The notes under the pieces are model-generated. The model had not been told where the DNA came from and searched no databases. It saw only the letters and a list, made by a program, of their open reading frames with translations. Positions 1 to 64,000 of a DNA stretch of 64,000 bases are shown here, piece after piece (within the stretch, counting starts at the first letter, position 1; each line of letters opens with the position of its first letter). The position numbers and the translations under genes are program-made. Source of the stretch: Acuticoccus sp. I52.16.1. Its GTDB lineage: Bacteria > Pseudomonadota > Alphaproteobacteria > Rhizobiales > Amorphaceae. Where the stretch lies: contig NZ_CP094828.1 of the NCBI RefSeq assembly GCF_022865125.1, positions 1,426,001 to 1,490,000 on the forward strand, read 5' to 3'.

Positions 1-110
1 GTCGACGGGCCTTCGGTGGCGGCGCCCCGCTCCCGCCCTCGGCACGAACGTTGCACGCGCGAAGGGCCGTTGCGCGTTCGGTCCTGGGTGGTATCCCTTC
101 CGCGGTCGGC

Positions 111-130
111 CGCGACGCGACGCGACGCGC
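111..130. repeat. Short 5-bp tandem repeat (CGCGA)
   Basis: Three full copies of CGCGA followed by CGCGC lie about 55 bases upstream of the first gene. It is a simple-sequence tract in the leader of the ABC operon. No function is evident and it is too short and GC-rich to be meaningful on its own. Confidence 0.5.
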
Positions 131-182
131 AAAGCGATCCGCAATCGAAGCGAGCCGGCCGCCGGCTCCAGGGGGAAAGACG

Positions 183-1190
183 ATGACACGGACCGTTCTG
201 ACACTGGCGTCCCTGCTGGTCGCCCTGCCCGCCGCGGCGCAGGACCCGACCCCGGTCACCTTCGGCACCAACTGGCTGCCCCAGGCCGAGCACGGCGGCT
301 ACTATCAGGCCCTCGCCGACGGCACCTACGAGGAATGCGGCCTCGACGTCACGATCGCGCCGGGTGGACCGCAGGTGAACAACCGCGCGCTGCTGCTGGC
401 GGGGAAGATCCAGTTCCACATGGGCGGCAACCTGTTGCAGGCGTTCAGCGCCGCCAACGAGGGCATCCCGCTGAAGGTCGTCGCGGCGCACTTCCAGAAG
501 GAGCCGCAGGTGATCATGACCCACCCCGGCGAAGGGTTCGACACCTGGGAGAGCCTGACCGAGGTTCCGACGCTGTTCCTCGGCGAGAACGGCTACCAGT
601 CCTACTACCAGTGGATGATGGACGCCTACGGGTTCAAGGCCGAGCAGCGCAAACCCTACACGTTCAACCCCGCCCCCTTCCTCGCCGACAAGAAGAGCGG
701 CCAGCAGGGCTACGTCACCTCCGAGCCCTACGCCATCGAGCAGGCCGGCGGGTTCGTGCCCAACATCTTCCTCATCGCCGACTACGGGTTCGACACCTAC
801 GCCACCACCGTCGAGGTCATGTCGTCGTTGATCGAGGAGGACCCGGAGGCGGTGCAGTGCTTCGTGGACGCGTCGGCGCTGGGCTGGACGACCTACCTCT
901 ATGGCGACGCGTCGGCCGGCAACGCCCTGATCCTGGAGGCGAACGCCGACATGACGCAGGATCAGATCGATTTCTCGATCGCGAAGATGAAAGAATACGG
1001 CATCGTCGATTCGGGTGAGTCCGAGACGGTCGGCATCGGCGCCATGACGGCCGAGCGGATCGAGGGCTTCTACGAGAAGATGGTCGCCGCCGGAGTCGCC
1101 CCGGAGGGGATCGAGCTGACGGACATCTACACGCTCGATTTCGTCAACAAGGGGGTCGGCGTCGACCTGAAGAAGGAGCTGACCCAGTAA
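183..1190 (+). CDS. ABC transporter substrate-binding protein, NMT1/THI5 type
   Basis: This 335-residue periplasmic binding protein is the first gene of a six-gene operon. The chosen ATG follows a purine-rich ribosome site (AGGGGGAAAG) and opens directly into a Sec signal peptide (MTRTVLTLASLLVALPAAAQ); the frame stays open further upstream but encodes nothing signal-like. The mature protein begins with FGTNWLPQAEHGGYYQAL, typical of the NMT1/THI5 family, whose members bind thiamine-pyrimidine (HMP), formyl-aminopyrimidine, riboflavin or sulfonate-like ligands. The ATPase and permease follow at once. The ligand cannot be read from sequence; the downstream deaminase-like gene suggests a nitrogen heterocycle, which is inference. 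Confidence 0.9.
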   Translation: MTRTVLTLASLLVALPAAAQDPTPVTFGTNWLPQAEHGGYYQALADGTYEECGLDVTIAPGGPQVNNRALLLAGKIQFHMGGNLLQAFSAANEGIPLKVVAAHFQKEPQVIMTHPGEGFDTWESLTEVPTLFLGENGYQSYYQWMMDAYGFKAEQRKPYTFNPAPFLADKKSGQQGYVTSEPYAIEQAGGFVPNIFLIADYGFDTYATTVEVMSSLIEEDPEAVQCFVDASALGWTTYLYGDASAGNALILEANADMTQDQIDFSIAKMKEYGIVDSGESETVGIGAMTAERIEGFYEKMVAAGVAPEGIELTDIYTLDFVNKGVGVDLKKELTQ

Positions 1191-1255
1191 GCGCCCTGGC
1201 CGACCCAGCCGCCCCTACCGCCACGGCGGGGGCTCCGATCGTCTCCCTCTCGGGC

Positions 1256-1981
1256 GTGACCAAGACGTTCGAGAGCGGCACGCGTGCCCTGGCCGGCGTC
1301 GACCTCGACGTCGGGCGCGGCGAATTTCTGAGCCTGCTCGGCCCCTCCGGCTGTGGCAAGTCCACCGTGCTGCGCCTCGTCGCGGGGCTCGACAAGCCCT
1401 CCGGCGGGTCGATCACCTGGGCCGACCGGCGCCGCCCGCGCGACGTCGGCTTCGTCTTCCAGGAGCCGACGTTGATGCCGTGGGCGCGGGTCTACGAGAA
1501 CGTATGGCTGCCGCTGCGCCTGAAGGGCGTCTCCGCCAGGGACGCCGAGCCGCGGATCGTCGAAGCGCTCGAGAGCGTCGGCCTCGCCGACTTCCGCCGC
1601 GCCTACCCGCGCGAGCTGTCGGGCGGGATGAAGATGCGCGTCTCCATCGCCCGCGCGCTCGCCACCGACCCGTCGGTCCTGCTGATGGACGAGCCGTTCG
1701 CCGCGCTCGACGAGATCACCCGCTTCAAGCTCAACGACGATCTGCTCCGCCTGTGGAAGGATCGGGGGTGGACGATCGTCTTCGTCACCCATTCGGTCTT
1801 CGAGTCCGTCTACCTCTCCACCCGGATCGCGGTGATGACCTCCCGCCCCGGCCGCGTCGCCGAGGAGATCGCCGTCGACGAACCTGCGCCGCGAACGCCG
1901 GACTTCCGCATGAGCGCGCATTATGCCGACTATGCGCGCGCCACGTCCGAGGCCCTGTCCCGCGCGATGGGCGAGACGTGA
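1256..1981 (+). CDS. ABC transporter ATP-binding protein (nitrate/sulfonate/HMP family)
   Basis: The ATPase of the importer shows Walker A GPSGCGKST, a signature LSGGMKMR, Walker B LLMDEPFAALD and an H-loop VTHSVFES. From the GTG at 1256 it has 241 residues, but that start removes the first strand. The same frame is open upstream and reads APIVSLSGV just before the GTG, which is the conserved beginning of the domain. No ATG, GTG or TTG lies in that extension; only a CTG at 1196 is available, and AGAAGGAG sits at 1171-1178. The true start is therefore probably upstream and non-canonical. Its stop overlaps the permease start (GTGA). Confidence 0.88.
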   Translation: MTKTFESGTRALAGVDLDVGRGEFLSLLGPSGCGKSTVLRLVAGLDKPSGGSITWADRRRPRDVGFVFQEPTLMPWARVYENVWLPLRLKGVSARDAEPRIVEALESVGLADFRRAYPRELSGGMKMRVSIARALATDPSVLLMDEPFAALDEITRFKLNDDLLRLWKDRGWTIVFVTHSVFESVYLSTRIAVMTSRPGRVAEEIAVDEPAPRTPDFRMSAHYADYARATSEALSRAMGET

Positions 1982-2802
1982 GCGGCGACGGCGGCGTGGC
2001 GGCCCCGCGCCGGCGCCACCTCGACCGGGCCCTGCGCACGATCCTGCCGATCCTGGTGCTGTGCGGCGTGATCTACCTCTGGGACTGGACGGTGCGGGTG
2101 AACGAGATCCCGCCCTACATCCTCCCCGCGCCGGGCCTCGTCCTGCGCACGCTGGTGGACGAGTGGGCGCTGCTCGCCCCGTCCCTCGCCACCACGCTCG
2201 CCGTGACCGTGGCGGCGCTGGCGCTGGCGGTCGTCGGCGGCGTGCTGCTGGCGATCGTCCTGACGCAGTCGCGCATCATCGAGTATTCGATCTTCCCGAT
2301 CGCGGTGGTGGTGCAGGTGACACCGATCGTGGCGGTGTTCCCGCTGATCAACATCTATATCGACAATCACCTCGCCAAGATCCTGCTCTGCGCCTGGATC
2401 ATCGCCTTCTTCCCGATCCTGTCCAATACCACGCTCGGACTGATGTCTGCGGACCGCAATCTGAAGGACCTCTATCGCCTCTACGGCGCCTCGCGCTGGC
2501 AGACGCTGCGCCACCTGCTGCTGCCGGCCGCCCTCCCCTACTTCCTCGGCGGACTGCGCATCTCCGGCGGCCTGGCGCTGGTGGGGGCGGTGGTGGCCGA
2601 GTTCGTCGCCGGCACGTCCGGATTCGGCTCCGGCCTCGCGACGCGGATCATCGAGGCCGGCTACCAGCTCAAGATCCCGCGCCTGTTCGCGGCGCTCGGA
2701 TTGATCTCGATGACGGGTGTCGCGATTTACGTCATCCTGAGCATCGTCTCCAACCTCATCCTGGGGCGGTGGCACGAAAGCGCGATGGAGGGACGGCGGT
2801 GA
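1978..2802 (+). CDS. ABC transporter permease, BPD/SsuC type
   Basis: This is a 274-residue inner-membrane permease starting at GTG 1978, overlapping the ATPase stop by four bases. It has about six hydrophobic segments, the first being ILPILVLCGVIYLW. An EAA-like loop lies around LYRLYGASRWQTLRHLLLPA, the contact point for the ATPase. The order binding protein, ATPase, permease and the size match the SsuABC, TauABC and ThiXYZ families. The stop again overlaps the next gene (GTGA), so the permease is translationally coupled to the amidohydrolase. Confidence 0.9.
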   Translation: MSGDGGVAAPRRRHLDRALRTILPILVLCGVIYLWDWTVRVNEIPPYILPAPGLVLRTLVDEWALLAPSLATTLAVTVAALALAVVGGVLLAIVLTQSRIIEYSIFPIAVVVQVTPIVAVFPLINIYIDNHLAKILLCAWIIAFFPILSNTTLGLMSADRNLKDLYRLYGASRWQTLRHLLLPAALPYFLGGLRISGGLALVGAVVAEFVAGTSGFGSGLATRIIEAGYQLKIPRLFAALGLISMTGVAIYVILSIVSNLILGRWHESAMEGRR

Positions 2803-4037
2803 GACTGGCGAACGCGGCATTGCCGGCCGCGTTTCAGGAGGTGGGCGGCGAGGACCTCGCGCTCGTCGACATCACGCTCGACGGGGGGCGCATCGCGCTG
2901 GTGGAGCCGGCGTCGGGCAGCGTCATCGGTGCGCGCGACTGCGGCGGCGGCATCGTCGTGCCCGCCTTCGTCGACATGCACACCCACCTCGACAAGGGCC
3001 AAATCTGGCCGCGCACGCCCAATCCGGACGGCACGTTCTCCGCCGCGCTGGAGGCGACCGGCCGCGACCGCACCGCCCACTGGTGCGCCGAGGACGTGCG
3101 CCGCCGCATGGACTTCGCGCTGCGCGCCGCCTACGCCCACGGCACCGCCGCGATCCGCACCCATATCGACAGCGCGCCGCCGCAGGACCGGATCTCCTGG
3201 CCCGTCTTCGCCGAGCTGCGCGAGGCCTGGGCGGGGCGGATCGCCCTGCAGGGCGCCAGCCTCTCGGCGATCGACCAGCTTCCCGACGATCTTTCCGCCC
3301 ATTTCGACCACGTCACGGCGCACGGCGGCATCGTCGGCGCGGTGATGTACCCGGTCGCCGGCCGCGAGGCGAAGCTGCGCGCCCTCCTGGAGGAGGCCGA
3401 GGCGCGTGGCCTCGACGTCGACCTCCACGTCGACGAGGCGCTGGACCCTGCGCGCAACGATCTGGCGCTGGTGGCGGCGGAGGCCAGGCGCATCGGCTTC
3501 TCCGGCACCATCACCTGCGGCCACTGCTGCACGTTGATGACGATGCCCCGGAGCGAGGCCGACCGCACGCTCGACGCGGTCGCCGAGGCGGGCCTCGCCA
3601 TCGTTTCGCTGCCGATGTGCAATCTCTATCTCCAGGACCGCCAGGCGGGGCGCACGCCACGCATCCGCGGCGGCACGCTGGTGCACGAGATGGCCTCCCG
3701 CGGCATCCCCGTCGCCATCGCTTCCGACAACACGCGCGACCCGTTCTACGCCTACGGCGACCTCGACATGGTGGAGGTGTGGCGCGAGGCGACGCGGATC
3801 CTGCACCTCGACCATCCGGTCGGAGACTGGCCGCTGGCCTTCAGCGCCACGCCCGCCGCCGTCATGGGCCTGCCGGATAGGGACCGGATCGCCCCCGGCG
3901 CGGTGGCCGACCTCGTCGTCTTCGAGGCGCGTTCGTGGACCGAGCTTCTTGCACGGCCGCAGATCGATCGTACCTTGATCCGCGGGGGTGTTCTCGTGAA
4001 GCCGCCCAGGCCCGACTACCGCGAACTGGACGTCTGA
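2799..4037 (+). CDS. Cytosine deaminase-like amidohydrolase
   Basis: This 412-residue enzyme of the amidohydrolase superfamily starts at a GTG coupled to the permease stop. Metal-binding signatures are visible in order: HTHLDKG after strand 1, IRTHIDS, HVDEALDP, CGHCC, and a late Asp in ASDNTRDPF. These match the CodA (cytosine or isoguanine deaminase) branch, though spacing and loops diverge from Escherichia coli CodA more than the second family member at the other end of the window. It probably hydrolyses an amino or ring amide group of an imported nitrogen heterocycle in the cytoplasm. The substrate is not predictable from sequence. Confidence 0.82.
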   Translation: MRLANAALPAAFQEVGGEDLALVDITLDGGRIALVEPASGSVIGARDCGGGIVVPAFVDMHTHLDKGQIWPRTPNPDGTFSAALEATGRDRTAHWCAEDVRRRMDFALRAAYAHGTAAIRTHIDSAPPQDRISWPVFAELREAWAGRIALQGASLSAIDQLPDDLSAHFDHVTAHGGIVGAVMYPVAGREAKLRALLEEAEARGLDVDLHVDEALDPARNDLALVAAEARRIGFSGTITCGHCCTLMTMPRSEADRTLDAVAEAGLAIVSLPMCNLYLQDRQAGRTPRIRGGTLVHEMASRGIPVAIASDNTRDPFYAYGDLDMVEVWREATRILHLDHPVGDWPLAFSATPAAVMGLPDRDRIAPGAVADLVVFEARSWTELLARPQIDRTLIRGGVLVKPPRPDYRELDV

Positions 4038-5425
4038 TGGACCTCGCCGCGCTGAAAATCGACATCGACGGCGTGGCGATCGAGGAGAACCCGCAGCTCG
4101 TCCAGCAGAAGAGCCGCGACTTCTACTGGTACTCCCCGGTGCTCAAGCGCCGGCTGGAGGGCGTGACGGCCGCCATCGTCGCGCGCCCGAAAGACGAGGA
4201 GGAGCTGCTCCTCGTCATCGGCGCCTGCTTCCGCAACGACGTGCCGCTCACCGTGCGTGGCTCCGGGACCGGCAACTACGGTCAGGCCATGCCGCTCGCC
4301 GGCGGCCTCGTGCTCGACCTCTCCGGCATGAACCGCGTCAAGGCGGTGAAGGCCGGGACGGTGGTCGCCGAGCCCGGCGCGATCCTCGCCGAGATCGATG
4401 CCGCCGTCCGCCCGTCGGGGCAGGAGCTGCGCATGTTCCCCTCCACCTACCACACCGCGTCGATCGGCGGGTTCATCGGCGGCGGCTCCGGCGGCGTCGG
4501 CTCGATCCGCTGGGGCGGACTGCGCGACGCCGGCAACGTGGTGCGGGTGAGGATGGCGGCGATGGACGGCTCCATCCCCACCGTGCTCGACCTGACCGGC
4601 CCCGACATCCACCGTGTCAGCCACGCCTACGGCACCACCGGGGTCATCACCGAAGTGGAGATGCCGTTGGCGCCGGCGGTGGACTGGGTGGACGCGATCG
4701 TCTCCTTCCCCACCCTCGAGGCGGCGGTGCGCCACGGCGAGACGCTCGCCGGGGCCGACGGGCTGCTGCTGAAGAACGTCGCGGTGATGGACGCCGCCAT
4801 CGCCCCCTTCCTCAAGCGCCACGAGAGCTACCTCGCCGAGGGGGAGGCCTTCGTGGTGCTGATCGCCGCCGCCTTCGCCATGACCGACGTCGTCGCGCTG
4901 GCGACGCGGGCGGGGGGGCGCATCATGATGCGCTCCGACCGTCTCGACGAGGCCGAGCGTCATCGCCTCCCGCCGGCGTTCGAGCTGGCGTGGAACCATA
5001 CCACCTTGCGTGCGCTGCGGGTCGACCCGTCGATCACCTACCTCCAGGTGCTCTACCCGCAGCCGGACATCGCCGGCAAAGTCCTGACGATGGCGCAGCT
5101 CCTCGGCGACGAGGCGCCGACGCATCTCGAGTTCGTGCGGTTCGACGGGGCGGTCGGCTGCTTCGGCCTCCCTCTGGTGCGCTACACCAGCGAGGAGCGG
5201 CTCGACGCGATCGTCAAGCTGCACGAGGACCACGGCTGCCCGATCTTCAATCCGCACCGCTACACGCTGGAGGAAGGCGGGATGAAGCAGACGGACGCGC
5301 TCCAGCTCGCCTTCAAGAAGCGCTCCGACCCCAAGGGCCTCCTCAACCCCGGCAAGATGATCGCCTGGGATCAGCCGGACTTCGACTACGGCCGCCCCTA
5401 CCTGTTCCCGAGTCTCTCGGCCTGA
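4037..5425 (+). CDS. FAD-binding oxidase, PCMH/VAO family (GlcD-like)
   Basis: This 462-residue flavoprotein has a PCMH FAD-binding domain in its N-terminal half. The evidence is the nucleotide motif TVRGSGTGNYGQAMPLAGG, then LVLDLSGMNRV, a later FIGGGSGGVGS turn, and a GVITEVEMPLAP strand. The C-terminal half ends in LLNPGKM, the usual close of GlcD-like oxidases. The start overlaps the deaminase stop by one base (TGATG). Such enzymes oxidise hydroxy acids, aldehydes or amines, passing electrons to oxygen or a carrier. Here the likely electron-transfer partner is the quinone-reductase-like protein encoded next. Substrate unknown. Confidence 0.82.
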   Translation: MDLAALKIDIDGVAIEENPQLVQQKSRDFYWYSPVLKRRLEGVTAAIVARPKDEEELLLVIGACFRNDVPLTVRGSGTGNYGQAMPLAGGLVLDLSGMNRVKAVKAGTVVAEPGAILAEIDAAVRPSGQELRMFPSTYHTASIGGFIGGGSGGVGSIRWGGLRDAGNVVRVRMAAMDGSIPTVLDLTGPDIHRVSHAYGTTGVITEVEMPLAPAVDWVDAIVSFPTLEAAVRHGETLAGADGLLLKNVAVMDAAIAPFLKRHESYLAEGEAFVVLIAAAFAMTDVVALATRAGGRIMMRSDRLDEAERHRLPPAFELAWNHTTLRALRVDPSITYLQVLYPQPDIAGKVLTMAQLLGDEAPTHLEFVRFDGAVGCFGLPLVRYTSEERLDAIVKLHEDHGCPIFNPHRYTLEEGGMKQTDALQLAFKKRSDPKGLLNPGKMIAWDQPDFDYGRPYLFPSLSA

Positions 5426-6012
5426 TGCGGGTTCTCGTCGTCGTCTGCCATCCCGACCCGGAGAGCTTCACGCAGCATCTGGCGGCGACCAGCCTCGCCG
5501 CGCTGGCGCGGGCGGGCCACGACGTGCGCCACACCGACCTCTACGCCGAGGGGTTCGACCCGGTGATGAGCCGCCAGGAGCGCCTCGGCTATCACACGCC
5601 CGGCGACAACGAGATCCCCATCGCCGGCCACCTCGCCGACCTCAGGTGGTGCGAGGCGGTGCTCTTCCATTATCCGACCTGGTGGTTCGGCCTTCCGGCC
5701 ATGCTGAAGGGCTGGCTCGACCGGGTGCTCGTCCCCTATGCGACCTTCGCCCTCCCCACCGCCACGGAGCCGATGCGCGGCACGCTGGAGAACATCCGCC
5801 GCCTGTCGATCGTGACGACCGCGGGGGCGCCGACGCTCTACTCCAAGCTCGTCGGCGAGCCGGGGCGGCGCACGATCCTGCGCGGCATGCGGGCGCTCTG
5901 CCACCGGCGCTGCCGCACCGACTATGTCGCCCTCCACCGCATCGACAGCGCCGACGCCGCCACGTGCGCCCGCTTCGTCACCCGCGTCGAAGCACTGATC
6001 GCCCGGTACTGA
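5425..6012 (+). CDS. NAD(P)H-dependent quinone reductase, flavodoxin fold
   Basis: This 195-residue protein has the NQO/KefF-type flavodoxin-like fold. It begins RVLVVVCHPDPESFTQHL, the FMN/FAD phosphate loop, followed by HTDLYAEGFDPVMS. The middle PTWWFGLPAMLKGWLDRV is the diagnostic second signature. It begins in the stop codon of the FAD oxidase (TGATG) and closes the operon. It may recycle a flavin or quinone for the oxidase, or reduce the imported compound directly. About 200 bases without a gene follow. Confidence 0.85.
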   Translation: MRVLVVVCHPDPESFTQHLAATSLAALARAGHDVRHTDLYAEGFDPVMSRQERLGYHTPGDNEIPIAGHLADLRWCEAVLFHYPTWWFGLPAMLKGWLDRVLVPYATFALPTATEPMRGTLENIRRLSIVTTAGAPTLYSKLVGEPGRRTILRGMRALCHRRCRTDYVALHRIDSADAATCARFVTRVEALIARY

Positions 6013-6216
6013 GCCCTGGCGCGCCACGGCTTTCGGCCGTGCAGCGCGGCCCGCCGTGGCCGATCGGTCGCAGCCCATGGCAAACGCCTTCCTCGCGCCA
6101 GGGGATGGATACGTGTCGTGACACTGTCCCTTGAAGTCGCCGACCAGGGATCGTATGCGTCACGAGATGCACGAGCTGCCGCCCCTTGGTAGGGACCGCG
6201 CGTCGAGAGGGCGAGC

Positions 6217-6711
6217 ATGCCGTTCGATCATTCCAAATCCGCGACGCATCGTCTGGCGCGTGCCGCCAAGGCGCATCGGGCGCGGGCCGGCGCGCACCTG
6301 TCGGCGATCAAGCTCTATCCGGGTCAGGAAAGCGTCCTGAAGGCGCTGGCCGACGGGGACGGCAAGACGATGTCGGCCCTCGCCGCCGAGCTGGGCGTGC
6401 AGCCGCCGACGGTCACCAAGATGGTCACCCGCCTCGCCGCCAACGGCTTCGTCCTGCGGCAGACGTCGGAGGTCGACGGCCGGCTGGCACGCGTGTCGCT
6501 GACGGAGACCGGCCGTGCGCTGATCGGCGACATCGACAAGATGTGGAAGCGGGTCGAGAAGGAAGCGCTCGCCGGGTTCGACGAGAAGGACCGCAAGCGA
6601 ATCCGCAAGCTTCTCAAGAAGATCGAGAAGAACCTCCTCTCCGCCCACGGCGTCGAGACGCCGGACGAGATCGACGACGACACCCTCGACATCGAGGAGG
6701 CGGCCGAGTAG
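6217..6711 (+). CDS. MarR-family transcriptional regulator
   Basis: This is a 164-residue winged-helix regulator. The recognition helix region reads LAAELGVQPPTVTKMVTRLA, the wing carries DGRLARVSLTETGRAL, and the ends are helical for dimerisation. The start ATG is preceded by AGAGGGCGAGC. The gene abuts the DMT exporter with no spacer, so the two form an operon. A MarR repressor paired with an exporter usually senses the exported compound. The acidic C-terminal tail (DEIDDDTLDIEEAAE) is an extension beyond the usual MarR core. Confidence 0.88.
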   Translation: MPFDHSKSATHRLARAAKAHRARAGAHLSAIKLYPGQESVLKALADGDGKTMSALAAELGVQPPTVTKMVTRLAANGFVLRQTSEVDGRLARVSLTETGRALIGDIDKMWKRVEKEALAGFDEKDRKRIRKLLKKIEKNLLSAHGVETPDEIDDDTLDIEEAAE

Positions 6712-7626
6712 GTGCCCCTCCCTCCTGCCTCGACGGAAGCCGGCGCGAGCCTGCGCGGCATCATCCTGATGGTCTACGCGGTCTCCATGTTCGCGTGCCT
6801 CGATTCCACCGCCAAGTGGCTCGGCGCGTCGATGGACGCGGTGCATGTTGTGTGGTTGCGCTATGCCGCGCACGTGCTCCTGTTGTGCCTCTTCCTGCGC
6901 GTATGGCGCGACATCACGCCGTTCAAGACCAAGCACCCCTTCATGCAGGCGCTGCGCGGACTGACGCTGCTGGGCTCCACCTTCTTCAACTTCTGGGCCT
7001 TGCAGTACCTCCAGCTGGGCGAGACGAGCGCGATCATGTTCTCCGCGCCGCTGGTGGTGACGGCGCTCGCCGGGCCGTTCCTGGGCGAGAAGGTGGGCGT
7101 GCGGCGCTGGGCGGCGGTGTGCGTCGGCTTCGTCGGCGTCCTGGTCGTGCTGCGGCCGGGGACGGGGGCGATGCACTGGGCGGCGATGCTGTCCATCTGC
7201 GGCATGCTCAACTACTCGATCTACGTCGTGCTCACGCGGCGCATGCACCGCACCGAGAACTCGATCAGCCTGCTGATGCTGTCCGCGCTCGTCGGCGTCG
7301 TCGTGCTGGCGCCCGTGGCACCGGGGGCGCTCCTCGAACTCGACGGCTGGCAGTGGGTCCTGGCGCTGATGATGGGCCTCTTCGGCGCCTCCGGACACTT
7401 CGCGCTCACGGTGGCGCACCGCTACGCCAGCGCGTCCACGCTGGCCCCGTTCATCTATACGCAGATGGTCTGGATGATCCTGTTCGGCTGGGCGATCTTC
7501 CACCAGGTGCCGGACACCTGGACCTTCGTCGGCACCGGGATCATTGCCGCGGCCGGCATCTACATCCTGCACCGCGAGCGGATCCGCGGCCAGGTGATTG
7601 CCCAGCGCGACCCGGCGGTGCACTGA
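6712..7626 (+). CDS. DMT-superfamily exporter (EamA family)
   Basis: This 304-residue integral membrane protein has about ten hydrophobic helices in two EamA repeats. The first repeat contains VYAVSMFACLDSTAKWL and TSAIMFSAPLVVTALAG; the second contains ALVGVVVLAPVAPGALLEL and FIYTQMVWMILFGWAIF. Translation starts at GTG directly after the MarR stop. Family members export metabolites such as amino acids or nucleotide-sugar precursors. The substrate is not evident. It is likely controlled by the adjacent MarR protein. Confidence 0.88.
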   Translation: MPLPPASTEAGASLRGIILMVYAVSMFACLDSTAKWLGASMDAVHVVWLRYAAHVLLLCLFLRVWRDITPFKTKHPFMQALRGLTLLGSTFFNFWALQYLQLGETSAIMFSAPLVVTALAGPFLGEKVGVRRWAAVCVGFVGVLVVLRPGTGAMHWAAMLSICGMLNYSIYVVLTRRMHRTENSISLLMLSALVGVVVLAPVAPGALLELDGWQWVLALMMGLFGASGHFALTVAHRYASASTLAPFIYTQMVWMILFGWAIFHQVPDTWTFVGTGIIAAAGIYILHRERIRGQVIAQRDPAVH

Positions 7627-7700
7627 AGGCCCGAGCGCCCGGCGCGGCGGATGACGTCGCCGCCACATCCGAATAAGAAGGCGCCCGGAGGAGAGAACCC

Positions 7701-8882
7701 ATGCTGACCACCACTCCCGGCTTCGACCGGATCGGCGAGGAGAACGCGTTCGCGGTCCTCGCGCGCGCCAACGCCCTCGCCGCGCAGGGACGCGACATCA
7801 TCAACCTCGGCATCGGCCAGCCCGACTTTCCGACGCCCGAGCACATCGTCGAGGCCGCCGTGAAGGCGCTGCGCGACGGTCACCACGGCTACACGCCGGC
7901 GAACGGCATCCCGCCGTTGCGCGAGGCGATCGCCGCCGACATGACGACGCGCACCGGCGTCGAGACGAGCCCGGAGGACATCCTCGTGGTGCCGGGCGGC
8001 AAGGTGACGATGTACCTCGCCATCCTGCTCTTCGGTGAGCCGGGAGCGGAGATCATCTACCCCGATCCCGGTTTTCCGATCTATCGCTCGATGATCGAGT
8101 ATACCGGCGCCAAGCCGGTGCCGCTGCCCATCAAGGAGGAGAACGGCTTCGCCTTCTCGCCGGACGACGTGGAAGCGCTGATCACCGACAGGACGCGCCT
8201 CGTCATCGTCAACTCTCCCGCGAATCCGACCGGCGGCGTCACGCCCCCCGAGGACGTGAAGCGCCTGGTCGAGATCCTCGGCCGGCACCCGAACGTCGCC
8301 GTCATGTCGGACGAGATCTATTCGCGGATGACCTATGACGGGCTGCCGCACGTGTCGCTCGGCTCGTTCCCGGAGCTGCGCGACCGGCTGATCCTGCTCG
8401 ACGGCTTCTCCAAGACCTACGCGATGACGGGCTGGCGGCTCGGCTGGTCGCTGTGGCCCAAGGCGCTGTACGACAAGTGCCGCAAGCTGGCGGTGAACGC
8501 GTGGTCGTGCGTCAACGCGCCGGCGCAATTCGCCGGCATCGCCGCGCTGACCGGCCCGCAGGACGAGGTGACGGCGATGGTGCAGGCGTTCGACGATCGC
8601 CGCAAGGCCGTCGTCGCGGCGCTGAACGCGCTGCCGGGCGTCACCTGCGCGACGCCGAAGGGCGCCTTCTACGCCTTCCCCAACATCAAGGAGACCGGCT
8701 GGAAGGCCAAGCCGCTCGCCGACGCGCTGCTGAACGAGACGGGCGTCGCGCTGATCGGCGGTCCGGACTTCGGCACCCTCGGCGAGGGTTACGTGCGCGT
8801 CTCCTACGCGGCGGCCAAGCCGCGCATCCTGGAGGCGATGGAACGCATGGGCGACTTCCTGGAGAAGCGCGCCGCGGCCTGA
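7701..8882 (+). CDS. PLP-dependent aminotransferase, class I/II
   Basis: This 393-residue fold-type I aminotransferase carries all the core motifs: INLGIGQPDFPTP, NSPANPTGG, MSDEIYSRMTYDG, and the PLP lysine in DGFSKTYAMTGWRLG (Lys238). The arginine that binds the substrate carboxylate is in the late VRVSYA segment. The ribosome site GGAGGAGAG precedes the ATG. It resembles the aspartate/aromatic/alanine aminotransferase group found widely in Rhizobiales; the exact amino acid cannot be told. It is separated from the exporter by 74 bases and may be a single-gene unit. Confidence 0.88.
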   Translation: MLTTTPGFDRIGEENAFAVLARANALAAQGRDIINLGIGQPDFPTPEHIVEAAVKALRDGHHGYTPANGIPPLREAIAADMTTRTGVETSPEDILVVPGGKVTMYLAILLFGEPGAEIIYPDPGFPIYRSMIEYTGAKPVPLPIKEENGFAFSPDDVEALITDRTRLVIVNSPANPTGGVTPPEDVKRLVEILGRHPNVAVMSDEIYSRMTYDGLPHVSLGSFPELRDRLILLDGFSKTYAMTGWRLGWSLWPKALYDKCRKLAVNAWSCVNAPAQFAGIAALTGPQDEVTAMVQAFDDRRKAVVAALNALPGVTCATPKGAFYAFPNIKETGWKAKPLADALLNETGVALIGGPDFGTLGEGYVRVSYAAAKPRILEAMERMGDFLEKRAAA

Positions 8883-8902
8883 GCGGCGACCCGGCGCCGC
8901 CG

Positions 8903-9676
8903 TCAGAGCGCTGCGGCGCCGCCCTCCGCCGGGTTGGCGCTCGCGCCGCCCGGCCGCACGGCGAGCACCATGTAGTTCACGTCCGTGTCCTGGCCGAGGC
9001 TCCATTCGTCGCGCACCGGATTGAAGACGACGCCGATCGGGGGGCGCGGCGACAGGCCGTTCGCCTCGAATGCGCGCTCCAGTTCCACCGGACGCACCAG
9101 CTTGTGGAACTGGTGGGTGCCGCGCGGCAGCCAGCGCAGCACGTACTCGGCGCCGACGATGGCGAGGGCGAAGGCCTTCATGGTCCGGTTGATGGTCGCA
9201 AACACCGTCAGCCCGCCCGGCCGCACCATCGCCCCGCAGGCCGCCACGAACGCGTCGACGTCGGCGACGTGCTCGACGATCTCCATCGCCAGCACGGCGT
9301 CGAAGGTCTCACCCTCGGCGGCCATCGCCTCGGCGGTGGTGTTGCGATAGTCGACCGAGACGCCCGACTGCGCCGCGTGACGCCCGGCGACCTCGACGTT
9401 GGTGGCCGCCGCGTCGACGCCGACGACCTCCGCCCCCATACGCGCCAACGGCTCGGACAGGAGACCGCCGCCGCAGCCGATGTCGGCGATGCGCAGGCCC
9501 TCGAGCGGCAGCTCCAGCTTGGGGTCGCGCTCGAAGTGGCGGCACAGCGACTGGCGCAGGAAGGTCAGGCGAACCGGGTTGAACTTATGCAGCGGTTTCA
9601 TCTTGCCGTCGGGATTCCACCACTCGGCGGCGAGGCGGTCGAACTTGTCGACTTCGGCGGCGTCGATGGTGGACAT
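8903..9676 (-). CDS. ubiG: Ubiquinone biosynthesis O-methyltransferase UbiG
   Basis: This 257-residue class I SAM methyltransferase catalyses both O-methylations of ubiquinone synthesis. The N-terminus [19 protein letters not shown] is diagnostic for UbiG. The SAM loop [18 protein letters not shown] and the acidic GVDAA follow, then [15 protein letters not shown]. It is divergent from lysC with an 80-base gap, an arrangement conserved in many Rhizobiales. The gap contains a GCTAGCTAGC palindrome (9709-9718). The 3' end converges with the aminotransferase 20 bases away. Confidence 0.95.
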
Positions 9677-9756
9677 GGGCGAAACCGTTGTTGTTCGTGG
9701 CTGACCCTGCTAGCTAGCGGCCTCCACCAGATACGCAACATCCAAAATCGATCCCG

Positions 9757-10995
9757 ATGGCCCGCATCGTTATGAAATTCGGCGGCACCTCCGTCGCCGA
9801 CCTCGACCGCATCCGCAATGTCGCCCGTCACGTCGAACGTGAGATCAAAGCGGGCAACGAGGTGGCCGTGGTCGTCTCGGCGATGGCGGGGGAAACCAAC
9901 CGCCTCGTCGCCCTCTGCCGTGACGCCTCACCGCTGCACGACGCCCGCGAGTACGACGCGATCGTCTCCTCGGGCGAGAACGTCACCTCCGGACTGCTGG
10001 CCATCGTGCTGCAGTCGATGGGGGTCGACGCGCGCTCCTGGCAGGGTTGGCAGATCAAGACCCGCACCGACGACGCGCACGGCGCGGCCCGGGTCGATTC
10101 GATCGACACCGACGTGCTGGGCGCCCGCCTGTCGCAGGGGCAGGTGGCGGTGATCGCCGGATTCCAGGGCATCTCGTCGATGAACCGGATCACCACGCTG
10201 GGTCGCGGCGGGTCGGACACCACCGCCGTCGCCATGGCCGCCGCGCTCGGGGCCGACCGCTGCGACATCTACACCGACGTCGACGGCGTCTACACCACCG
10301 ACCCGCGGATCGTGAAGGCGGCGCGCCGGCTGCCGCGCGTCTCGCACGAGGAAATGCTGGAGATGGCCTCGCTCGGCGCGAAGGTCCTCCACGTCCGCTC
10401 GGTGGAGCTCGCGATGGTGCACGAGGTGCCCGTCCTCGTATGCTCCAGCTTCGCCGACCCCGCTTTGCCGCCCGAGGGCACGCTGATCACTGCCGAGATC
10501 GAGGATATGGAACAGGAAACGGTCACATCCATCGCCTACGCCAAGGACGAGGCGCAGGTCACTTTGCGCGACGTGCCGGATTCGCCGGGCGTCGCCTACG
10601 CGGTGTTCGGACCGCTCGCCGAGGCGGGCATCAACGTCGACATGATCGTCCAGAACATTTCCGACGACGGGTCGACGACCGACATCACCTTCACCATCCC
10701 CGAGGCCGACTACGATCGCGCCCTCGCCACGCTGGAGGCCCAGCGCGGCAAGCTCGGCTTCGGCAAGATCATCGGCGACCGGGACGTGGTGAAGGTGTCG
10801 GTCATCGGCATCGGCATGCGCAGCCACGCGGGCGTCGCGGCGACGGCGTTCAAGGCGCTGTCCGAGCGGCAGATCAACATCCGTGCGATCACCACCTCGG
10901 AGATCAAGATCTCGGTGCTGATCGATTCGGCCTATACCGAGCTGGCAGTGCGCACGCTGCACTCGGTCTACGGGCTCGACAAGGCCGTCGCCTGA
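9757..10995 (+). CDS. lysC: Aspartate kinase
   Basis: This 412-residue enzyme catalyses the first committed step to lysine, threonine, methionine and diaminopimelate. It opens with IVMKFGGTSVADLDRIRNVA, the kinase nucleotide loop. A TLGRGGSDTTAVAMAAALGA segment and YTDVDGVYTTDPRIV follow. Two ACT domains form the C-terminal third (DSPGVAYAVFGPLAEAGINV and IGMRSHAGVAATAFKALSE), giving allosteric feedback by lysine and/or threonine. The length is standard for alphaproteobacteria. It is divergent from ubiG and precedes a long unassigned gap before ptsP. Confidence 0.96.
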   Translation: MARIVMKFGGTSVADLDRIRNVARHVEREIKAGNEVAVVVSAMAGETNRLVALCRDASPLHDAREYDAIVSSGENVTSGLLAIVLQSMGVDARSWQGWQIKTRTDDAHGAARVDSIDTDVLGARLSQGQVAVIAGFQGISSMNRITTLGRGGSDTTAVAMAAALGADRCDIYTDVDGVYTTDPRIVKAARRLPRVSHEEMLEMASLGAKVLHVRSVELAMVHEVPVLVCSSFADPALPPEGTLITAEIEDMEQETVTSIAYAKDEAQVTLRDVPDSPGVAYAVFGPLAEAGINVDMIVQNISDDGSTTDITFTIPEADYDRALATLEAQRGKLGFGKIIGDRDVVKVSVIGIGMRSHAGVAATAFKALSERQINIRAITTSEIKISVLIDSAYTELAVRTLHSVYGLDKAVA

Positions 10996-11200
10996 CGCCG
11001 GTCAAGACGCGGACGCCGGTCCGTTTCACAATGTGATCGCCCCGGCGCCCGCACACTCATAAATTGTTTTTTCGGGCGTCTACGGGGTCACATTCCCCTG
11101 CGACGCGCCCCGTTTCGCCCTCCCGAACGCTGATATAGTTCGAAAATTCCGTGCCTCCGACCCGGAACCACCGCGTGTGTCGCCAAGTGGAGACAGCACG

Positions 11201-11236
11201 GGCCGTGATATTGAATTCGTCAATATCCGATCGGCC
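11201..11236. repeat. Inverted repeat GATATTGA-ATTCG-TCAATATC with GC outer stem
   Basis: A perfect 8-base palindrome pair at 11207-11214 and 11220-11227 is separated by ATTCG. Outside it, GGCCG (11201-11205) can pair with CGGCC (11232-11236), leaving a small asymmetric bulge. It could be a regulator operator (dyad with AT-rich core) or an RNA hairpin. No T-run follows, so it is not a classic terminator. Confidence 0.55.
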
Positions 11237-11318
11237 GCGCCCAACTCATAGAGTTTCCAGGTTCAAATTGCGTTTCGAACGGGCATTTCACTGCCGTATG
11301 GAATTCCATTTCTAGGAT

Positions 11319-11357
11319 CGGCACGACGCTGCCGGGTGGTATACCAGCATCGTGCCG
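11319..11357. repeat. 13-base inverted repeat with one mismatch
   Basis: CGGCACGACGCTG at 11319-11331 pairs with CAGCATCGTGCCG at 11345-11357 with a single mismatch and a 13-base loop. As RNA it would form a long stable hairpin. It lies 270 bases before ptsP and about 320 after lysC. Its length argues for a structured RNA rather than chance, but its role is unknown. Confidence 0.6.
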
Positions 11358-11625
11358 CTTTCGGCGCTACGATGCACGCGCCTACCGCTCGAATGCGCGC
11401 AAGCGTTGCGCACGCGACCATCTCAGGTGGCGAGGCTTGAGCGTGGCACATGGCAGAGGGGGCAACGCAACCATTGCTGGCGGACCACACGCCGGATAAG
11501 AAGGCGTTGCGGCGGCCGATGGACGGTCCTCCGCAGGGCGCCATATTCGAGGGAACATCAGAGCCGGACCACGAGCCGGCCATGCCCGATGCCTTAGTTG
11601 CGCGGGTCACGGGAGGGGAGGTCCG

Positions 11626-13890
11626 ATGCGCGACACGCTCGCCGGTCCCAGACAGCTGATCAAGCAATTGCATGCCGTGATGGCTGCGCCGATGGACGCG
11701 CAGGACCGTCTCGACCGGATCGTGCGCATCATCGCCGACAACATGGTCGCCGAGGTCTCGTCCCTCTACGTCCTGCGTGCCGACGCCGTGCTGGAACTCT
11801 ACGCCACCCACGGCCTCAACGCCGCGGCGGTGCACCGCGCGGGCCTGCGCGTGGGCGAGGGTCTGGTCGGCCGCGTCGCCAAGACCGCGCAGCCGCTCAA
11901 TATCACCAACCCCCGCGCCCATCCCTCGTTCGCCTACCTGCCGGAGACCGGAGAGGAGGACTTCAACACCTTCCTCGGCGTCCCCGTCCTGCGGGCCGGG
12001 CGGATGATCGGCGTCCTGACGGTGCAGAACCGCGCACCGAAGCGCTACGACAACGAGGAAGTCGAGGCGCTGCAGACCACCGCCATGGTGATCGCCGAGA
12101 TCGCCGGCACCGGCGACCTCGAGAAGATCCCGCAGCCCACCGCCGCGCTAGACATCAAGCGCCAGCTCCTCGTCTCGGGCGTGGCGATGTGCGAGGGGGT
12201 CGGCCTCGGCCGCGCCGTCCTGCACGAGCCGCGCGTCGTGGTCACGCGCCTGCTGACGGACGACGTCGAGCACGAGCTGTCGCGGCTGGAGACGGCGCTC
12301 GACAAGATCCGCGGCAACCTCGTCGCCCACCTCTCGCGCGACGAGGTGCAGGCCGAAAGCGCCCCGCGCGACGTCCTCGAGGCGTTCCTGATGATCGCGC
12401 AGGATCGCGGCTGGGCCCGCAAGATGGCCGACGTCGTACGCTCCGGCCTCACCGCCGAAGCCGCGGTCGAGCGCGTCCAGTCCGACAATCGCGCCCGCCT
12501 CATGCGCTCGACCGACCGCCTCGTGCGCGAGCGGCTGCACGACCTCGACGATATCGCCAACCGTCTCCTGCGCGAGCTGATGGGCCGCTCGCCCACCTCC
12601 CTCGCCCAGGTGACGGGGGACGCCATCATCGTCGCCCGCACGATGGGGGCGGCAGAACTCCTCGACTATGATCGCGCCCGCATCCGCGGCCTCGTCATGG
12701 AGGAAGGCACCCCCGCCAGCCACGTGACGCTGATCGCCCGCGCGCTCGGCATCCCCACCATCGGCCAGGCCTCGGGCGTGACGTCGATGGTGGAATCGGG
12801 CGAGGCGATCATCGTCGACGCGGACGGCGGCGACGTCCACATCCGCCCCTCGGCCGACGTCGAGAACGTGTTCGCCGAGAAGGTGCGCTTCCGGGCACGG
12901 CGGCAGGCGCAATATCGCCGGCTGCGCCACCTCCCCGCCGTCACCCGCGACGGGATGGAGGTCACGCTGTCGATGAACGCCGGGATGCTGGCGGACATGC
13001 CGCATCTTCGCGAATCGGGTGCGGCGGGCGTCGGCCTCTTCCGCACCGAAGTCCTCTTCATGCTGTCGCCGACGCTGCCGCGACCGCGCGAACAGGAACA
13101 GCTCTACCGCAAGATCTACGAGGAGGCCGAAGGCCGCCCCGTCTCGTTCCGCTCGCTCGACATCGGCGGCGACAAAGTCCTCCCGTACCTCAGGACGATG
13201 GACGAGGAGAACCCGGCGATGGGCTGGCGCGCGATCCGCCTCGGCCTCGACCGGCCGGGCCTGCTGCGCACGCAGATCCGCGCCCTGCTGCGCGCTTCGG
13301 CCGGGCGCGAGCTGAAGCTCATGTTCCCGATGATCACCACGGTGGCCGAGTTCAACGCCAGCCGCGCCCTGGTCGACCGCGAGCGCCGCTTCCTGCATCA
13401 GCACGGCTACCAGCTGCCCGACACCTTGAAGCTCGGCGTCATGCTGGAGACCCCGTCGCTCCTCTTCGAGCTGGAGGAGCTGCTCGCGGTGGTCGACTTC
13501 GTCTCCGTCGGCACCAACGACCTCTATCAGTTCGCGATGGCGGCGGACCGCTCCAACGTGCGCGTCGCCGGCCGGTTCGACACGCTGTCCCAGTCGTTCG
13601 TGCGCATGCTGAAGCGGATCGCCGACGCCTGCCACATCGCCAACGTGCCGGTCACCGTGTGCGGCGACTTCGCCAGCCGCCCGCTCGAGGCGCTGTGCCT
13701 GCTCGGCATTGGATACTCCGAACTCTCCATGCCGCCGGCCGCCATTGGGCCGGTCAAAGCGGCCATCCGTGCAACAGACTTGGGACGGTTGCGCGCACGT
13801 CTATGGCCGAGACTTGAACCGGGACGCGGAAGCGACGACATTCGTCATCTGCTGTCACGCTTTGCGGACGCACACGACATCCCGGTCTAG
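11626..13890 (+). CDS. ptsP: Phosphoenolpyruvate-protein phosphotransferase PtsP (EI-Ntr)
   Basis: This is the 754-residue first enzyme of the nitrogen phosphotransferase system, which passes phosphate from PEP to NPr and then EIIA-Ntr. It has an N-terminal GAF sensor (about residues 1-165), then the EI N-domain with the active-site histidine in EGTPASHVTLIARALGIP (His366). The PEP-binding barrel carries GVGLFRTEVLFM, LKLMFPMI, VGTNDLYQFAMAADR and VTVCGDFAS. The length and GAF domain separate it from sugar EI. The ATG follows GGGAGGGGAGG. prfA starts 15 bases downstream. Confidence 0.95.
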   Translation: MRDTLAGPRQLIKQLHAVMAAPMDAQDRLDRIVRIIADNMVAEVSSLYVLRADAVLELYATHGLNAAAVHRAGLRVGEGLVGRVAKTAQPLNITNPRAHPSFAYLPETGEEDFNTFLGVPVLRAGRMIGVLTVQNRAPKRYDNEEVEALQTTAMVIAEIAGTGDLEKIPQPTAALDIKRQLLVSGVAMCEGVGLGRAVLHEPRVVVTRLLTDDVEHELSRLETALDKIRGNLVAHLSRDEVQAESAPRDVLEAFLMIAQDRGWARKMADVVRSGLTAEAAVERVQSDNRARLMRSTDRLVRERLHDLDDIANRLLRELMGRSPTSLAQVTGDAIIVARTMGAAELLDYDRARIRGLVMEEGTPASHVTLIARALGIPTIGQASGVTSMVESGEAIIVDADGGDVHIRPSADVENVFAEKVRFRARRQAQYRRLRHLPAVTRDGMEVTLSMNAGMLADMPHLRESGAAGVGLFRTEVLFMLSPTLPRPREQEQLYRKIYEEAEGRPVSFRSLDIGGDKVLPYLRTMDEENPAMGWRAIRLGLDRPGLLRTQIRALLRASAGRELKLMFPMITTVAEFNASRALVDRERRFLHQHGYQLPDTLKLGVMLETPSLLFELEELLAVVDFVSVGTNDLYQFAMAADRSNVRVAGRFDTLSQSFVRMLKRIADACHIANVPVTVCGDFASRPLEALCLLGIGYSELSMPPAAIGPVKAAIRATDLGRLRARLWPRLEPGRGSDDIRHLLSRFADAHDIPV

Positions 13891-13905
13891 GACCCAAACG
13901 AACAC

Positions 13906-14967
13906 ATGGCGCTTCGACAGCGGCTCGACGAGGTCGTCGACCGCTTCAACATCTTGGAACAACGTATGGCATCCGGCCCGGCGGCGGAGGAATTCGTCCG
14001 CCTGTCGCGCGAGTATGCCGAGCTGGAACCGCTGGTGAAACGCGTCGCCGCGCTGCGCGAGGCCGAGAAGGAGCTCGCCGGCATCGACGAGATGCTGCAC
14101 GGCGACGACGAGCTCGCCGAGCTCGCCGAGGCCGAGCGCCCCGCCGTGCTCGACCGTATCGAGACCCTGTCGGACGATATCCGCGTCGCCCTCCTTCCCA
14201 AGGACGAGGCGGACACCAAGAGCGCCATCCTCGAGGTGCGTGCCGGAACCGGCGGCCAGGAGGCGGCCCTCTTCGCGGGCGACCTCTTTCGCATGTACGA
14301 GCGCTTTTCCGCGGAGAAGGGCTGGCGGGTCGAGGTGATGAGCCTGTCGGAGGGTGAGGCGGGGGGCTACAAGGAGATCATCGCCGCGGTGCGCGGCGAC
14401 AGCGTCTTCGCCAAGCTGAAGTGGGAGTCGGGCGTGCACCGCGTCCAGCGCGTGCCGGCGACCGAGTCGGGCGGGCGCATCCACACCTCCGCCGCCACCG
14501 TCGCCGTCCTCCCCGAAGCCGAGGACGTCGACATCGACATCCCCGCCAACGACATCCGGATCGATACGATGCGCGCGTCCGGCGCGGGCGGGCAGCATGT
14601 GAACACCACCGATTCGGCGGTGCGAATCACCCACCTGCCGACCGGTATCGTGGTCACCTCCTCGGAGAAGTCGCAGCACCAGAACCGGGCGCGGGCGATG
14701 GAAGTGCTGCGCGCGCGCCTCTACGACATGCAGCGCCAGCAAGCCGCCGACGCGCGCGCCGCCGACCGCAAGACGCAGGTCGGCTCCGGCGACCGCTCCG
14801 AGCGCATCCGCACCTACAACTTCCCGCAAGGGCGGATGACCGACCACCGCATCAACTTGACCCTCTACAAGCTCGACGAGATCCTCTCGGGCGCGGCGCT
14901 GGGCGAGGTGATCGACGCGCTGGCGACCGACCACAACGCCAAACTCCTCGCCGAAGCCGATGCCTGA
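13906..14967 (+). CDS. prfA: Peptide chain release factor 1
   Basis: This 353-residue release factor terminates translation at UAA and UAG. The peptidyl-tRNA hydrolysis motif GGQ is at 228-230 in [16 protein letters not shown]. The stop-codon recognition tripeptide is Pro-Ala-Thr (184-186), the RF1 form rather than the SPF of RF2. Length is normal for the family. It overlaps prmC by eight bases; prmC encodes the enzyme that methylates the GGQ glutamine (Gln230), so gene order and function agree. Confidence 0.97.
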
Positions 14968-15847
14968 AAGCCGCGGCGTCATCTTCACCGGCGAGCCGGA
15001 CCTCGGCCACCTCTACACCACGCTGCGGCGCCGCTTCCGCGAGGCGCAGATCTCCACCCCCGACCTCGACGCCCGCCTCCTGGTGACCGAGACGCTCGAC
15101 GTCACGACGACGCAGCTCATCGCCAACCCGCGCATGGCGGTCGACGCCGATCAGGTCGCCGAGCTGGAGCGGCGGGCGCAGGAGCGGCTGGCGGGTCGCT
15201 CCATCGGCCGCATCCTCGGCCGTCGCGCCTTCTGGTCGCTCGACCTGCGCGTGACCGACGATACGCTGGAGCCGCGCCCCGAGACCGAGACGGTGGTGGA
15301 GCTGGCGCTCGCGGCCCTGGCGACACCGGACGCGCCGGCGCTGGTGGCCGACCTCGGTGTCGGGACCGGGGCGATCCTGTTGTCGATCCTGTCGGAGCGG
15401 CTGGGCGCGCACGGGGTCGGCGTCGACATCTCGTTCAAGGCGCTGATCGAGGCGCGGCGCAACGCCGAGCGCCACAACCTCGACCATAGGGCGATGTTCG
15501 TGCAGGCCAATTTCGGATCGGCGCTGGCGCAGCAGTTCGACCTCGTGGTCTCCAACCCGCCCTATATCACCACCGACGACATCGCCGGTCTGGACCGTGC
15601 GGTGCGCGACTTCGACCCGCTGCTGGCGCTCGACGGAGGCGAGGACGGGCTCAACGCCTACCGTGTCGTCTTCACCCACGCGCAGCACATGCTGCGGCCG
15701 GGCGGGACGCTGGTGGTCGAGATCGATCCGGCGGCGCGCGACGCGGTGATTGCAGAAGCCGAGCGCAGGGGGCTTGAAGTCGAGACGGTTGCGGACGATC
15801 TTAATGGTGATGCAAGGGCGGTGTCCCTGCGGCGCGGTATGGTTTGA
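14960..15847 (+). CDS. prmC: Release factor glutamine N5-methyltransferase
   Basis: This 295-residue SAM-dependent enzyme modifies the GGQ glutamine of release factors. The catalytic NPPY is at residues 199-202, and the SAM loop is [12 protein letters not shown] with the acidic VGVDIS. The EPRPETE segment near 104-110 is also diagnostic of HemK/PrmC. It overlaps the prfA end by eight bases, implying coupled translation. An approximately 400-base gap follows. Confidence 0.95.
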
Positions 15848-16252
15848 GCGCCACAGTTGAGAAAACATCGGCCGATCCCATAATTAAGTATTGGAAAGGC
15901 AACGGTGAGCCGCTAACGTGCCGCCGTCGGCCGAGCGGTAACCGCATCCTCGGGCACCAGCCTTAGACTGCGAACGACCCGCATCGTGTGCCTGCCCCTT
16001 CAGTGGGGCGTCGTTATCACTGACGCCATCCTGGCGACGAACAAGCCCAGGCCCGCAAGCGGGCGCCGGGCCGCGTCGTCGTTTGGACGGCCAATGTGTG
16101 GTTCGCTGCTGAGGCGGCGTTCCGAACCGAACCGGACGAGGCTGTGGATCCACCAATATTCAGGATCCGTGGCGACGCTTAGGCGGACTATACCCCTGCT
16201 TAAGCGCACGAATCCGCGTTCAACCGTATGTTCCGGATCGAGAAGCGAGCTG
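15848..16252 (+). other. 405-base gap before the DUF4167 gene with three hairpins
   Basis: No protein gene is supported here. Three compact hairpins can be drawn: GCCCC/GGGGC at 15994-16009, CGCCA/TGGCG at 16024-16036, and GCCCGC/GCGGGC at 16051-16064. The rest has mixed base composition. The region probably holds the promoter and a structured 5' leader for the downstream gene. Start-proximal sequence GAGAAGCGAGCTG supplies a weak ribosome site. Confidence 0.45.
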
Positions 16253-17029
16253 ATGAGACCTAACAACCCGAGCAAGCGTCTTCGTGGTCGCAGCCGGAGC
16301 AAAGGCGGCGGCAATCCGCTGTCGCGCTCCTACGAGTCGAACGGCCCCGACGTTAAGATCCGGGGTTCGGCTTTGCAGGTGGCTGACAAGTACGCCCAGC
16401 TCGCGCGTGATGCGCAATCTGCGGGCGACCGTGTGATGGCGGAGAACTATTTCCAACACGCCGAACATTATTATCGGATCGTCGCCGCCGCTTACGAGCA
16501 GAGCGGCCAACAACAACCCCGCGGCGAGCGTCACGGCGACGACCGCCACGGCGACAACCGTCACCGCGGCAACGAGCAGCCGAACATCAACGGCTTCGAC
16601 GGCATGGACGACGACGATGACGACGGGTCCATCCGCGTCAACGGTTCACGCTCCCACGGCCGCGACGACGAGCAAGACGAGGCGCCCGTTCGCGCCAATC
16701 ACCGCAACGGCGGCTCCAACGGGGCCAACGGCTCCCACGCGGCGGCCCGTGACGATGACGACGACGCGGCCGATCCCGCCCAGGCCCCTCAGCCCGACGT
16801 GACCCCCACGCCGGCCGAGTTGGATGCATCCGCCGACGTCAAGGCCGAGGACGACGCGTCCGACGCTGACGGCGACGAAGGCGACGCCAAGGCCAAGAAG
16901 GCCGCCAAGCCGAAGACCCCGCGCCGCCGGACCACCACGCCGCGCACGCGTGCCCCGCGCACCCGGCGCACCGAGGCGTCCGCCGACGCCGCGCCGCAGC
17001 CCGCGGCCGAGACCGGCGAGAGCAACTGA
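16253..17029 (+). CDS. DUF4167 domain protein, likely RNA-binding
   Basis: This 258-residue protein begins MRPNNPSKRLRGRSRSKG, a strongly basic opening characteristic of DUF4167, which is nearly confined to alphaproteobacteria. The conserved domain continues through LSRSYESNGPDVKIRG and YAQLARDAQSAGDRVMAENY to HAEHYYRIVAAA (about residue 85). The rest is low complexity: His/Asp/Arg/Asn-rich repeats, then acidic Ala/Asp runs, then a basic Lys/Arg/Thr-Pro tail. I use ATG 16253 because it starts exactly at the conserved domain. The basic head and disordered tail suggest nucleic-acid binding, but the function is not established. Confidence 0.88.
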   Translation: MRPNNPSKRLRGRSRSKGGGNPLSRSYESNGPDVKIRGSALQVADKYAQLARDAQSAGDRVMAENYFQHAEHYYRIVAAAYEQSGQQQPRGERHGDDRHGDNRHRGNEQPNINGFDGMDDDDDDGSIRVNGSRSHGRDDEQDEAPVRANHRNGGSNGANGSHAAARDDDDDAADPAQAPQPDVTPTPAELDASADVKAEDDASDADGDEGDAKAKKAAKPKTPRRRTTTPRTRAPRTRRTEASADAAPQPAAETGESN

Positions 17030-17160
17030 CGCCGCAGCGCGGGCCCCGGCCCGCGCGCCCCACCGCACCGGAGCCGGATCGCGGGCCTCACGCCCGGAGT
17101 TCCGGCTTTCGGCGTTCATGAAGGGGGCCTCCCGCCTTTGCCTGGCGGTTCGCTCGGCTG

Positions 17161-17583
17161 TCAGAGCAGGCAGAGTTCCAGGAGGTCGCGGCGCATCGCG
17201 GCGGGCATCGCCTCGTCCATCGCGGCGGCCGAGACGTCCACCGGCGCCTCGTCGGCCCTGAGGTAGCGCCATCCCTGGAAGGGGCGGCAGGGCCGCGGCC
17301 GCACCGCCACCACGTCCGGCGCCAGGAGGATGTGCACCCGCGCTACGCCCGACGCGTCGTTGAACGGCTCGATGCCCACCACGCGCTGGCGCGCCTGCAC
17401 GCTTCCCTTGATCACCCAGTAGAGGCTGCCGTCCGCCAGCACTTCGTCGACCCGCTTGGGGGCGGTGCGCGTGGTGATTCGCATCGCCTGGCGCGAATCA
17501 CTTCCCGCACGACGCTCGGCCGATTGCCGCAGCGCGTCGATGCTGGAAACGCCGACACATAGCTTGAGAAGATGCACCGTCAT
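17161..17583 (-). CDS. DUF1489 family protein
   Basis: This 140-residue protein matches DUF1489, an uncharacterised alphaproteobacterial family. Its opening reads VHLLKLCVGVSSIDAL, followed by TRTAPKRVDEVLADGSLYWV. The interior has VIKGSVQARQRVVGIEPF and the end FQGWRYLRADEAP, all features of the family. The function is unknown; the fold looks like a mixed alpha/beta single domain. It is transcribed divergently from the phosphoesterase gene at 17743, and the shared gap carries a Pho-box-like repeat. Confidence 0.85.
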   Translation of the reverse strand: MTVHLLKLCVGVSSIDALRQSAERRAGSDSRQAMRITTRTAPKRVDEVLADGSLYWVIKGSVQARQRVVGIEPFNDASGVARVHILLAPDVVAVRPRPCRPFQGWRYLRADEAPVDVSAAAMDEAMPAAMRRDLLELCLL

Positions 17584-17643
17584 TCCACTGGGTTAGGCCC
17601 GGCCCCCCGGCGCCGGCAAGCTCGTCCACATGCCTGATGCCCG

Positions 17644-17661
17644 CTGTCCACCGCTTGTCAC
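17644..17661 (+). promoter_or_regulatory. Candidate Pho box upstream of the PlcP-like gene
   Basis: CTGTCCA, four bases, then TTGTCAC form two 7-base direct repeats with exact 11-base periodicity, as in PhoB boxes (CTGTCAT-N4-CTGTCAC). Against an 18-base consensus I count 11 matches; the second half is strong and the first moderate. It lies 82 bases before the 17743 start. The match alone is modest; its weight comes from the family of the gene behind it. Confidence 0.35.
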
Positions 17662-17742
17662 ATTCGATCTGTTAGGCTTGTTGCGAGGCGGTAGCGCTCT
17701 GTTCATGCACCAAATAGGTATGGTAGCAGGCGCGACAGATCG

Positions 17743-18582
17743 ATGAAGCGTGACGGCACGAGGTCGGGAATGGGATCCGAGGACGAACCTGACGTGCGCA
17801 AGTACCGCACGCTCTTCCTCTCCGACATCCACCTCGGCACCCGAGGATGCCAGGCGGAGCTGCTGCTCGACTTCCTGCGTCACCATGATGCCGAGAAGAT
17901 CTACCTGGTGGGCGACATCATCGACGGATGGCGCCTGAAGAAGACCTGGTACTGGCCCCAGTCCCACAACGACGTGGTACAGAAGATCCTGCGCAAGGGC
18001 CGCAAGGGCGCCGAGATCGTCTACCTTCCCGGCAATCACGACGAGTTCCTGCGCGACTATGTCGGCACCCATTTCGGTGGGGTCGAGGTGGTCGACTCGG
18101 CGATCCACCACACCGCCGACGGGCGCAAACTTCTCATCATTCACGGCGACCAGTTCGACGTCGTCGTGCGTCATGCGAAGTGGCTCGCCTTCCTGGGCGA
18201 CTGGGCCTACGTCACGACGCTGGCGATCAACACCTGGATCAACATCGTCCGCCGCAAGCTGGGGCTGACCTACTGGTCGCTGTCGGCCTGGGCGAAGTTG
18301 AAGGTGAAGAACGCGGTGTCCTTCATCGGCAAGTTCGAAGAGGCGCTCTCGTCCGAGGCGAAGCGCCGCGGCGCGGACGGCGTCGTGTGCGGCCACATCC
18401 ACCATGCGACCATGCACGACATGCACGGCACGCATTACATCAACACCGGGGACTGGGTGGAGAGCTGCACCGCCGTGGGCGAGCGCGAGGACGGAACCTT
18501 CGAGCTGATCCGCTGGACGCGGCTGGCCGACCGCCATCCGACCCGCGCCGTGGCGCCGACGTCGCGCTCACAGGCGGCATGA
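17743..18582 (+). CDS. plcP: Calcineurin-like phosphoesterase, probable phospholipase C PlcP
   Basis: This 279-residue metallophosphoesterase has all five metal motifs: LSDIHLGTRG, LVGDIIDGW, PGNHDEF, IHGDQFD and VCGHIHHA with TGDWVE near the end. It is usually annotated UDP-2,3-diacylglucosamine diphosphatase, but it is longer than LpxH. It matches the PlcP type of Sinorhizobium and marine alphaproteobacteria, which strips phosphate head groups from phospholipids under phosphate limitation. The glycosyltransferase immediately downstream is the expected partner. An alternative ATG at 17770 has a better ribosome site (GAGG). The lipid role is inferred from family and context. Confidence 0.75.
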   Translation: MKRDGTRSGMGSEDEPDVRKYRTLFLSDIHLGTRGCQAELLLDFLRHHDAEKIYLVGDIIDGWRLKKTWYWPQSHNDVVQKILRKGRKGAEIVYLPGNHDEFLRDYVGTHFGGVEVVDSAIHHTADGRKLLIIHGDQFDVVVRHAKWLAFLGDWAYVTTLAINTWINIVRRKLGLTYWSLSAWAKLKVKNAVSFIGKFEEALSSEAKRRGADGVVCGHIHHATMHDMHGTHYINTGDWVESCTAVGEREDGTFELIRWTRLADRHPTRAVAPTSRSQAA

Positions 18583-18601
18583 CGCAACGGAAGATTCCGC
18601 G

Positions 18602-19627
18602 ATGACGCGCCTCGCCCTCGTGACCGACGCTTGGCACCCGCAGGTGAACGGTGTGGTCCGAACCCTCGATACGACGCGCCAGGAGCTGATCAAGCTCGGC
18701 ATCGACGTCTACATGATCACGCCGTCGGACTATCGCACGGTGCCGATGCCGACCTATCCGGAGATCCGCCTCGCGGTGACGACGCCGTGGCGCGTGTCGC
18801 GCGCGATCGACGAGGTGCGGCCGGACTACGTGCATATCGCCACCGAGGGGCCGCTCGGGATGATCGCGCGGCGGTGGTGCCGCAAGAACAACATCGGCTA
18901 CACCACGAGCTACCACACGCGCTTTCCCGAATATGTGCGAGCCCGCGCGCCGATCCCGATGTCGTGGTCCTACGCCTTCGTGCGCTCGTTCCACAACGCG
19001 GGCGTCGGCTGCATGGTCTCCAACACGACGCTGGAGCGCGAGCTGGCGGCCTGGGGCTTCCAGCGCCTGGTGCGCTGGGTGCGCGGGGTCGACACCGTGA
19101 CGTTCAATCCCGACGTGCCGCCCGCGCTGCCGGACCTTCCGAAGCCCGTCTTCCTCTACGTCGGCCGGGTCGCGGTGGAGAAGAACATCGGCGCCTTCCT
19201 CGACCTCGACCTTCCCGGCACCAAGCTCGTGGTGGGCGACGGCCCGGCGCTGCCGACGTTGAAGGCGAAGTATCCGGACGCAGTCTTCACCGGCAACCGC
19301 GTTGGCGAGGAGCTGACGGCGCACTACACCTCCGCCGACGTCTTCGTCTTCCCCAGCATGACCGACACGTGGGGCCTCGTGCAGATGGAGGCGCTCGCCT
19401 GCGGCGTCCCCGTCGCCGCGTTCCCGACGATGGGCCCGCTCGACGTCATCGCCGATTCGGGAACCGGGGCGCTGGACTGGGACTTGAGACAGGCGTGCCT
19501 CGACGCGTTGTCGATCCCGCGCGACCGCTGCCGATCGTATGCCGAACAGTTCTCCTGGGAATCCAGCGTCAAGCAGTTCTGGGAGAACCTGCAACGGGCG
19601 AACGGCATCGAAATCGCCGCCAACTAA
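18602..19627 (+). CDS. Glycosyltransferase family 4, probable Agt-type glycolipid synthase
   Basis: This is a 341-residue GT-B enzyme. The N-terminal acceptor domain starts [20 protein letters not shown], with HIATEGPLG and [10 protein letters not shown] after it. The donor domain has [28 protein letters not shown] and the EX7E-like segment [19 protein letters not shown]. It resembles diacylglycerol-directed glycosyl or mannosyl transferases. Placement 19 bases after a PlcP-like phosphoesterase suggests that it glycosylates the diacylglycerol released from phospholipids, giving phosphorus-free glycolipids. The lipid assignment is inference; the GT4 call is firm. Confidence 0.83.
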
Positions 19628-19640
19628 CGGAGCGAACCTC

Positions 19641-21254
19641 ATGCCCGGCCCCACGTTCGACGCTCTTTGCACCCACAAGAAGAGCCTCGACGGGTTCCAT
19701 CTGCGCGACGCCTTCTCCGCCGATCCCGGCCGCGCCGCCCGCTTCGCGCTGACCGAGGGCGACCTCCTCCTCGACTATTCCAAGAACATCGTCACCGACG
19801 AGACGATGGCACTCCTCGTCGAGCGCGCCCGCGCGGCCGGCCTCGAGGCCAAGCGCGACGCGATGTTCGCCGGCGAGCCGATCAACCTGACCGAGGGCCG
19901 CGCCGTCCTCCACGTGGCGCTGCGCGGCGAGGGGCCGTTCGCCATCGACGGGCGCGACGTGTCGGCCGACGTCGCGGAGGTGCTGGACCGCGTCACCGCG
20001 TTCGCCGACGGGGTCCGCTCCAACGCGATCGTCGCCGCCGACGGCCAGCCGTTCACCGACGTCGTCAACATCGGCATCGGCGGCTCGGACCTCGGCCCGC
20101 GGATGGTGGTGCGCGCGCTGTCGCCCTACCGCGACGGCGGGCCCGACGTGCACTTCGTCGCCAACGTCGACGGAGCCGACATCGCCGACACGCTCGCCCG
20201 GCTCGACCCGGCGCGCACCCTCTTCCTCATCGCCTCGAAGACATTCACCACACAGGAGACGATGACCAACGCCGCGACCGCGCGTCAATGGATCGTCGAC
20301 GGCGTGGGCGAGGCGGCGGTCGGCGACCACTTCGCCGCGATCTCCACCGCGCTCGACAAGGTGGCCAAGTTCGGCATCTCCGAGGACCGCGTCTTCGGGT
20401 TCTGGGACTGGGTCGGCGGGCGCTACTCGGTCTGGTCGGCGATCGGCCTGTCGGTCGCGATCGCCATCGGCGGCGCCGGCTTTCGCGCCTTCCTCGCCGG
20501 CGGCGCGGCGGCGGACGAGCATTTCCGCACCCGGCCGCTCGCCGAGAACATCCCCGTCGTCATGGGGCTGCTGGGCGACTGGTACCGCACCTTCTTCGGC
20601 TACGGCGCCTACGCCATCCTTCCCTACGACCAGCGCCTCGTCGAGTTCGCGGCCCACCTCCAGCAGGTGGACATGGAATCGAACGGCAAGCGGGTCCACC
20701 GCGACGGTTCGCCGGTCGCCGAGCCGACCGGGCCGGTGATCTTCGGCGAGCCCGGCACCAACGGGCAGCACGCCTTCTACCAGCTCCTCCACCAGGGCAC
20801 CGACCCGGTCCCGGTGGACATCCTCGTCGCCGCCAAACCGCACGAGGCGCTGTCGGACCATCACGCCAAGCTCGTCGCCAACGCGCTGGCGCAAACGCAG
20901 GCGCTGATGCGCGGCCGCACCCTCGAGGAGGCGCGCGAGCAGCTCCTCGCCAAGGGGATGGACGCGGCCGAGGCGGACCGCCTGGCGCCGCACCGCGTCT
21001 TCCCCGGCAACCGCCCGTCCAACACGCTGGCCTACCAGGCGCTCGACCCGTTCACCCTCGGCCGGCTCCTCGCCTTCTACGAGCACAAGGTGTTCGTGCA
21101 GGGCGCGCTGTGGGACATCAACTCGTTCGACCAATGGGGCGTGGAGCTCGGCAAGGAGCTCGCCGGGGTGCTGCTGCCGGCCATCAAGGGCGAGACCAGC
21201 CCCGACCTCGACGGCTCGACCGCGCAGCTCCTCGCCCACCTGCGGGGCGCGTGA
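19641..21254 (+). CDS. pgi: Glucose-6-phosphate isomerase
   Basis: This 537-residue enzyme interconverts glucose-6-phosphate and fructose-6-phosphate. Family signatures are clear: [69 protein letters not shown] and the late [20 protein letters not shown]. It starts at an ATG 13 bases after the glycosyltransferase and may be co-transcribed with it. A long frame open on the opposite strand is a high-GC shadow. Confidence 0.97.
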
Positions 21255-21260
21255 GCGGCC

Positions 21261-21698
21261 TCAGAGTTCGATCTTTTGCACCGAGGAATCGGCGAGGAAG
21301 TGGTGGATCGTGTTGAGCCACAGGACGTACTTCACGACCCCGTCGGCGTCGCGCTGCACCAGCCAGTCCTCGCCGACGACGCAGCGCAGCGGCGGCTGCT
21401 TTTCGTCCTTGAAGTGCCCCTCCCAGTAGAAGGTGCCGATCGCGCGGGCCCGGTCCGGCGCCTCGCCGAGCGGCGTCACCACGAAATCGCCCAGCCGCAG
21501 CACCTGACGGCGAAACTGGGTGTGGTAGGCGCCATGCTCATCCAGCGTCATCGACAGGCCCTGGTGCTGCACGTAGATGCGCGGCTCCGGGTGAAGGAAC
21601 ATCGCCTTGCGTTCGGCGATGCCGCCGCCATCCTCGCGGCGCAGCGTATCGCACCACCGCTCGCCCAGCGCGAGCACCTCGTCGAGCGTGATTGCCAC
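21261..21698 (-). CDS. Hypothetical NTF2/SnoaL-like protein
   Basis: This 145-residue protein converges with pgi. I start it at GTG 21698 because GGGAGGAGGGGCC lies directly before that codon; an ATG at 21719 would bury this ribosome site inside the gene. The sequence has a small mixed alpha/beta look, with aromatic strands such as RIYVQHQGLSMTL and IGTFYWEGHF, and ends VLWLNTIHHFLADSS. The pattern recalls SnoaL-like NTF2-fold proteins, which act as small-molecule isomerases or scaffolds. No catalytic residues can be assigned. Confidence 0.65.
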   Translation of the reverse strand: MAITLDEVLALGERWCDTLRREDGGGIAERKAMFLHPEPRIYVQHQGLSMTLDEHGAYHTQFRRQVLRLGDFVVTPLGEAPDRARAIGTFYWEGHFKDEKQPPLRCVVGEDWLVQRDADGVVKYVLWLNTIHHFLADSSVQKIEL

Positions 21699-21865
21699 GG
21701 CCCCTCCTCCCACAAACATCCATGCATCGACCGCCTTGTGTCCGACTCGGCCACGCGCTTCAAGGTCATGGCAAATCGCCGGGGGCGGCGCACTTTGATG
21801 ACCGAGCCGGTGGCGCAGCGTCGGTGCTTCGACTAACGTGCCACCACAACAATCGGAGGACCCCG

Positions 21866-24175
21866 ATGAACGATATGACGATGGCTAAGTTCGGAATGGG
21901 CGCGTCGGCTCAACGCGTTGAAGACCAGGCGCTCATCACCGGCCATGGTCAGTACACGGCGGACGTGACGCCCGAGGGCACGCTCTATGCAGTGGTGCTG
22001 CGCTCGCCGATCGCCGCGGGGTCGTTCAAGATCAACGATATCGAAGCCGCCAAGGCCGCGCCCGGCGTCCACCTCGTGATGACCTATGCCGATATCGGCG
22101 AACCGCTTGCCCCGCTTCCCTGCCGGGCCGCCTACAAGCAGGAAGACGGCACGCCGACGCAGGTCTACCCCCGCTACTCGCTGGCGAAGGACGAGGTGCG
22201 CCACATCGGCGACCCCGTGGCGATGATCGTGGCCGACAGTGTCGCCGCCGCCAACGACGCCGCCGAGCTGATCGACATCGACTGGAACCAGACCGACAGC
22301 GTGACCGACGCGGCGGCCGCGCTGGAAGACGGCGCCCCGCTGGTGTGGCCCGCGCACGGCTCCAACCTCGCCTTCCGCTACGGCGTCGGCAACCGGGAAG
22401 GCACCGAGGAGGCGTTCGCCAAGGCGACCAGGTTCGCCAAGCTCGACCTCCACAACAACCGCCTCGTCACCAACTACATGGAGACGCGCGGCGCGCTGGG
22501 GCAGTACGACGCCACCACCGGCCGCTACACGCTGACCGCCGGCACCCAGGGTGGCCACGGCATGCGCGGCGTCCTCGCCGAAATCCTGAAGACCGACGAG
22601 GCCAATATCCGCGTCGTCACGCCCGACGTCGGCGGCGGCTTCGGCACCAAGATCTTCGTCTATCCCGAGTACCCGGCCGTCATGCACGCCGCCAAGATGC
22701 TCGGCCGTCCGGTGAAGTGGATCTGCGGCCGCTCCGAGGCCTTCATGTCCGACAGCCAGGGCCGCGACAACGTCACCACCGCGGAAGTGGCGATGGACGA
22801 CACCGGCCGCTTCCTGGCGCTGCGGGTCGACCTCAAGGCCAACATGGGCGGCTACCTCGCCCAGTTCGCGCCGCACATTCCGTTCGTCGGCTCGTCGATG
22901 GCGCCGGGCGTCTACGCCTTCCCGGTGATGTACGTTGCCGTGAAGGGCGTCTACACCAACACCGTGCCGACCGACGCCTACCGCGGCGCCGGGCGCCCCG
23001 AGGCCGCCTACACCATCGAGCGCCTCGTCGAAGAGGCGGCGCATGTGATGAGCCTTTCGCCGGAGGAGATCCGCCGGCGCAACTTCATCAAGCCCGAAGA
23101 GATGCCCTTCAAGACCGCCGCCGGCCGCACCTACGACACCGGCGAGTTCGACGGACACATGTCCCGCGCGATGGAGGTCATCGACTGGGACGGCTTCGAC
23201 GAGCGCAAGGCCGAGAGCACGGCGCGCGGCGCGATCCGCGGCATCGGCATGGCGACCTACATCGAGGCGTGCGCCTTCCCCGGCTCCGAGCGCGCCGAGA
23301 TCGAGCTGGCGCCCGACGGCAAGATGACGCTGATGATCGGCACCCAGACCAACGGTCAGGGCCACGCCACCTCCTACACGCAGATCATCGCCGACCGCCT
23401 GGGCGTCGCCCCGGAGAACATCACCGTCATCCAGGGCGACACGGACCGGGTGAAGACCGGCGGCGGCACAGGCGGCTCGCGCTCGATCCCGCTGGGTCTT
23501 CCGTCGGTGGACGTCGCGTCGGTGGAGATGTCGACCAAGCTGAAGGAACTCGCGTCCGACAAGCTGGAGGCCTCCGCCGACGACCTCGAGTTCTCGGGCG
23601 GGTCGGTCCGCATCGTCGGTACCGACCGCTCGGTGACGTTCGCGGAGCTGGCCGAGTCGGCCGGCGGCCTCACCTCCGAGGGCCGCGTGCAGCAGGACGA
23701 GCCGACCTTCCCCAACGGCTCGCACATCTGCGAGCTCGAGATCGACAAGGCGACCGGCAAGGTGGCCATCCTGCGCTACGTCATCGTCGACGACTTCGGT
23801 GCCACGGTGAACCCGATGCTGCTGCAGGGTCAGGTCCACGGCGGTATCGTCCAGGGCATCGGCCAGGCCCTCTACGAGCGCACCGTCTACGACGAGGACG
23901 GCCAGCTCCTGTCGGCCTCGCTGCTCGATTATTGCGTGCCGCGCGCCGACGACGTACCGTTCTTCCACTTCGAGACGCGCAACGTGCCGTCCAAGCACAA
24001 TGCGATGGGCATCAAGGGCGCGGGCGAGGCCGGCACCATCGGCGCCGCCCCGGCGGTGATGAACGCCATCTGCAACGCGCTGTGGACGAACTGCGGCGTC
24101 TCGCACGTGGACATGCCGGCGACGCCGGACGTCCTGTGGCGCATCATCAGCCAGGCGTCGGCCAAGGCGGCCTGA
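21866..24175 (+). CDS. Xanthine dehydrogenase/CoxL-family molybdopterin subunit (form II)
   Basis: This 769-residue large subunit belongs to the molybdenum hydroxylases. The CoxL-type active loop reads AYRGAGR (residues 371-377), the form II motif, not the AYxCSFR of true carbon monoxide dehydrogenase. Other cofactor motifs are GGGFGTKIFVYPEY, IGTQTNGQGHATSY, GGTGGSRSIPLG and GIKGAGEAGTIGAAPA. The ATG follows AATCGGAGGACCCCG. No CoxM (FAD) or CoxS (2Fe-2S) gene is adjacent, so the protein is an orphan in this window. It probably oxidises an aldehyde or heterocycle; the substrate is unknown. Confidence 0.88.
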   Translation: MNDMTMAKFGMGASAQRVEDQALITGHGQYTADVTPEGTLYAVVLRSPIAAGSFKINDIEAAKAAPGVHLVMTYADIGEPLAPLPCRAAYKQEDGTPTQVYPRYSLAKDEVRHIGDPVAMIVADSVAAANDAAELIDIDWNQTDSVTDAAAALEDGAPLVWPAHGSNLAFRYGVGNREGTEEAFAKATRFAKLDLHNNRLVTNYMETRGALGQYDATTGRYTLTAGTQGGHGMRGVLAEILKTDEANIRVVTPDVGGGFGTKIFVYPEYPAVMHAAKMLGRPVKWICGRSEAFMSDSQGRDNVTTAEVAMDDTGRFLALRVDLKANMGGYLAQFAPHIPFVGSSMAPGVYAFPVMYVAVKGVYTNTVPTDAYRGAGRPEAAYTIERLVEEAAHVMSLSPEEIRRRNFIKPEEMPFKTAAGRTYDTGEFDGHMSRAMEVIDWDGFDERKAESTARGAIRGIGMATYIEACAFPGSERAEIELAPDGKMTLMIGTQTNGQGHATSYTQIIADRLGVAPENITVIQGDTDRVKTGGGTGGSRSIPLGLPSVDVASVEMSTKLKELASDKLEASADDLEFSGGSVRIVGTDRSVTFAELAESAGGLTSEGRVQQDEPTFPNGSHICELEIDKATGKVAILRYVIVDDFGATVNPMLLQGQVHGGIVQGIGQALYERTVYDEDGQLLSASLLDYCVPRADDVPFFHFETRNVPSKHNAMGIKGAGEAGTIGAAPAVMNAICNALWTNCGVSHVDMPATPDVLWRIISQASAKAA

Positions 24176-24189
24176 GCCGGGCCACGACC

Positions 24190-24214
24190 GGCGCGGACGA
24201 CCTCCGCCCGCGCC
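24190..24214. terminator. Possible bidirectional hairpin between convergent genes
   Basis: GGCGCGG (24190-24196) can pair with CCGCGCC (24208-24214) across an 11-base loop. It sits between the convergent stops of the CoxL-like and OmpA-like genes. There is no T-run on either side, so it is only a weak terminator candidate. Confidence 0.3.
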
Positions 24215-24230
24215 ACCCTCCCCGCCCCGA

Positions 24231-25745
24231 TCAGCGCAACGCGGTCGGGGCGATGGCGGCCACGGCGGCTCCCTCGGTCAGCAGCGGCGTGATCCGGCGG
24301 ACGGTGACGCGGCGGTTGCGGCGGTCCGGCTCGTCGGTCTCCACCTTCAGCGCCTCCTCGCCGTACCCGTGGGTGACGAAGTTCTCCGGCGGAATGTCGA
24401 ACGCCTCGGTCAGCAGGCGGGCCACGGCCTCGGCGCGCTCATCGCTCAGCTTCATGTTTTCGATCGGGTGGCCCTGCGCGTCCGTGTGCCCCTCGATCAG
24501 GAAGACCTCGCGCGGATCGGCCGCCACCGCCGCGGCGATCGACGCGCCCACCAGCTCCAGCACCGCCAGTTCGTCGGTCGACAGGGTCGCCGAGTTCGTC
24601 TCGAAGGTGATCGTATCGACATCGATCGCCGGCATCATGCCGCGCAGCGCAGGGTCGGTGAGGATCTGGTTCAGCGTGAAGGCGCGGCGCAGGTTGCCGC
24701 TGGGCTCGGCGGTCGCGGCGCGGTAGAGCGCGTCGAGGGAGGAGACCGCGGCGTCGACCTCCCCGGCGGGGACCGCGTCGAACGCGTCGGCGGCGATGGC
24801 GGTGTCGGCCGAGGCGTCCTGCGCCAGCCAGATCGGCAGGTTGTTGAAGAACATCGTCTCCGCGCCGTCCGCGTCCACCCGCGAGCGGCGGATGGGGACG
24901 CCGTTGGCGTCGCGCAGGGTGCGCACCGTGCTGCCGTCGCGCCGCGCGACGACGCTCTCGCTCCAGCCGTTGTCGTACGCGAATTCGCGAACGGCGGCGG
25001 CCTTCCAGTGGAAGCGCCGGCTCTCGCGCCGGTTGGCGACCAAGGTGTTGCGCCCGTCCGTTCCGGCGAAGATCGAGAAACGCTCGTCCTGGTCCACCAG
25101 ATCGCCCCAGCGCAGCATGCCGAGCGGGCCGAGTGCGCCCTCGCGGCCCGGGGCGTTCGTGGTGATGCGGGCGGCGGCGCGGCTCTCCCACAGCCGCTGG
25201 TTCTCTTCGCGCGCCAACCGGGCGGCCTGCGCACCGGGAGCGGGCGGGAGACGGTCGAGATATTGGGCGAGCGCGGTCCTGGCCGGGCGCTGCTTGGCGG
25301 CGAGGCGTTGCGCCCGGCGCTGCTCGCCCCCGTCCACCGTCGCCTCTCCGACGAGACGGCGCCCGCCGAAGCCCCGCCCCGCGCGTGGCGTGCCGGCGCC
25401 GCCGAACGGCCCGGCGCTCAGCCCGCCGGGCGCCGGTCCGGTCGCCCCGTCGATTGCGCCCTCGGCCCGCCATGGCTCGGTGCCGCCGCCGTCCTTGCGC
25501 AGCGCCTCGAGGCGTGCGCGGCGCCGTTCCTCCTGCTCGCGGCCGCGCGCATGACGCAGCCGGTCGAGCTCCCGCTTGCGCGCCTCGACAGCGGCACGCC
25601 CGGTCGCCTTCTCCTCCGCCCCGAACTGCACCGCGCTGATGCCCGCGCCCGCCGACGGCGCCGCGAGGCGTGCCGGCGCCCCGGCCAGCGCGGCGAGCGG
25701 AAACGCGAGGAGCGCGAGGGCGAGAGCGAGGGTCGGAGCGTGCAC
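24231..25745 (-). CDS. OmpA-family outer membrane protein with long linker
   Basis: This 504-residue exported protein has an N-terminal signal (LALALALLAFPLAALA). A long Ala/Arg/Glu-rich segment follows (about 40-170). A middle region rich in Arg and aromatics contains FHWKAAAVREFAYDNGWSES. The C-terminal OmpA domain (about 380-490) shows FETNSATLS, IEGHTDAQG, LSDERAEAV and HGYGEE, the peptidoglycan-binding signature. It probably tethers the envelope to peptidoglycan. The middle region resembles exported proteins of Rhizobiales that hold a beta structure, but I cannot name its function. Confidence 0.8.
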   Translation of the reverse strand: MHAPTLALALALLAFPLAALAGAPARLAAPSAGAGISAVQFGAEEKATGRAAVEARKRELDRLRHARGREQEERRRARLEALRKDGGGTEPWRAEGAIDGATGPAPGGLSAGPFGGAGTPRAGRGFGGRRLVGEATVDGGEQRRAQRLAAKQRPARTALAQYLDRLPPAPGAQAARLAREENQRLWESRAAARITTNAPGREGALGPLGMLRWGDLVDQDERFSIFAGTDGRNTLVANRRESRRFHWKAAAVREFAYDNGWSESVVARRDGSTVRTLRDANGVPIRRSRVDADGAETMFFNNLPIWLAQDASADTAIAADAFDAVPAGEVDAAVSSLDALYRAATAEPSGNLRRAFTLNQILTDPALRGMMPAIDVDTITFETNSATLSTDELAVLELVGASIAAAVAADPREVFLIEGHTDAQGHPIENMKLSDERAEAVARLLTEAFDIPPENFVTHGYGEEALKVETDEPDRRNRRVTVRRITPLLTEGAAVAAIAPTALR

Positions 25746-25839
25746 GGGTGGGACCTCGTCGGTGTCGACACCGGCCTATCCCACCATCACAGCCTTTCGG
25801 CACGCTGTGCCCGCCGGGCCGGCGGGCGGTGGCGCCGCC

Positions 25840-27327
<1,488 letters not shown>

Positions 27328-27436
27328 GTCGATTCTTGTTTGTTGGCCCTTGGTCGGCGCAGGCTGGGCCGAACTTGAACCGCGTGTCAAACGCGCATCG
27401 ACGAAACCGCCGCTCCGCCCCCTCGCGCGCCCCCCC

Positions 27437-27793
27437 TCACCGAGGAGGCGGGAGAGAGCGCATGTAGGCCTCCAGCGCGGCGAGATCCGCGGCGGCCAGC
27501 GGGAACTGCGGCATGACCGGATGCGGCGCGACGAGGACGCGTGCCAGATGCGCCGCGTCGAGGCCGGGCGAGGCGGCGAGTGTGGCGAAGGACGGCGCGT
27601 CGGCGAGCGCGGCGGCTTGACCGGCCGCACCGATGGCGTGGCAGCGCGCGCACCACGTCTCGGCCAGCGTCCGGCCGTGGGCGACGCGCGGCGCCTCGGC
27701 CGGCATCGCCGCGCGCTCCTGCGCGACGCCGCCCGCCGTGGGACCCAGTAGCGCGGCGGCACAGATTGCCGCCCGAAGCGATCGTGTGACCAT
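27437..27793 (-). CDS. Small periplasmic c-type cytochrome
   Basis: This 118-residue protein has a signal peptide ([18 protein letters not shown]) and one haem c site, CARCHAI. A Met in HPVMPQFPL is the likely sixth ligand. The end [16 protein letters not shown] is the usual terminal helix of cytochrome c class I. It lies 109 bases from glpK on the same strand. It could carry electrons for a nearby periplasmic dehydrogenase, but none is encoded adjacent. The start ATG follows GGAGGGGGCC. Confidence 0.85.
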
Positions 27794-27871
27794 GGCCCCC
27801 TCCCCATTTGCCGCCGAGCATGGCATGGCACCGACGCACGTCCTTTGATTTGCGTCAGCCTGGGTGGGGCC

Positions 27872-28483
27872 ATGAGCGAGATCCGACACATCGTCTTCGA
27901 CATCGGCCGCGTGCTCCTGGCCTGGGACCCCGAGCGCCCCTATCGCACGCTGATCCCCGACGCGGCCCGCCGGCGCTGGTTCCTCGACACCGTCACCACC
28001 TCGGCCTGGAACGCGGAGCAGGACCGCGGCCGCCCGTGGGCCGAGGCCGAAGCGCTCCTCATCGCCGACTACCCCGAGGAAGAGGCCCTCATCCGCGCCT
28101 TCCGCACGCACTGGGCCGCGATGACCCCGCACCTCCTTGCGCAGACGCCGCAGATCATGGAGGGCCTCGTCGAGGCCGGGCACGACGTGACCATGCTGAC
28201 CAACTTCGCGCCCGACACCTTCCAGGAGGCGCTGGCACGGTTTCCGGTGCTGCGGCGCCCGCGCGGGGTCACGGTCTCGGGCGAGGTGGGGCTCATCAAG
28301 CCGGACCCGGCGATCTACGCCCTCCACGCCGCGCGCTTCGGGCTCGACCCGGCGGCGACGATCTTCTTCGACGATTCGCCCGACAATATCGCGGCGGCCG
28401 CCGCGGCCGGCTGGCGGGCCCACCTCTTCACCACGCCGGAGCGCATGCGGGCCGACTTCGCCGCCAGCGGCATCGCGGTCTGA
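27872..28483 (+). CDS. HAD-superfamily hydrolase (HAD-IA, YihX-like)
   Basis: This 203-residue haloacid-dehalogenase-like hydrolase starts at ATG 27872 after GGGTGGGG. Motif I is VFDIGRVLL, with the nucleophilic Asp but Gly in place of the second Asp, as in YihX-type sugar phosphatases. Motif II is [10 protein letters not shown], motif III the Lys in [10 protein letters not shown], and motif [10 protein letters not shown]. It is a cytoplasmic phosphatase of unknown substrate. It is divergent from the cytochrome gene with a 78-base gap. Confidence 0.88.
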
Positions 28484-28605
28484 TCCGGCGCGTCCGGTCC
28501 GGGCGGCCGCCGCAGCTGTTCACATCCGCGTGAAGCGGCAATCAGCCCGATAGTCACGCGCCGACCACTCCGACACCCTCCTCGCAACATGCAGGAGGAC
28601 GCCAG

Positions 28606-29517
28606 ATGCAAGCCAAGGCACCGCCCGAAACGGCCGCACGCAAGACGGCCAAGGACTTCCCCCAAGAGCTGCTCGACCTCTACGACTACTATGCCCACGG
28701 CAAGCTGACGAAGCGCGAGTTCCTCGACCGCGCCGCCAAGTACGCCGTCGGCGGCGTGACGGCGGCGATGCTGCTGCGGCAACTCTCGCCCGACTACGCC
28801 CTCGCCCAGCGGGTCGCCGAGGACGACCCGTCGATCACCGCCGAGTGGGTCACCTACCCGTCACCCAACGGCCACGGCGAGATCAAGGCCTACCTCGTCA
28901 CGCCGGCGGACTTTGCGGCCCCCGGCCCGGCGGTCCTGGTGATCCACGAGAACCGCGGCCTCAACCCCTATATCCAGGACGTCGCCCGGCGGATGGCCAA
29001 GGCCGGCTTCCTGACGCTCGCGCCCGACGGGCTGACGCCGAAAGGCGGCTATCCCGGCAGCGACGACGCCGGCCGCACGTTGCAGGCCGAGATGGACACC
29101 GAGAAGCTGATGAACGACTTCTTCGCCGCGTTCGAGTACCTGAACGGGCGGGACGACACGACGAAGGTCGGCGCGGTCGGCTTCTGCTACGGCGGCGGAG
29201 TCGTGAACGCCATCGCGGTCGCCTACCCCGAGCTGGCGGCGGGCGTCCCCTTCTACGGCCGCCAACCCGCGCCCGAGCAGGTGAGCGAGATCGAAGCGCC
29301 GCTCCTCATCCAGTACGCCGCGCTGGACGAGCGCATCAACGCCGGCTGGCCCGCCTACCAGGAGGCGCTGGACGCCGCCGGGGCCGACTACACGATGGAA
29401 ATGTACGAAGGCGTCAACCACGGCTTCCACAACGACACCACGCCCCGGTACGACGCCGAGGCGGCCAAGCTCGCCGAAGATCGCACCATCGCCTTCTTCA
29501 AGGAGCATCTGAGCTAG
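28606..29517 (+). CDS. Dienelactone hydrolase-family protein
   Basis: This 303-residue alpha/beta hydrolase has the dienelactone triad: nucleophile Cys194 in GFCYGGG, Asp241 in YAALDERIN and His272 in VNHGFHND. It differs from classical ClcD by an N-terminal extension of about 75 residues. That extension contains a helical segment, KREFLDRAAKYAVGG, followed by a hydrophobic stretch AAMLLRQL, which looks like a degenerate Tat signal or membrane anchor without the twin Arg. The substrate is unknown. The ATG follows AGGAGGACGCC. Confidence 0.88.
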   Translation: MQAKAPPETAARKTAKDFPQELLDLYDYYAHGKLTKREFLDRAAKYAVGGVTAAMLLRQLSPDYALAQRVAEDDPSITAEWVTYPSPNGHGEIKAYLVTPADFAAPGPAVLVIHENRGLNPYIQDVARRMAKAGFLTLAPDGLTPKGGYPGSDDAGRTLQAEMDTEKLMNDFFAAFEYLNGRDDTTKVGAVGFCYGGGVVNAIAVAYPELAAGVPFYGRQPAPEQVSEIEAPLLIQYAALDERINAGWPAYQEALDAAGADYTMEMYEGVNHGFHNDTTPRYDAEAAKLAEDRTIAFFKEHLS

Positions 29518-29529
29518 GCGCGGGGCGCA

Positions 29530-30303
29530 TCACAGCAGGCGCGGCTGGTCGTCCTCGCTCGCGGCGGCGGCCTTGCGGCGCGGCTCGGCACCCGGCTCGG
29601 CGGCGCCGAGGGTCGGCCCCTCCGTCTCGCGCACCGGCTCGGGCGGGCGCTCGGGATCGGGCTCCAGAAGCCCGATGCCCTCGTTGCGCGCGTTGCCGAG
29701 GCGGGTGGAGACGGGGCGGGCCGTGTAAGTGCCCCGGTCGGTCCAGACCAGGGCTCGCGCGGCGTCGTCGTTGGCCGGGTCCAGCCATTCGGCGGTGTGC
29801 TCGGCCGCCACCGTCAGGGGCATGCGCGCGTGGTAGTCGGCCGCGATCCCCGTCGCCTCGGTGGTGAGGATCGCCGCCGTGTCGACTTCCTCGCCGTTCG
29901 GTCCCATCCAGGTCTCGTAGATGCCGGCGAGCGCGATCGGCTGCCCCGCCTCGAAGAGGTAGGGCACCTTGCGCCCGTCCTCGCGCTTCCACTCGTAGTA
30001 GCCGGTGGCCGGCAACAGCACGCGGCGGCGCCGCAGCGCATTGCGGAAGGCGGGCTTCTCGGGCGCGGTCTCGGCGCGGGCGTTGATGAGGAGCGGAAAC
30101 TTCGCCGGGTCCTTCACCCAGGACGGCATGAAGCCCCACTTCATGAGCGTCAGCTCGCGGCCGTGCGGGCCGGCGCGCACGACGTGCACCGGCTGCGTCG
30201 GCGCGATGTTGTAGCGGGGCGGGAAGGCCTCGACCTCGTTGACGACCGCGAAGAGTTGTCGCACCGCCTCCACCGGGAGCGTCAGATTGTAGCGCCCACA
30301 CAT
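29530..30303 (-). CDS. SOS response-associated peptidase (SRAP/YedK/HMCES)
   Basis: This 257-residue SRAP protein senses abasic sites by crosslinking to them. It begins MCGRYNLT, so that Cys2 becomes the reactive N-terminal residue. Conserved motifs are PRYNIAPTQPVHVVR, LMKWGFMPSW, INARAETAPEKPAFRNA, RVLLPATGYYEWK and, near the end, the His in YHARMPLTV. Length and order are normal. The C-terminal 50 residues are Glu/Pro/Arg-rich and variable. It converges with the hydrolase gene 13 bases away. Confidence 0.93.
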   Translation of the reverse strand: MCGRYNLTLPVEAVRQLFAVVNEVEAFPPRYNIAPTQPVHVVRAGPHGRELTLMKWGFMPSWVKDPAKFPLLINARAETAPEKPAFRNALRRRRVLLPATGYYEWKREDGRKVPYLFEAGQPIALAGIYETWMGPNGEEVDTAAILTTEATGIAADYHARMPLTVAAEHTAEWLDPANDDAARALVWTDRGTYTARPVSTRLGNARNEGIGLLEPDPERPPEPVRETEGPTLGAAEPGAEPRRKAAAASEDDQPRLL

Positions 30304-30355
30304 TGCGCGGGGTCCTCCGTGCCTGCGGCCGGCCTGCGCGGGACCCGCCTCGGCC

Positions 30356-31006
30356 TCAGATGACGTTGAAGTAGGTCACCGACAAGCGGCCCAGGATGAG
30401 CGCGCCGAAGCCCACCAGCAGTGCCCCCGCGACCACGTTGACCTTGGCGAGGGTGGATTCGTTGAGATGGAAGCGCAACCGGGTGACGACGGCGGCGAGG
30501 CCGCACCACCAGCCGATCGTCCCCATGGCGACGCCGATCAGGAGCTGCGCGGTGCCGACGATGTCGCCCTTGTCCGGCCCCCACTCGCCCAGCGCGCCGA
30601 AATAGGCGAGAAAGCCGAAGATCGTCGCCGGATTCCACAGGGTGAGAAAAAAGGTGGTGACAGCGGTCCCGAAGGCGCCCTTTTGCTTCGCCTCCATCGG
30701 CAGAGGCTGCCCAAAGCCCGGCTGACGCCATAGAATACGCGCACCGAACAGCACCACGAGGACGCCGCCGACCAGCTGGATGATCCGCGAATGCCCCTCG
30801 ACGAACGCCGACACAGTCGATACCCCGAACACGGCCGCGGTGGCGAAGATGAGGTCGGCCAGGGACGCACCGACCCCCGCCGCGAGCCCGATCGGGAAGC
30901 CGTAGCGAAAGGCACGCTGCATGATCATGACGTTGACGGGACCCACCGGAGCCGTCACGAACACGCCCCCGAGGATGCCGAGCGCAATAAAGGCGAGTGG
31001 GGTCAA
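30356..31006 (-). CDS. LysE-family transporter
   Basis: This 216-residue membrane protein has six hydrophobic helices. It has the family signature VTAPVGPVNVMIMQRAFRYG near the start and FFLTLWNPATIFGFLAYFG in the middle. LysE/RhtB members export amino acids or related solutes. No adjacent regulator hints at the substrate. It is divergent from the exported hypothetical gene at 31107. Confidence 0.88.
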   Translation of the reverse strand: MTPLAFIALGILGGVFVTAPVGPVNVMIMQRAFRYGFPIGLAAGVGASLADLIFATAAVFGVSTVSAFVEGHSRIIQLVGGVLVVLFGARILWRQPGFGQPLPMEAKQKGAFGTAVTTFFLTLWNPATIFGFLAYFGALGEWGPDKGDIVGTAQLLIGVAMGTIGWWCGLAAVVTRLRFHLNESTLAKVNVVAGALLVGFGALILGRLSVTYFNVI

Positions 31007-31106
31007 ACCGAACGGCCCGTCACAGCGTGTGTCCTTGTCTCATGACGAGTTGAAATGGGTCGCCACCGCGCGAGGTCGACCCGGCGATGGAAGGAGCGGA
31101 GGGCAT

Positions 31107-31883
31107 ATGGCCCAGTGCGCATTCGGCGGGTTCGGCCGAGTGATGGCGACGGCGGTCGCGGTTCTCGCCGGTTCCGTGCTCGGTTCGGCGGTCGCATACG
31201 GCTATGCGCCCCAAGCCGTCGATCCCGATCCGCCGGTGCAGATGGAGCTTCACGCCAACATCGGCCCGATGCGCCCGACGAGCGGCGAAAAAGGCAGCCT
31301 GCCCAGTCGCCTCAAACCGGCGGTGAGCAAGCCAGACACGGTGGAGGACGGCGTAGAGGAAGACCCGCATTCGGCCCCCGACGAAGCAATCCTCATGCCA
31401 CCGCCCGCCCGTGCAGGCATCGGTGACGTGGTGTGGGACGCGGCCGCGCTGCCCGCCGCCGTCGCCCGGACGCGCGCGGCGTTGATCGAAGCCGCCCGCA
31501 CCGGCGACGTGGAGGCCCTGCGGCCGCTCTTCGAGGGGCAGACCCTGCCGCCGATCGTGTCGTCCATGGTACCGGTCAAGGACCCCGTCGATTTCCTGCG
31601 CAACCAGTCCGGCGATCCGGAAGGCCGCGAGATTCTCGCCATCCTGACCGAAATCCTGGAGGCCGGCTACGTCTACATCGAGGGCGACGGGACATATGTG
31701 TGGCCCTACTTCGCCGAGGTGCCCCTCGCAGAGATGGATGCGCCGCACTACGTCGACCTCTATCGCATTCTGACTTCGCTCGACGTGGAGGAGATGGAGC
31801 GGATGGGCCGCTACACCTTCTTCCGCGTCGGGATCGGCAACGACGGACGCCTGCGCTACTTCACGGCGGGCGATGTGGACTGA
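31107..31883 (+). CDS. Hypothetical exported protein
   Basis: This 258-residue protein has an N-terminal hydrophobic segment VMATAVAVLAGSVLGSAVA after a short leader, which is a signal peptide or anchor. A proline-rich linker follows (about 40-95). The remaining domain is acidic and aromatic, with ALIEAARTGDVEALRPLFEG and TYVWPYFAEVPLAEMDAPHY. I start it at ATG 31107 because AAGGAGCGGAGGG precedes that codon. I do not recognise the family. It lies ten bases before the YgfZ-like gene and is probably co-transcribed with it. Confidence 0.72.
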   Translation: MAQCAFGGFGRVMATAVAVLAGSVLGSAVAYGYAPQAVDPDPPVQMELHANIGPMRPTSGEKGSLPSRLKPAVSKPDTVEDGVEEDPHSAPDEAILMPPPARAGIGDVVWDAAALPAAVARTRAALIEAARTGDVEALRPLFEGQTLPPIVSSMVPVKDPVDFLRNQSGDPEGREILAILTEILEAGYVYIEGDGTYVWPYFAEVPLAEMDAPHYVDLYRILTSLDVEEMERMGRYTFFRVGIGNDGRLRYFTAGDVD

Positions 31884-31892
31884 GGGACAATC

Positions 31893-32726
31893 GTGGCCAT
31901 CGCATTGAACGAACGCACCGTCGTGATGGTGGGCGGTGAGGATCGGCTGACTTTCCTCGACGGGTTGGTGACCTGCAGCACCAAGACGCTGGCCCCCGGC
32001 GCGCTCGCCTACGGCGCGCTGCTGACCCCTCAGGGCAAGATCCTGACCGACCTCTTCGTCCACACCCGCGACGACCACCTCTTCCTCGACCTGCCGGCGA
32101 GCGCCGCGGCCGACATCGTGCGCCGCCTGACGATGTACAAGCTGCGCGCCGCCGTCACCCTGGAGACGACCGACGCGGCCGTGATCCTCGGCGAAGGGCC
32201 GCCGGACCCGCGCGCCGTGACCGTGTCCGTGGCCTTGGATGGTGCCGTGGACGGGTTCGACGTCGGCGGCCGCTCCATCGGCGTCGGCACGCCGGGCGAC
32301 GCCGCGCCCTACCATGCCGCGCGGATCGCCGCCGGCATCCCCGACGCGGTGCTCGACTTCGAGCTGGGCGACGCCTTCCCGCATGACGCCAACATGGACA
32401 TCACCGGCGCGGTGGACTTCCAGAAGGGCTGTTTCGTCGGCCAGGAGGTGGTCTCGCGCATGCGCCATCGCGGCACCGCGCGGCGTCGTACGGTGCGGGT
32501 TTCGGCCGACGCGCCACTGCCCGAGACCGGCGCCCCGGTGACCGCGAACGGCCGCGTCATCGGCCGCCTGGGGACGACCGTGGGCGCGGCGGGCCTCGCC
32601 GTGGTGCGGATCGACCGGGTCAAGGGCGAGGTGAAGGCGGGAGACGTCACGGTGCGTCTGGCGCCGCCCCCCGGGGCGACGTTCGCGCTGGCCGGCGAGG
32701 AGGCGAGCGAAGGGGCCGGCGCTTGA
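31893..32726 (+). CDS. YgfZ/GcvT-like folate-binding protein
   Basis: This 277-residue protein belongs to the YgfZ (CAF17/IBA57) family that aids Fe-S cluster enzymes with folate. The diagnostic motif KGCFVGQEVVSR is at 178-189, with the conserved Cys180. The N-terminus carries LTFLDGLVTCST and YGALLTPQGKILTD, also typical. It starts at GTG after GAGGGAC. The next gene starts in its stop codon (TTGA), giving a coupled pair with an HD hydrolase. Confidence 0.9.
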   Translation: MAIALNERTVVMVGGEDRLTFLDGLVTCSTKTLAPGALAYGALLTPQGKILTDLFVHTRDDHLFLDLPASAAADIVRRLTMYKLRAAVTLETTDAAVILGEGPPDPRAVTVSVALDGAVDGFDVGGRSIGVGTPGDAAPYHAARIAAGIPDAVLDFELGDAFPHDANMDITGAVDFQKGCFVGQEVVSRMRHRGTARRRTVRVSADAPLPETGAPVTANGRVIGRLGTTVGAAGLAVVRIDRVKGEVKAGDVTVRLAPPPGATFALAGEEASEGAGA

Positions 32727-33352
32727 GCGCAGGAGCGCGGGCGCGCGCCAAGCCGCAGCCGCGGGTGTGGCAGCGCATGCTGTCCGGCCGGCGCCTGAAC
32801 CTCCTCGATCCCTCCCCGCTCGATATCGAGATCCGCGACATCGCCCACGGGCTCGCCCGCGTCGCGCGCTGGAACGGCCAGACGCTGGGCGAGCATCCCT
32901 ACTCCGTGGCGCAACATTCGCTGCTGGTGGACCGCATCGTGGAACTGACGGGCGAGGCGAGTGCGACCGACCAGCTCGCCGCGTTGCTGCACGACGCGCC
33001 GGAGTACGTCATCGGCGACATGATCTCGCCGTTCAAGTCGGTCATCGGTGAGGCGTACAAGTCGGTGGAGGCGCGGATCGAGCACGCGGTGCACCTGCGC
33101 TTCGCGATCCCGTACGACGCCAGCGGTCGCTGCAAGCGCCTCATCAAGGCGGCCGACCTGATCGCCGCCTACCACGAGGCGGTGGCGCTGGCCGGCTTCG
33201 CCCCGGCGGAGGCGCGCCGCTTCTTCGGCGCCCCGGCGATCTCCGCCGACGCGTTGGACGACTACCTCGTCGCCTGGTCCACCCGCACGGCGGAGGACGC
33301 CTACCTCAGTCGCTTCACCGAGTTGGAAAGCCGCTGCGGCGCGGCCGCGTAG
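32723..33352 (+). CDS. HD-domain phosphohydrolase (YfbR-like)
   Basis: This 209-residue HD protein resembles 5'-deoxyribonucleotidase YfbR. The metal residues are His65 in VAQHSLLV, His90-Asp91 in LLHDAPEYV, and a late Asp in KAADLIAAYHE. The segment APEYVIGDMISPFKS matches the family. TTG at 32723 overlaps the YgfZ stop; an ATG (codon 19) is the alternative. It probably cleaves nucleotide monophosphates in the cytoplasm. Confidence 0.85.
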   Translation: MSAGARARAKPQPRVWQRMLSGRRLNLLDPSPLDIEIRDIAHGLARVARWNGQTLGEHPYSVAQHSLLVDRIVELTGEASATDQLAALLHDAPEYVIGDMISPFKSVIGEAYKSVEARIEHAVHLRFAIPYDASGRCKRLIKAADLIAAYHEAVALAGFAPAEARRFFGAPAISADALDDYLVAWSTRTAEDAYLSRFTELESRCGAAA

Positions 33353-33433
33353 CCGAGGCGCCCCAGCGTCTCCGATCGAAGGAACGGCGCCCGGCGGCAC
33401 GAGACCGGCCGGGCACCGAAGTCTGACCTCGCC

Positions 33434-33943
33434 TCAGTTGCGGGAGACGTCCAACGGCGGCCTGAAGGCCACCAGCTGCGTCGCGCGGACCCGGCGGAGG
33501 ATCGCCCGGCGGCGGGTCTGGTTGGCGCCCATCCGGCCGAGGATGGTCGACAGTCGGTTGCGCACCTGCAGCGCTTCCTGCGGCGTGTCGACACCTGCGC
33601 CGAGGCCGAAGAGGTTGCTGGAGATGTATCCGCTCTCACCCGCCGGCAGCGTGCGAAGATACGAGAAGATGTTCAGGTCCGGCTGGATCACGACGTCCCG
33701 CGGGGTGTTGAAGGACCGGGTGATCACCTTGAGATAAGCGTCGAACGATTTCTCGCCGAGACGCGTCATGCGCCGGCCGATGCCGGCGATCAGTGCGTAC
33801 GGACTCGGGTCCGGCTGGGAATCAAAATTGGCGAGATCGCTACGAATGCTCGCCACCGCGGCGCGAATACGCGTATCGTTTTGCGCATGCACGGGGGACG
33901 AGATGGCGGCCAGAACCGCCAGCAGCAGCAGCTTCTTAAACAT
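33434..33943 (-). CDS. Hypothetical secreted protein
   Basis: This 169-residue protein starts at MFKKLLLLAVLAAISSPVHAQ-type signal sequence (I begin at 33943; the frame is open further upstream but non-homologous). The mature part is helical and Arg-rich, with DTPQEALQVRNRLSTILGR and NQTRRRAILRRVRATQL. No domain is recognised. The ribosome region is weak. Its neighbour upstream is the MarR gene, 99 bases away on the same strand. Confidence 0.65.
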   Translation of the reverse strand: MFKKLLLLAVLAAISSPVHAQNDTRIRAAVASIRSDLANFDSQPDPSPYALIAGIGRRMTRLGEKSFDAYLKVITRSFNTPRDVVIQPDLNIFSYLRTLPAGESGYISSNLFGLGAGVDTPQEALQVRNRLSTILGRMGANQTRRRAILRRVRATQLVAFRPPLDVSRN

Positions 33944-34042
33944 TAGGGAAGGGTAGCTCCATCGATCAGCGGGCGGACCGTCCCATAGGAAAGATCCAAA
34001 CGCAACCCGATCGACCGGCATTCGTGCGCCGGCCGGGGTCGT

Positions 34043-34546
34043 TCAGCACTCCGGTATGGCGGTGCGGCAAGGACTGTCCGACTCGGCGGCATGCTCGAGG
34101 TCGGCCAGGAGCTGGTGCAGCGTCGCGAGACGCTCCGCCCCATAGCGGGCGACGAGCATCTCTTCCGTTTCACGCCAGGAGCGGCGTGCGGCGGCGGCGG
34201 TCTCGCGCCCGTGCTCGGTGAGGCTGAGGCGGCGCTCGCGGCGGTCGTCTCCGGGCGAGGCGGCGACCAGCTCGGCCTGGCGCATGCGCTCGACCGTGCG
34301 CGAGAGGGTCGTCCGGTCGGTGCCGACGCGCTCGGCGAGGGCGGACAGCGTCAGCGGTTCCTCGCGGCTGAGGGCTGACAGGACCGCGTAGGTGACGATC
34401 GAGACGCCGTTCTCCGCCAGCGCGCCATCGTACATCGTGGTGATCTGGCGGGCGATGCGGCGCAAGCGCAGGCACGTGCAGGGAAGCGACTTGGTTCCCC
34501 GCTCGGATGAGGCCTCCACGGCGATATGGATCGGCTTTTCGGTCAT
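34043..34546 (-). CDS. MarR-family transcriptional regulator
   Basis: This 167-residue winged-helix regulator starts at ATG 34546. The Cys-containing segment SLPCTCLRLRRIARQITT precedes the DNA-binding region. The recognition helix is in RVGTDRTTLSRTVERM, and the wing is GDDRRERRLSLTEHGRE. Two N-terminal Cys residues could form a thiol switch, which is speculative. It is divergent from a PaaI thioesterase with 49 bases between, so it likely controls that gene and itself. Confidence 0.87.
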   Translation of the reverse strand: MTEKPIHIAVEASSERGTKSLPCTCLRLRRIARQITTMYDGALAENGVSIVTYAVLSALSREEPLTLSALAERVGTDRTTLSRTVERMRQAELVAASPGDDRRERRLSLTEHGRETAAAARRSWRETEEMLVARYGAERLATLHQLLADLEHAAESDSPCRTAIPEC

Positions 34547-34595
34547 CACAATCCTATACTCGTGCGCCGGGCCGCTCTCGACAAGAGGAGACACG

Positions 34596-35060
34596 ATGCA
34601 AGATCAAGGCAAAATGAACAGCGGACCGAGCGGGTTGGAGCAAATTCGCGCCATTCTGGCCGATCCGGCGCTCGCACCCTCGATGGCGCGCACCCTTAAC
34701 TTTGCGTTAGTCGAGGTGGAGCCGGACCGCGTCGTCTTCCGCGGCACGCCCACGGCCGACTTTCTGAACCCCCTCGGCGTGGTCCACGGCGGTTGGGCGG
34801 CGGCCATCCTCGATTCGGCGCTCGGGGTGGCGACGCACGTCACGCTGGCGCCGGGCGAGCTCTTCACCACGCTGGAGCTCAAGGTCAACCTCACGCGGGC
34901 GATCCGCCCGGACGGGCCGGCCCTCAGTGCCACGGGCCGCTGCATCACCCGCGGCCGGCGCGTCGCCGTCACCGAGGCGACGCTGACCGACGAGGCCGGC
35001 AAGGTCTACGCGCACGGCACGTCGACCTGCATGATCATGCCGCCGGGCAGCACGCTCTGA
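34596..35060 (+). CDS. PaaI-family hotdog thioesterase
   Basis: This 154-residue acyl-CoA thioesterase has the hotdog signature NPLGVVHGGWAAAILDSALG. Strands VEVEPDRVVFRGTPT and TTLELKVNLTRAIRPDG flank it. The ATG follows AAGAGGAGACACG. It is divergent from the MarR gene, and TATACT at 34554-34559 could be the -10 of its promoter. Aryl-CoA or aliphatic acyl-CoA turnover is the usual role. Confidence 0.9.
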   Translation: MQDQGKMNSGPSGLEQIRAILADPALAPSMARTLNFALVEVEPDRVVFRGTPTADFLNPLGVVHGGWAAAILDSALGVATHVTLAPGELFTTLELKVNLTRAIRPDGPALSATGRCITRGRRVAVTEATLTDEAGKVYAHGTSTCMIMPPGSTL

Positions 35061-35076
35061 CCCCCGGCGGCCGACC

Positions 35077-36276
35077 TTACGCAGCCGCGCCGGCGAGGCG
35101 CGGCGACGGGGCGTCGCGGATCGGCAGGTGCACCACCGTCGCGAACAGGCCGAGCGCGATGCCGATGTACCACAGCATGTCGTACGAGCCGGTCTGGGCG
35201 TAGATCAGCCCGCCCAACCATACGCCCAGGAACGAGCCCACCTGGTGCGACAGGAACACCACCCCGAACAGCGTCGCCATGTAGCGCGGGCCGAACATCA
35301 CCGCCACGAGGCCGGACGTCAGCGGCACGGTCGAGAGCCACAGGAGCCCCATCGCCGAGGAGAAGACGATGACGCTGAGCCCCGACACCGGCACCATCAC
35401 GAAGGCGAAGATCGCCACCGAGCGCAGGAAATAGAGGATCGCCAGCGAGTAGGACTTCGAGTAGCGCTGGCCGATGGCGCCCGCCGCCAGCGAGCCGATT
35501 ACGTTGAAGAGGCCGATGAGCGCGATCGCGGTGCCGCCGATGCTGGACCCGAGGCCGAGGTCGATCAGGTAGGACGGCATGTGGGCGATGATGAACGCCA
35601 CATGGAAGCCGCAGACAAAGAAGCCGAACACCAGGAGAATATAGCTGCGATAGGCGAACGCCTCCGACAGCGCGGCGCGGAGCGACTGCTGCGGCCCGGT
35701 CAGGTCGGGCGCAGCCTTGCCCTGGAGCGGGATGGCGAACACCAGGACCAGCAGCGCGATCGCCGCGAAGGCCAGCATGGCGATTTCCCAACCGAAGAAG
35801 TTGAGGAACACCGCCGCCAGCGGGCCGAACAGGAACATGCCGAACGAGCCGGCCGCGGTGCCGACGCCGAACGCCAGCGAACGTTGCGCGGGCGACACGA
35901 TCCGCCCGAACGCCGAGATCACCAGCGTGAACGAGCAGGCCGACATCGCCAGCCCCAGCACCAGGCCGAACATGATCGTCACGGCGAGCGCCGATTCCAT
36001 GTAGACGGTGCCGGCCAGCGCTGCGGCGTACATCACGCCCCCCGCCGCGAGGACGCGGGTGGTGCCGTAGCGATCCGCCAGGGCGCCGGCGATCGGCTGG
36101 CCGATGCCCCACAGGAGGTTCTGCAGCGCGAAGGCGAACGCGAACGTCTCCCGGCCCCACTCGCGTGCGGCGGAAATGTCGGTCTGGAAGAGACCGAAGG
36201 CGGACCGCTCGCCCAGCGAGATCATGGCGATCCCCGACCCGCAGGCCAGGACAAGGGGGAGCGAAAAACGAGACAT
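35077..36276 (-). CDS. Major facilitator superfamily transporter (OFA-like)
   Basis: This 399-residue protein has about twelve hydrophobic helices. It starts at MSRFSLPLVLACGSGIAMIS, and the loop ALADRYGTTRVLAAGG is the MFS A-motif. Later helices include FGFFVCGFHVAFIIAHMP and VFLSHQVGSFLGVWLGGLIY. The pattern matches oxalate/formate or monocarboxylate-type MFS proteins. ATG 36276 is preceded by the purine-rich GTTTTTCGCTCCCCCTTG complement. Substrate unknown. Confidence 0.86.
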   Translation of the reverse strand: MSRFSLPLVLACGSGIAMISLGERSAFGLFQTDISAAREWGRETFAFAFALQNLLWGIGQPIAGALADRYGTTRVLAAGGVMYAAALAGTVYMESALAVTIMFGLVLGLAMSACSFTLVISAFGRIVSPAQRSLAFGVGTAAGSFGMFLFGPLAAVFLNFFGWEIAMLAFAAIALLVLVFAIPLQGKAAPDLTGPQQSLRAALSEAFAYRSYILLVFGFFVCGFHVAFIIAHMPSYLIDLGLGSSIGGTAIALIGLFNVIGSLAAGAIGQRYSKSYSLAILYFLRSVAIFAFVMVPVSGLSVIVFSSAMGLLWLSTVPLTSGLVAVMFGPRYMATLFGVVFLSHQVGSFLGVWLGGLIYAQTGSYDMLWYIGIALGLFATVVHLPIRDAPSPRLAGAAA

Positions 36277-36392
36277 CCGTCGAACCTCCGGTGGTCGACG
36301 GACCGCATACTCCCCGTTAGGTGCTAGTGCAAGCAATTATCCGCACCGACCATGGTGCGCAGAACGATCGCCCGCGCGCGGGCGGGGCCGGC

Positions 36393-37526
36393 TCAGGTCC
36401 AGCCGCCGTTGCGCGTCATGTAGAACGTGTGGTGGTCGATCGTCTTCACCGCGCGCATCAGGTTGGCCCAGCTGGGGCTGACACTGTCGGCGTGGTAGTG
36501 CGTGGCGGCGCCGATCTCGGGGTGCCACGTCTCGCCGCGGGCGTAGCGGCCGGCGATATCCTCGGCAATCGCCCACGCTTCCGGGTCGCGCACGACGTCT
36601 TTGATGCGGTCGCAGGCGAAGGTGAACTGACAGCGGTTGTACCAGCGCCGATTCTGGTAGACGACACCGCACACGTCGTCGGGGTAGGTCGGGTTCTTGA
36701 CGCGGTTGACCACCACCTGGGCCACCGCCTCCTGCCCCGCCATTCCCTCGCCCCGCGCCTCGAAGTAGACCGCCTCGGCCAGGCACTTCAGCGACTTGTC
36801 GCTGGTGATGGTCGAGGGCAGCGGCCGGTCCGACCACCAGTGGTCGAGGCCGTTGCCGGAGAGGCCCGGCGTCAGCCCCGCCGCCGTCGCCGCCCCCGCC
36901 TTGGGGTCCTGGAAGAGCAGCGCGAACGGCGTTTCGATCGTTACCCGCTCGGGCATGTAGGCCGAGTACATGGAGGTGAGGGCCGCCTCGGCGAGGCGCG
37001 AGGAGGTGCGCGCCGGGCGCTGCTTGGCGGCCGGCACCGGGTCCGCCTTGCGCGGCCGCACGAATGCGACGCGCGGGAAGGTCTCGGGACTGGCCGCGGC
37101 GAGCAGGCTGTCGACCGGGGCGACGGCGCGCGTCCCACCGCCGGGCGCGGGCGCGTTGAGGCTGTCGCCCTTGCGCGCCTCGGCCGCGGCGAGCGTGGAG
37201 GGAAGCGCGGCCACCGTGCCGTCGGCGAACGCCACGTGCGGCGAGAGCGCGACGCCCGGGTCGGCCGCCTGCAGCGCCGGCGCCCAGGACGGGCGCCCCT
37301 CGGTCAGCAGCGCGGTCAGACCCTGATCGCCGACCGTCGCCCCCATCGCCACCAGCACCGTCGCCGAGAGCGCAGCCGTGCGCGCGATCCAGCCGCCGGT
37401 GCGCAGAAGGAACCGTCCCGGCCGACGCCGGGGCGCGGGGCCGGGGATGAAGATGGGGCGCGACCCGGGTACGACCCGGGCACTGCCTTGCGGGAGATCG
37501 GTGAGACGCAACCGCGGACACTCCAA
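36393..37526 (-). CDS. SleB-type cell wall hydrolase
   Basis: This 377-residue protein has a cytoplasmic basic head, one N-terminal membrane helix (ALSATVLVAMGATVG) and a long Ala/Pro-rich linker. The C-terminal SleB domain (about 255-377) shows LAEAVYFEARGEGMAGQ, with the catalytic Glu, and VVNRVKNPTYPDDVCGVVYQ. It acts on peptidoglycan as a lytic enzyme; this domain layout is common in Rhizobiales. Only TTG starts are available (37526 or 37511), so the N-terminus is uncertain. Confidence 0.85.
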   Translation of the reverse strand: MECPRLRLTDLPQGSARVVPGSRPIFIPGPAPRRRPGRFLLRTGGWIARTAALSATVLVAMGATVGDQGLTALLTEGRPSWAPALQAADPGVALSPHVAFADGTVAALPSTLAAAEARKGDSLNAPAPGGGTRAVAPVDSLLAAASPETFPRVAFVRPRKADPVPAAKQRPARTSSRLAEAALTSMYSAYMPERVTIETPFALLFQDPKAGAATAAGLTPGLSGNGLDHWWSDRPLPSTITSDKSLKCLAEAVYFEARGEGMAGQEAVAQVVVNRVKNPTYPDDVCGVVYQNRRWYNRCQFTFACDRIKDVVRDPEAWAIAEDIAGRYARGETWHPEIGAATHYHADSVSPSWANLMRAVKTIDHHTFYMTRNGGWT

Positions 37527-37677
37527 CCAAGCCGATGCTTACAATGCATCCGACTTCTTTGTGCGGGCATTGAGGTTGCCGTAACGTAAAGCGGGCCCGA
37601 CGCATTGCGCCGAGCCCGTTCATCCTCGCCGGCGGCCGAGCCGGCCGCAGCGGTTCCCCTCGCTCGCGGCGGGGCGG

Positions 37678-38166
37678 TCAGCCCACGGGCTTGTGCGCCT
37701 CGATGAACCAGCGCGCGCGGTCGGCGGCACGGCTGATCTCGGTGAACAGATCGGCCGTCCCCTCGTCCCCCGCCTCGCTGGCTTCCTCGATGGCTTTGCG
37801 CACGTTGGCGGCGTAGGCGGCCAGCGATTTCGTCACGGCGGCGACGTGGTCCTCGATCGTCACGGCATCGAGCGGGTACTTCGGCAGCCGCGAGGTCTGC
37901 GCCGAAACGTCGACCGTGCCTTCGGCCTGGCCGCCCAGCACGGCGATGCGCTCGGCGGTGAGGTCGACCTTGTCCTCGACCTGCTCGTGCAGCGTGTCGA
38001 GCAGCTCGTGCAGGCCGATGAAGTTGGGGCCACGCAAGGTCCAGTGCGCCTGCTTCAGGTGGTACACGAGGTCGATCCCATCGGCGAGGTTCGCCTGCAG
38101 AAGGCCGACCATCGCCTTGCGGGTCTGGTCGTTGAGGTCGATCGTGGTCGGAATCTTCTTCATCAT
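37678..38166 (-). CDS. dps: DNA-protecting ferritin-like protein Dps
   Basis: This 162-residue mini-ferritin forms a dodecamer that oxidises and stores iron and protects DNA. The ferroxidase ligands lie in LKQAHWTLRGPNFIGLHELLD and DLTAERIAVLGGQAEGT. Two ATGs in tandem (38166, 38163) follow GAGGAGACG. An inverted repeat resembling an iron control element lies about 95 bases upstream (38261-38277), so control by Irr or a similar regulator is plausible. Confidence 0.95.
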   Translation of the reverse strand: MMKKIPTTIDLNDQTRKAMVGLLQANLADGIDLVYHLKQAHWTLRGPNFIGLHELLDTLHEQVEDKVDLTAERIAVLGGQAEGTVDVSAQTSRLPKYPLDAVTIEDHVAAVTKSLAAYAANVRKAIEEASEAGDEGTADLFTEISRAADRARWFIEAHKPVG

Positions 38167-38486
38167 CGTCTCCTCTGCGGACGGCGGGCCGGCGCGGCAC
38201 GCCCCGGCGGCGTCGCGTCACCGGCCAGCATCCGGGCATTCGTCGAATGGCCGCCCATAGATTAGAAAAGCTCTAAACCAAGGCGGATGCGCGGCCGGAC
38301 GCCGGCGCACCGCGCCACGCCGTACAGGGCGAGAACGGTAATCTTCGCGTTTGGTTTCATTCCCCGCGCCGCGCATCGCGCGAATAACGCGGCCGCGCCG
38401 GGAGGTGCCGGCATGCGGCACGGCTTCGGCCCAGGAACGGTTGCTACTTCCAGGCGGAGGCATCCAGTCAATGGTGAGTGCATCCT
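38167..38486. other. 320-base gap between dps and the chemoreceptor gene
   Basis: The divergent genes dps and the chemoreceptor share this region. No protein gene is supported. It carries the iron-element-like inverted repeat near dps. The chemoreceptor side ends in TGGTGAGTGCATCCT, with a GGTGAG ribosome site before ATG 38487. Promoters for both genes are expected here but no clear -35/-10 pair stands out. Confidence 0.5.
38261..38277. promoter_or_regulatory. Candidate iron control element (Irr-box-like) upstream of dps
   Basis: ATTAGA-AAAGC-TCTAAA forms a 17-base dyad; on the dps strand it reads TTTAGA-N5-TCTAAT. The rhizobial Irr iron control element has TTTAGA-N5-TCTAAA, so 11 of the 12 arm bases match. 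The site is about 95 bases before the dps start. It suggests iron-responsive control of Dps, consistent with its ferroxidase role. Confidence 0.5.
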
Positions 38487-40514
38487 ATGCGGCTCGGCAC
38501 GCGAATCACACTCGTTGCGATGGTCCCCCTGATCGGGCTGACAACGCTCTGCGGCTGGATCCTCAGCGAACAGAGCCGCAAGTGGAGCAGTGCGATCGAC
38601 GCCGAGATCCGCCTCGAAAGTGCGCCGATCTTCAGCGTCCTCGCCCACGAGTTGCAGAAGGAACGCGGTCTCTCCGCCGGTTTCATCGGTGCCGGCGGCG
38701 GTGAGTTCAGCCCACTCGTCAAGGAGCAGTGGCGCCAGACCGACGCGGCGCAGGCGGCCCTCGTCGCCGCTCTCGACGACAGCGCTCTCATCGGCGCGAT
38801 GGCCGAGCAGGCGAACACCGCCGTCGCCGCCCTCGCCGCCCTCCCCCGCATGCGCGACCAGGTGACCACCCTCTCGACGACCATCGCCGACATGTCCGCC
38901 GCCTACACCGCGACGATCAACGAGTTGCTCACCACGGCCAGCATGGTCGCCTACGGGGTGGACGACCTCGAGACCAGCCGCAGCGCGTACTTCTACGTCG
39001 CGATCATGCGCGCCAAGGAGCAGGCCGGGCTGGAGCGTGCGGCGGGCGCCGCGGGCTTCGGCAAGGGATACTTCCCCGCCCCGATCTACCGGCGCTTCGT
39101 CCAGCTCGGCGCCGAGCAGGCCGCCATCTTCAACTTCGCCCTCACCCAGGGCACCGCTGCGCAGGGGCAGATCCTGTCCGAAGCACTCGACAGCCCGGTC
39201 TCCGCGCGGGTGGAGGCGCTGCGCGAGATCGCCAACGACAGCATCACCACCGGCAGTCTGGACGGCGTCACCGGCCCCCAATGGTTCGCCGCCTCCACCG
39301 AGCGGATCGACCTCTTGAAGACGGTCGAGAACCGCGCCGCCGAATCGTTGATCCAGCACGCCATGGCCCACACCGCCGCGGTGCGCACCGAGTTCATTCT
39401 GGTCGCCGCCGGCAACGCGGTGATGGCGATCATCTGCATCCTGATCTCGATCATCAACGTGCGCCGCCTGAAGCGGCCGATCGCCCGGATCGTGTCGCAC
39501 ATCGGTCAGGTCAGCGAGGGCATCACCGACCTGACGATCGAGGAGGCCGACCGGACCGACGAGATCGGCGACATCGGCCGGGCGCTGGAACTGATGCGTC
39601 AGAGCGAGGTGGAGCGTAAAGACCTGGTCGCCAAGGAGCACGCCCGCCACCTCGAGGACGAAGCCCGCGCGCATCGGGTGGAGGAGACCATCAACGAGTT
39701 CCAGAGCCGCGCCCAGCGCACCCTCGCCGACCTCGACGACATGAGCCACGCGCTGGCCTCGGTGGCCGAGAACCTCGCCAACACCGCCGACCATACGGCC
39801 CGCGATTCCACCGAGGCGAAGACCTCCTCCGACTCGGCCGCCCGCGCCGTGCAGGGCGTCGCCGCGGCGATCGAACAGCTCTACAGCTCGTTCGACGAGA
39901 TCTCATCCAAGGTCGGCGCCTCGCAGAAGGCGACCGACGAGGCCGCCAGCGTCGTCCACGACACGTCCTCGCGCGTGACCGGGCTCGCCAGCGCCGCGGA
40001 GGCGATCAACAACGTCGCCACGATGATCGCCGACATCGCCGAGCAGACCAACCTCTTGGCGCTGAACGCGACCATCGAGGCGGAACGGGCGGGGCCGGCG
40101 GGCCGCGGCTTCGCCGTCGTCGCCCACGAGGTGAAGGCACTCGCCAACCAGACCGCCGCCGCCACCAACGAGATCGCCAAGCAGATCGACGACATTCAGA
40201 AGGAGACCAAGACCGCCATCCAGGGCATCGACGACATTCTGTCGCGCTTCGACTCGCTGCGCTCGGCCGCGCTGGGGATCTCGTCGGTGATGGCGCAGCA
40301 GAGCGCCGCGACGCGCGACATCGGCGCCGGCGTGAAGGCGGCGTCGACGGGATCGTCCACCGCCTCGGACTCGGTGCGCGGGGTGGTCTGCGCCGCGGAG
40401 AAGACTTCCGCCGACGCGCACGACGTGCAACATACCGCCACCCGCATGAGCGACGTGACGAGCCAGCTGCGGACCGTATTCTCGCAGTTCCTCACCGAGG
40501 TGCGCGCCGCCTGA
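38487..40514 (+). CDS. Methyl-accepting chemotaxis protein with NIT sensor domain
   Basis: This 675-residue chemoreceptor has a membrane helix at about 8-28. A periplasmic NIT domain follows, recognised by [19 protein letters not shown], a nitrate/nitrite-sensing type. The second helix is at about 305-325 ([19 protein letters not shown]) and a HAMP domain follows. The C-terminal signalling hairpin (about 440-675) has its tip around [18 protein letters not shown] near 517-535. I start at ATG 38487, after GGTGAG. No other chemotaxis genes are nearby. Confidence 0.9.
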
Positions 40515-40532
40515 CGCGCGCCCCCGGCCCGT

Positions 40533-41663
40533 TCACACGACCCGTCGCCCCTCGCGCCACACCCCGCGTACCACCGGCACTTCGCCGGGCGCGCGGCGCC
40601 GCACGCGGACCATGTCGGCCCGCAAACCCTCCCGGAGGCGGCCGCGGTCGGCCATCTCCAGCGCGAGGGCGGGATTGGCGGTCACAGTCGCCATCGCCGC
40701 CGGCAGCGTCCACCCTTCCCGGTCGGACAGCACGAACACCGCCTGCAGCATCGAGAACGGCACATAGTCGGACGACAGGATGTCCAGCATGCCCATGTCC
40801 GCCAGTTCGCCGGCCGACACGTTGCCCGAATGCGAGCCGCCGCGGACCATGTTCGGACCACCCATCAGGATCTGCATGTCCGCCTCGCGCGAGGCGGCGG
40901 CGGCCTCCACCGTGGTCGGGAACTCCGCCAGCGTGACCCCGTCGCGGATCGCCTCCTCGACGTGTGCCAGCGTCGCGTCGTCGTGGCTGGCGATAATCAC
41001 CCCGCGCGACTTCGCCCGGTCCGCCAACGCCCGTCGGTTGCGGTCCGACCATATGGCCGCCCGCGCACGCCGCTCGGCCTGGAAGACCTCGAACTCGGCG
41101 TCGTTCATCCCGCTCTTGCCCTGGAAATAGACCTTGTAGGCCTCCAGCGAGCGGAACTGGCGCTGCCCCGGCGTGTGGTCCATCAACGAGATCAGCCGCA
41201 CCTTGGCGACGTCGTCGAACAACTCGAACCCGTCGACCGCCATCTCGTCCGACACCTCGCAGCGCAGGTGGAAATGGTGCTCGGCGCGCAACCGCCCCTC
41301 CTCCTCCGCCGCGACGATCGCGTCGGCGAACTCACGCGAGTCCTGCGACGTGATGTTGGCGTCCGCGTCGAGCCCCACGCGCAGCGCGTCGAGTACGGTG
41401 GTGATGCCGGACGCGGCGATCTGCGCGTCGTGCGCCTGGATCGCCGCCGTCATGTTCCAGCGCACCTTCGGGCGCGGGGCGATGTGGGTCTCCAGGTGGT
41501 CGGTGTGCAGCTCGATCAGGCCGGGGACGATGACATCGCCCTCGCAGTCCTCGCCGCGCGCATGGCCCTCGCCGATCGCGGCGATGCGTCCGTCCTCCAT
41601 CACGATGTGGCCGCGGATCACCTCGTCCGGCAGCACCAGGGTCGCGTTCGTCAATGTCGTCAA
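40533..41663 (-). CDS. phnM: Ribose methylphosphonate triphosphate diphosphatase PhnM
   Basis: This 376-residue amidohydrolase-fold enzyme removes pyrophosphate from alpha-D-ribose 1-methylphosphonate 5-triphosphate in the C-P lyase pathway. Signatures are GLIELHTDHLETHIAPRPKV (metal His residues), LISLMDHTPGQRQF, IASHDDATL and GGPNMVRGGSHSGNVSA. It overlaps the DUF1045 gene by four bases (ATGA) and is the last gene of that pair. Its 3' end converges with the chemoreceptor. Confidence 0.96.
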   Translation of the reverse strand: MTTLTNATLVLPDEVIRGHIVMEDGRIAAIGEGHARGEDCEGDVIVPGLIELHTDHLETHIAPRPKVRWNMTAAIQAHDAQIAASGITTVLDALRVGLDADANITSQDSREFADAIVAAEEEGRLRAEHHFHLRCEVSDEMAVDGFELFDDVAKVRLISLMDHTPGQRQFRSLEAYKVYFQGKSGMNDAEFEVFQAERRARAAIWSDRNRRALADRAKSRGVIIASHDDATLAHVEEAIRDGVTLAEFPTTVEAAAASREADMQILMGGPNMVRGGSHSGNVSAGELADMGMLDILSSDYVPFSMLQAVFVLSDREGWTLPAAMATVTANPALALEMADRGRLREGLRADMVRVRRRAPGEVPVVRGVWREGRRVV

Positions 41664-42337
41664 TGGGCTGGGTCCGGCTTGTCGTCGTCGACGGCATCCT
41701 GCGTCGCGATCACGGTAAAGGGTCGCCCAGGCTCGTCCTCGCGGTAGACGGCGTGGATCAGCGGATGCGGCGCTCCGTCGAGCGGGCCGAAATGCGCGCG
41801 CGCCGCGGCGGTGACCTCGGTCAGGCCGCCCGCGTCGAGCGGGCCCGACAGGGTCATGTGGAAGACGTAGCGGTCCATCACGTAGGGGTAGCCCCAGCGG
41901 TTGAGAAGCTCCAATTCGCGCCCGTCGAGCCGGTCCACCTGCCGCCGCGCGCGTTCCGCGTCCGACAGTGGAGCGCGCATCCGGTCGAACGCCTCCATCG
42001 TCGCCCGCGCCGCCTTGTCGATCGCACGGTCGGCGGAGCGGAAGGCCAGGAAGCGCGACAGCGGCGCGATGGAGAGCACCGGTCGCAGAGGCGGGCGCGC
42101 CGCCGCGAACTGCGCAAAATGCCTCAGCAGATCCCGCTCGGTGGTCCCGTGCGCCAGGCGGAAGGGGGCGCGCAAGGTCGCATGGAACCCATAGCGCGCC
42201 GGCACCTCGGGCAGGGCCACGGCGGGCGCGGCGGCGACGGTCTCACCGGGGCGAAACGGGGAACGACCGAGCCACGCGGCGGCGGCTTCGGCCAACGGCG
42301 ACCCTCGCGGTGGGGTCAGGTACACGGCGTAACGCAT
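41660..42337 (-). CDS. DUF1045 phosphonate-operon protein (2H phosphoesterase-like)
   Basis: This 225-residue protein belongs to the DUF1045 family, found in alphaproteobacterial C-P lyase operons. The two HxT motifs of the 2H phosphoesterase fold are visible: YGFHATLRAPF and YVFHMTLSGPL. I start at MRYAVYLTPP (42337). It precedes phnM with a four-base overlap. The 2H fold suggests a nucleotide or cyclic phosphate hydrolase working on ribose-phosphate intermediates; the exact reaction is not established. Confidence 0.92.
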   Translation of the reverse strand: MRYAVYLTPPRGSPLAEAAAAWLGRSPFRPGETVAAAPAVALPEVPARYGFHATLRAPFRLAHGTTERDLLRHFAQFAAARPPLRPVLSIAPLSRFLAFRSADRAIDKAARATMEAFDRMRAPLSDAERARRQVDRLDGRELELLNRWGYPYVMDRYVFHMTLSGPLDAGGLTEVTAAARAHFGPLDGAPHPLIHAVYREDEPGRPFTVIATQDAVDDDKPDPAH

Positions 42338-42452
42338 CGGTCCTTCAGCTTCCGGGGACGAACTATACCCAGGGGTCGGTCGTTTATCGTCAGATGTGCG
42401 TGGCATGAGCCGGAGCGACCGATGCTAGGAATGGACCACCCATATGGTCATC

Positions 42453-42468
42453 TCACACAAGAATGTGA
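42453..42468. repeat. Inverted repeat TCACA-N6-TGTGA
   Basis: TCACA and TGTGA flank CAAGAA in the gap between the DUF1045-phnM pair and the divergent rhodopsin-like gene. The arm order is the reverse of a CRP site (TGTGA-N6-TCACA). It may be an operator of an unknown regulator or part of the neighbouring Pho-box-like sequence. Confidence 0.35.
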
Positions 42469-42482
42469 CACTTCGTCGACAC
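42465..42482 (-). promoter_or_regulatory. Weak candidate Pho box upstream of DUF1045-phnM
   Basis: On the minus strand GTGTCGA, four bases, GTGTCAC form direct repeats with 11-base spacing, 128 bases before the DUF1045 start. The second half is close to CTGTCAC, the first is poor; I count 11 of 18 consensus matches. It faces the DUF1045-phnM pair, not the rhodopsin-like gene. Confidence 0.3.
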
Positions 42483-42537
42483 CACTTCGTGTGCCAGCAT
42501 TGCAACCCCGCCCTGCAGCTGTGACGCGAGGTCCACG

Positions 42538-43629
42538 ATGAGCACCACCATAGACTGGATCGCCGCCGCATGCCTCGGCCTGGGGGCGGCCGCGATCCTC
42601 GCTCTGGGCGGCTTTCAGACGCGGCGCCAGGCGACCCGCACCGGCCTGCACGCCCTCGTCTGCGCCATCGCGGCGATCCTCTACGTCGTGCTCGCCACCG
42701 GCGGCCGCTTCCTGGCGCTGGGGCCGCTGGAGATCGAGACGCATCACCTCGTCTGGCTCCTCGCCACGCCGCTCCTGTTGGCGGCGCTGATGGTCACTGC
42801 CGCGCCCGTCGGCCATACGCTGCTGCCGATGGCGCTGACGGTCCTCTTCGTCGACGCCGTGATGGTGCTCGCACGCGCCGTTGCCGCGGTGCAATATGGC
42901 GGTGCGGTGTGGATCTGGTTCCTGGTCTCGCTGGCCGCGATGGGGCTCCTCTACGCGCTGCTGTGGCGGCCGATCCGCGAGGCGGCGCATGCCGGCCACC
43001 CCGTCCGGGCCGACCTCTACGAGCGCCACGCCACGGTGCTGATGGCGCTGTGGGGCCTGTGGCCGGTGATCTTCTTCCTCGGCCCCGACTTCCAGGGCGT
43101 CATCGGGCACCCGTGGCAGCAGGCACTCTACGGCGTTGTCGACGTCGCCGCGTTCGCGGGCTTCGGCCTGCTGGTGGTGCTGGAGGACGAGCGGCTGATC
43201 CCGGTCGAAGACGAAGAGGACGAGGCGACGCTGCACCCCACGCTCCTGCGGCCCGCCCGGCCGGCGCCGGTGCTCCACACGACGCCCGCCACGGGGCGCG
43301 CCCTGGCGCGGGAGCGGCTGCTCGAGAATTTCTACCGCGGCGGCGAGGCAGCCCGGCTGGCCGCCGTGCGGGGGCGCACCGGCTCCAAGCGCGCACTCGA
43401 GGCGGCGGGCCCGATGGTGAGCCGCGCCATGGGCGCCCGCGAGCCGGCGCCGCCGACGGAGCTGCCCCTGCGCCGCCGCAAGCCGGGCCTGGTGACCAGC
43501 CTGCGCGTCGGCGTCACCACCACGCCCTTCGGCCAGTTGACGCGCGACGACGCGGTCCCGGTGGCGCTCGTCGCCGGCACCCTCTTCGTCATCGCCAACG
43601 CCTCGAAGATCGCCGGCAAGCGGCGCTAG
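42538..43629 (+). CDS. Bacteriorhodopsin-fold membrane protein lacking the retinal lysine
   Basis: This 363-residue protein has seven hydrophobic helices in residues 1-220. Helix C reads HHLVWLLATPLLLAAL (69-84), like the RYADWLFTTPLLLLDL of bacteriorhodopsin. Helix E has WFLVSLAAMGLLY (127-139), helix F WGLWPVIFFLG (172-182), helix G VVDVAAFAGFG (200-210). Against bacteriorhodopsin, Trp86, Pro91, Trp137, Trp182, Pro186 and Asp212 are kept, but Lys216 becomes Phe206, Asp85 Val72, Asp96 Ala83 and Arg82 His69. It therefore cannot form a retinal Schiff base at the usual site or pump protons in the usual way. A 140-residue acidic then basic tail ends in one more hydrophobic segment (340-354). The ATG follows GCGAGGTCCACG. 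It is divergent from DUF1045-phnM inside the phosphonate locus. Role unknown. Confidence 0.8.
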   Translation: MSTTIDWIAAACLGLGAAAILALGGFQTRRQATRTGLHALVCAIAAILYVVLATGGRFLALGPLEIETHHLVWLLATPLLLAALMVTAAPVGHTLLPMALTVLFVDAVMVLARAVAAVQYGGAVWIWFLVSLAAMGLLYALLWRPIREAAHAGHPVRADLYERHATVLMALWGLWPVIFFLGPDFQGVIGHPWQQALYGVVDVAAFAGFGLLVVLEDERLIPVEDEEDEATLHPTLLRPARPAPVLHTTPATGRALARERLLENFYRGGEAARLAAVRGRTGSKRALEAAGPMVSRAMGAREPAPPTELPLRRRKPGLVTSLRVGVTTTPFGQLTRDDAVPVALVAGTLFVIANASKIAGKRR

Positions 43630-43636
43630 CTCCGCC

Positions 43637-44248
43637 TCACGTCTCGTACTTCTCGAGGAAGGCCTCGACGGGGAGCGTCTGGAAATCCGGCAGGGCGGCG
43701 CGCAGGCGCTCGTGGCTCCAGTCCCACCACGCGAGCGCCATCAGCCGCTCGCCGACGCGCTGCGCGAACCGCGGCCGCAGCGGGCGCGCCGGCACCCCGG
43801 TCACCACCCAGTAGGGCGCGACGTCCCGCGTCACCACCGCCCCGGCGCCGACCACCGCGCCGTCGCCGATGGTCACGCCCGGCATCACCGTCGCGCCATG
43901 GCCGATCCACGCGTCGTTGCCGACGGTGACCGCGTCGGCACGGCGCCAGGCGAAGATCCCCGCGTCGTGCGCCGCGTCCTCGAAGTAGTCGCCCGCGCGG
44001 TAGGTGAAGTGGTGCGCGGCCGCCCGCTCGATCGGGTGGTTCGACGGGTTGAGAGGCACGTGCGCGGCGATGGAGGCGAACTTCGCCACGGTGGTGAACA
44101 GCACCTGCCCGTACTCGGTGATGTAGCTGTAGTCGCCGAGCGACGAGGCACTCAGCGAGGTGTGCGCGCCGACTTCGGTCCACCGGCCGAGCGGCGTGTC
44201 GATGACGCTGGCGGTGGGGTGGACGGTCGGCGCCGGTGAGAGCTTCAT
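43637..44248 (-). CDS. Phosphonate-operon hexapeptide acetyltransferase
   Basis: This 203-residue left-handed beta-helix acyltransferase shows hexapeptide repeats VTVGNDAWIGHGATVMPGV and IGDGAVVGAGAVVTRDV. The segment IAAHVPLNPSNHPIERAAAH is typical of the xenobiotic acetyltransferase branch. The family recurs next to phnL in C-P lyase operons of alphaproteobacteria. Its start overlaps the phnL stop (ATGA), so it is the third gene of phnK-phnL-acetyltransferase. It may acetylate aminoalkylphosphonates before cleavage, as PhnO does; this is inference. Confidence 0.9.
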   Translation of the reverse strand: MKLSPAPTVHPTASVIDTPLGRWTEVGAHTSLSASSLGDYSYITEYGQVLFTTVAKFASIAAHVPLNPSNHPIERAAAHHFTYRAGDYFEDAAHDAGIFAWRRADAVTVGNDAWIGHGATVMPGVTIGDGAVVGAGAVVTRDVAPYWVVTGVPARPLRPRFAQRVGERLMALAWWDWSHERLRAALPDFQTLPVEAFLEKYET

Positions 44249-44937
44249 GCCGCTTCCCGCGGCGCGAACCGCGTCACATCGACGACGCGCTCGCACACCG
44301 CGTCGCGCACCTCGGGGTCGTGGAAGATGCCCAGGACCGCGGTGCCCGCGGCCTTCTTATCGCCGATCAGCCGGACGACGACGTCGCGGTTGGCGTGATC
44401 GAGGCTGGCGGTCGGCTCGTCGACCAGCAGCAGGGGCGTCTTGCGGATGAAGCCGGCGGCGATGTTGACCCGCTGCTTCTCGCCGCCGGAGAACGTCGCC
44501 GGCGGCAGGTCCCACAGGCGCTCCGGCAGGTTGAGGCGCGCCAGCAGCACGGCGGCTTCCTCGCGCGCCGTCTCGCCGCCGCCGCCGGCCGCGGCCACGA
44601 GGTCGATCGCCGCCACCCGCGGAATGGCGCGCAGAAACTGCGTCACGTCGGCGATGGTCTCCCGCCGCACCGCGCCCATGTCGCGCGCGGAGAGCCGCGT
44701 GGTATCCACCAACACGCCGCGGTGGCGCACCCGGACTGCACCGGCATTGGCCGCGTAGGTGCCGGCGACGATCTTCAAAACCGAGCTCTTTCCCGCGCCC
44801 GACGGTCCGCCCAGCACCACACACTCCCCGGCCGCCACCTGGAAGGAGACCCCCTCGACGACCGGCAGCCGTACCCCGTCGCGCAGGTGCATGGTGAATG
44901 TCTTGGCGAGGTCTTCGACCTCGAGGATGGTCGTCAT
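44245..44937 (-). CDS. phnL: C-P lyase ABC-type protein PhnL
   Basis: This 230-residue ATPase-like protein belongs to the C-P lyase system but is not a membrane transporter subunit. Walker A is LGGPSGAGKSSVLK, signature FSGGEKQRVNIA, Walker B LLLVDEPTASLD. The TRLSARDMGAVRRETIADVTQ segment and the RAIPRVAAIDLV stretch match PhnL. It overlaps the acetyltransferase gene by four bases. phnK lies 43 bases upstream. Confidence 0.95.
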   Translation of the reverse strand: MTTILEVEDLAKTFTMHLRDGVRLPVVEGVSFQVAAGECVVLGGPSGAGKSSVLKIVAGTYAANAGAVRVRHRGVLVDTTRLSARDMGAVRRETIADVTQFLRAIPRVAAIDLVAAAGGGGETAREEAAVLLARLNLPERLWDLPPATFSGGEKQRVNIAAGFIRKTPLLLVDEPTASLDHANRDVVVRLIGDKKAAGTAVLGIFHDPEVRDAVCERVVDVTRFAPREAA

Positions 44938-44980
44938 CGGGGCGGTTCCTTGCGCGCAGGCACGGGTCGGACGGCTGCCG

Positions 44981-45805
44981 TCAGACGGCCAGGATCGAGG
45001 AGACGAGGAGCTGCGTATAGGGGTGGTGCGGGTCTTCCAGCACCCGCTCGGTGAGCCCCTCCTCCACCACGTGCCCCCCCTTCATCACCATCATCCGGTC
45101 GGCCAGCAGCCGGGCGACGGCGAGGTCGTGCGTCACCAGGATGGCCGAGAGGCCGAGGTCGGCGACCAGACGGCGCATCACGTCGAGAACGCGCGCCTGG
45201 ACCGAGACGTCGAGCCCGCCGGTCGGCTCGTCGAGGAAGACGAGGCGGGGGTGGGTGACGAGGTTGCGCGCGATCTGCAACCGCTGGCGCATGCCGCCGG
45301 AAAAGGTCCGCGGGGCATCGTCGATCCGGTCGGCCGGGATCTCGACTCGTTCCAGCCAGTCGGCGGCGGTCTGGCGGATGTCGCCGTAGTGCCGGCCGCC
45401 GACGGCCATCAGCCGCTCGCCCACGTTGCCGCCGGCCGAGACCGCCATGCGCAGCCCGTCCGCCGGGTTCTGGTGGACGAAGCCCCAGTCGGTGCGGGCC
45501 AGGAAGCGCCGCTCGGCCTCGCTCAACGTGTCGAGGTCGCACACGCGGCCGTCGCGCATCCGGTAGGTCACGGCCCCGCTGGTGCGCGGGACGCGGTGGG
45601 AGACGGTGTTCAACAGCGTGGTCTTGCCGGACCCCGATTCGCCCACGATCGCCAGAACCTCTCCCGGCCACAGCGAAAACGAGACGTCGGCGCAGCCGAT
45701 GCGCGCACCGTAGGTCTTGGTCAGACGCTGCACGGTGAGGAGCGGCGGGTCGCCGGCGGGGGCGGTCGGGGGCGCGGTCTCGTCGGCCGCCGGGTGGGAG
45801 CGCAT
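44981..45805 (-). CDS. phnK: C-P lyase ABC-type protein PhnK
   Basis: This 274-residue ATPase binds the PhnGHIJ core complex. It has Walker A VGESGSGKTTLLNTV, a VHQNPADGLRM Q-loop, signature FSGGMRQRLQIARNL and Walker B LVFLDEPTGGLDVSVQ. The tail HHPYTQLLVSSIL resembles dipeptide-type ATPases, as usual for PhnK. The first 20 residues are an Ala/Pro-rich leader. It has a Pho-box-like repeat about 200 bases upstream and is separated from phnJ by two unrelated genes, so this part of the pathway seems to have its own promoter. Confidence 0.95.
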   Translation of the reverse strand: MRSHPAADETAPPTAPAGDPPLLTVQRLTKTYGARIGCADVSFSLWPGEVLAIVGESGSGKTTLLNTVSHRVPRTSGAVTYRMRDGRVCDLDTLSEAERRFLARTDWGFVHQNPADGLRMAVSAGGNVGERLMAVGGRHYGDIRQTAADWLERVEIPADRIDDAPRTFSGGMRQRLQIARNLVTHPRLVFLDEPTGGLDVSVQARVLDVMRRLVADLGLSAILVTHDLAVARLLADRMMVMKGGHVVEEGLTERVLEDPHHPYTQLLVSSILAV

Positions 45806-46154
45806 CGCGTTGTCCTTGCGTGGCGGCGGTGGGGCCGCGCCGATCGATGGCGACGTGCGCGCGGCCCGGCGAGGCCGTCGCGGGTGCGCCCGTCGTCGTG
45901 TGCCACCGCCTCACCGGTTCCCGAAGCGGCGCCGCGGGACGATAGCCGGCCGCGGCGCGGTTGGGGAGAGCGGCCGGGGGTGGCCCCGGTGCCAATGCCA
46001 ACTGGAGGTGACAGCACTGTGACGCTCCGCCCGCCGCCGGTCACGCGGGCTGTGGATGGCCGCGGCCGGCCCACAGCGGCGGGGGAGCCGGCAAGGCGAC
46101 GTTAACCATGTCCGTTCACCTCTTGGTCAGACGCACCGCAAGAGGGGACCCGAG
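45806..46154. other. 349-base gap between phnK and the lipoprotein gene
   Basis: The divergent genes phnK (minus) and lipoprotein (plus) share this region. No protein gene is supported; open frames here are GC shadows. It contains the Pho-box-like repeat at 46008-46025. The sequence before the lipoprotein gene has the AAGAGGGGACCCGAG ribosome site. Confidence 0.5.
46008..46025 (-). promoter_or_regulatory. Candidate Pho box upstream of phnK
   Basis: On the minus strand GCGTCAC, four bases, CTGTCAC form direct repeats with 11-base periodicity. The second half matches the Pho consensus fully; overall I count 12 of 18. It is about 200 bases before phnK and would give phosphate-responsive expression to phnKL and the acetyltransferase independent of the phnG promoter. 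Confidence 0.5.
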
Positions 46155-46538
46155 ATGTCGAAGCTGGGCGTGGCGCTGCTGATCGGCGCGGCACTTCTGC
46201 TGTCGGGCTGCATTTCGGGGGATTGGTCCGGCCTGGGGCTGACCGCCGCGTTCGACGACGAGACCTGCCGCTCGGACGGGGTGATCGACGTCTGCCAGGA
46301 CGGCGGCGACATTCGCGTGACCGACAACAGTCCCGGCGCGCGCACGCTCAGCGAGGCGGAGATCGCCGAGCGGACCTACGACCTCATCGATACCGCGGCG
46401 CTGCCCGTGGGCCGTGCGACGCCCGGCTTCTCGCTGGGCGCGACGGACCTCAGCGCCTGCTCGGTCGGGACCCAGATCGTCGACGGCAACACGGCGCTGC
46501 TGACCTGCCGGCTGACGATGGTGGTCAGTTTGGAGTGA
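46155..46538 (+). CDS. Hypothetical lipoprotein
   Basis: This 127-residue protein has a signal peptide ending in a lipobox (LLLSGC), so Cys19 is the likely lipidated residue. The mature part is acidic and polar with three further Cys, in DDETCRSDGVIDVCQD and TDLSACSVGTQ, with a fourth in LLTCRLTM near the end. These could form disulphides in the periplasm. I do not recognise the family. It lies on the opposite strand inside the phosphonate locus. Confidence 0.75.
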   Translation: MSKLGVALLIGAALLLSGCISGDWSGLGLTAAFDDETCRSDGVIDVCQDGGDIRVTDNSPGARTLSEAEIAERTYDLIDTAALPVGRATPGFSLGATDLSACSVGTQIVDGNTALLTCRLTMVVSLE

Positions 46539-46544
46539 GTCGAG

Positions 46545-46571
46545 CCGGCCCGGAGGGCACCGCCGGGCCGG
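46545..46571. terminator. Hairpin between convergent lipoprotein and secreted-protein genes
   Basis: CCGGCCCGG (46545-46553) pairs with CCGGGCCGG (46563-46571) around a 9-base loop. It lies in the 42-base space between the two convergent stops. No T-run is present, so it may act as a bidirectional, weakly intrinsic or factor-assisted terminator. Confidence 0.45.
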
Positions 46572-46580
46572 TGCGCCGGC

Positions 46581-46889
46581 TCAGCAGCCGGTCGGCCGCA
46601 GGCTGACGTAGTCTTCCTTCACGCGCTTGCGGGTCTCGATATAAAGCGGCGCGTCGCGGCCGACGACGTAGCGGTCGCCGCTGACGGAGATGGTCTTGCG
46701 CGAGCCGCGCAGCTTCACCCCCTTCGGATAGACGCGGTACTGGGCCGGATAGTAGGTGCCGACATAGCACTTCTGCGCGCCACGATCGTCCTGCTCGACG
46801 ACGTAGCTGTCCGTGTACTCCCCGGCCAGCACCGGGGAAGCGAGCGCGCCAATAGCGATGGAAAGTGCGGCAATACTGATCAGCTTCAT
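46581..46889 (-). CDS. Hypothetical small secreted protein
   Basis: This 102-residue protein has a signal peptide (MKLISIAALSIAIGALASPV with cleavage near LAGEY). The mature 80 residues are basic and Tyr/Val-rich, with a Cys in QKCYVGTYYPAQY and one at the last position, which may pair. The sequence looks beta-rich. Its promoter is visible (46939-46966). No family is recognised. It is on the same strand as phn genes but has its own promoter. Confidence 0.7.
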   Translation of the reverse strand: MKLISIAALSIAIGALASPVLAGEYTDSYVVEQDDRGAQKCYVGTYYPAQYRVYPKGVKLRGSRKTISVSGDRYVVGRDAPLYIETRKRVKEDYVSLRPTGC

Positions 46890-46938
46890 AAATGCTCCAA
46901 TGACTGATCGCGTTCGGACCCGACGCGCGACTGTAGAA

Positions 46939-46966
46939 ATTCAATAAAAATCTGGGGATTTGTCAA
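46939..46966 (-). promoter_or_regulatory. Sigma70-type promoter for the small secreted protein gene
   Basis: On the minus strand TTGACA (46961-46966) and TTGAAT (46939-46944) are separated by 16 bases. The -35 is perfect and the -10 matches four of six. Transcription would start near 46932, about 45 bases before the ATG at 46889. The local sequence is A/T-rich, unlike its surroundings. Confidence 0.5.
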
Positions 46967-47065
46967 CCGTACGTTTACCAATTCGCCGCGACGGCACTTG
47001 ACGTCCGTCGCAACTTCATCCGGCGGATTCTGCACGATGTTGCCGGAAATAGGACTTCGTCCGTC

Positions 47066-47935
47066 CTACTCGGCCGCGAGTGCCTCGCCGCGGCGCTGCT
47101 CGCAGTAGTCGGTGTCCGAGCATGCGTACATCCGCCCGCCTCGATCGTCGGTGACGATCTCGTCGAGGTAGACGCCCGTCGCCCCGCACAGCGCGCAGGG
47201 TTCCGTAAAGGCTTGCACGGCGAACGGATGATCCTCGAAGTCGAGGCTGATGACCTCGGTATAAGGCGGCAGCGCGTAGATGCGTTTCTCGCGGCCGGCG
47301 CCGAAAAGCTGCAGCGCGGGCGAGTTGTTCATCTTCGGATTGTCGAACTTCGGCGTCGGCGACGGGTCCATGACGTACCGCCCCTCCACTTTGACCGGAT
47401 AGGCGTAGGTGGTGGCGATATGGCCGTGGCGGGCGATGTCCTCGTAGAGCTTCACGTGCATGAGGCCGTATTCCTCGAGCGCGTGCATGACGCGGGTCTC
47501 CGTCTCACGCGGCTCCAGGAAGCGCAGCGGCTCGGGGATCGGCACCTGGTAGACGAGGATCTGCCCCGGCCCCAGCGGTGCTTCCGGGATTCGGTGGCGC
47601 GTCTGGATGATGGTCGCCTCGGCGGTGTGGGTGGTGACGGCGACGTTGGCGACGCGCGCGAAGAAGGCGCGGATCGAGACGGCGTTGGTGGTGTCGTCCG
47701 AGCCCTGGTCGATCACCTTCAGCGTATCGTCGGGGCCGATGAGGGCGGCGGTGACCTGCACGCCGCCGGTGCCCCAGCCGTAGGGCATCGGCATCTCGCG
47801 GCTGGCGAACGGCACCTGGTAGCCGGGGATCGCCACCGCCTTCAGGATGGCGCGGCGGATCATCCGCTTGGTCCCCTCGTCGAGGTAGGCGAAGTTGTAG
47901 GTCAGGCCCGGCTCGCCGCTGCCGGCGGCATTCAT
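47066..47935 (-). CDS. phnJ: C-P lyase catalytic subunit PhnJ
   Basis: This 289-residue radical SAM enzyme cleaves the carbon-phosphorus bond of ribose-1-phosphonate 5-phosphate. The 4Fe-4S cluster cysteines occur in CALC and ACSDTDYC (Cys247, 250, 272, 278), exactly six residues later than in the Escherichia coli enzyme. The glycyl residue is in AIPGYQVPF (Gly38). It opens in the stop of a small membrane-protein gene (ATGA). The 3' end is 176 bases from the secreted-protein gene, where the cluster is interrupted. Confidence 0.97.
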   Translation of the reverse strand: MNAAGSGEPGLTYNFAYLDEGTKRMIRRAILKAVAIPGYQVPFASREMPMPYGWGTGGVQVTAALIGPDDTLKVIDQGSDDTTNAVSIRAFFARVANVAVTTHTAEATIIQTRHRIPEAPLGPGQILVYQVPIPEPLRFLEPRETETRVMHALEEYGLMHVKLYEDIARHGHIATTYAYPVKVEGRYVMDPSPTPKFDNPKMNNSPALQLFGAGREKRIYALPPYTEVISLDFEDHPFAVQAFTEPCALCGATGVYLDEIVTDDRGGRMYACSDTDYCEQRRGEALAAE

Positions 47936-48219
47936 CGCCGCTGCTCCTGCCGCTTGGCCTCCGGCTCGGCGGCGCCCTTCTCGGTGTTTTCCGCGATCAC
48001 GCCGAGGATGTCGTTGGTCTCGCCGAGGCGCTGGTAGATCTGCTCCAGGCCGGTCATCGTGCGCTCGTGCTGGGCTGAGAGATAGTCGGCGAACGCGGTG
48101 AGGTCCGCCTGGCTCTGGGCTTCGGCGGGGGTTACCGCGGCCCAGCGGACCACCGGCTGCGCGGCGATCCCCAGCGCGATCAGCGCGCCGGCGACGATGA
48201 TGGCTCGGCTCGTCGACAT
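47932..48219 (-). CDS. Small membrane protein with coiled-coil tail between phnI and phnJ
   Basis: This 95-residue protein starts at ATG 48219, seven bases after AGGAG; an ATG at 48225 lies too close to that site. One N-terminal hydrophobic helix (IIVAGALIALGIAAQPVVRW) anchors it. The remainder is a charged helix: LTAFADYLSAQHERTMTGLE then QIYQRLGETNDILGVIAEN, with heptad-like spacing. Its stop overlaps the phnJ start by four bases and it lies 26 bases after phnI. It is not one of the known PhnG-P proteins. Co-translation with phnJ suggests a partner that tethers or assembles the C-P lyase at the membrane, which is inference. Confidence 0.78.
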   Translation of the reverse strand: MSTSRAIIVAGALIALGIAAQPVVRWAAVTPAEAQSQADLTAFADYLSAQHERTMTGLEQIYQRLGETNDILGVIAENTEKGAAEPEAKRQEQRR

Positions 48220-48245
48220 GTCCATTCTCCTCGGTCGGCCCCGGC

Positions 48246-49331
48246 TCATTCGGCCGCCTCCTGGCGGTCGTCGGCCGCGTCGGCCTTGCGCTCGGCCTCG
48301 GCGCGCAGCTTGCGCACCAGCTCCAGCTCTGCCTGGAAGTCGACATAATGCGGCAGCTTCAGGTGCTCCACGAAGCCGGTCGCCTGCACGTTGTCGGAAT
48401 GGGCGATGACGAATTCCTCGTCCTGCGCCGGGGCGACCCGGTCCTCGCCCAGTTCGCCCGCCCGCAGCGCCCGGTCGACCAGCGCCATCGACATCGCCTT
48501 GCGCTCGACCCGGCCGAACACCAAGCCGTAACCGCGGGTGAACTGCGCCGGCTCGCTCGCCGAGCCGTGGAACTGGTTCACCATCTGACATTCGGTCAGC
48601 GTCATGGTGCCGAGTGTGACGGCGAAGCCCAGCTCCGGCACGTCGAACTCCAGCTCCACCGTGCCGGTGCGGATCTCGCCGACGAACGGGTGGTTGCGGC
48701 CGTAGCCGCGCTGGGTGGAGTAGGCGAGGCCCAGGAGCCATCCTTCGTCGCCCCGCGCGAGCGCCTGCAGCCGCACCGCCCGGTCGAGCGGCGGCACGGT
48801 CGCCTCGCGCGTCAGATCGCCGGGCTCGTCATCGCCGGCGCCGTCCGGCTCGACGAGGCCTTCGCCGCCGAGGACGTCCGTCACGCGGGGGGCGGGGCCG
48901 AGGGGCGCGGCGGCCGTGGGCGCGTCGCCGGAGAGGTCGTCCTCGATGAGGCGGTGGGTATAGTCGAATGTCGGCCCCAGCACCTGGCCGCCCGGAAGGT
49001 CCTTGAAGGTGGCCGAGATGCGCCGCGCCAGCGCCATCGTCGCCGTGTCCACCGGGCGCGAGGCGCCCAAGCGCGGCAGCGTCGTGCGGAAGGCACGCAC
49101 CAGGAAGATCGCCTCGATGAGATCGCCGCGCGCCTGGCGAATGGCGACGGCGGCAAGCTCCGGGTCGTACAGCGAACCCTCGGCCATCACGCGGTCGACG
49201 GCGAGGGTCAGCTGCTCGGCGATCTGCCGGGCGGTCAGCTCGGGAACCGACCGGTCGCCGCGCCGGTCCTTGGCGAGCAGCCGATGCGCGTTGGCGATGG
49301 CGGCGGCGCCGCCCTTTACCGCGACGTACAC
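48246..49331 (-). CDS. phnI: C-P lyase core subunit PhnI
   Basis: This 361-residue subunit acts with PhnG, H and J to attach the phosphonate to ATP ribose, releasing adenine. It begins at GTG 49331 with VYVAVKGGAAAIANAH, the typical start; GGAGG lies five bases upstream. Other matches are ATMALARRISATFKDLPGGQ, YSTQRGYGRNHPFVGEIR, and EFVIAHSDNVQATGFVEHLKL. It overlaps the phnH end by 16 bases. The frame is open further upstream but this is a shadow. Confidence 0.96.
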   Translation of the reverse strand: MYVAVKGGAAAIANAHRLLAKDRRGDRSVPELTARQIAEQLTLAVDRVMAEGSLYDPELAAVAIRQARGDLIEAIFLVRAFRTTLPRLGASRPVDTATMALARRISATFKDLPGGQVLGPTFDYTHRLIEDDLSGDAPTAAAPLGPAPRVTDVLGGEGLVEPDGAGDDEPGDLTREATVPPLDRAVRLQALARGDEGWLLGLAYSTQRGYGRNHPFVGEIRTGTVELEFDVPELGFAVTLGTMTLTECQMVNQFHGSASEPAQFTRGYGLVFGRVERKAMSMALVDRALRAGELGEDRVAPAQDEEFVIAHSDNVQATGFVEHLKLPHYVDFQAELELVRKLRAEAERKADAADDRQEAAE

Positions 49332-49945
49332 GTGACCTCCGTCGTGCGGGGAAGCGCCATGATGGACCCGCTCGCCGCGTCGATCAGAACGAGGTCGAGC
49401 CCGCGCGGGTAGAGCGCGCCGTTGGCGGCCCAGTCGGCGAGGAAGGTGTCCGACAGATCCGCCTCGATGGTGCGCGTGCCGTCGATGCCGGGGCCGCGCA
49501 GGGTCAGCGCCCGCCCGGCGAGGCGGACCGGGGCGACCAGCGTGGCGGAGCGGTCCGGGTAGAGGTCGTCGCCCGCGCCGAACCCGTCCGGGAGGCCGTC
49601 CAGCGCGGCGAGGAAGGCGAAACGGGCGGCGGCGCGGTCGGCGGTGACCGGCGCGCCGGTGTGGAAGGTGAGCCAGGGGGCGGCAGCGGCGAAGGCCGGG
49701 TCGAGCGCCACCGGCGTCTCCGGGTCGCACAAGGTGAGGGCGATGGCCCCTGCGGCTGCCGGGAGCGGCGCCGGCGGGGCTGCGGCGGGGAGCCGGTGCA
49801 CCGTGCCGGGCTCGGCGAGAGCGCCCAGGATCGCGCGGAAGGCGGCCTGCGCGTCGAACACCGGGGCAGCGAAGGCCCCCTCCATTACGGCATGGTCCAT
49901 TGCGGCATTGTCCCGGACGGCAGGCTCGAGGGCGGGGTTCGGCAT
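49316..49945 (-). CDS. phnH: C-P lyase core subunit PhnH
   Basis: This 209-residue subunit of the PhnGHIJ core has the family features FDAQAAFRAILGALAEPGTV near the start, ALTLCDPETPV, and AARFAFLAALDGLPDG in the middle, and GLDLVLIDAASGSIMALPRTT at the end. It starts in the stop of phnG (TGATG). PhnH dimerises through a fold related to PLP enzymes but has no cofactor. The tail overlaps phnI. Confidence 0.95.
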   Translation of the reverse strand: MPNPALEPAVRDNAAMDHAVMEGAFAAPVFDAQAAFRAILGALAEPGTVHRLPAAAPPAPLPAAAGAIALTLCDPETPVALDPAFAAAAPWLTFHTGAPVTADRAAARFAFLAALDGLPDGFGAGDDLYPDRSATLVAPVRLAGRALTLRGPGIDGTRTIEADLSDTFLADWAANGALYPRGLDLVLIDAASGSIMALPRTTEVTCTSR

Positions 49946-50388
49946 CAGTCCTCCCCGCGCGTCATCGTGAAGAAGTCGACCCGCGTCCCGGCGACGTCGC
50001 GCGCCCGCGCGGTCTCGCGGGCGGCGCGCAGGGCGTCCAGTTCGGCGGCGACGGCTGTCACGGCGCCGCGGTGCGTGGCGGTCTGGCTCAGTGCGTCGAT
50101 CAGCGCCACATGGCGCGCGCGGGCCGCGTCGCGCCCCATCACGTGGCCGAAGCCGACCTCGCCGGTGGCCAGCCGCACCACGCAGCGCGACACGGTCGCC
50201 TCGCCGGCGTTGAACGGTGCGCCGCCGCCGCCGACGCGCCCGCGCACCATCACGAGCCCGGTGTCGGGCCCGCGCACCACGGTGTGCGGCGGGTCGGGCG
50301 CGATGCGGTCCAGCGCGGCGGCAAGCTCGGCGGGCTGCGCGAGCGCCAGTGTCCGCAGCAGCGATCGCCTTGAAGAGGTGTCGGTCAT
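49945..50388 (-). CDS. phnG: C-P lyase core subunit PhnG
   Basis: This 147-residue subunit starts the phnGHI-x-J operon. It shows RRSLLRTLALAQPAELAAAL, TGLVMVRGRVGGGGAPFNAG, EATVSRCVVRLATGEVGFGH and VMGRDAARARHVALIDAL, all family hallmarks. A Pho-box-like repeat lies 22 bases upstream, so the transcript may have a very short leader. No phnF regulator gene is adjacent. Confidence 0.94.
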   Translation of the reverse strand: MTDTSSRRSLLRTLALAQPAELAAALDRIAPDPPHTVVRGPDTGLVMVRGRVGGGGAPFNAGEATVSRCVVRLATGEVGFGHVMGRDAARARHVALIDALSQTATHRGAVTAVAAELDALRAARETARARDVAGTRVDFFTMTRGED

Positions 50389-50410
50389 GGCGCCTCGCTA
50401 GGGAGCGTTC

Positions 50411-50428
50411 GTGACACCCTTATGACTG
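50411..50428 (-). promoter_or_regulatory. Candidate Pho box upstream of phnG
   Basis: On the minus strand CAGTCAT-AAGG-GTGTCAC forms two direct 7-base repeats, 11-base period, matching 14 of 18 positions of CTGTCATAAATCTGTCAC. It lies between the phnG start (50388) and the terminator of the upstream gene. It is the best such match in the window and predicts PhoB control of the C-P lyase operon. Confidence 0.6.
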
Positions 50429-50473
50429 CGCGCTCAAACGCAGGTCCACCCCCTCGCCCAGCCGGCGCGCCAT

Positions 50474-50502
50474 AAAAAAAGGGGCGCGGTTTCCCGCGCC
50501 CC
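50474..50502 (-). terminator. Intrinsic terminator after the BI-1/YccA gene
   Basis: On the minus strand GGGGCGCGG, GAAA loop, CCGCGCCCC then seven T. The perfect 9-bp GC stem and T-run make this a textbook rho-independent terminator. It isolates the membrane-protein gene at 50533 from the phn operon. Confidence 0.92.
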
Positions 50503-50532
50503 TCCGGTCGGTTTCGGGCGTCGGCCCATCGA

Positions 50533-51315
50533 TCAGTTGCGGTTGCCGAGCAGCGACAGCAGGAACTGGAACATCAGCACGAAGTCCAGGTAGAGCTGCA
50601 GCGCGCCGATCACGGCCTTGCGGCCCGCGACGGTCGAGTCGTCGCCGACGTAGTAGCTCTCTTTGATCTTCTGCGTGTCGTAGGCGGTCAGGCCCGCGAA
50701 GATCAGCACGCCGAGCACCGAGATCGCGAACTGCAGCGCCGAGGACTGCAGGAAGAGGTTCACCAGCATCGCCACGAAGATGCCGATGGCGCCCATGATG
50801 AGGAAGGAGCCCATCGCGCTCAGGTCCTTCTTGGTGGTGTAGCCGAAGAGGCTGAGACCACCGAAGGCCACCGCGGTGATAAAGAAGACGCGCACGATGC
50901 TCTCGGACGTGTAGACCAGGAAGATGGTCGACAGCGAGGCACCGACGAGTGCGGCGTAGAGGAAGAAGAGCGCGCGCGCCTTGCCCGGCTCCATCTTGTG
51001 GACGCCGAACGAGAGCCAGAAGACGATGCCCAGCGGAGCGAGGGCCAGCACCCACTTCAGCGGGGTGGTGTAGAGCGTCACGCCGAACTGGGTCAGATAG
51101 ATGCCGTTGCCGATCTGCGCCGCAGCCCCGTCGGGGCCCTGCGCGGTCGCCAACGCGAACACGGCCAGCGCCGCCACGCCCGTGAGCGCGAGGCCGATGG
51201 CCATATAATTGTAGACCTGCAGCATGTAGCTGCGCAGGCCCTGATCAATGGAGGCATCATACTGCGCGGCTCCAGTGGTCGGCCGTACAGTCGTGTTCCG
51301 ATTCCAGGTCGCCAT
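50533..51315 (-). CDS. Bax inhibitor-1/YccA family membrane protein
   Basis: This 260-residue protein has seven hydrophobic helices. The segments SYMLQVYNYMAIGLALTGVA, IFLVYTSESIVRVFFITAVA and IFAGLTAYDTQKIKESYY are family hallmarks; the latter carries the Asp pair region of the pore. Members are Ca2+-leak channels or regulators of the FtsH protease. It starts at ATG 51315, and a strong terminator follows. Confidence 0.93.
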   Translation of the reverse strand: MATWNRNTTVRPTTGAAQYDASIDQGLRSYMLQVYNYMAIGLALTGVAALAVFALATAQGPDGAAAQIGNGIYLTQFGVTLYTTPLKWVLALAPLGIVFWLSFGVHKMEPGKARALFFLYAALVGASLSTIFLVYTSESIVRVFFITAVAFGGLSLFGYTTKKDLSAMGSFLIMGAIGIFVAMLVNLFLQSSALQFAISVLGVLIFAGLTAYDTQKIKESYYVGDDSTVAGRKAVIGALQLYLDFVLMFQFLLSLLGNRN

Positions 51316-51528
51316 TGAGGTTCCTATGGTTATCCAGCGGAGCCGGCGGGCTGTGCGAACCACAGACCCTCCGAGTTGCGTAAGATATGGCAATTGGACA
51401 ACGCCACTGCAAGAAGAACCGCGTCCCGTCACGGCGCCGCGGGAGCGTCAAATCAGCCCGGCCCCATGCGTTGGTTCGGGGCGGGCGCCCGGCCCGCTCC
51501 GACCGGTCCGTCGCGCATCAGTCGCGGA

Positions 51529-52050
51529 TCAGTCGCGCTCGAAGGTGATCTGCGCGGTCGTCACCATCGTCTCGCCGTCGTCCATGGTGTCGACCGTGGT
51601 GATCTTGAACTCGCGATCGTTCGCCGGCTCGATCGTCATCGTCGCGATGTCGTCGCCGTTGACCTTGCGCGGGAAGGTCATCGTCAGGACGATGCGGCCG
51701 TCGTTCTCGGGACCGCCGTCGAGCTCGGCCGGGCCGGCGTTGGAGCCGACATAGGTGCCCTTGTAACGCTCGCCCTCGCGCAGGATGTCCGCCCCGATGG
51801 CGCGCTTGAGGACCATCATCGCCCGGCACTCGCCGTCGAAGCCGATCTCGTCGCCCTTCTGCTCGCCTTCGATCTGGCAGGTGACGTTCATCTTGCGGGA
51901 CTTCTCGTCCTTCTGGACGAAGCCCTTGCCGCGCCACTTGCCCGTGATGTCGAGCGAGGGAACCTCCTCGGCGGCCGCAGGGGGCGCACCGGCAGCGGAA
52001 ACGCCGACGGCGGCGAATGCGGCGACGAGCAGAGTGGCCTTCAGCATCAT
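51529..52050 (-). CDS. Hypothetical exported protein
   Basis: This 173-residue protein has a signal peptide (LKATLLVAAFAAVGVSAAGA). The mature part is predicted beta-rich: LDITGKWRGKGFVQKDE, MNVTCQIEGEQKGDEIGFDG, GRIVLTMTFPRKVNGDDIAT and REFKITTVDTMDDGE. Two Cys (in TCQIEG and GECRAM) could pair. Tandem ATG codons (52050, 52047) follow AAAGGATAC. The alternating strands recall small lipocalin-like periplasmic domains, but I do not recognise the family. Confidence 0.75.
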   Translation of the reverse strand: MMLKATLLVAAFAAVGVSAAGAPPAAAEEVPSLDITGKWRGKGFVQKDEKSRKMNVTCQIEGEQKGDEIGFDGECRAMMVLKRAIGADILREGERYKGTYVGSNAGPAELDGGPENDGRIVLTMTFPRKVNGDDIATMTIEPANDREFKITTVDTMDDGETMVTTAQITFERD

Positions 52051-52327
52051 GTATCCTTTCCTGTCGGGTTCGAGCGTGCGCCGCTCCGGCCGGCCCGGGC
52101 ACGAAGCAGGCACGCACTTTAGCCAATCTCGGGCGGATGGCGAGTCACGCAACCGCGAGATCTTGTCATGGCGCCGGCGGACTGATAGCTCCTCGACCGC
52201 AGCGTTCCGCGGAGGAACTGAAAGCGATCGCGGGGGAGGCCGACCCAAACCGGGGGCTGGAGCCGCGGCTGCCGTAGGGTGGGCCCTCGCCCGCAATCCC
52301 GGTGCGCGACTCGCATATGGAGACGAC

Positions 52328-52516
52328 ATGCGCACCTTGAAGACCCTCCTCGCCACGCTCGCGACACCCATCATGCTCGCCACCGCCGCGTCCGCGCACC
52401 CGGGCCACACCGCCGTCGTCGACGGTCACGCCCACGCCGTCGACCCGCTGGGCGCCGTCGTCGCCGTTCTCGCCATCGTCGCCATCGCCGTCACCGTGGC
52501 GGTCAAGTTTCGGTGA
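52328..52516 (+). CDS. Small HPGH-type membrane protein heading the cobalamin operon
   Basis: This 62-residue protein has a cleavable N-terminal signal (TLLATLATPIMLATAASA), then HPGHTAVVDGHAHAVDP with four histidines, then one transmembrane helix. Its stop overlaps the CbiX-CbiC start (GTGA). The His cluster facing the periplasm beside a cobaltochelatase operon suggests metal (cobalt) handling, perhaps with a transporter. This is inference. The ATG at 52328 follows ATGGAGACG. Confidence 0.7.
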   Translation: MRTLKTLLATLATPIMLATAASAHPGHTAVVDGHAHAVDPLGAVVAVLAIVAIAVTVAVKFR

Positions 52517-54333
52517 GCGAGCGTATCGGGGTCATGGTCTGCGGCCATGGCTCCCGGTCCAAGAGCGCGGTGGCCGAATTTGCGACCGTCGCCGAAGCTC
52601 TCAGGGACCGTTTCACCGACTGGCCGGTCGAATACGGGTATCTGGAGTTCGCCAATCCGGTGATCCGGGATGGGCTCGACGCGTTGCGGCGCGCCGGCGC
52701 CGAGCGCATCCTCGCCGTCCCCGGCATGCTGTTCGCGGCGATGCATGCCAAGAACGACATCCCGAGCGTCCTCAACACCTACGCCGCCACGCACGGCATC
52801 CGGGTCGACTATGGGCGCGAGCTCGGCGTCGACGCACGAATGCTGCGGGCGGCGGGCGACCGCGTGCGCGCCGCGCTCGAGGCGCTGGACGCCGCGCATG
52901 GCCCCGCCCCGGCGTCGGAGACGCTGCTCGTGGTCGTCGGCCGCGGCGCCTCCGATCCGGACGCCAACGCCAACGTCGCCAAGGTGGCGCGGCTCCTGTG
53001 GGAAGGCTTCGGCTTCGGCTGGTGCGAGACGGCCTACTCCGGCGTCACCTTCCCGCTGGTCGAGCCGGCGCTCGAGCATGTCACGCGGCTCGGCTTCAAG
53101 CGCGTCGTCGTGTTCCCCTACTTCCTGTTTTCGGGCGTCCTGATCGACCGGATCTACGGCTTCACCGACGCCGTCGCCGCCCGCCATCCGGACATCGCCT
53201 TCGCCAAGGCCGGCTACCTCGGCAACCACCCCGCCGTGATCGACACGTTCGCCGAGCGGGTGACCGAGCTTCTCGACGGTCCGGCGGCGATGAACTGCGG
53301 CATGTGCAAGTACCGCACGCAGGTGCTCGGCTTCGAGGCCGAGGTCGGCCTGCCGCAAGAGAGCCACCACCACCACGTCGAGGGGATGGGCGCGTCGGCG
53401 CCGGGGGCGTCGGTGGAGACGTGCGGGCTGTGCGGGACGTTCTGCACCGGCGCCTGCCGCGTGCTGACCCCCGTCGACCATCACCACGGCGACACGCACA
53501 CCCACGCGCCCCGCGACCTCCGTCATGGCCGTCACCACCATCACGATGATCACCACGTCCACGATCACCATGCCCGCGATCACCACCACGACCACCCTCA
53601 CGACGACGACGGTCATGGTCACGGGCACCATCATCACCCCTACCCGCATGAGGCCCACCCGATGGGTCCCGTCAGCGTGGTGACGGGCGGGCAATATCAG
53701 TACGAGCGCGACCCCGAGGCGATCACCGCCCAATCCTTCGCCATCATCCGCGCCGAGGCCGATACCTCGCGCTTCGGCGAAGCGGCGCCGGTGGCCGAAC
53801 GGATCGCCCACGCGGCGGGCGACGTCGGCGTCCTCGGCGACGTCGTCGTCTCCGGACCGTTGATCGCGGCGACGCAGCGCGCGCTGGCCGCCGGCCGCCC
53901 GGTGATCGTCGACACCGAGATGACGCGCTACGCCATCTCGCCGCGGTTCGTGCCCGCCGCGCAGGTCCACTGCCACATCAACGACGCGGCGACGCCGGAC
54001 GAGGCGCGTGCCGCCGGCACCACCCGCTCGGCGATCGCGATCCGCCGCGCCGCCGGCGACCTCGACGGTGCCGTCGTCGTGATCGGCAATGCGCCGACCG
54101 CGCTGTTCGAGCTCCTTGAACTCATCCGCCGCGGCGCGCGGCCGGCCGCGATCTACGGCTTCCCCGTCGGGTTCGTCGGCGCGGCGGAGTCCAAGGCGGC
54201 ACTGGCGGCGATGGCGCCCGTCCCCTTCGCCACCGTGAAGGGCCGGCGGGGCGGATCTGCGATGGCCGGGGCCGCCGTCAACGCCGCCGCCCACGCCGGG
54301 ATCGACGCCGGGCCGGCGCTCGTCGGCGCATGA
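52513..54333 (+). CDS. Fused cobaltochelatase CbiX and precorrin-8X methylmutase CbiC
   Basis: This 606-residue protein joins two cobalamin enzymes. Residues 1-260 are CbiX, which inserts cobalt into sirohydrochlorin: VCGHGSRSKSAV, ILAVPGMLFAAMHAKND. Cys-rich segments NCGMCKYR (262, 265) and CGLCGTFCTGAC (304-315) look like an Fe-S or metal site, as in some CbiX. A His/Asp-rich linker (about 284-382) has more than 30 His. Residues 389-606 are CbiC/CobH, with the catalytic His433 in RIAHAAGD, IGNAPTALFELLELI and VGFVGAAESK. It starts at GTG 52513 coupled to the small HPGH gene. The linker may store cobalt or nickel. Confidence 0.9.
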   Translation: MSERIGVMVCGHGSRSKSAVAEFATVAEALRDRFTDWPVEYGYLEFANPVIRDGLDALRRAGAERILAVPGMLFAAMHAKNDIPSVLNTYAATHGIRVDYGRELGVDARMLRAAGDRVRAALEALDAAHGPAPASETLLVVVGRGASDPDANANVAKVARLLWEGFGFGWCETAYSGVTFPLVEPALEHVTRLGFKRVVVFPYFLFSGVLIDRIYGFTDAVAARHPDIAFAKAGYLGNHPAVIDTFAERVTELLDGPAAMNCGMCKYRTQVLGFEAEVGLPQESHHHHVEGMGASAPGASVETCGLCGTFCTGACRVLTPVDHHHGDTHTHAPRDLRHGRHHHHDDHHVHDHHARDHHHDHPHDDDGHGHGHHHHPYPHEAHPMGPVSVVTGGQYQYERDPEAITAQSFAIIRAEADTSRFGEAAPVAERIAHAAGDVGVLGDVVVSGPLIAATQRALAAGRPVIVDTEMTRYAISPRFVPAAQVHCHINDAATPDEARAAGTTRSAIAIRRAAGDLDGAVVVIGNAPTALFELLELIRRGARPAAIYGFPVGFVGAAESKAALAAMAPVPFATVKGRRGGSAMAGAAVNAAAHAGIDAGPALVGA

Positions 54334-55547
54334 CGGCACCCGCCGAGGCCCCGCCTCACGGGGGGCCGGGCGGGGCGGCGCCGTGGCTCACCGTGGTCGG
54401 CTGCCTGCCCTCCGGCGCCCTCGCGCCGGGCGCGCCGCCGCAGGTGCTGGAGGCCGAGGCCGTCTTCGGCCCGGCGCGGCTGCTGGATGCGGCCGGCGTC
54501 GCGCCGGAGCGCCGCCGCCCGTGGCCGCGCCCCTTCGCCGCCGGGATCGCGGCGCTCCTCACCCACCGCGGCCGCACGACCACCGTGCTGGCGAGCGGCG
54601 ACCCGCTGCACCATGGCGTCGCCGCCACCCTCCTGCGCGACCTCACGCCCGAGGAGATGACGGTGCACCCCGCCCCGTCCGCCTTCTCGCTCGCCGCCGC
54701 GGCGCTGCGCTGGCCGCTGGAGGACGTGGCGCAGATCTCGCTGCACACCGCACCGCCGGAGGACATCCTTCGCACCGCCTCCCCCGGCCGCCGCATCCTC
54801 GCCCTCACCCGCGACGGCGACGCGCCGCGCATGATCGCCGCCGCCCTCACCGCCGCGGGCTACGGCGCCAGCGCCTTCGCCGTGCTGGAGGCGCTCGGCG
54901 GTCCGGACGCGGCCATCCACCGCACCACCGCCGCCGCGCTGACCGAGCCGGCCCACGCGCTCAACGTCGTCGCCGTCGAGTGCCGCGGCGGCGCCTCCGC
55001 GGTGCAGGTCGACAATCTCGCCCACGACGGCTGCGTCACCCGCGACGAGGTGCGCCTGCTGACGCTGGCCGCGCTCCGCCTGCCCCCCGGCGTCACCGGC
55101 CACCTCTGGGACGTCGGCGCCGGTAGCGGCGCGGTCGGCATCGACTGGTGTCGCACCGGCGGCACGGCCACGCTCTTCGAGCGGCACGAGGGCCGCCTCG
55201 CCGCGATTCGTGCCAACCTCGCCGCCACCGGGACCGCTCGCGCGCACGTCGCCCCCGGTGACGCGCACGCGGCCCTCGCCGGCGCGGCTCGGCCGAGCCA
55301 CGTCTTCATGGGCGGCGGCCTCGCCGACGACGCGCTGTTCGCGGCGCTGTGGGCAGCACTGCCGCCGGGCGGGGTGTTCGTCTCCAACGCGGTCACCCTG
55401 GCGGGGGAGGCGGCGACCCTGCTGCGCCAGGCCGCGCACGGCGGTGCGCTGACGCGCATCGCATTATCCTTTTCGGCCCCGATCGGAGGTCTCATGGCCC
55501 TCAAGCCGGCCATGCCGGTCCTGCAATGGCGAGCAGTCAAACGATGA
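54330..55547 (+). CDS. cobL: Precorrin-6Y C5,15-methyltransferase (decarboxylating) CobL
   Basis: This 405-residue protein is the fused CbiE-CbiT enzyme that methylates C-5 and C-15 and decarboxylates the acetate side chain. The N-terminal CbiE half has LASGDPLHHGVAATLL and VHPAPSAFSLAAAALRWPLE. The C-terminal CbiT half has LWDVGAGSGAVGIDWCR (SAM loop) and SHVFMGGGLADDALF. It begins in the stop of the CbiX-CbiC gene (ATGA) and ends overlapping the next gene. The first 20 residues are a Pro/Gly-rich leader. Confidence 0.94.
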   Translation: MTAPAEAPPHGGPGGAAPWLTVVGCLPSGALAPGAPPQVLEAEAVFGPARLLDAAGVAPERRRPWPRPFAAGIAALLTHRGRTTTVLASGDPLHHGVAATLLRDLTPEEMTVHPAPSAFSLAAAALRWPLEDVAQISLHTAPPEDILRTASPGRRILALTRDGDAPRMIAAALTAAGYGASAFAVLEALGGPDAAIHRTTAAALTEPAHALNVVAVECRGGASAVQVDNLAHDGCVTRDEVRLLTLAALRLPPGVTGHLWDVGAGSGAVGIDWCRTGGTATLFERHEGRLAAIRANLAATGTARAHVAPGDAHAALAGAARPSHVFMGGGLADDALFAALWAALPPGGVFVSNAVTLAGEAATLLRQAAHGGALTRIALSFSAPIGGLMALKPAMPVLQWRAVKR

Positions 55548-58030
55548 GCGGGACACTTCACGTCGTCGGCGTCGGCCCCGGAGACCCGGAGCTGATCACC
55601 CTCAAGGCGGCCCGCATCATCGAGGCGGCCGACATCGTCGCCTACCCGGAAACGACCACCGGCAGCCTGGCCGCGCGCATCGCCGCCGCGCATACCGCGC
55701 GCGCCACGCACCTGCCGTTCGTCGTCCCGATGAGCAACGACGGTGCGGCCGAGGCCGCCTACGACGCCGCCGCCGACGCGATCGAGGCCCGCCTCGTGTC
55801 CGGCCGCGACGTCGTGCTGCTGTGCGAAGGCGACCCGATGCTCTACGGCAGCGCCGCGTCGATCACGGCCCGTCTCGCCGGCCGCGCGGCGATCGAAATC
55901 GTCCCCGGCGTCGCGGCGGCGACGGCCTGCGCGGCGGCCGCCGGCGTCAGCCTCGTGCGGGGCGATGCGCCGCTGACGATCCTCCCCTCCACCGCCGCGC
56001 CGGAGGTGCTGCGCCGCGCCCTCGCCTCGCCGGGCGCCGTCGTTCTCTACAAGGTCGGCCGGCACTTCGATTCCGTCGCCGCCCTCATCCGCGCCGCCGG
56101 CCGCACCGGGACGCTAGTGATCCGCGCCACCGCGGCCGACCAGCGCGTCGTCCCGCTCGCCGAGGTCGAGGCCGGTCCCAAGCCCTACTTCTCGACCATC
56201 CTGCTGCCCGCCGGCGTGCCGGAACGCGCCTGTCCCGCGTCGGACGAGGTCGCCGTCGTCGTCCTCGGCCGCTCCGGCCTCGACACCGCGCGCAAGGCCA
56301 AGGACGCGCTTCAGGCCGATGGGCGCGACGTGCGCCTGCACGGCCTCGCCAGTCGCGTCGACGCCGGCGAGGTGGACGAGGCCTTCGCCGGCGTGCAGCA
56401 CCATATCGCCCACCTCTTCGCAAGCGGCATCGCCGTGGTGGGCGTGTGCGCGGCCGGGATCCTCATCCGCAGCGTGGCCGGCCTCGTCGGCGACAAGGCG
56501 GCCGAGCCGGCCGTCCTCGCCCTCGCCGACGACGGCAGCGCCGTGGTGCCGCTGCTGGGCGCCCATCACGGCGGCGCCCGGATCGCCGCGACCCTCGGCA
56601 CCGCGTTCGGTGTCGCCCCCGCCACCACCTCCCTCTCCGACACGCGCTTCGGCATCGCGCTCGACGACCCGCCCGAGGGCTGGGACATCGCCGACCCCGC
56701 CCCGTTCAAGAACCTCGCCATGGCGCTCGCCGCCGGCGAGGGCGTCGCGACCGAGATCCCCTTCCTCGCCGGCCTGCCGCGCGGCCGCCACGTCGTGCGC
56801 GCCGCCACGCTGCTCACCGAGGATGCCGACACGGTGCCGACCTACGTGCCGCGTGCCGTGGCGCTGGGCATGGGCTCGGAGCGCGGGGCGGACGCGGAGA
56901 TCGCCGTCGCCACCGCGATCGAGGTGCTGGCCGAGGCGGGGCTCGACCCGCGTGCCGTCGCCTGCGTCACAAGCCTGGACCTCAAGGCCGACGAGGCGGC
57001 GATGCACTCGGTCGCCGACGCGCTGGGCGTGCCCTTCCGGGTCTTCACCCGCGAGGTGCTCGCCGCCGAGGACGCCCGCCTCGCCAACCCGTCCGACGCG
57101 GTCCGCGCGGCCGTCGGCATCGGCGGCGTCGCCGAGGCGGCGGCGCTGGCGGCGGCGGGCCCCGCCTCTCGTCTCATCATGCCCAAGGTGGTGCGCGGCG
57201 GGCTCACCATGGCGCTCGCCGAGGCACCGCAGCCGATCGGCCCCATCGCCGCCATCGGCCGTGCCCGCGGGCGGCTCACCGTCGTCGGCATCGGCCCGGG
57301 CACGCGGCTGTGGCGCACCGGCGACTGCGTGGCCGCCCTCGCCCGCGCGGACGCCTTCGTCGGCTACAGCCTCTACCTCGACATGGTGGAGGACCTGCGC
57401 GCCCATCAGACCCGGCACGACTTCCCCCTCGGCGACGAGACCGAGCGCACCCGTTTCGCGCTGGAACTCGCCGCCGAGGGGCGCGACGTGGCGCTGATCT
57501 CCTCGGGCGATCCCGGCATCTACGCGATGGCGACGCTGGCGATGGAGCTCCTCGACACCGGCGAGATCTCCGACGCCGCCAGGCGGGTCGACGTCGCGGT
57601 GGTACCGGGCGTGTCGGTCGCGCAGGCCGCCGCCGCCCGCGCCGGCGCCCCGCTGGGGCACGACTTCGCGTTCATCTCGCTGTCGGACCTCCTGACGCCG
57701 TGGCCGGCCATCGCCCGCCGGCTGATGGCCGCCGCCGCGTCGGACTTCGCCGTCGCCCTCTACAACCCGCGCTCGCGCCGGCGCACGATGCAGCTGGAAC
57801 GCGCGCTCGAGATCTTCCGCGGCTCGCGCCCGGCGGAGACGCCGGTGATCCTCGCCTCCAGCGTGGGGCGCGACGCCGAGGCGATCCGCGTCACCACCCT
57901 CGCCGAGATTGACCCGGAGGACGTCGACATGCTGTCGACCGTCATCATCGGCGCGTCCACCACCCGCCAGTTCACCCGCGGCGACGGCAAGACGCTCGTC
58001 TACACCCCCCGCGGCTACGAGGTGTCATGA
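55544..58030 (+). CDS. Trifunctional CobI-CbiG-CobJ fusion
   Basis: This 828-residue protein holds three corrin enzymes in order. Residues 1-235 are CobI (precorrin-2 C20-methyltransferase): LHVVGVGPGDPELITLKAA and CEGDPMLYGSA. Residues 236-570 are CbiG (cobalt-precorrin-5A hydrolase): GVCAAGILIRSVAGL, LLGAHHGGARIAATL, GMGSERGAD. Residues 575-828 are CobJ (C17-methyltransferase, ring contraction): LTVVGIGPGT, SSGDPGIYAMATLAMEL, ALYNPRSRRR. The start at 55544 overlaps the cobL stop (ATGA). CobI fused on top of a CbiG-CobJ unit is unusual. CbiG is normally from the anaerobic route, here beside aerobic-type names. Confidence 0.92.
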   Translation: MSGTLHVVGVGPGDPELITLKAARIIEAADIVAYPETTTGSLAARIAAAHTARATHLPFVVPMSNDGAAEAAYDAAADAIEARLVSGRDVVLLCEGDPMLYGSAASITARLAGRAAIEIVPGVAAATACAAAAGVSLVRGDAPLTILPSTAAPEVLRRALASPGAVVLYKVGRHFDSVAALIRAAGRTGTLVIRATAADQRVVPLAEVEAGPKPYFSTILLPAGVPERACPASDEVAVVVLGRSGLDTARKAKDALQADGRDVRLHGLASRVDAGEVDEAFAGVQHHIAHLFASGIAVVGVCAAGILIRSVAGLVGDKAAEPAVLALADDGSAVVPLLGAHHGGARIAATLGTAFGVAPATTSLSDTRFGIALDDPPEGWDIADPAPFKNLAMALAAGEGVATEIPFLAGLPRGRHVVRAATLLTEDADTVPTYVPRAVALGMGSERGADAEIAVATAIEVLAEAGLDPRAVACVTSLDLKADEAAMHSVADALGVPFRVFTREVLAAEDARLANPSDAVRAAVGIGGVAEAAALAAAGPASRLIMPKVVRGGLTMALAEAPQPIGPIAAIGRARGRLTVVGIGPGTRLWRTGDCVAALARADAFVGYSLYLDMVEDLRAHQTRHDFPLGDETERTRFALELAAEGRDVALISSGDPGIYAMATLAMELLDTGEISDAARRVDVAVVPGVSVAQAAAARAGAPLGHDFAFISLSDLLTPWPAIARRLMAAAASDFAVALYNPRSRRRTMQLERALEIFRGSRPAETPVILASSVGRDAEAIRVTTLAEIDPEDVDMLSTVIIGASTTRQFTRGDGKTLVYTPRGYEVS

Positions 58031-58806
58031 TCCACTTCATCGGCGCCGGCCCCGGCGCCCCGGACCTCATCACGGTCCGCGGCCTGAACCTGATCCGCGC
58101 CTGCCCGGTCTGCCTCTTCGCCGGCTCGCTGGTCCCCGAGGCGGTGGTCGCCGAGGCGCCCGAGGGCGCCCGCGTGATCGACACCGCGCCCATGAACCTC
58201 GACGAGATCATGGCCGAGATGGAGGCCGCCCACGCCCGCGGCGAGGACGTGGCGCGCGTCCACTCGGGCGACCCGTCGCTCTACGGCGCCATCGGCGAGC
58301 AGATCCGCCGTCTGGAGGCGGCCGGCATCCCGTTCGCCATCGTCCCCGGCGTCCCCGCCTTCGCCGCCGCCGCCGCGATCCTGAAGACCGAGCTGACGCT
58401 GCCCGACGTGTCGCAGACCGTCATCCTCACCCGCACCGCGATGAAGTCCTCCGCGATGCCCAACGCGGAAGACCTCGCCACCCTCGGCGCTTCCGGCGCG
58501 ACGCTGGCGATCCACCTCTCCGTGCGCAACATGCGCCACGTCGTGGAAACGCTGACGCCGCATTACGGCGCGGACTGCCCCGTCGCCGTCGTCGTGCGTG
58601 CCACCTGGCCCGACGAGGAGGTGATCACCGGCACGCTGGAGACGATCGCCGCCAAGACGCGCGCGGCCAAGATCACCCGCACCGCGCTGATCCTGGTGGG
58701 CCGCGTGCTGGACCCCGGCGACTTCACCGATTCGGCGCTCTACGACCCGGCGCACCGGCACATTTTCCGCAATCAGAAGACGCGCCGGCACGAGCCGTCG
58801 ACCTGA
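58027..58806 (+). CDS. cobM: Precorrin-4 C11-methyltransferase CobM
   Basis: This 259-residue methyltransferase of the corrin pathway shows IHFIGAGPGAPDLITVRG, HSGDPSLYGAIGEQIR, VPGVPAFAAAAAILKTELT and RTAMKSS. It starts in the stop of the fusion gene (ATGA), the last gene of the operon. CobF, CobK, CobG/CobZ, CobNST and the late steps are not encoded in this window. Confidence 0.95.
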   Translation: MIHFIGAGPGAPDLITVRGLNLIRACPVCLFAGSLVPEAVVAEAPEGARVIDTAPMNLDEIMAEMEAAHARGEDVARVHSGDPSLYGAIGEQIRRLEAAGIPFAIVPGVPAFAAAAAILKTELTLPDVSQTVILTRTAMKSSAMPNAEDLATLGASGATLAIHLSVRNMRHVVETLTPHYGADCPVAVVVRATWPDEEVITGTLETIAAKTRAAKITRTALILVGRVLDPGDFTDSALYDPAHRHIFRNQKTRRHEPST

Positions 58807-58911
58807 GCCGACGGCGACGAAATCCGCACGGGAGCGGTATGGATCTTGCTGGCGGTCGTGCCACAATGGCCCCCGCCGGCGCCACGACCGGCCGATAAGA
58901 TTGAGGACGCG

Positions 58912-60015
58912 ATGACGATGCTCACACGCCGCTCAGCCCTGGTCGCAGGTGTCGCCGGCGCGGCTGCCGCCTCCACCCTCGCCGCTCCCGCCATCGCGCA
59001 GGACACCATCACCTGGCGCATGGTTACGGCGTGGCCGAAGAACCTCCCCGGCCCCGGCGTCGCCGCGCAGATGCTGGCCGACCGTATCACCGCCCTCTCC
59101 GGCGGCCGCCTGAAGGTCGACCTCTACGCCGCGGGCGAGATCGTCCCGGGCAACGGCGTGTTCGACGCGGTGTCGGAGGGGACGGCCGAGATCTACCACG
59201 CGGTGCCGGCCTACTGGGGCTCGAAGTCCAAGGGCATCCTCCTCTTCGGCTCGCAGCCGTTCGGCCTCCAGGCGCACGAGCAGTTCGGCTGGCTCGCCCA
59301 CGGCGGCGGCCAGGCCCTCTACGACGAGATGTACGCCCGCTTCGGTCTCAAGCCCTTCCTGTGCGGCAACTCGGGTCCGCAATGGGCCGGCTGGTTCCGC
59401 AACGAGATCACTTCGGTGGACGACCTGAAGGGTCTGCGCTTCCGCACCACCGGCGTCGCCTCGGAGATGGCGGCCAAGCTCGGCATGGCCGCGCAGGCGA
59501 TGGGCGGGCGCGACATGTTCCAGGCGCTGCAATCGGGTGCGCTGGACGCGGGCGAATTCATCGGCCCGTGGACCGACTCGGCGCTCGGTTTCTACCAGGT
59601 GGCCAAGTTCTACTACTATCCCGGCGCCGGCGAGCCCTCCTCGGCCGAGGAGTGCGCGGTCAACCTCGCGGCCTACGAAGCGCTCCCCGACGACCTGAAG
59701 CAGGCCGTCGCCTACGCCGCCGAGAGCCTCTACAACCCGGTCTGGACCGAGTATCTCACCAACCACTCCAAGGCGTTGCAGCAGCTCGTCGCCGAGCAGG
59801 GCGTGCAGGTGAAGAAACTGCCCGACGACGTGCTCGTCGCCATGGGCGACGCCGCCGGCGAGGTGATCGCCGAGTTCCTGGAGAACGACGACGAGCTGGT
59901 GCGCAAGATCACCCAGAGCTTCCTCGACTATCGCGCACTGATGACGAGCTACCAGCCCTACGCCGACGCCGGCCAGTTCCAGGCCCGCGAGCTCGACTAC
60001 ACGTTCCCCGGCTGA
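58912..60015 (+). CDS. TRAP transporter substrate-binding protein (DctP family)
   Basis: This 367-residue periplasmic protein has a Tat-like signal (LTRRSALVAGVAGAAAAS with twin Arg). Mature features are FGLQAHEQFGWLAHGGGQ, LKGLRFRTTGVASEMAAKLG and ALQSGALDAGEFIGPWTDSA, all in the TRAP DctP/TakP group that often binds 2-oxo acids. I start at ATG 58912 (a second ATG is 58918). The RBS is TTGAGGACGC. The DctQ and DctM membrane genes follow. Ligand unknown. Confidence 0.93.
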   Translation: MTMLTRRSALVAGVAGAAAASTLAAPAIAQDTITWRMVTAWPKNLPGPGVAAQMLADRITALSGGRLKVDLYAAGEIVPGNGVFDAVSEGTAEIYHAVPAYWGSKSKGILLFGSQPFGLQAHEQFGWLAHGGGQALYDEMYARFGLKPFLCGNSGPQWAGWFRNEITSVDDLKGLRFRTTGVASEMAAKLGMAAQAMGGRDMFQALQSGALDAGEFIGPWTDSALGFYQVAKFYYYPGAGEPSSAEECAVNLAAYEALPDDLKQAVAYAAESLYNPVWTEYLTNHSKALQQLVAEQGVQVKKLPDDVLVAMGDAAGEVIAEFLENDDELVRKITQSFLDYRALMTSYQPYADAGQFQARELDYTFPG

Positions 60016-60041
60016 AGCCGCGACATGAGGCGGGCGCCCCG

Positions 60042-60617
60042 ATGATCCCGGCCGGCGGGGGCGCCGCACCGCGCCCCCTCCTCACCATCGCCGCCCGGCT
60101 CGACCGGGTGAACCGCATCGTCGGCGCCGTCGTCGCCTGGGCGGCGGTGGCGATGGTGCTGGTTCAGTTCGCCGTCGTCGTGGCGCGCCACGTCTTCGGC
60201 GTGTCGGACATCGCCGCCAACGAGAGCGTCCTTTATCTGCACGCCGCGCTCTTCATGCTGGGCGCGGGCTACGCCTACCTCGTCGACGCCCACGTGCGGG
60301 TCGACATTTTCTACGCCAAACTCCCCCGCCGCGGCCGCGCGGCGGTCGACATCGCCGGCTCGCTGGTCTTCCTCTTCCCCGCTCTCGGGCTGCTCCTCTA
60401 CTGGACGTGGCCGACGGTGCGCCGCTCGTGGGCGATCTTGGAGGGACCGATCTCGGTCGGCGGCATCCCGGCCTCGTTCCTGCTCAAGTCGCTGATCCCG
60501 GCGTTCTGCGTCCTCCTCGCGATCCAGGGCGTGGCCCGCCTCCTGCGGGACATCGCCGCCCTTTCCGCCCCCGCCGAGGCACCGGCGCCGGCCCCGCCCC
60601 CGCTCGCGGGTCCCTGA
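60042..60617 (+). CDS. TRAP transporter small membrane subunit (DctQ)
   Basis: This 191-residue protein has four hydrophobic helices. Helix 1 reads VGAVVAWAAVAMVLVQFAVV and is followed by RHVFGVSDIAANESVLYLHA, a DctQ signature with the conserved Glu. The region AYLVDAHVRVDIFYAKLPRR is also typical. It starts at ATG 60042 and its stop merges with the DctM start (TGATG). The C-terminal Ala/Pro tail is variable. Confidence 0.92.
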   Translation: MIPAGGGAAPRPLLTIAARLDRVNRIVGAVVAWAAVAMVLVQFAVVVARHVFGVSDIAANESVLYLHAALFMLGAGYAYLVDAHVRVDIFYAKLPRRGRAAVDIAGSLVFLFPALGLLLYWTWPTVRRSWAILEGPISVGGIPASFLLKSLIPAFCVLLAIQGVARLLRDIAALSAPAEAPAPAPPPLAGP

Positions 60618-62152
60618 TGCTCGATATCCTGATGTTCGCCGGCCTGGTGGTCGGCATCCTGTCCGGTTTCCCCGCCGCCTTCGCCATCGCCGGCACGGCG
60701 ATGCTGTTCGCGCTCGTCGGCGCCGCGACGGGCGAGTTCGACCTGTCGTTCCTCGGGGCGCTGGGGCAACGGATCTACGGCATCCTCGTCAACCCGGTGC
60801 TGATCGCGATCCCGCTCTTCGTCTTCATGGGCGTGGTGCTGGAGAAGTCGCGCATCGCCGAGGAGCTGCTGACCGCGATGGGCCGCGCGTTCGGCCGCAT
60901 GCCGGGCGGGCTCGGCATCTCGGTGGTGCTGGTCGGCGCGCTGTTGGCGGCCTCCACCGGGATCGTCGGCGCGACCGTGGTGGCGATGGGGCTCATCGCG
61001 CTGCCGGCGATGATGAAGGCCGGCTACTCCGCCTCGCTGGGTGCCGGTATCGTCGCAACGTCCGGCACGCTGGGGCAGATCATCCCGCCGTCGACGCTGC
61101 TCATCATCCTGTCGGACGTGATGAGCAACGCCTACCAGCAGGCCCAGTTCGACGCCGGCAAGTTCACCATCGACACCATCTCCGTCGGCGAGACGTTCGC
61201 GGCGGCGCTACTGCCGGGCCTGGCGCTGGTCGCGATCTACATCGCCTATCTTCTCGTGCGCGCGCTGATCCGCCCGGCCGACGTGCCGCCGCTGACCGAC
61301 GGCGGTCGCGTCTCGCGCGGCGAGCTGGCGCGCGTGGTCGCCCCGCCGATCGCGCTGATCCTGGCGGTGCTGGGCTCGATCCTGGGCGGCGTCGCGACCC
61401 CGTCGGAAGCGGCGGCGGTGGGGGCCGTCGGCGCGGTGCTGATGGCGGGCGCGCGGCTCGGCGGCGGGCGGGTGATCACCGTGGGCGCGGTGGCGCTCGG
61501 CGCACTCGCGGTGCTCGCCGCCGCGCGCCCGATCCGCCTCCAACGCTCCGACACGGACGCCATGGACCTCACGGTCGCCGCCGTCGCCACCGTGCTGCTG
61601 GCGATCGGCCTCGCCGCGCTCGGCCTCGCCCTGTGGCGGCTCCTGCGCCGCGGCACGCTGCGGGAGGTCGCGGGCTCGACCATGACGGTGACGGCGATGA
61701 TCTTCGCCACCATCATCACCGCGTCGATGTTCAGCCTCGTCTTCGTCGGCCTCGGCGGGGAGACGCGGGTCGAGCACATTCTGGAATCGATGCCGGGCGG
61801 CGCCACCGGGGCGCTGCTCTTCGCCATGGGGCTGATCTTCGTGCTCGGCTTCTTCCTCGATTTCGTGGAGATCAGCGTCATCCTGCTGCCGCTGGTCGTC
61901 CCCGCGCTCATCACCATGGGCCACGATCCGACGTGGCTCGCGGTGCTGATCGCGATCAACCTCCAGACCTCGTTCCTGACGCCGCCGTTCGGCTTCTCGC
62001 TCTTCTACCTCCGCGGCGCCGCGCCGCCGGAAGTCTCGACCGCCGCCATCTATCGCGGCGTCGCGCCGTTCATCCTGCTGCAGGGGGCGGGCGTCGCGCT
62101 CGTCTGGTTCCTGCCGCAGCTCGCCACCTTCCTGCCGGGCCTCTTCTACTGA
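60617..62152 (+). CDS. TRAP transporter large membrane subunit (DctM)
   Basis: This 511-residue protein has about 12-14 hydrophobic helices. Conserved parts include PLFVFMGVVLEKSRIAEELL, GIVGATVVAMGLIALPAMMK, GTLGQIIPPSTLLIILSD and FLDFVEISVILLPLVVPAL, all DctM hallmarks. A central loop and extra helices lengthen it relative to the shortest members. It catalyses sodium-coupled uptake together with DctQ and the binding protein. Confidence 0.94.
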   Translation: MLDILMFAGLVVGILSGFPAAFAIAGTAMLFALVGAATGEFDLSFLGALGQRIYGILVNPVLIAIPLFVFMGVVLEKSRIAEELLTAMGRAFGRMPGGLGISVVLVGALLAASTGIVGATVVAMGLIALPAMMKAGYSASLGAGIVATSGTLGQIIPPSTLLIILSDVMSNAYQQAQFDAGKFTIDTISVGETFAAALLPGLALVAIYIAYLLVRALIRPADVPPLTDGGRVSRGELARVVAPPIALILAVLGSILGGVATPSEAAAVGAVGAVLMAGARLGGGRVITVGAVALGALAVLAAARPIRLQRSDTDAMDLTVAAVATVLLAIGLAALGLALWRLLRRGTLREVAGSTMTVTAMIFATIITASMFSLVFVGLGGETRVEHILESMPGGATGALLFAMGLIFVLGFFLDFVEISVILLPLVVPALITMGHDPTWLAVLIAINLQTSFLTPPFGFSLFYLRGAAPPEVSTAAIYRGVAPFILLQGAGVALVWFLPQLATFLPGLFY

Positions 62153-63441
62153 TGTTCGATCTCCTCGCCACCAACGCCACCCTCCCCGACGGCCGCACCG
62201 CCGACATCGCCGTGAAGGACGGGACGATCGCCGCCGTCGAGCCCGGCATCACCGCCGCGGCCGGGGAGACGATCGATGCCACCGGCTGCCTCGTCAGCCC
62301 GCCCTTCGTCGACCCGCACTTCCACATGGACGCCACGCTGTCGCTCGGCATCCCGCGCCTCAATCGCTCCGGCACCCTCTTGGAGGGCATCGCGCTGTGG
62401 GGCGAGCTGAAGCCGACGCTGACGGTGGAGGCGATCGTCGAGCGGGCGCTGCGCTACTGCGACCTCGCCGTCGCGCAAGGGATCGGCGCCATCCGCACCC
62501 ATGCCGACATCTCCGAGCCGCGCCTAGTCACCGTGGAGGCGCTGCTCGAGGTGAAGGCGCGGATCGCCGACTATATCGACCTCCAGATCGTCGCCTTCCC
62601 GCAGGACGGCTACTTCCGCGCGCCGGGCGGCGAGGCGGCGATGGCCCGCGCGATCGACATGGGCGTCGACGTCGTCGGCGGCATCCCGCACTTCGAGCGG
62701 ACGATGGCGGACGGGGCACGCTCGGTGGAAGCGCTGTGCCGGATCGCCGCCGACAAGGGCCTCCCGGTCGACATGCACTGCGACGAGACCGACGACCCGC
62801 ACTCGCGCCATGTCGAGACGCTCGCGGCGGAGACGGTGCGCTTCGGCCTGCACGGGCGCGTCGCCGGCTCGCACCTCGCCTCCATGCATTCAATGGACGA
62901 CTACTACGTCTCCAAGCTGATTCCGCTGATGGCGGAGGCGGAGCTGCACGCGATCCCCAATCCGCTCATCAACATCACCCTGCAGGGCCGGCACGACGGC
63001 TACCCCAAGCGGCGGGGCATGACGCGGGTTCCGGAGCTGATGGCGGCGGGCCTCAACGTCGCCTTCGGCGGAGACTGCGTGATGGACCCGTGGTACTCGC
63101 TCGGAAACGCCGACATGCTGGAGGTCGCGCACATGGCCGTGCACGTCGCGCAGATGACCTCGCCGGCGGCGATGCGTCAGGCCTTCGACGCTGTGACGGT
63201 GAACCCCGCGCGCGCCATGGGCCTCGACGGCTATGGTCTGGCGCCGGGCGCCAAGGCCGACTTCGTCGTGTTGCAGGCCCGCGACCCGGTGGAGGCGATC
63301 CGCCTCAAGGCGACACGCCTCGCGGTGGTGCGCCGCGGCGAGGTGATCGCCCGCACCGCCCCACGGGTGGCGACCCTCGCGCTGAAGGACCGCCCCGCGA
63401 CGGTCGACCCCGCCGCCTACGCCCCTCCGCTCGACAGCTGA
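62152..63441 (+). CDS. Cytosine deaminase-type amidohydrolase (CodA family)
   Basis: This 429-residue enzyme aligns closely in motif order with Escherichia coli CodA: FVDPHFHMDATLSLGIPRLN, VAFPQDGYFR, MHCDETDDPHSRHVETLAAE, SHLASMHSMDDYY, LINITLQGRHDGYPKRRGMT and GGDCVMDPWYSLGNADMLEV, with the metal His and Asp residues kept. It starts in the DctM stop (TGATG), so transporter and enzyme are coupled. It probably deaminates cytosine, isoguanine or a related heterocycle; the exact substrate is open because the transporter is TRAP, not the usual CodB permease. Confidence 0.88.
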   Translation: MFDLLATNATLPDGRTADIAVKDGTIAAVEPGITAAAGETIDATGCLVSPPFVDPHFHMDATLSLGIPRLNRSGTLLEGIALWGELKPTLTVEAIVERALRYCDLAVAQGIGAIRTHADISEPRLVTVEALLEVKARIADYIDLQIVAFPQDGYFRAPGGEAAMARAIDMGVDVVGGIPHFERTMADGARSVEALCRIAADKGLPVDMHCDETDDPHSRHVETLAAETVRFGLHGRVAGSHLASMHSMDDYYVSKLIPLMAEAELHAIPNPLINITLQGRHDGYPKRRGMTRVPELMAAGLNVAFGGDCVMDPWYSLGNADMLEVAHMAVHVAQMTSPAAMRQAFDAVTVNPARAMGLDGYGLAPGAKADFVVLQARDPVEAIRLKATRLAVVRRGEVIARTAPRVATLALKDRPATVDPAAYAPPLDS

Positions 63442-63443
63442 TC

Positions 63444-63935
63444 TCAGCGGCGGGCGCGCAAGCTGAGGAACTTGTTGACCGACAGGCCCACCAGAAGCGG
63501 CCCGTAGAGGAGCCCGAACAGCGCCTCCAGCGACGTGAACAGCCGGACGCCCGGACACGGCACGAAGTCGCCATAGCCGAGCGTCGTGAAGGTGGTGGCG
63601 GAAAAGTAGACGTACTCCATCCAGTGCGTCGCGACCGTGTCGTCATGTTGGATGCCGGACCCGGCGTAGACGTTGGCGAAGCCGAGAATGATCGTCACGA
63701 TCGAGAGCAGAGACACGATCAGGCCGGACTGATGGTTGTTCGATCGCTCGGTGATGATGGCGATCGGGATCAGCAGCACCGCGACGATCAACGGCGCGAA
63801 CCCCAACCAGACCGCGCCGTCGAACGGCTGGCACGCCGCCGGCAGCGTCATGCGCGTGAGATCGTAGATCGGTTTGACGACACTGAGGAGGACGGCCAGC
63901 ACGTAAAGTGCGAGCCTGAGGAATGAATTGCGCAT
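63444..63935 (-). CDS. Small potassium-channel-like membrane protein
   Basis: This 163-residue protein has four hydrophobic segments: LALYVLAVLLSVVKPIYDL, LGFAPLIVAVLLIPIAIITE, SLLSIVTIILGFANVYAG and one at the C-terminal end. The pore loop TTFTTLGYGDFVP holds the selectivity filter TLGYGD. That layout is a two-TM pore preceded by two extra helices, as in Ion_trans_2 proteins. No regulatory domain is attached. It converges with the deaminase with a 2-base gap. The last 65 bases of the window hold no gene. Confidence 0.85.
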   Translation of the reverse strand: MRNSFLRLALYVLAVLLSVVKPIYDLTRMTLPAACQPFDGAVWLGFAPLIVAVLLIPIAIITERSNNHQSGLIVSLLSIVTIILGFANVYAGSGIQHDDTVATHWMEYVYFSATTFTTLGYGDFVPCPGVRLFTSLEALFGLLYGPLLVGLSVNKFLSLRARR

Positions 63936-64000
63936 GGTCCGCAGCCTCTATCACCTCGGATCGGCATTTCGAACAGGTGCGTCGGGCTCGGCCGTTGACA

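Follow-up and report, generated by a model that had tools for sequence, protein, structure and literature searches.

Glycylhalorhodopsin and the bacteriorhodopsin/halorhodopsin-like proteins are retinal-binding, light-driven ion pumps. The fungal proteins Hsp30, Yro2 and Mrh1 are retinal-free opsin homologues. In haloarchaea, lysine-less opsins (ORPs) have been described (Becker 2016; PMC4915679). According to the available part of that paper, the lysine is replaced by Arg in group A and by leucine or another hydrophobic residue in group B, and HAMP/MCP transducers adjoin all but one of the 16 group A members and 17 of the 32 in group B. The pocket is lost and signalling residues are kept; some species have no retinal genes, and the proteins are placed nearest to sensory opsins (PMC4915679). 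Lysine-less opsins are also known from betaproteobacteria and freshwater bacteria (PMC10308929, citing Yamauchi 2019). Those of betaproteobacteria are termed Rh-noK, and the available text relates them to xanthorhodopsin and places them in tandem with a functional proteorhodopsin. The same text treats the FArhodopsins, for which a retinal-free role is suspected: in freshwater members the lysine is replaced by Q, T, L or R, a flotillin gene is the neighbour, and the genome also holds a pumping proteorhodopsin (PMC10308929). Yeast ORPs are mentioned, with general remarks on lysine-less opsins, in the accessible part of PMC7714340. Wherever retinal-free opsins have been found, their role is an open question in this literature as far as it is available.

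Here we describe a lysine-less opsin of Acuticoccus sp. I52.16.1 (Hyphomicrobiales, Amorphaceae). The window, the whole stretch of DNA that was analysed, covers 64,000 nucleotides of contig NZ_CP094828.1 (positions 1,426,001 to 1,490,000), and all coordinates below are counted from its first letter. The Acuticoccus clade closely resembles the haloarchaeal ORPs in having Arg or a hydrophobic residue at the site and a pocket that is no longer specially conserved, with an MCP gene near phnM in four of its genomes, and differs from them in its phn neighbour, as none is described for ORPs in the available text (PMC4915679). Like Rh-noK, the opsin is bacterial and lacks the lysine, but the tandem is missing, as each of the five Acuticoccus genomes has only one PF01036 match (compared with the available text of PMC10308929). 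It also departs from the FArhodopsins, as described there, since its neighbours in the window are a DUF1045 gene and a hexapeptide gene instead of flotillin, and there is no second opsin. The fungal proteins can be set beside it as retinal-free homologues by description, not by sequence. With glycylhalorhodopsin of Salinarimonas soli (8xx8) it shares the fold (E 1.7e-15 by sequence), but it is without lysine, acceptor and donor, and has an added linker and a probable eighth helix.

The original prediction held that a bacterial lysine-less opsin in a phosphonate locus, with a charged tail of 140 residues, would be new. As a claim on bacterial lysine-less opsins in themselves this is too strong, because such opsins are already in print, as the accessible parts of PMC10308929 and, for haloarchaea, PMC4915679 show, and a second lysine-less clade occurs in the same order. 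Lysine-less opsins as a class are not new. The Acuticoccus clade with its tail, conserved surface and DUF1045-phnM neighbour was not found in the open PubMed Central literature. The same literature yielded no paper on Acuticoccus and rhodopsin and none on glycylhalorhodopsin; among the matches listed there (title or start of abstract), none dealt with an opsin in a phn locus.

Fold and C-terminal tail of the opsin

The open reading frame at 42538..43629 (plus strand, stop codon counted) encodes 363 amino acids, and its product is a genuine homologue of type 1 opsins. Bac_rhodopsin (PF01036) matches residues 2-214 with 87.6 bits (E 1.1e-24; profile positions 3-218 of 224), where the Pfam cut-off is 24.6 bits. 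A phmmer search of the PDB gave 128 distinct sequences at E<=1; the best 60 of the 128 are microbial rhodopsins, and the top match is a cyanobacterial chloride pump (E 3.4e-18). The AlphaFold model, which was built from three sequences, has seven helices and a B-C hairpin (mean pLDDT 68.6, pTM 0.59; block pLDDT 67-92 across residues 1-230). When the model was compared with known structures by Foldseek, all 50 matches listed were rhodopsins (TM by target length 0.74-0.86), the best being glycylhalorhodopsin 8xx8 (E 3.5e-10, 26-28% identity). Retention of the rhodopsin fold, as first proposed, is thus borne out by Pfam, phmmer against the PDB, and the model with Foldseek alike. Another seven-helix family as a better home was looked for and rejected: Pfam offers none at E up to 1, and no NCBIfam model matches the reading frame.

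Alignments of the five Acuticoccus orthologues, and of the same five with 27 other opsins, delimit the seven-helix opsin domain to residues 1-218 (42538..43191, plus strand). The predicted charged tail of 140 residues is also there: 143 residues follow residue 220, with 23 K+R against 14 D+E. It includes a basic, proline-rich linker (residues 233-325; 43234..43512, plus strand) of low conservation, with 34% mean pairwise identity and, in five species, 13-25 K+R against 5-9 D+E. In the window's own genome there is also a second match (residues 222-336), with two stops. The tail ends with a probable eighth membrane helix (residues 336-358; 43543..43611, plus strand), proposed from hydropathy, model, identity and alignment. 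Residues 340-358 are hydrophobic (hydropathy 1.71), and the motif TPFGxL comes before the probable helix in four of the five orthologues. The model places a helix at 336-353 with low confidence (block pLDDT 48-62). Mean pairwise identity across residues 336-355 is 56%, compared with 41-50% for each of the seven helices and 34% for the linker.

Lysine site and retinal supply

A script reading of the window protein gave His69, Val72, Trp73, Pro78, Ala83, Trp127, Trp172, Pro176, Asp202 and Phe206, so the substitutions named in the original prediction (Phe206 for the lysine, Val72 for the acceptor, Ala83 for the donor, His69 for the arginine) are correct. The equivalents in bacteriorhodopsin, with sites paired partly by eye, are taken to be the following.

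Phe206: This residue (codon 43153-43155) lies at the Schiff-base lysine site, presumably K216 of bacteriorhodopsin; in helix G the pairing was taken from the phmmer alignment with the chloride pump. The five Acuticoccus orthologues have F, L, F, R and R here according to the alignment and site listing. No lysine is found within any helix of the five. Across residues 1-218, four orthologues have zero lysines and one has two, both in loops. As the lysine is absent from five species, its loss is clade-wide and no reading error; a sequencing error at the codon and a lysine moved to another helix position were both considered and ruled out on this ground. Loss of the retinal lysine, as predicted, therefore extends to all five orthologues, and no homologue among them has Lys at the site. 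The Phe itself is not constant. The gene keeps its position next to phn genes.

Asp202: We take this residue to be D212. The helix G aspartate is retained and is invariant in the five orthologues.

His69, Val72 and Ala83: These presumably correspond to R82, D85 and D96. The R82, D85, T89 and D96 sites vary across the orthologues. In the opsin of G003, Arg and Asp align at the R82 and D85 sites and are perhaps a relic.

Trp73, Pro78, Trp127, Trp172 and Pro176: These we equate with W86, P91, W137, W182 and P186. One orthologue each has L at the W86 site, F at W137, L at W182, F at P186 and A at P91. The signature residues called conserved at the outset are thus all present in the window protein, but only Asp202 is invariant.

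Retinal supply was examined through oxygenase genes. No Blh (PF15461) was found in the eight Acuticoccus genomes, nor in five tested genomes of the order with a second type of lysine-less opsin (see below). Among six tested genomes with a lysine-bearing opsin, Blh is present in five, in four of them on the opsin's own contig; the sixth genome is 75% complete. RPE65-type oxygenase (PF03055) is likewise missing from all eight Acuticoccus genomes, with two control genomes positive. The earlier remark that no retinal-synthesis gene is visible nearby can accordingly be widened to Blh- and RPE65-type oxygenases in the eight genomes. All eight (G000-G007) have a lycopene cyclase-like gene (256-280 bits), and because these matches are strong, Acuticoccus may make cyclic carotenoids; an enzyme known to cleave these was not found. 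Retinal could still come from other oxygenases or from outside the cell.

Ancestry and gene neighbourhood

Five of the eight Acuticoccus genomes, the window's own counted, have one PF01036 match each above the Pfam cut-off. In a further genome, G001, a diverged copy of 347 amino acids (L013:13714-14757) lies at the same place of the locus. It is 30% identical over residues 20-261 (hhalign probability 96.6, E 6e-10) and gives no PF01036 match at E 0.001, yet it retains the EHPVR motif and a similar tail. The remaining two genomes, G004 and G006, have phnM and no PF01036 match, so phnM dispenses with the opsin there. A search with the helix part of the window protein across 385 genomes of the class yielded, apart from the genome it came from, a single weak match, to the lysine-bearing G612 opsin.

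In the order, PF01036 matches occur in 34 of 397 genomes, five being Acuticoccus. From the other 29, 17 opsins were aligned; eight loci of one genus were left out, and four genomes had no locus. Nine of the 17 have Lys at the site and eight have Arg. A tree was made from 32 alphaproteobacterial opsins (five Acuticoccus, 16 from the order, and 11 of 30 class loci), with the G001 copy left out, haloarchaeal, fungal and betaproteobacterial rows absent, and the root placed for drawing only. The five Acuticoccus rows form one clade (support 98/96), which together with its nearest row, the lysine-bearing L054, makes up one side of a branch with 100/100 support. Since the two deepest rows of the clade have Arg and the remaining three Phe or Leu, the simplest order of change at the site would be from lysine to arginine to a hydrophobic residue, in a tree where the fork that sets G003 apart has 97/74 support, G007 has a long branch and four Acuticoccus rows are of unusual make-up. 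The eight Arg opsins of the order form a second lysine-less clade (100/100) amid lysine-bearing opsins and hence represent, by their place in the tree, a separate loss of the lysine.

In the window, the opsin gene and the phn genes run on opposite strands. Its divergent partner is a gene for a DUF1045 'putative phosphonate metabolism protein' (41660..42337, minus strand; PF06299, E 2.7e-43), which reaches 194.5 bits with TIGR03223, under the cut-off of 248.95. Next comes phnM (40533..41663, minus strand), for alpha-D-ribose 1-methylphosphonate 5-triphosphate diphosphatase (NF011983, 541.5 bits, above cut-off). On the other side and convergent with the opsin is a phosphonate-locus hexapeptide-repeat gene (43637..44251, minus strand; TIGR03308, 297 bits), followed by phnL (44245..44937, minus strand; TIGR02324, 285 bits) and phnK (44981..45805, minus strand; TIGR02323, 394 bits). 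PhnH, PhnG, PhnJ and PhnI are also encoded in the window. The divergent intergenic region measures 200 bp (42338..42537), assuming that the DUF1045 protein starts at MRYAV, and contains an inverted repeat, TCACA-N6-TGTGA (42452..42470), a possible operator. The repeat is clear in G000 (the window's genome), G005 and G002; G003 and G007 have an imperfect version, and G001 lacks it; a shared regulatory element across carriers was dropped as an idea, because the clear cases are three near relatives.

The order PhnM-DUF1045, opsin, hexapeptide-PhnL-PhnK is found in the window, G005, G002 and G003. In G007 and G001, DUF1045-phnM lies on one side and NMT1 and molybdopterin/xanthine-dehydrogenase-type genes lie on the other. 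The original placement inside a C-P lyase locus is therefore right for the window genome and three others, but not for these two, whose loci reject a constant C-P lyase linkage. The constant partner is DUF1045-phnM, not the whole C-P lyase set: it adjoins the opsin divergently in six of six carriers. In the opsin-less G006, the hexapeptide and DUF1045 genes adjoin with no opsin between them.

A NIT-HAMP-MCP chemoreceptor gene (38478..40514, plus strand; PF08376, PF00672, PF00015) is convergent with phnM and encodes a possible partner of the opsin. Orthologues are at the same place past phnM in G005 (74% identity) and G002 (62%), and another MCP (31% over 371 amino acids) is near phnM in G007. 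No MCP was found in the 15 kb examined of G003 or within about 2 kb past phnM in the opsin-less G004 and G006; G001 was not counted, since its contig breaks off about 1 kb beyond phnM.

Conservation and possible role

Conservation was compared among the five orthologues, with the diverged G001 copy left out of the counts. The 16 retinal-pocket sites have a mean identity of 43%, against 46% for all helix sites, and 65% of 2000 random sets of helix sites equalled or exceeded the pocket value. The topology was assumed from rhodopsins and from the count of basic residues, which is 6-9 K+R at the presumed inner ends and 0-1 outside. On this basis conservation rises toward the presumed cytoplasmic side (rho 0.25, p 2e-4, with residues treated as independent and depth taken as helix position, not coordinates). 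Identity is 0.352 in the outer loops, 0.366 in the extracellular third, 0.411 in the middle, 0.584 in the cytoplasmic third and 0.515 in the inner loops. Two lysine-bearing control groups, of five hand-picked rows each and overall more conserved (0.557-0.645 vs 0.45), gave rho 0.013 and -0.113, and their highest values (0.743 and 0.619) fall in the middle third. The shift is absent from the other lysine-less clade as well (rho -0.077) and thus does not characterise retinal-free opsins in general.

We lean, at somewhat better than even chances, towards reading the protein as a re-used opsin of the lysine-bearing type that is now a light-independent membrane protein and acts through its cytoplasmic face as adaptor or sensor. 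The ancestor would be a lysine-bearing bacteriorhodopsin/halorhodopsin-like opsin whose retinal site was lost and whose fold was re-used. The seven helices would serve as a membrane scaffold, and the conserved cytoplasmic loops (TxRQAxRT, TAxPxG, PVRxxLYxRHA, LEDxxL) would join the basic linker and the eighth helix in binding a cytoplasmic or membrane partner that the opsin anchors, senses for or regulates. The parts of this reading differ in strength. That the opsin is retinal-free and light-independent is very likely; that it works through the cytoplasmic surface is a little more probable than its opposite. A functional tie to phosphonate use is doubtful, and a partner from phosphonate metabolism would likewise be a guess from gene position. 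Improbable as a whole is the most specific version, in which a light-driven opsin converted from lysine through arginine to a hydrophobic residue, in steps that living species would still display, became a retinal-free, eight-helix adaptor or sensor in the membrane, and its conserved cytoplasmic face serves as the docking site for a phosphonate-breakdown enzyme or regulator (DUF1045/PhnM or C-P lyase machinery).

Among the rival explanations, the protein could be the decaying remnant of an opsin once driven by light, functionless or kept by chance. Its evolution is fast: orthologues in four genomes are 40-50% identical to the window protein, against 71-87% for phnM of these genomes; it is absent from two species, and the G001 copy has diverged beyond the Pfam model. 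On the other hand, the frames are open in all five orthologues (321-363 amino acids) with the C-terminal segment kept, and in the helix part all 10 pairs have their fewest differences at codon position 2 and their most at position 3, a pattern that selection on the protein would lead one to expect. The tail shows this ranking less clearly, and some pairs break it, which fits decay, but the patterned conservation by depth does not, and we judge a relic improbable. A chemosensory opsin like the haloarchaeal ORPs, whose helices would read a non-light stimulus and pass it to the MCP beyond phnM, is to us equally improbable. The MCP gene adjoins phnM, has its orthologues in G005 and G002 and a counterpart in G007, and haloarchaeal lysine-less opsins, with Arg or hydrophobic residues at the site, are often beside HAMP/MCP genes in the available text (PMC4915679). 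However, the MCP gene runs convergently to phnM and shares no operon with the opsin, its product has a NIT sensor domain of its own, G003 shows no MCP in the 15 kb examined, and the three genomes that carry the orthologous MCP are closely related, so that this may be one event.

A transporter or channel using the old ion path, for instance for phosphonate or a breakdown product, would suit a membrane protein within a catabolic locus and the invariant Asp202. The variable R82, D85, T89 and D96 sites, the least conserved extracellular side, and an opsin gene that runs against the phn genes in the window make it very unlikely. About equally unlikely is a photoreceptor that still binds retinal or a carotenoid non-covalently: the lycopene cyclase-like genes in all eight genomes and Trp73, Trp172 and Asp202 of the window protein would allow it, but neither Blh nor RPE65 oxygenase occurs in any of the eight, and the pocket sites are not conserved above the mean.

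The re-used, light-independent opsin that we favour offers experiments a particular surface and neighbour to start from, and the clade would make the re-use of a photoreceptor fold directly testable. It occurs in A. yangtzensis JL1095 and A. mangrovi B2012, with Arg and hydrophobic site states side by side and no second opsin to confuse tests.

The second lysine-less clade of the Hyphomicrobiales is similar to the flotillin-associated rhodopsins known from aquatic bacteria. Its loci are L014:8090-8803, L061:1459-2193 and L063:1438-2139, as well as L059, L060 (the same gene as in L014), L062 and L064-L066. By eye, the opsin follows a sugar-type ABC permease gene in L014, L061 and L063, and in L014 the gene immediately after it encodes a flotillin (Flot, Band_7).
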